Below are positions 1 to 23,486 of a stretch of 23,486 bases of DNA, piece after piece (the first letter of the stretch is position 1; each line of letters starts with the position of its first letter). Both the position numbers and the translations under genes were made by a program. Origin of the DNA: Punctularia strigosozonata HHB-11173 SS5 (taxonomy: Eukaryota > Basidiomycota > Agaricomycetes > Corticiales > Punctulariaceae); NCBI RefSeq assembly GCF_000264995.1, contig NW_006767444.1, positions 1,009,624 through 1,033,109 on the forward strand, read 5' to 3'. The notes below the pieces were generated by a model. That model was not told the origin of the DNA and did not search any database. It saw only the letters and a program-made list of their open reading frames with translations.

Positions 1-347
1 GTCATCTGACGGACCTTCAACAGAATCCTCTGCCCGCTCCATGGGTGGCCCTCCTCCGCATGTAAGAACATCCAGTCCAGGAGAACCTCCTCTTGTGCCA
101 CGGTGCATGTCATTTGATGCTCGTGCGCTGTACTGGCAGGTTTGTGCTTTCCAGACAATCGGTACCTGAGAACATCATATGACACATTAAACATCTTCGC
201 GACATCTTTGACACATGGTGAGAGGGAACCAAGGGCTTCCATGTATTCAACAGCTTCCTTGACCTTTGCCTCGGGACTCGGTTTTCGACGAGGTTTGCTG
301 CATTTTCGCTTTGCAGTGACGGTTTTTGTGGGATGTGTTCTGGACAT
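1..347 (-). CDS. pogo/Tigger-type DDE transposase, N-terminal part (runs off the left edge)
   Basis: An uninterrupted minus-strand frame starts at the ATG at 347-345 and stays open to base 1, giving 115 codons. After a basic leader of about 20 residues comes a psq-type helix-turn-helix (about residues 22-65, with VKDVAKMFNVSYDVLRYRLS as turn and recognition helix). The start of a CENP-B/Tc5-type helix-turn-helix follows (about 75-115: TVAQEEVLLDWM, then a Gly-His-Pro turn). This two-part DNA-binding region is typical of fungal pogo-like transposases, which recognise terminal inverted repeats; the DDE nuclease would lie beyond the window. The frame has no stops in the visible part, so the copy may be intact or recent. 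A TATAAAA-like sequence lies on the same strand at 520-511. A domesticated CENP-B-like gene is the alternative. Family assignment is from motif pattern only. Confidence 0.75.
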   Translation of the reverse strand, partial: MSRTHPTKTVTAKRKCSKPRRKPSPEAKVKEAVEYMEALGSLSPCVKDVAKMFNVSYDVLRYRLSGKHKPASTAHEHQMTCTVAQEEVLLDWMFLHAEEGHPWSGQRILLKVRQM

Positions 348-510
348 GCGAACAACAGGAAGCTTGGACGAACGGTGTTGCTATGCACCTCGCGACGCGA
401 CTAAGTGGATTCAAACGGAGTTCGGATCCATGTCACTTTCTGTCACTCTCTGCGAGAGATGTGCATTCGTGTTGCACTCCTGGAGCGTCCGTAACATCAT
501 ATGTCACCCT

Positions 511-520
511 GGTTTTTATA
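511..520 (-). promoter_or_regulatory. possible TATA box upstream of the transposase frame
   Basis: Read on the minus strand, the sequence is TATAAAAACC, about 165 bases upstream of the transposase ATG. Position and sequence fit a TATA element, but nothing else confirms it. Confidence 0.25.
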
Positions 521-602
521 CAAGTGGACTAGTAGAGCTATCGTACATTGCACTATCATAGCCTTGTCACCCAGAAATGCTTCGTTGTCCTGGCGCTCTG
601 CA

Positions 603-631
603 AAATCCTACCCCGTGGGAGAATAGGATTT
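603..631. repeat. short inverted repeat (8-nt arms)
   Basis: AAATCCTA at 603-610 and TAGGATTT at 624-631 are exact reverse complements. The 13-base loop between them contains a smaller CCCC/GGG pairing. Its role is unknown; it could be chance or a remnant of a small transposable element. Confidence 0.35.
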
Positions 632-1046
632 CGGTACTCTTTGGACTCCCCTGCCCCCCCACGCAGTTCAAACCAGCAGTGCCGAGTATGGGCATGTAGA
701 TAGTATCGATAGCTTACATCCAAGCAATTTTTCGTGATTTAAGGTGAGGTGCAGCCATGTTGAGAGTCAAAATAGTCGGAATAGGACAAGGGGTACCGAT
801 AGGAACACTGGTTCGATGATAGTAGCAGAACCGTGCAACATATATGCGCTAGCACACATTACTTACGGCTACTTAATTCTCCCTCGTCAAGACGGAAGGA
901 GCAAAAGCCGATAATATCCGACAGCGTTGGTACACGATCACATGATCGTTTCAGCACAAGCGCCCCTTCGCCGCCGCGAACGGTTGAGCCTGGCGCGTTA
1001 CAGCTGGATCGCCGTTCTCTGTTTCTCGCCGTTCGTCCAGGCATTA

Positions 1047-3003
1047 ATGCTGGCGGCAACCGTCGAACAAAGCCGCGAGGCTCGGCAGAAAAGACAGCAA
1101 GAACGTTATAGGAACCGCGGAGGGTATTGATCGAACGTTTGTTGCGTATATGCACCACCTCTCACGACGTTGCATTACGGTTTCTACCGCATACAGCATC
1201 TTCGTTCCGACCACAGCGAATACTCTAACAGACATTTTACTTGCCCGGCTTGAAGGAAGCTCGAACACGAGTTCGAGCTCGGGAAGCGCGCGGAACCCTG
1301 TGGTACGTCCGCCCTCGGGAACTATAAGGCCGTATTGTTGAACTCAGCAAGCAGCGCACAGATGTCGTGGCAGAATCGGACGTGCGTGCTTCTGGCGTGA
1401 AACTCAAGAAAGGAACGGAGAAGGCAGCATCGCCAGGTTCGTGAGTTCGGACGCATACACGCCGCTTTTACGTCGCTGCAAGCCCTTATATGCGCAGTCA
1501 AACAGGAACTGCGCCGTTCACCTCGGAAATTATCGCAATTTGCGCACGAAGATAGCGAAGATGATACACCGTTGACCCAACTCTCGAAGCCAACCCGGGG
1601 TGCTGCGAAACAGGAAACCGAAAGGACAACCAAGTCAGACGTTCGATCGAGGAAGCAAGCGCCCGCGGAGCCTGGGCCTTCCTCGACAACAAGAGCAAAG
1701 ACGGCGAAAAAGACGAAGCGTGAAGCTCCCAATACAACTTCGAAGTCGGTCGCGGCTACGACCATCAAGAGAAAACGCGCACCCAAGCGTGACCCAGGTA
1801 CCCCGAAATTATGATCGTATCCGCACTTGATCATACTTACACAACGATTTATCATAGCGGAACCTCCAATCCCCGTATCGGAATCCAGAGTGCGCTTCGA
1901 TCTAACCATCAGCCAAACCGCCGCTGCCGAGGCTCAGGAGAAAGGAGTCGGCTCGAGTGCAAAGAAGAAGGGAAGGAGGAAAGCGTCCAATACAGATCAC
2001 GCCGTATCTGACGACGAGGCGAAACGGGTGCAGCGGAAGCGGCGCAAGGTCCACGATCCGGATCAAGAAAGCGAAGGCGAGCTCTCGTCCGCATCTGCTT
2101 CCAAAGTCAAGGCGACGAAAAAGACAAGGACACAGAAAGCCGCCGCTGGCAGCGCTGGTGGTGAGACGGAATATGAGAGCGATACACCTCGCGCCGTACC
2201 TAGACCCCGACGAAAAGCCATTCCGAAACCAGACGTCGAGGGGCAGGACGAAGAAACTCCGAAAGCGAAGCGGCCTAGACCAATGCCAAAACCGAGAGCG
2301 TCTGCCAAGAAAAGGCCCGACGAAGAACGATCACTGGCCGAGGACGATAGCGACATCGACCCAAAACCTACTGGCAGTCGGACGAAGCGCAAGGTGGACG
2401 ACGGAACCGCAGATTTTCATGAAGATGTTCCTAAGGCGAAGAGGAAGGTCAAGACGAAAGCCGCAGTTGCTGATGACGACACAGAGCCGTCCATACCTGC
2501 GCCGAAAACGAAAAGGACCACGCGGATCAATGATGAGGACACGCCTAGGGTTTCTCCCTCAAAACCTGCCGGGAAAAAGAGAGCGGGCGTCGCAGGCGAC
2601 GAGCAAGACCCGCAAGCGACGGCGAAACGTGTTAGAAAACTCCGTGGGCCGACCGAAGATGATGACACAGATGTGGAGCAAACTCCGGTCGTCGAAACCA
2701 AGTCAAGGACCTCGTCAAGTAAAACCCGCACGGCGTCGCGGAAGCCCGCTCCGTCAGAACCGTCCGAGAAGTCGCGCAGTGCCTCAAAGACCCCAGTAGC
2801 TGTACACATATTTCAATTGTTCGTCATACAAACGACAGCACTGACTCCGGCTCTAGAAATCACGTCGTCGTGACCATGCAACCTCGGCTCAAAAAGCCAA
2901 GAGTGATCAAAGCCGCCCCGTGTTAAGACGACCGCCGCCTCCTCGAGCAAGCTCCCCACTCACCGAACATAGCGACGGCGACGACGAGTTGAACCTCCTT
3001 TGA
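1047..3003 (+). CDS. basic, intrinsically disordered nuclear protein (unrecognised family)
   Basis: Six exons join in phase: 1047-1123, 1197-1302, 1355-1436, 1498-1797, 1858-2795 and 2857-3003 (1,650 nt, 549 aa). Introns are 52-73 nt with GT...AG ends. The first about 45 residues look structured: a charged helix (EQSREARQKRQQERYRNRGG) runs into IFVPTTANTLTDILLARLEG. The rest is Lys/Arg-rich blocks alternating with acidic patches, many Ser/Thr-Pro sites and several bipartite-type nuclear localisation candidates (KRPRP, KRVQRKRRK). It ends in a Pro-rich, then acidic tail (GDDELNLL). I infer a chromatin- or nucleolus-associated protein from composition only and recognise no family. The start is uncertain: an in-frame ATG at 942 would add 35 residues, including a hydrophobic stretch, and I judge it less likely. 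The third exon could begin at 1352 instead of 1355. Confidence 0.62.
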
Positions 3004-3214
3004 TATTATTCTTGTGGCTTTGTGCCCCGTGTAAACTTACTATCGCCCTCGCACTACGATGTCAAATCATGTAACATTGGCTGCACAAGTACACCGTACG
3101 AACCATATATCACGCAGCAGCAGCATTACGAGCACTATAAGGACAAACGATCAGGATAGTCACAACAAATCCTGAGGCCGACCAGATAACCCGAAATCCG
3201 TCTGCCTGCCATCG

Positions 3215-6200
3215 TCATGATACTACAGCAGGGCCGAATTCAAGGTTATGTGGAGGCTCCTGCCCACTACTTTCATCATGTAGACCATTCGGACTCGCAT
3301 GACGAGGCGACGTGTTCGGGCTCCCTTTGCCCTCCTCAGCGGCCACATCATGGTCACCATCCAAGCCGTCCTCTTCGGCCCCATGTCCGTCCACATCCAT
3401 CGCATCATCATCGAAGACCGCGCTCAGACTGATATCCGGCTCGGCGGCCGCGTTCGCTCCAGGTGAATCAGGAGTGGACGTAGTCGCAGGCGTGGGCAGC
3501 TGCTTCTGGTCTTTCCCTTGCGAGGATCGCCTCTTCGCCTGGCCGGACTTCTCCAGCTTGCGAATCACCTTAGCGACGTATTCCTTCGCGAACTTCTTGA
3601 TCTTCGCCGTTTTTTCGTCCGAAAGGCTGTCAAGCTTGCCCTCCTTGTACGAGCTCGACTTCTTCTCCTTGTCGGCGATGATCTGGGTGAGCTGTTCGCA
3701 TTACCGCGTCAGCGTTGGCGGGGAAGATGACGACATGCAAAGTTTACCTCTTTGGCGTGCTTCTTGAACAGGTCGTGGTCCATCTGCTTCTGGTACTTGG
3801 ACATGCACTTGACCACGATCGCGCCGACGAGCTTTTGCAACCGCTTCTCCTTCAACGCCTCCTTCTCCTCTGGCGTGAGCGCTTTCTTCGGGTTCGCAAG
3901 CGCCTTCTCCCTCCTCCGCGCCCGCTCCTCCTCTTTCTTCGCCGACTCCGCCGCCTTACGCGCCTCCTCCTCCCGCGCCGCCTCTTGCGCTGCCCGCGCG
4001 GCAGCGATGATATTCGTGACGTGCGTCTTCCGGTTACTCTCAAACCAACATTCCCTGGCGCGCTGCTCTTGAAGCAGACGTTCTTCCTCCGTCAACGGCT
4101 TAAACCTGTCCGAGGACCGAGACGAGTAATCCGGTGTGACGGCCCTTGTCCCTAATGGCACGATGTCCAGGACGGGGACGTCTTCGTGTGGCGTGAAACG
4201 TATCCGCTTCCGCGGCCGTCGATCAGGCTCTTCGAAGAGGACGCGTTCCACCTCTTCGGTGCCATCCTGTCCATGACGTGAGCGTGATCGATCTCATAGG
4301 ATGATATAGTAAGGCACATACCGCCTTCACGCGTTTCGCGATCCGGTATGCCGTCTGTAGTTCAGCCCACTTGTCCAATAGCTATAAAAATATTGTGAGC
4401 TGAAGTCTCGGTTCAACTATAGCATGGCTTAACGCACGCGTTGCGCAAGGCCCTTCAGTTTTTCGTTGTCCGAGTCCGCCCATTTCTGGACGGGAACGCT
4501 GATGCCGGACGCCTCCACCTTATTTCGCTTGAGTAGCGGCCAGGTGTACATGCATTCAAGCGCCTAAAGGTGGGTCGCTCCTCAGACTAGTCATAAATCC
4601 AAGGAAACCATGGGACGTACGACGGTGGTTATATCTTCGTCGTCTTCATAATCAAGGAGGATATTGGTCATTTGACTGAACCCACGAAGTCGCATCACTT
4701 GTCGAAGTGCGGCTTGATCGTCGGTAAGCTGCCGAGTCACTACGTCGGTAATGTAACGAAAACAAGCTGACAAAGGCATCACACCTTGATGCGCGTTATG
4801 AGTTTGTAAAGGACCTTCCGACTGCTGGTCTGCCGAAGGGCTTGGATGACCTTCGGCACGTCCTTCTCTTGCAACGGCTTGAGATCGGGCTACACGTCCC
4901 AGTCAACACATAGCAATAGGCGTTCAAGGGGTAGGCGGGCCGCACGATGTAGTCCTCGTCCAGCTTCCGGCCCTTCTTCTTCTTCGTGCCTTTGAGCTGG
5001 AGCTTCTCCACTTCGTCGGTGATGCCGAGGGCTGAAGCGCGGTTAGGTTGTATCGTGCTACGAGATAGAAGGCTTACCATCGAGGTAGAGATCGTCCATA
5101 GCGCCGATGTCTGTCTGCGTTTTGCCGCCCAGGAATCCAACACAGTTAGGCTCGCCGCAATAACACGGTTGTGCATCGTGCCTGAAGACCGATCAGCACC
5201 GATACGTTCCAGACAAGAGTAGGTGTGCTGCTAACCCATAGCGATCCACGTTGTAGTTGAACGTAAGCTCCTCGTGCTGCCGGATATGCCTGCTCGCGAA
5301 GATGCCCATCCGCACGTGGGTGCCCACCGTCCACTTGGCAACGTAGCAGTTCGGACTGCAGGAGTGATTCGCAAACCGTCCGATACCGCCACGCTTGGTG
5401 GCGTCGATGTACTCGTCCTTCTGGAGCATCATGAAGTAGAAGTGGCGGATGCCCTCCTGGGCGTATTCCCGCATGCGCTTCTTGAACGAGGGATGGGAGA
5501 CGACGTCGCCGACATATTCGTAAATAAATTGGTCTCTGGAGGGCGAGCGGAGAGAATGCTCTGAATATATGTGGATCGATAAAGGTCGGAGACGCACTTT
5601 CGAATGTCCTCCCGCGCCCGCAATCCGAAACCCTTCTTCTCTGTTTGCACAATCTCTATCGGAGCATATTCTCGTCGGTTGAACCTGGAATGTAACCATG
5701 ATTATGAGCCAGAGAGATTGGAGGCCGCTCACAACCTGACGCACCTCTGGTTTCGACAGTGAGCCCCACATCGACACTCGCCCGGCAAGCACTCCACTTG
5801 CGTCAATCTGTTGATACAGTCCGAGCCCTCGCCGCATGCCATCCACGGTTCATCTTCAGCTGTGCGAGTGAAAGCCGCGTCAGCATTGGCGTCCAGCCGG
5901 CGTGAGACTTCCGAGCCGCCAGCTACACGACGGACTCTACGACTACGGAGAAAAGAGCGAGGACTGACCGTGGTCGTACTGGCAGTCGCATGTCATGCCC
6001 TCGAGCGCCTCGCGGGAGCGCCCGAGGGTGCCATACTGGTAGTGGTTCGCCTTGAGCTCCTCAAACGTGGCCATCGCCGCCTCGGTGGCGACGGGCAGGT
6101 CTCCGATGAGCTGGGGGCCCGGCCGCGCCTGCGGCTGCTGCTGGCGCCGCGAGGACGAAGCGCCGGGCGTGCTGGAGTCCCGGTTGGTTTTTACGGGCAG

Positions 6201-6374
6201 AGGTTCCCCCTCCGGTTTGGGCTTGACGTCGTCGACGGGGAGGTCGTCGTCCCCGTTGGACGGCTCGGCTTTGACGCCGAGCCTTGCGTCGGATGGAGAC
6301 GGGGAAGGTAGGCGGCTGCCCATGTCTTCAAGTTTGGGTCTGGGCGACACGGAGCGCGACGTCGTTGTCGACAT
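3215..6374 (-). CDS. SET2: histone H3 lysine-36 methyltransferase Set2
   Basis: Twelve exons, from the 5' end: 6374-5969, 5859-5745, 5684-5598, 5535-5236, 5181-5078, 5031-4946, 4889-4785, 4728-4621, 4563-4438, 4381-4322, 4266-3748, 3691-3215 (2,493 nt, 830 aa). A disordered N-terminus leads to a cysteine-rich AWS domain (about 125-175: [25 protein letters not shown]). Next is SET (about 176-300: [20 protein letters not shown] with N258-H259 of the SAM site, [12 protein letters not shown]), then post-SET (C309, C311, C316). A TFIIS-N-like helical domain begins at about 367. A charged coiled coil covers about 545-630, and the SRI domain (about 629-715) binds the phosphorylated Pol II C-terminal domain. 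The family methylates H3K36 co-transcriptionally and suppresses cryptic initiation. No WW domain is evident. The first intron has two possible acceptors, so 21 residues are uncertain. Confidence 0.95.
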
Positions 6375-7326
6375 CGCCGGCGGGAGGTCCTAATGCAGTC
6401 AGAACGACGAAGTTGGCGGCGGTCGCCGCGTCTACGTAAATGTGCTGGACAATATAGTTCGAGCCTTCCACGCTTGCTGTGATGCTCTCCTGTATCAGGT
6501 GTACGAGATGGCGAGGGGGATGGAGGGTAGAGACCCAAAGTGAGCAGCTATAGACAACCGCCTCTCAGAGGAGGGCGATTAGTGAAGAGGCTGCGCTCAG
6601 GAGCGGCGGCGACCCGTTGGTGACACATGCGCACACAAGTGGCTGAGGATCGCTACATTTCTCATCGAGTCGACACATGGGCTGGGATACATATTCTCAA
6701 CGTAGTATAGGAGACTCCAAAGGTTCAAGAATGATGACTGGAACGCACTGCTCGAGTGCGGGATTGTGAGACCTGGATGTACAAACCGGATGAGGTTGTC
6801 GATTGGTATACGCTGCAACTGCGATAACTCAAGGCACAAAGGATGCTTTGATACTGCTTACCACATGGGGAAGTCCAAGTGATAGCCAACGGTCTACGGG
6901 GTATAATCGGCGAGGCATAGAACCAGCTAACGCCGGTCGTTGCTGCGCGATCTTGGACGACTAGCACGGCAGCACTCGTAGCTGCGGTAGCCTCTCACAC
7001 GGAATACTGATCGTTTGTGAGCTTGTTGTGATGCAAAGTTGAGGGGTAATTTCCGTTGAAATTCGACTATGTCCCGCACGTCGGGAGCCCGGCTGAGGTT
7101 CAGGGTAGCTATGTGCGCAACGATCCACATTGGGTGGCTCGATAATACTAGACGTCAAGAGCAACAGATGAGAAAGCGACCGATAAGAGAGAACATCCAG
7201 CAATTCAATCGTCGTCTTCGATGATGAACGTGCAAAGATGAAGTCGAAGGCCAAGGGTCGAGAGTCGGCGGTCCTGGTCAAAACTGAACGCCACCTTCTC
7301 TCCTTCGCCTCTCCGCAAAAAAAGCC
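6375..7326. promoter_or_regulatory. divergent intergenic region between SET2 and RPA49
   Basis: A 952-base stretch holds both 5' ends. No coding frame in it looks real; the longest minus-strand frame near 6961-7422 runs antisense into RPA49 exon 1 and has no recognisable content. A pyrimidine-rich tract lies at 7291-7315, just before the RPA49 ATG, and is the likely transcription start zone. I cannot name specific factor sites. Confidence 0.5.
7298..7309 (+). promoter_or_regulatory. pyrimidine-rich 12-mer shared with the UTP10 leader (copy 1)
   Basis: CTCTCCTTCGCC lies 18 bases before the RPA49 start codon. The identical 12 bases occur at 9306-9317, 96 bases before the UTP10 start codon. It may be an initiator or 5'-UTR element, but pyrimidine-rich leaders are common in fungi. 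Confidence 0.3.
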
Positions 7327-9008
7327 ATGGCTGCGGCCACAGCACCAAGCAAGAAACGTAAACGCCATAACGTTGAGGCAGACGAGGCCCACAATAAGAT
7401 CACTGTGAAACTGTCCTCGCAAAATGCTATGGAAGTCGGACCCGTCGTAGGTACGCGCGCACCGGCTCGCTCACTTTTCTCGATGCTCATCTCACTCTGG
7501 TCGCTCTTTCTTGGGGTATGCGTGGATAACAGCGAGCTTCCCGGTGCAGCCACCTCCCAAAACGTCGTTCAAATGCTACACACGCAAGAGGTCGCGAATC
7601 GAGGGCGAGGAGGCGACGGAGTTCGCGAGGAGGGACATGCTCGTTGCCGGCGAGGCCGATTCTGTTGAATATGCTTCCATCGACGAGCCAGGGGCAGGTG
7701 CAGGGTGCCGGTACGTCTCGATCTTTTAGCCATATTCATACAGTCCCGAATTGGACTACGGCACAGGTACTACGTTGCCGTGCACGACAAGCGCACGCAC
7801 ACGGTCACCATTCGCCCAGCCCCGCTGCACATCATGCAGCGCACCGTCAAGGCGCTCAAGGCGCTCAAGCCCGCACCTGTGGGTGCGGCGGAGCGCCTCG
7901 CGGCGCGGAACGCGTTGCAGAACACGTTCGGAACGAAGAAGGCGGTTACCCGCATGCGGGCGCAGGAGCGGAACAGGGTCGACGTTGACGCCATGGGCGC
8001 TGTCGCCGGTGTGCTGCAGAGCACGGTGGAGAAGAACACGGAGGCGCTGCCGACCAAAGGTGCGCAGTCCTCTCTTGGACCCCCTTTTGCTTTGCGATTA
8101 ACCTTCATTGTGTAGACGAGGCGCAAGAGCTGGCAGACGCGTCGCGTCTTATTCCGCCGTACGACGCCACGGCGACGACGCCGTCGGAGATCTACAAGCT
8201 GTATGCGATCGTGCCGCAGAGCGAGCTCGACTCGATCAGTGCCGCACCGTTCTTGAGCGCGAGCAACGGGCAGGAGAGGACCGCGCTGTTGGCCTTCAGA
8301 CGGAGTAGTTGGGTGAATCAACATCTGAGCGCATTGTTCAGGGACAAGGAAGACGGAAAAGGGATCGATAAGCGTATATTGTGCGTTTGCCCTCCTGACG
8401 TCTTTGCGTTCGCTGTGTACTCATGCCGTTCGCAGGAAAGTGATCGTGTACATCTCCGCTATGATCGCGTTCCGAGAAGCAACGATGCGCGGGCGTGATT
8501 TTGAGAAGCAAAAACTGCAGGAATCTCAGATGCTGAAGGCTGTCCCCGGCCCCGTGCTCGACGGCTTCCTCTCCCGATTCGCCGAGCAGCCGCGGGGCTC
8601 AACGAAGTGAGCGCTCACAAATTGTGGTTGTTTTTCGATTTTGATCGACGACGTGGACGGATAGATACCAGGTGACGAGCCAGAAGCGGGCGCTGCTCCT
8701 GGCATATATGTTCGCGCTCTGCTTGCACGTCGATAATTTTGCGACAGATACGTCCCTGATCGCCAACGACCTCGCGCAGCCCACCACCAAGTGCGTTTTC
8801 TCTCTCTCACCCGCCTGATCTCTACGTGACGGTTTACGTGTGTCTCAGGATCAATCCGATCTTCAAGTCACTCGGGTGCAGCGTGAAGGTGCTTGGGCTG
8901 ACGGAGCTGAAGAGGCTCGGGTTGCCGGACAGCGCAGCGGCGACGAAACGAGCCGTGTTGGACGTACCGTTGAAGTTCCCTGCTCCAAGGCTTAGGAGAA
9001 GGACATAG
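7327..9008 (+). CDS. RPA49: DNA-directed RNA polymerase I subunit A49
   Basis: Seven exons: 7327-7450, 7533-7710, 7767-8059, 8116-8380, 8436-8606, 8665-8790, 8849-9008 (1,317 nt, 438 aa, close to the usual length for the family). A basic leader (SKKRKRHN) is followed by the N-terminal dimerisation region (about 20-150), which in yeast pairs with A34.5; it includes YYVAVHDKRTHTVTIRPAPL. A linker typical of the family follows (ERLAARNALQNTFGTKKA). The C-terminal half (about 250-438) matches the tandem winged-helix domain, with LPTK, LIPPYD and a final IFKSLGCSVKVL segment. A49 acts in the nucleolus in Pol I initiation and elongation on rDNA. The start is the first ATG after a pyrimidine-rich leader. 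Donors are consistently GTGCGT/GTACGC-like. It lies head to tail with UTP10, 404 bases upstream of it. Family assignment is from overall pattern. Confidence 0.92.
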
Positions 9009-9412
9009 TGTACGACGTGATTGTTCACTCTTCCTAGGATTGGAGTGCGAGACGTAGTATGCTCGCAGAGTTCACCGATTAGGCGACGCTGCGTAATAGT
9101 CCGAGCTTGGATGCCTAAGGGTAGTCGAGTCGTTGATTTCATCATCAAAACTGTGCGGTATGCTCTATTTCCATTTGAAAATTCCAGGCCATGGCAGATT
9201 CGACGATCGTGCATTTTGTATGGCTCACAACTCACTTGACGCTCGCGAGGCACGAGCGCCTAAATTAAACGCTTTCGATTGGTAAGTGGCTGTGCTCAAT
9301 TTTGCCTCTCCTTCGCCATCCTTTGATCCGGTTGTAGCTACTTCGGGGCAGCGTACGAGGCCAAAAGAGACTCGAAGTGTCTGCAAGCAAATAAGATCTG
9401 CCGCACGACATC
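9009..9412 (+). promoter_or_regulatory. RPA49-UTP10 intergenic region (RPA49 3' end and UTP10 promoter)
   Basis: A 404-base gap without a credible coding frame. It must hold the RPA49 3'UTR and the UTP10 promoter. A pyrimidine-rich tract at about 9295-9330 contains the 12-mer also found upstream of RPA49. I see no clear TATA box. Confidence 0.5.
9306..9317 (+). promoter_or_regulatory. pyrimidine-rich 12-mer shared with the RPA49 leader (copy 2)
   Basis: This is identical over 12 bases (CTCTCCTTCGCC) to 7298-7309. It lies 96 bases before the UTP10 ATG. The flanks are not conserved between the two copies. Confidence 0.3.
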
Positions 9413-12400
9413 ATGGTCTCTAGCCTTGCCGCGCAGCTCGCGCAAGGGGCCTCGCTCAATTCTTCTCTCCTGGTTGACCGCTCACGACGCGGACCTACTC
9501 AATCCTATCTCTTCACGGGCCGCAGCGCGGACGAACACGACTTGGACTCTATATATGCCCTCGGATGCAATGGACTACTGCAGCTCGGTCGCCTCAACTC
9601 CGCATTCACGGCGTTCGCGGATACTCTGTTTTCTGACCAGGCGAAGACGACGGACAGGACGCTGCAGACGAAGGCGCAGAACGAGGAACTGGACAACTTG
9701 ATCGCGGAGTTTCTACAGTGCTTGGGTCCGTGGCTGCTCGAGGCCCCGGCAGGAAAAGTGTTGGAGTGGCTCGTGAGGCGGTTCAGGTGCGCTTTAGAAC
9801 AAAAAATGCATCCGTTGGAGGCAGAGAATGACTACTTTGTGCCTGCTCTTCAGAATTCACGAGTTCAACGTTGAATCCGTCATTGCCCTATTCCTCCCAT
9901 ACCACGAATCGCCTCACTTCGCGAAGATGGTTACTATCCTTCACATCCGGTGCGCCTTACGCAACTCATGTCGGTGCTACTCCATCTGCTTACATTCCTA
10001 TTCATATATGCAGCGACCACCCCACATGGCGCTTCCTTCAGCCCTTCGCGAAAGCGGGAAAGTCACTCCCTCGGACCGCCCTCGTCACCGAGATGCTCAA
10101 ATCGCCCGAGCTTACGCGGTCTGCCGTCTCTCTCCTCCCCGCCGCGCTTCGCGCTCAACACGTCCACCGTACCCTCGTTGCATTCACGGCCGGCACGCTG
10201 CTCGAGTACATCTCACGCTCGGAGGGCTTGTCCGAGGGCGTGCTCGCGATGCTCATACCCGCTTTCCTAGCGCCGTTGGAGAAGGACGTGCTCTCAAGGG
10301 GCGAAGAAGGTGGCAGGCCTGCAATGTTGATCAGAGAGGCTATTGTGAGTGTTCCTCTCCCACGTTCCCATTTGTCATCGCCGTTGACGTCTGTCAGCTC
10401 GGGAGTTATGTCCTGCTGGCCGCTCTCAGTCAAAGAAGCACCCTCACTCCGGCTGCACTTAAAACCGCTCTCGAGCGCATGGCTGCGGCTGCGACTTCGG
10501 GCCATGTTGAGGCTAGTCAGTTCATAAACGCGGCCGTGGCGGTATGCGCGCCGCAAGAGGAACTGGAGACGTTGAAGCTGCCCTTGTCTGCGTGAGTCGC
10601 GCCTCGACATATCGTTGGAGAGCACACGATGCTCACCATTCACATGACTTTGTCACAGGGAGATTTCGGACGCCGCTATCAAGGCGCTCGCGTATCACGG
10701 CTCGGACAAGCTCCTAGGTCCTGTGTTAAATAGGGCACTCTCGCCATCAAAGGAAACGCTCTCCGTAGAGATCGCATATCTCGTCGAGAAGCTCTTCACG
10801 GCGTCCAACCCGCCAAGTTCTCTCATTCGCCGCATCACTGCCCTGCTACTCGCGAGAGCGATCCGAAGCAAAAATCGACATGACGCGGAGCGCGCACTGC
10901 TCGCAACGGTTCAACAACGGCATCTCGAGGTGTTCAAAAGCGCTTGTGACGAGTACCTAACCCGTACCGAGGAAGAAGACGACGAAGACCACACTGCCTT
11001 GAGGAATGAAGTGGATCAACTTCTAATCTCCCTGTCGCTGCCGCCGGTACGTTTGTGAACTCGTCTGCTCCAAGGTATGCCAGTCTCATATTCTCGCACC
11101 TTTAGGCAGCCTCCGGGAGTAAACACGCCCTTGCCGATCCGGACATGATCCTCGCTTCCGCACACGCAGACGCGTCCGTCCGTCTCGCCGCCGTCCGGAA
11201 GCTCATCGGCACGCTCATCGAAAATTCCTCCAGTACAGACGAGGCAGAGCTGCAATCTATCCGCTCAGCGCTCCTCCAGCGCGTCCATGACACCGACCCC
11301 TCCGTCGTCGGCGAGTTATACGCCCATCCCGAGCTCATCCTCCCCAGCATCGCGGAAGAGGAAAACGACGAATTCCTCGCGACTCTCGCCGCGCACCTCG
11401 AGTCGAGCGGTTCGCGCCAACTCATTAGGTTGCACCTTACCTTCGTCGCCGCCCACTCCAGCGCGTCATCGTCTGCCGGGTCCACGTTCGACTCTAACGC
11501 CGCAGTGCTGCGCCTATTCTTCCCCTTCCTGATATTCTCTAAGCCGAGACAGAAGAGCGCAGCCGCGGCTTGGGATGTTGTCCAGGCTCATGAAGGTATC
11601 GCCGACTCGGCGCTACTGAAGGGCTGTGTCGACGTCTTGAAAAAATCGGGCGAAATAACCGGGGAGATCGCGATGCGCGAAGCCAACGCCTCCATCGCGG
11701 AGAAGCTAGCAGAGAACCTCATCGCGTTGAACAGCTACGAACAGGTTATAGGGGAGGTTATAGCCCGTCTGCACGAGTCTTCCACATCACCCAATGGCCC
11801 GCACGCGCGCATCCTTGCGTACCTCGTGTTACGATCCTTGCTCAGTCGACTTTCCAGCGAGCAGCAAGTCGAGATGGCACATCGAGCTTTGGACGCCATC
11901 GATTTGCAGTCGCTGGACGCGTTCGCCGAATCGCTGGCCAGAACACAAAGTTCGGAAGACCCACTAGGTGATGACGCGCTCAATCACGCCATTGTAACGA
12001 AGCCAACCAGTCCGAACACGCTCCGTCGCCTACAGGCGTCCTTGTTCGCCTTCTTGCCACAAATCCATAAACCAGAGAGCAATGCGCTTCCTTGGCTCGC
12101 TCAGTCTGGAGATGTGGGTGACGACTCTACGTGGAAAAGGCGCCTATTGACAATGTTACAGGACCACGGTCTTCGTTACGTCCAACTCATGCGTAGGTTG
12201 TACGCCCTGGCCAACGCCACTGGCACGGTGCCGCTTCTCTCTGCGACGATCAACCGCAACCTCTTCGTGGCGCTGGCCACGGACTCGCTCGCATTCCTCG
12301 CCGGCATCTGGATTCGCCGAGACGGAACGGATAGCATCCGTAAGATCGCGCTAGCGCACGCTGTCGCCTTCCTCGCTGCACACACGGATATGCCGAAGCC

Positions 12401-15400
12401 GGTCGACTTCCAGACAGTGCTTCCGTGTCTGTTGGTCGGGCTGCAAAGTGGGGATAGACCGATGCGCGAGGGCGCGATGTCGTGCGTCGTTGTTTTGGCG
12501 CAGCTGGCCACGGCGCAGCAGGCGTCCGCGGTTTATGCGCTGGATACGATCTATGGGAGCCACTCCGGTATGTCCTCCTAGAGACCTCCTGTTCATGAGG
12601 GGTACTGACGAGAAAAATAGCCGGGTTGCAGTACGTGGAATGGGAAGATTCGCGCAGGTACTTGGCAGCCCTTGTCGAACGTCAGGACCATCTGGTCAGC
12701 GACAGCTCTCAATTGCGTGTCTTCCATCGCGAGCTTCTGAGCCGAAGCAAGTCCGACTCGAAAAAGGACGGCGGGTGCGGTCATCGTCTTGTTTTGCCCT
12801 GTTAGCATCTCATCGTAATCGTGCTCCGTGCAGGTATAAGCAGCGCATGTTGTGCTATCTACTTTCACACGTTAGCAACGCGCCGGCGATGGATGTGCGC
12901 CTGCCTATCCTCAGATCATTGCAGGACGTCAAGCACGTGGTCAAGTTCCAGATGCTCATGCCGGTCGTGCAACGTCAGATCGACTTCGTCGAAGCTCACT
13001 CCGAAGTGGCAAACGGAGAAGGCGACGCCGGGTTCGACGAATTCATGACATTGTGTGCGGCATCAGTAGGCGGTCCTGCAGCGCGAGATTGCAATGAGCC
13101 ATCTTCGCAGCAGTGGCCTTTGTTTGGGAAGGCACTGCAATGGTCATTCGGTCCCGGTGGGTCTTATTTTCTAGGTCCTTCGATAGGGTGGTTAGACGTG
13201 ACATGCGTCCGATAACCTCCCTTGTCCGGCCTTACCGATCTTCGTGGTCTGATTTGACGCTCACCGACGGTATTACAGGCATCAACATATGCCCCAACAT
13301 GCGTAAAGCGATGACGGACAACCTGCGTGACCATCTTTTCGCCGCTCTGAACAACGAACGCAAGATGGAGTTGTGCTCAGTCCTATTGGAAATCGGAAGC
13401 CAAGGAGGAGACGTCGTCAGTTCCCTTCCCTTCATAGTCTGTGCATTTTTCTCACTGAACGTCTAGCGTAACGAGTGTCTCGGTGCGCTATCGCACTTGT
13501 TGAACGATGTCCCCGTCATCGTCAAGCTGTTGACGACCGTTCAACCCGCGTCCGACGCTCATGCGAACCGTAGCGCGAAACGAGCCAAATTGGATGGGTA
13601 AGTACCGTTGATGCGCTCAATCCGTTGTATCTGACCATCGGAACCAGCGTCGTGGAAGAGGATAGCCTCCAGTCTTTGGCCTTACTTGCAGAGGCTCTCA
13701 ATAACAAGACTCTCCCGGCATCATTCGACCTTGTGTCAGCTTTGTTGGATACTTTGTCCAGTGTGGTTCATTCCGATGCTACGTTGCAGCTGCAGAGAGG
13801 TTACGTGGCTCAACTGTTGATGTCTGCCCTTGACAACGTCACGTCGCGTCTCGTGGTATGTCTTGTGACTTCAGTGATCGCATGCTGCTAATGCGAGCAC
13901 AGGAATTACCGAATATTGAGCCTAGCCCCATCCGTGCGAGCATCCTGGTGGATGTTATTCGAAGTAAGGGATTCAACTTGCTCATTCAGCATAGATTCTC
14001 AAACTACTCCCAGTTACCGACAATCCACAAACTTTCCACCAGGCCTTGCTGCTCATGGCAACCTTGGCCCGCCTGGCTCCGGACGCTGTCGTGCAAAATA
14101 TTATGCCCATATTCATATTCATGGGCTCAAACGTTTTCCACCGTGACGATCCCTATAGTTTCCGCGTGGTGCAGAAGGTGTGTCGGTTGTTCCCGCCACG
14201 CATAGCTGTACTGAATATTGGACAGACTATCGACAGCATCGTTCCAGTCATGATGGCTACGCTGAGGACTTCACACGAACAAAAACGGGACTTATGGATA
14301 GCTGCCAGGAGCTTCCTGCAACTGTTCACCGACGCGGTGAACCACGTACCTCGTCATCGCCGCCTTGGGTGATGATTTCTCGGCTAGCCGTTCAAGCAAC
14401 GTTTGGCTTACAATATCCGTAGATTTTACTCTCATCTTGTCGACGTTTTGGGGGCAGAAGAGTTCCTGTCCCCAGTCACCATGCTTCTCGTGGACAAGGT
14501 GGCAAGCAGAGTAGCTAGGCAAAGTAGGGAAGAAGCGCGGCAATCGCTCATTATTCCTCTTGCACTGCTTCATCGATCCAGTCGCGCGCTGCAGATCACG
14601 GTATGCACATCTGTATCACATGGGCAATCGCCGGCTAACATTGCAACAGTCGTTCTTAGATTTCCTCGACGAAGCTTACGACTCTCTTCTTACTGCTTTT
14701 GACATGACACCAGAGCGGAACGTATTTCTGTCTGCCTCTCCGTAAGTGTTAGTGAGTGAACCAGGTCATTTTACTCAATTGGAGTTACCAGGGATCCCGA
14801 CGAAGACCACCCATCGCGATCCAAGCAGCTATTGCGACGCGCGCACGCTCTCCTTGTTCTTGTTGCGGAAAGCTTCAAGCTGGCAAAAGAGCCATTTGTC
14901 GGCCCTGCCTCCGAGGACGCAGGGGTAACTATTGGCTCAGTGGTCCCCAAGCTTTTACGTACATATTCGCTATCACCTTCTGGACGGGAGATGGACACCG
15001 CCATAGTTGGTCTCCACCGTACTGCACGTGTGTGTCTCGAGGAAGCGTTGCAAAAGATGGCAGTTCCAGACTTCGCTCGAGCGACGCTGCATATGCTCCG
15101 ATCCGGAGACGATCAGGTATGTCGCACACGATTACAAGAGGTGCTGCCACCGCTGATCGTGTGTTTTACCGCAGATCAAAGTCGCCGCGCTTACTTTGCT
15201 CATCGACCGTCTGCATCTGGTCACCGAGGATGCACGACAACTTATTGCCCCTGTGATTGCGCAGATAGTGGACGTCATTGTCGAAATCACTTCAACCTCA
15301 AAAAGTGAGAACCTGATCCAGGCAGCCTTCAAAAGCTTGAAGGAAATTAGCAACACGATGTGCGCTGGCGAAGAAGCATCCTTGATGCAGGGAATTCCTC

Positions 15401-17027
15401 CTGTTCTCGCCGCCATGCGGACCCGCAGTGACGCCGCAGCAGCAGTTTCTGTGTTACCTTCCTTATGGTAAGGAGGACCGCTTGACATTGACGATGCCAT
15501 CTGGATCTCACAATAACCATCAGCGTGGCTTTGGGCCCACGGGTCATACCGCACTTCCGGGCAGTTGTTCAGGAATGCATCGCGCTTGTGCGCGAAAGCT
15601 TCCGGGATATGGGTAAGAGCTGTTACTCCCGAATAGAGCCGACACTGAACTGAACCCGCCTGTGACAGAGTCGTCTTCTGCAGTGCATGACTGCCTCGAT
15701 GTGCTGAAGAAACTTCTTTCTTCTATTCCTTCGTTCTGGGGAAGCGCAGATATTGCCATGCTGGTGTCGCTATACATGGATTATTCCGTCGCTCCAGGGA
15801 GCCAATCTTCACCTGTAGAGGGAGTCATACGTGCACTTGCAAAACGTGCACCTTCAGATCTGCTACTGACCACGCTCTGCGAGATGTGGCCCTCCGGCGG
15901 TCTAAAGGTCAGTAAATATGCCTTTTTGAGGCATAAAGCTTACTCTGCTTTAGGATGTTCGCAAATATCTGGCGTACTTCGAATGTATGAAACGTGCTCT
16001 TCGCATCGCACAGCGCACTGTGGTATCCGAACACATCCGGCAGTTGTTCAAGGTCTTCATGGCGGCCTTCGACCTTCGGCACGATGTTGAATCCGAATCC
16101 ATCGAGGAGGTCAATCGAATCTGCGTTGCATGATAACTTATAACTTATGACGAGTCTGCAGGCCGAGCATCGTGCAATTGAGGCCTTCGTTGAATTGACG
16201 TCGAAGCTGAACGATATCTCATTCAAGCCACTCTTCCGGCGCCTATACGATTGGTCGTTCACTAACAGCAACCTATCCGCACGTCAAGTCACATTCTGCC
16301 GCACATTCATGGCGTTGTTAGAATACTTCAAGGTAAGTTCGAACATTGCGTACTTCACTGCATCCGCTCACGGCTTTCCCAGGCTCTAATGACACCCTAC
16401 ATGTCATTCTTGTTGCAACCCTTCATCGAGAAACTACTTGCATACTCTTCTGGGTCCGAACGGGATAGAACCCTGTGGACATCTGTTATCCAGGTCCTGG
16501 TCAGGAGTCTTGCATTTGATGACGGAGGCAAGTGGAACCGGATGACCCGTGTGCCTCCTCGCTGACTTGCATGTCCAGCATTCTGGAGAGATGACAAATT
16601 GCGTGCTCTCGTCTCCCCGCTCGTGAATCAGCTCGCGGTTTGCATCAACCTGAACATCGCGGAAGGACGTGATCTGCTTTCAACCTGCCTCACAGCTGTA
16701 GTTGACGCCACTACCGACGACGATTTGCTCAAGAGTATCAACCTGAAGGTATTAATGCATACACGCTCGGAAGAAGTCAAGCTGCGGATTCTTGCCCTCA
16801 ATTGCTCCACGACTCTGTGGGCGGAGCATGGAGGCAAACTCCTCGGTTGGTTGTCTGCTCGCTGCGGAAATGATCTCTAGCTAATCCTTGCGCATTTGCC
16901 AGGTCTTGCGACAGAAACAGCGACATTTATTGCCGAGTGCGCGGAGGACGAGTCCGACAATGTAGTCAAGGCTGCGATAGAGCTGAAGGATGCTGTGGAG
17001 AGTGTCGCGGGAAGCATACAGGTGTAA
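9413..17027 (+). CDS. UTP10: U3 snoRNP / small-subunit processome HEAT-repeat protein Utp10
   Basis: Twenty-four exons join in phase (6,294 nt, 2,097 aa): 9413-9786, 9854-9949, 10014-10344, 10398-10591, 10659-11046, 11106-12567, 12621-12774, 12834-13156, 13279-13415, 13467-13597, 13648-13855, 13903-13963, 14014-14368, 14423-14600, 14650-14741, 14792-15116, 15175-15467, 15524-15612, 15669-15907, 15954-16109, 16162-16332, 16383-16527, 16579-16845, 16903-17027. Family landmarks are the N-terminus SSLAAQLAQGA, WLVRRFRIHEFN (about 119-130), MPIFIFMGSNVFHRDD and HVPRHRR (about 1398-1403), and a BP28CT-type region (about 1790-1960). The protein is helical HEAT-like throughout. Utp10 belongs to the t-UTP group, which binds nascent pre-rRNA in the nucleolus and is needed for 18S processing and efficient Pol I transcription. 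At 2,097 aa it is longer than the yeast protein (about 1,770). One intron is GC-AG, and one is unusually long (13157-13278). Confidence 0.95.
13157..13278 (+). other. UTP10: long UTP10 intron (122 nt)
   Basis: The other UTP10 introns are 46-67 nt. The chosen donor (CCCG|GTGGGT) and acceptor (TTACAG|GC) keep phase and give continuous family-like sequence (ALQWSFGPGINICPNMRKAM). Internal GT and AG dinucleotides would allow a small extra exon, so the local model is less certain than the rest of the gene. Confidence 0.6.
16528..16578 (+). other. UTP10: GC-AG intron in UTP10
   Basis: The exon ends GACGGAG and the intron starts GCAAGT, the optimal donor context for GC-AG introns; the acceptor is TGTCCAG. 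Splicing here gives LAFDDGAFWRDDKLRALV, in phase on both sides. The nearest GT (four bases on) would shift the frame. Retaining the intron would add an in-frame TGA. Confidence 0.85.
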
Positions 17028-17122
17028 TAACAAAATGTAATAACTAAGCAAGGGTATAGATGAAATCGTGTGCTAAGAAACAGTCCCTTGTGAGTCCATG
17101 CTCTCGCCACTTTGCCGCCTAT

Positions 17123-20100
17123 TCAAACGCGTTTCGATGTTTGTACAATCCGAGAGTAATTGGGCAATGACTGAATGCCTGCAAGCGCTGCGAATGAACG
17201 GAGTCTAGACAGGCAAATAATAAGCCAAGGTGCTTCGATGTATGAAAGATGCACGACAAACCGCGAGAAGTTCCTTTGGTGTCGGACGGGAAGCAGCAGG
17301 CATCGAGCACCGAGCCAGGAAGTCGTGTAGAGATCGCGAGTAGGCGTCAGGATCATCGAGCGGAGGCCATTGGCGGCCGATCTGACTGGCATCTTGCACG
17401 TCCGAAAACGGAGGTACAGTTTGCAGCGTTTCCCAGATAGTGGCTCCGAGGGACCACACGTCGACCTTCAAAGCATCGTATGATCCACTCCGTACCTCCG
17501 GAGCCTAGCGTGAAGATGCGTGAGGGAGGCTCATGTACTGGTGACAAACAATCCCCCACCTGCCAATAGACAACCCCTACTACGTCGGAGCATGTCGGGC
17601 TCTCCGCCGTTACGCGCACGCCGTTGGAAAAATCGGCTGTGGCAGCAATCAGAAGGAATGGGAGGATCCATGCTGAAAAATCCTTACCCAGCTTCAGAAC
17701 GCCTTCACAGTTCAAGAGCATGTTATCAGATCGCACATCCCGATGTGCGATGCCATGCGTCTGAAGATACGACAACCCGGACAAGATCTGGGGAAGAGTG
17801 TCACGGGGGTCAGGATTGCAAAGCTATCAGCAGGGCAGAAAACCCACGTCTGAGGCGAACCGGGCGACGATCACCTCCGTGATCTCCAGGCCCTCCTCCA
17901 CAAGTCCGATCACGTCCGCCAAGCTCCGCTCCATGAGCTCCATCCGTATCCAAAGCGAATCCTCTACCAGGTCCATGTAGAGACCATCCATGGTCAATAT
18001 GTTTGGATGACTGAGACCCCTCATCAAGCTGAGTTCGTGCTTCAGCTCGCCTATCTTCGGGCTCCCGGTCGGGCTGACTTGCACGTTCTTGATCGCGACT
18101 GTCTGTTTGTTCGATGACGGGGAGCTGTCCTTCGCCGCGGCTCGAGCCCACGCCTTCGCAGACGGCGTATGAGATGCTGCAGAGGACAGGTCTGGGAGCG
18201 GAACGACGCGTGCGGCATACACGCTGCCCGACTCGCCCTCCGCGATCTCGCGAAGATCGACGTATCGTTCACGTGGGTCGAGCGCATCGTTGATAAAGTC
18301 ATCGAGCGGCGCAAGGACCTCGGCGAGCCACCCGCGATAGCGTACCGCGGGGGTTGCGGGTGACAGCGAGCTCGGAGATGAGGGATTCTTCGAGTGGGCA
18401 GGGGATGTGACCGGAGACTTCCCCGCTGAGGTCGTAGCAGAGTTTGCCTCCGGTGGGATGCCGCTGATAACGATCCGCGGGCGCTGATTCCTCTTCTGGG
18501 CAGCGGCGGACAAAGGCGAGGTCGACTGGGACCTGATATGTACCGTCTCCGTCTCCTGACTCTCCTTCTCTTCCCGCTCCCCATCGTCATCCGAGGCTGA
18601 GTCAGACGCTTCCTCGGGCTCGTCCTGGTCCAGCTCAAAGAAGCTCTGGGTGGCGCTCGGGCTCGGACTGGGGGTCGCTTGCAAGTAGGCAAGCGACGGC
18701 GTCTTTGGTGTCTTCGGAGCATCGCTCGCGCCCTCCGACGACACGGACGTCGCTACCGTCTGCCGCCTCGACGAGCCCGTGAGCGACGTCCACCCGCTCT
18801 CGGCGCTCCCGCTGCCACTCCGACTCGCGCTCCCGCTACCACTACCTTCGTCCTCCGGCTCTTCGTCCTCGTCCACGCCCTCTATAGTCTGGTGCACACC
18901 CTCCAGCAGCAGGCTCAACCCTCGATCTTGCCTCAGGTCGGTCCGCGGCTGCAAGTCTGCACCGGCCTCATTCCTCCCTACGTCCCTCTTCTCCACCGGC
19001 GATGTCCCCGCCGACCCTGACCTACTCCTTACTCCAGCCCCAATCACATTCGCCTTCGTTGCGTATGCCACCACCGCACCCCGCACGATGCTCGCTCCCT
19101 CCGCCGAACTGCGGTCCACATCCCGCAGCGTTGATGCTGAGTCCCTCTCCGGCCTGACCGTCAGGTTGGAGTCGCGGTTGTCCCCCCTCCTCGTCACGCC
19201 CGGCAGTAAAAATTCGTCGTCCTCATCTTCCTCCTCCTCTCGCCGATTCGGTACCGTCATCCCTGCGGACAGCGGTGACCGGCCCGCGATCGCCTCCCGC
19301 GCAAGCCTCTCCATCAGCTTCCGTCTGTCCGGGCTGCTCAGCGTCGCAGGAATGACCGGGCTGCCCTCCTCGCCCTCGTCCAACGCGGGGCTCCTCACCA
19401 GCACGGACGCCACGCCCGGTGAGTCCTGCCGCACCATTCCCAGCAGCTCGTTCCACAACGGCGTCGTCGCTGGCGGCGCCGCGTCTCCCTCCTCCGCTAT
19501 ACTGGACCGCGACGACGGCCGGCCGAGCGACGTGAGCGGAACGGGTTTGTGCTTCGTCTTAGGACTCGTGACGTTCGGCGCGGCCGTCGACGGAGGGGAG
19601 GCGGTCTGCGCCCCAATCGGCGCGAACGAGCTGTAGCTCGGCGGACTCGGGAATTCGCTAAGGTCCAAGCTCGGATCCGTATCACTTCGCCTCGAATAGT
19701 CGCTGACCGTGCTCCCGTCCGTCATCTCCCGCTCTCGCTCCCTCTCGTGCGGTCGCACCGCCGGCTCCTCTGCGACCTCCTGCTGCGGCTTCCTCCTCAA
19801 CGACGACCCGCGGGGCGGATAGCCCTTGGGCACCACACTGGCGCTCGCCGGGCTTCCCTTCGCGCTGGCCGAGCTCGATCCCCCTGACCCGGCGCTCGGC
19901 AGCACCGCCGAGTCGCGCCTCCCCTTGCTCTCCCACGGCTTACCGCCGCCCGCACCATCTTCTCGCGCGCTCGGTATGCTGGAGAACAGCTCCTCGGTCC
20001 AGCTCGTGAGATCGCCGAGCGGCGCGTCGAGCGACAGCCGGGGAGGCGCGAACGACATGCGTTTTCGTCGCGGCGGGGACGTGAGCGAAGCGGCGGTAAA

Positions 20101-21775
20101 CGTCGATGTGGACGCGGACGCGAAGGAAGCATTGTTGGAGGCGGAGTCGGACGGCCTGCCGGGAGAGGATGTGGTAGACGCGGGAGACGAGATAGATGCC
20201 GAAGCCGAAGCCAGGGAGGTGACCTGGTCCTGCTCCTGCAGCCTGGGCGGCTGCGGCGGGGGGTCCTTGTTCGGCGTCGTCGTCCCAAACTGGCCAGAGT
20301 CCATTCCTCCGAACCCCGCCTTCTCCTTCTCGGGTAGCGGCACCATGGATCGATCGGACGATGCGTACGCGGGGGGTGGCGTGAACGGTGTTACGGGGTT
20401 GTTCACCACCACGAGCTCGGGCTGCTCGCGCGTGCGCTGCCGCGTTGGCCTGGAGCGTGGTTGTAGCGGCGTAGAATCTGCTATTGTGAGCGGCGCTGGC
20501 GCCGTGGCCGGAATCACAGGAGATGAGGAAAGCGAACGTTGAGAAGAGGATGTCGTAGATATGGAATGCTGTAGCGTGATTTGCGGCGCGGGTGAGGTTG
20601 ATGATGGCAGAGGCTCGTCGCTCGTGAAACTGGACGAGCTCGACGCGTTCGAGTACTTGCGCTGTGCCGCGGCCGGGCGCCGTCGGGATGCGGATGCGGA
20701 GGAGGACGCGAGGGAGTATTGCGAGTCCGAGCGCGGGAGCGAGCTCATGCGAGGCCGGGGCACGATACCGACGCCAGCTGCCCGGGGGATCGTGCCCGTG
20801 CCCAATATCGGCTGTTGGGGGGCATAGGGGTTCGGGAGTTCGAGGTCGACATGATTGGAGAGGGATGCGGTGGAGGCGGAGGCGAGCGTCTGCGGTGAGC
20901 GCGCGCGAAGACGCTGTTGGAGGATCGCGGCGATCTCGTCGTCAGTGAAGCCGGCCTGTGCGAGGGAGGCGGTCCATGAGGGTGGCAATCCGCCGAACCT
21001 GCGTGTACACGATGTGAGCGATGGGATGATCCGGGATCAGAACGGAGAAACTGGGCGAGTGAAGGGGGATTGATCGCTGAATACGGCGGGAGAGGGGACA
21101 TACGCTTCGTCGACGTGAACATTGTGCTATATATGCGCATATAGACAGATATATCAGTCAGTCTCGCGCTCGATCAACCACATAAAACAGAGAGGAAGGG
21201 AGACGCACCTGGAAGTTCCATGGCATCGATATACCCTCGTCTTGTTGCGGTGGTGGAGCCGGGAGCTCAGGTTTTGGCGGCTTTGGGCTCTTGCTGCGGC
21301 CGAACATGAGCTTGGCGAACGGGCTCTTACGAGGCGCTGCATCGGGTGTTAGGAGGCCGTTACTGCTACCCCCGCTGGGCAAACGCGGAGTCGAGCCATT
21401 CGAGAGGTTGGTGAGCGACGGCGCGTCGACCTGGACGAAGCCATAGGGGGGCGAACGCGGGGCGGGCGTGCCTGGTAGCGACGGCGTCTGACTACGACTA
21501 TACGCGCTCGTAGGGTTCAAGCTGGTACCGCTGGTGGGGTTGTTCGGATGGTTGTTGTAGGCATTGTAGATGGGGGTGTTGAAGGAGGAGGGTGCGGCAG
21601 AGACGTCGGATGGCGCGAGGGAGACGAACGAGCGGTTGTCGGGCTGGAGGTAGTACTCGTCCTTCGGAGGCGGCGGGGGCGGCTTCCCCGACGATGAGCC
21701 CGCGCCTGAGCCCGCGCCCAGCTTGAAGACCTTCAGCGTCGAGAAGCGCGAGTGTTGTCGACCGTTCGTGCTCAT
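17123..21775 (-). CDS. p21-activated (PAK/Ste20-like) protein kinase with CRIB domain and divergent catalytic residues
   Basis: Seven exons from the 5' end: 21775-21209, 21126-21104, 20998-17848, 17787-17688, 17636-17560, 17504-17255, 17187-17123 (about 1,410 aa). The N-terminus has Pro-rich runs. The CRIB motif (ISMPWNFQ-HNVHV, 182-194) precedes an inhibitory-type segment (GLPPSW, AGFTDDEIAAIL). A Ser/Thr/Pro-rich, partly acidic disordered linker spans about 220-1090. The kinase domain is about 1109-1395: Gly loop GESGSV, a 35-residue insert, VAIK lysine K1167, HRDVRSDN (1262-1269), DFS (1282-1284) and APE (1307-1309). PAKs are Rho/Cdc42 effectors controlling polarity and growth. There is no PH domain, so it is not a Cla4 type. 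The DFG glycine, the catalytic-loop lysine and the activation-loop threonine are replaced. The last junction is uncertain: a donor after 17262 would give a different tail, ending at 17119. Confidence 0.9.
21104..21126 (-). other. 23-nt microexon encoding the second half of the CRIB motif
   Basis: The reverse complement codes HNVHVDEA, with the last codon split. It has a TATATAG acceptor and a GTATGT donor, and sits between introns of 82 and 105 nt. It completes the I-S-x-P-x-x-F-x-H-x-x-H signature begun in exon 1. Skipping it would remove both histidines and shift the frame. Confidence 0.85.
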
Positions 21776-22787
21776 CGCGGTGTCGTGTGTGCTGGGACGA
21801 CGTCGCTATAAGACGGACATGCACTGGTACAGTTAGCGTGTTGCGGCCTTAGATGTGGTGATGAAGCGCAGGAGGCTTGTCGCTTCTGGTCGTCGTTGTC
21901 GGCCGGTGGCTTGCACTAGTCGTCGACGTTGAGCACGGCGAGCTCGGGGGCGCGGTGTGACTGCGCGCGGGACCCAACGACGGCGAGAAAGACAGTTGTG
22001 GCGCAGAACTCGCTTTGCCCCTCTTCCACTCGCGCACCATCACAATAACGATCAAAATTCCCGCTGCTCAAACTCTGCGTTCCTCGTTGTGACTCGTTAC
22101 GTGCATAGTGGAAGATGCGGGGCCTGGATACGGCGACACTGCGCGGTATTTGGCCCCATGTACGTACATATATCTGTACAGGATGTCGAAGATATGCTAA
22201 ATGTGAACATGCAGTACGACAGCATAGCAGTGCTTTGATGAAAATCAGAGCTCGGGTGTCGGAAGACTCGATTACCGGTCCACCATCTACTCTTCTAAGG
22301 TAGCTGTCATGCAAATCTTGACCGATGTCACATGATATGATCGACTGCTTGAAGGCCCTTCTCCTCCTGCAGATCAAGCACGATCACCAATGCGCGACCT
22401 ATATTGTCTAGATACAGTTCATTACTAGGGATCATAGGTTACGACTCCGGAGAAAGAGTAAAACTGCAAGAGCAGATGAAATTTGAAGCCATTTTTGGCA
22501 GCCACGTGATATCGGTCAGGATTTGCATGGCAGCTACCTTAGTGTTTGCACCTCCCGTCGATCACCAGCGATCATGTAAGTATACGTATGCCGTTGATGA
22601 TGGTCAGTTTCTCATCATCAATTCATCAAAGTGCACGCGTGCGTTGTAGATCTTCAGTGCGGATATCCTCGAGCACTCTCATCTCCCCTTTGTGTATATA
22701 CTGTGGGTCGTTTCAAGGTTGTGGATGGACGTTGCTGAATGGTGGGCGTCACCGACCCAACATCAGGAAAAACCTCAGTCAATAACC

Positions 22788-22804
22788 GTCACTAATTTAG
22801 TGAC
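22788..22804. repeat. inverted repeat GTCACTAA-T-TTAGTGAC, with a nearby extra half copy
   Basis: Two exact 8-base arms surround one base. GTCACTAAT occurs again at 22857-22865. This could be a protein-binding palindrome or nested ends of a small degraded transposable element. No element boundary or target-site duplication could be identified. Confidence 0.4.
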
Positions 22805-23435
22805 CATCGCGTGCAGGTCGTGCTAAACACACTTATATACTCACTACCTGGTAAGGGTCACTAATCGTTGCTAATGTCGGCTGTCGTGGGATACATGATC
22901 TTATAGCACCGAGTGTGATTCACGCTATTTATCTAACGTGCATAGTAATGAGTTGATGATTATGTAGAGTACATCGTCGTGAGTGCAGGAACGCGGTGGT
23001 CTTCATGCTTAGCCCACGATCTTTTGGTTTGTAATTAACATTGTGGAGCAGCATGAGCTTGCATACAAGCCGGATTGGCGACCCGGCCGCCGCGTTGCAT
23101 GCATTATTTGTGGAAGAGTAAGCCATTCTTCGTGCCGGCCCATCGAGGGTAGTATCTGGAATGGAGCGACATCAGACAGAATTAGTCCCGTACATCGGAA
23201 CGGCAGCTCGTGAGCGTAAATGGAGTTCTTCGTGTGATATGACATGCCGTCGAGAACGGTAGCTACTCGAGATACATCAAACTGGCGGGCATAGTCAGAT
23301 ATGGCATCATATATGTAACCAATTAGTCGTGTACAGACGGGGCACTTTGGGGCGAGCACTATGCATAGCATCATTCACCAACGAGAGGTGGAATGTCGAA
23401 GCTTTGATTCTGAAGCGCAATCCGACCTAGCGAGA

Positions 23436-23455
23436 TGCATCCAAATTGGGATGCA
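23436..23455. repeat. short inverted repeat (7-nt arms, 6-nt loop)
   Basis: TGCATCC and GGATGCA flank a six-base loop near the right edge. It is short enough to be chance and is recorded only because this flank has no other content. Confidence 0.3.
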
Positions 23456-23486
23456 CAATCACTGCCACGTTGTCCCGACTCCCCCG

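Follow-up and report, generated by a model that had tools for sequence, protein, structure and literature searches.

A divergent, putative third PAK gene in Punctularia strigosozonata has an intact frame and a kinase switch that looks altered

What becomes of a PAK-type kinase whose switch residues have been replaced? This question is raised by a gene of Punctularia strigosozonata HHB-11173 SS5 that we refer to as the divergent PAK. It lies in a window of 23,486 nucleotides (the whole stretch of DNA that we analyzed, G000:C12:1009624-1033109, from a genome of 33.6 Mb in 32 contigs; positions below are counted from the first base of the window). A first-pass annotation, made from the letters of the window, had described a PAK-family kinase with replacements in the catalytic loop, the DFG motif and the activation loop. 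Our best explanation, which we hold with evenly balanced confidence, is that the gene encodes an intact, divergent third PAK that acts as an effector of Rho GTPases (Cdc42/Rac). This effector would be recruited by its CRIB domain, and its kinase would be pre-set and limited by location, with weak and/or re-targeted catalysis.

The coding region is on the minus strand and runs from an ATG at 21775 to 17073. It encodes 1430 amino acids in seven exons (21775-21209, 21126-21104, 20998-17848, 17787-17688, 17636-17560, 17504-17262, and 17204-17073). This is a homology model, made without transcript evidence, and the introns that it uses are GT-AG. The span 17123-17787, which had been given for the gene, covers no more than the final portion of the kinase domain. 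The predicted protein has an N-terminal CRIB/PBD, a middle of 885 residues that by eye looks to be of low complexity, and a C-terminal STE20-type kinase domain.

The seventh, C-terminal exon was absent from the first-pass annotation. Without an extra splice, the frame hits a TAG (17207-17205) shortly past KELLA. We set this TAG aside as the true C-terminus and prefer a further intron: most likely, the TAG sits inside an intron of 57 bases (17205..17261 on the minus strand; GTTTGT...CTAG, phase 0, after ELLA). The exon is a homology-based proposal, which we added because the position of this last intron matches that in the Ste20-type and Cla4-type genes of the same genome, which have a phase-0 intron directly after the matching LLA or LLD. 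(The names Ste20, Cla4, and WASP for genes in this genome, as well as the group names in our tree, are our own assignments by resemblance.) Splicing out 17261-17205 gives KELLATPFIRSACRHS, and the stop then ends at 17073. The C-terminal joint becomes KELLATPFIRSACRHSVIAQLLSD, similar to the usual LLxHPF terminus.

The window also contains other genes. A large multi-exon gene on the plus strand (roughly 10000-17027; the limits are approximate) converges on the divergent PAK, and the two stops are about 46 bases apart. The stop of this neighbor is seemingly at 17025-17027 (read by eye, with the bases checked). We take the neighbor to resemble UTP10/HEATR1; Pfam gave no match for the two of its open frames that were searched. 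The open frames at 3709-5849 on the minus strand contain SRI and SET domains (PF08236 and PF00856) and are probably a single gene for a Set2-like histone methyltransferase.

The CRIB/PBD of the divergent PAK (ISMPWNFQHNVHVDEAFGGLPPSWTASLAQAGFTDDEIAAILQQR) is at 20911..21232 on the minus strand, has two introns within it, and matches PF00786 with 26.8 bits (the cut-off is 21.3). The match covers positions 2-45 only of the 59-position profile, while the matches in the Ste20-type and Cla4-type genes run to positions 59 and 58. Those two genes also carry a NPQAVLDVLKFY-like segment, which we looked for in the divergent PAK and did not find. In group I PAKs, an autoinhibitory domain overlaps with the PBD, and the activation loop contains a Thr; in the divergent PAK, no such domain is recognizable by sequence, and the loop has Asp. 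That the PBD match lacks the portion where the PAK autoinhibitory domain would overlap is an addition to the first-pass annotation. The divergent PAK may have a structural equivalent of the autoinhibitor with another sequence. Also, the WASP-like CRIB in the same genome likewise ends early (at 46 of 59), so a short PBD match is by itself uninformative about the control of the kinase.

A search of the genome for PBDs gave three matches (Ste20-type, Cla4-type, and WASP-like) and missed the intron-split CRIB of the divergent PAK. The third match, L011 (G000:C9:840210-843341), looks WASP-like by eye, with a proline-rich stretch, and we rejected it as a kinase.

The kinase domain (17193..18264 on the minus strand, with approximate limits; exons 3-7) matches PF00069 with 126.9 bits. 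The residues that had been reported for it are all present in the minus-strand sequence. The catalytic loop is HRDVRSDN (17722..17745), with Arg in place of Lys (CGA at 17733-17731). DFG is replaced by DFS (17626..17634; the Ser codon is TCC at 17628-17626). Asp is in the position of the activation-loop Thr (17584..17586), the column of Thr423 of PAK1; the earlier suggestion that it could be a built-in acid stands. Val is in the position of the P+1 Thr (17572..17574), and APE is kept, in the next exon (17504-17496). Once spliced, the protein reads HRDVRSDN, LADFSNG, and SDVVGVVYWQAPEV, and the activation-loop segment after DFS is SDVVGVVYWQAPE. The ATP-binding Lys (VAIK, 18088..18090), the alpha-C Glu (18034..18036), the HRD Asp, the DFG Asp, and the Asn are kept as well. 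We also found changes that had not been described: the first Gly of the Gly-loop is Ala, the Pro of GTPYW is Val, and the Met of YWMAPE is Gln. An insert of 29 residues separates beta-2 from beta-3, and there is a 4-residue gap near alpha-G.

By these features the gene is a third PAK, beside the Ste20-type and Cla4-type genes. We make this assignment because of the CRIB domain, the SDN in the catalytic loop, and the gene structure; the tree is neutral. Besides the two Pfam matches, the PDB sequences nearest to the kinase domain support it: PAK 1, 2, 3, or 6 account for the best 21 (among the best 60 of 2508 matches, which we inspected). Catalytic-loop SDN occurs in just two of the 60 other loci with a fully readable loop, and these are Ste20 and Cla4. 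A phase-1 intron that splits the codon preceding DF(G/S) (17637..17687 on the minus strand) is found in all three PAK-type genes and in 0 of the 62 other judgeable loci. (At this place, 58 of 67 other loci read straight through, 6 are interrupted, and 3 are not judgeable. The six are Ste20, Cla4, and L022, L035, L044, and L052, and by eye the latter four have no intron there.) The top-scoring other kinase in the genome is the Ste20-type gene (37%), and over the compared columns the identity to the Ste20-type and Cla4-type genes is 34% and 35%. We did not find a close paralogue or second allele in this genome, or relatives in viral contigs (where the search could detect only close ones).

We computed a maximum-likelihood tree of 49 kinase domains: the divergent PAK, Ste20, Cla4, human PAK1, and 45 of 65 other loci (the 20 with under 140 aligned columns were left out). 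The divergent PAK is one of the 13 members of an STE-like clade (98% support), where it sits on a long branch of 0.89 substitutions per site and not within the PAK clade. Monophyly of the PAKs was not rejected (p-AU 0.34), and neither were four other placements (p-AU 0.25-0.54). Cla4 and the divergent PAK have an alpha-E intron in common, which suggested that the divergent PAK might be the sister or a direct derivative of Cla4, but this placement was rejected (p-AU 0.010). Another kinase, L050, also appears to be interrupted by an intron at this position, so we did not use the alpha-E intron as evidence.

Both halves of the classical PAK switch look altered, because the stretch after the CRIB is unrecognizable as an autoinhibitor and because the loop Thr is Asp. 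We infer GTPase binding, a lack of autoinhibition, and kinase activity as follows. The CRIB domain would recruit the protein to Cdc42/Rac, and the kinase fold, with its ATP-binding, metal-binding, and catalytic-base residues kept, could be functional. The loop Asp, in place of a phosphorylated Thr, could pair with the HRD Arg, and DFS would make the loop more rigid in its "in" state. The kinase would then be pre-set, and its main limit would be where the GTPase puts it, instead of loop phosphorylation or a classical autoinhibitor. Catalysis would be weak and/or re-targeted, since the P+1 Thr and the Lys of the catalytic loop have both been replaced.

The first-pass annotation had treated the replacements as alarming. 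They are really present, but two of them have precedents in working enzymes. Arg at HRDxK is known from active tyrosine kinases. DFS is found in TbDYRK, which is active in vitro and keeps about 70% of its activity if the Ser is changed to Ala and about 13% if it is changed to Gly; its authors propose a pre-activated state and report that 0.4% of human kinases carry DFS (PMC7136023, in the portion available). For the loop acid, the excerpted text of PMC6860928 gives examples of both kinds: PAK1 T423E is constitutively active, and S474E in PAK4 has no effect, so an acid in the loop need not activate. Several features of the divergent PAK speak against catalysis. The Val at P+1 is unusual, and the multiple joint replacements, the Ala in the Gly-loop, and the alpha-G gap suggest that catalysis is reduced or absent.

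A close rival, which we consider quite possible without favoring it, is that the protein is a pseudokinase scaffold. Its CRIB would bind Rho GTPases, its 885-residue middle would bind partners, and its kinase fold would just bind nucleotide or dock kinases. The other kinases in the genome bear on this. There are at least 104 kinase clusters, including the divergent PAK, and we read 67 of the 103 others (a fast HMM routine joined the exon fragments of these entries, and single entries may be off). Among the readable other loci, 62 of 64 have the HRDxK Lys (the exceptions are L064, with Arg, and L077, with Cys), the DFG Gly is kept in 63 of 64 (the exception is L075, with Asn), and P+1 is Thr or Ser in 55 of 59 (the exceptions are L058, L027, L064, and L053). 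None of the 67 departs at all three positions together, as the divergent PAK does, which favors a scaffold; L064 departs at two. An acid in the column of the loop Thr is present in 4 of 58 readable other loci, so the Asp replacement alone is not rare. In favor of our best explanation, the divergent PAK keeps 15 of the 19 columns that are conserved at ≥80% in this kinome, and elsewhere it matches Ste20 or Cla4 at 51 of 145 columns (p 0.0004; the two rates are measured not quite alike). By the standards of this genome, 15 of 19 columns is a small share (among 63 loci scored, 3 are below and 2 are equal), which again is what a scaffold might show. However, a degenerate kinase from the same genome, L077, keeps just 11 of 18. 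Also against a scaffold, the beta-3 Lys, the HRD Asp, and the DFG Asp, the loss of any of which would mark a pseudokinase, are all kept. Human kinases have been classed as catalytic by these residues, and the divergent PAK would count as catalytic under this rule (PMC10401967, as far as its text was available). There is a precedent for kinase-independent function, as the kinase domain of PAK1 is dispensable for pathogen-driven actin remodeling (PMC8432889, from part of the article).

Some of the exceptional loci in this genome can be described further. L064 (G000:C4:260992-264285) reads HGDLRGAN and GGNSRWLAPE and is the only other locus that we read with Arg at HRDxK. L075 (G000:C5:1921432-1924728) is a kinase with DFN replacing DFG, presumably as in STK32/YANK kinases. 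L077 (G000:C6:278803-282435), with the motifs HCDLCIDH and SLG, groups with L007 at 100% and has a long branch. Within 25 kb of L077 there are two further kinase matches, and G000:C6:298175-302830 was noted together with it; this region is possibly a case of kinase decay or a cluster of pseudokinases.

It is improbable, in our view, that the divergent PAK is an active kinase that differs in its choice of substrate, with P+1 Val and the catalytic-loop Arg forming a combination that recalls tyrosine kinases. In Ser/Thr kinases, the P+1 and HRDxK positions touch each other and the acceptor residue, and the fact that both are altered together would fit this idea. But Pfam scores the domain higher as Pkinase (126.9 bits) than as PK_Tyr_Ser-Thr (101.4 bits), and the nearest solved sequences are Ser/Thr PAKs.

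We give very little credence to the view that this is a copy in decay, or an ordinary PAK gene read with wrong splicing: the long branch would fit, but there is no internal stop in 1430 codons, the genome has no close duplicate, and the unusual residues lie within exons, whose borders are partly common to the Ste20-type and Cla4-type genes. The intact frame and GT-AG introns had been cited against decay before, and our simulation bears this out. If a 300-codon kinase region decays neutrally to 35% identity, it acquires 9.1 stops on average, and 0 of 500 runs were free of stops. Sequencing error or recent decay is unlikely because the frame is open and because the Arg, Ser, Asp, and Val replacements are each two nucleotides away from the canonical residue (the Ala in the Gly-loop is one away).

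A broader proposal can be made, although we find it doubtful: the divergent PAK might represent a third class of PAKs in mushroom-forming fungi. In this class, the two-part switch (the autoinhibitory helix and the phosphorylation of the loop Thr) would have been taken apart, with a hard-wired acid and a stiffened DFS loop in its stead, and output would be controlled by GTPase-guided location only. Accounts of polarity signaling in fungi mostly center on Ste20 and Cla4, to which budding yeast adds Skm1. A further PAK with altered switch residues, after the CRIB as well as in the kinase loop, would offer a natural experiment on PAK regulation.

The closest known systems are in the same genome. 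As had been anticipated, separate Ste20-type (C5:504750-506457) and Cla4-type (C24:192654-194699) genes coexist with the divergent PAK. Like it, they combine a CRIB with a C-terminal STE20-type kinase domain and HRDxxSDN, and they share its introns before DFG and after LLA/LLD. Unlike it, they keep HRDIK, DFG, TMVGTPYWMAPE, and a full PBD. Budding yeast Skm1 is a Cla4-like kinase, whereas a placement as sister to Cla4 was rejected for the divergent PAK. Skm1 is a third PAK beside Ste20 and Cla4, as here (PMC2777384, in the part available), and we liken the two by name, not by comparison of their sequences. For Wolfiporia cocos, the published kinome counts 11 STE kinases, 7 of which are in its table, and names a single STE20 and a single CLA4 among them (PMC5030230, partial text). 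Our literature search found no such PAK in a basidiomycete among the matches listed.

Human PAK1 (PDB 4zji and 1yhv) gives the best PDB matches to the kinase domain. Unlike the divergent PAK, it has Thr423 (in 4zji), DFG, HRDIK, and the P+1 Thr; 1yhv has Glu in the position of Thr423. The best PDB match to the PBD is 4mit_E (listed as a putative PAK), which we take to be EhPAK4 of Entamoeba. The two share a short CRIB hairpin, LPPSW/FPPEW, and an AGxTxxEI segment; the CRIB of the divergent PAK is 3 residues shorter, and the E-value of the match is only 0.0061. The PBD of EhPAK4 binds EhRacC and has a deviating helix, according to the available part of PMC8847673. The autoinhibitory domain described for group I PAKs (PMC6860928, in excerpt) is unrecognizable in the divergent PAK. 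In TbDYRK from Trypanosoma brucei, as in the divergent PAK, the Gly of DFG has become Ser and the phosphorylatable loop residue is lost, and TbDYRK is a working kinase (PMC7136023, again from a portion of the paper). TbDYRK belongs to the DYRK family and not to the PAKs, so this is an analogy of mechanism only. With the divergent PAK one could ask whether a kinase beyond the trypanosomes is made pre-active by DFS and a built-in acid.
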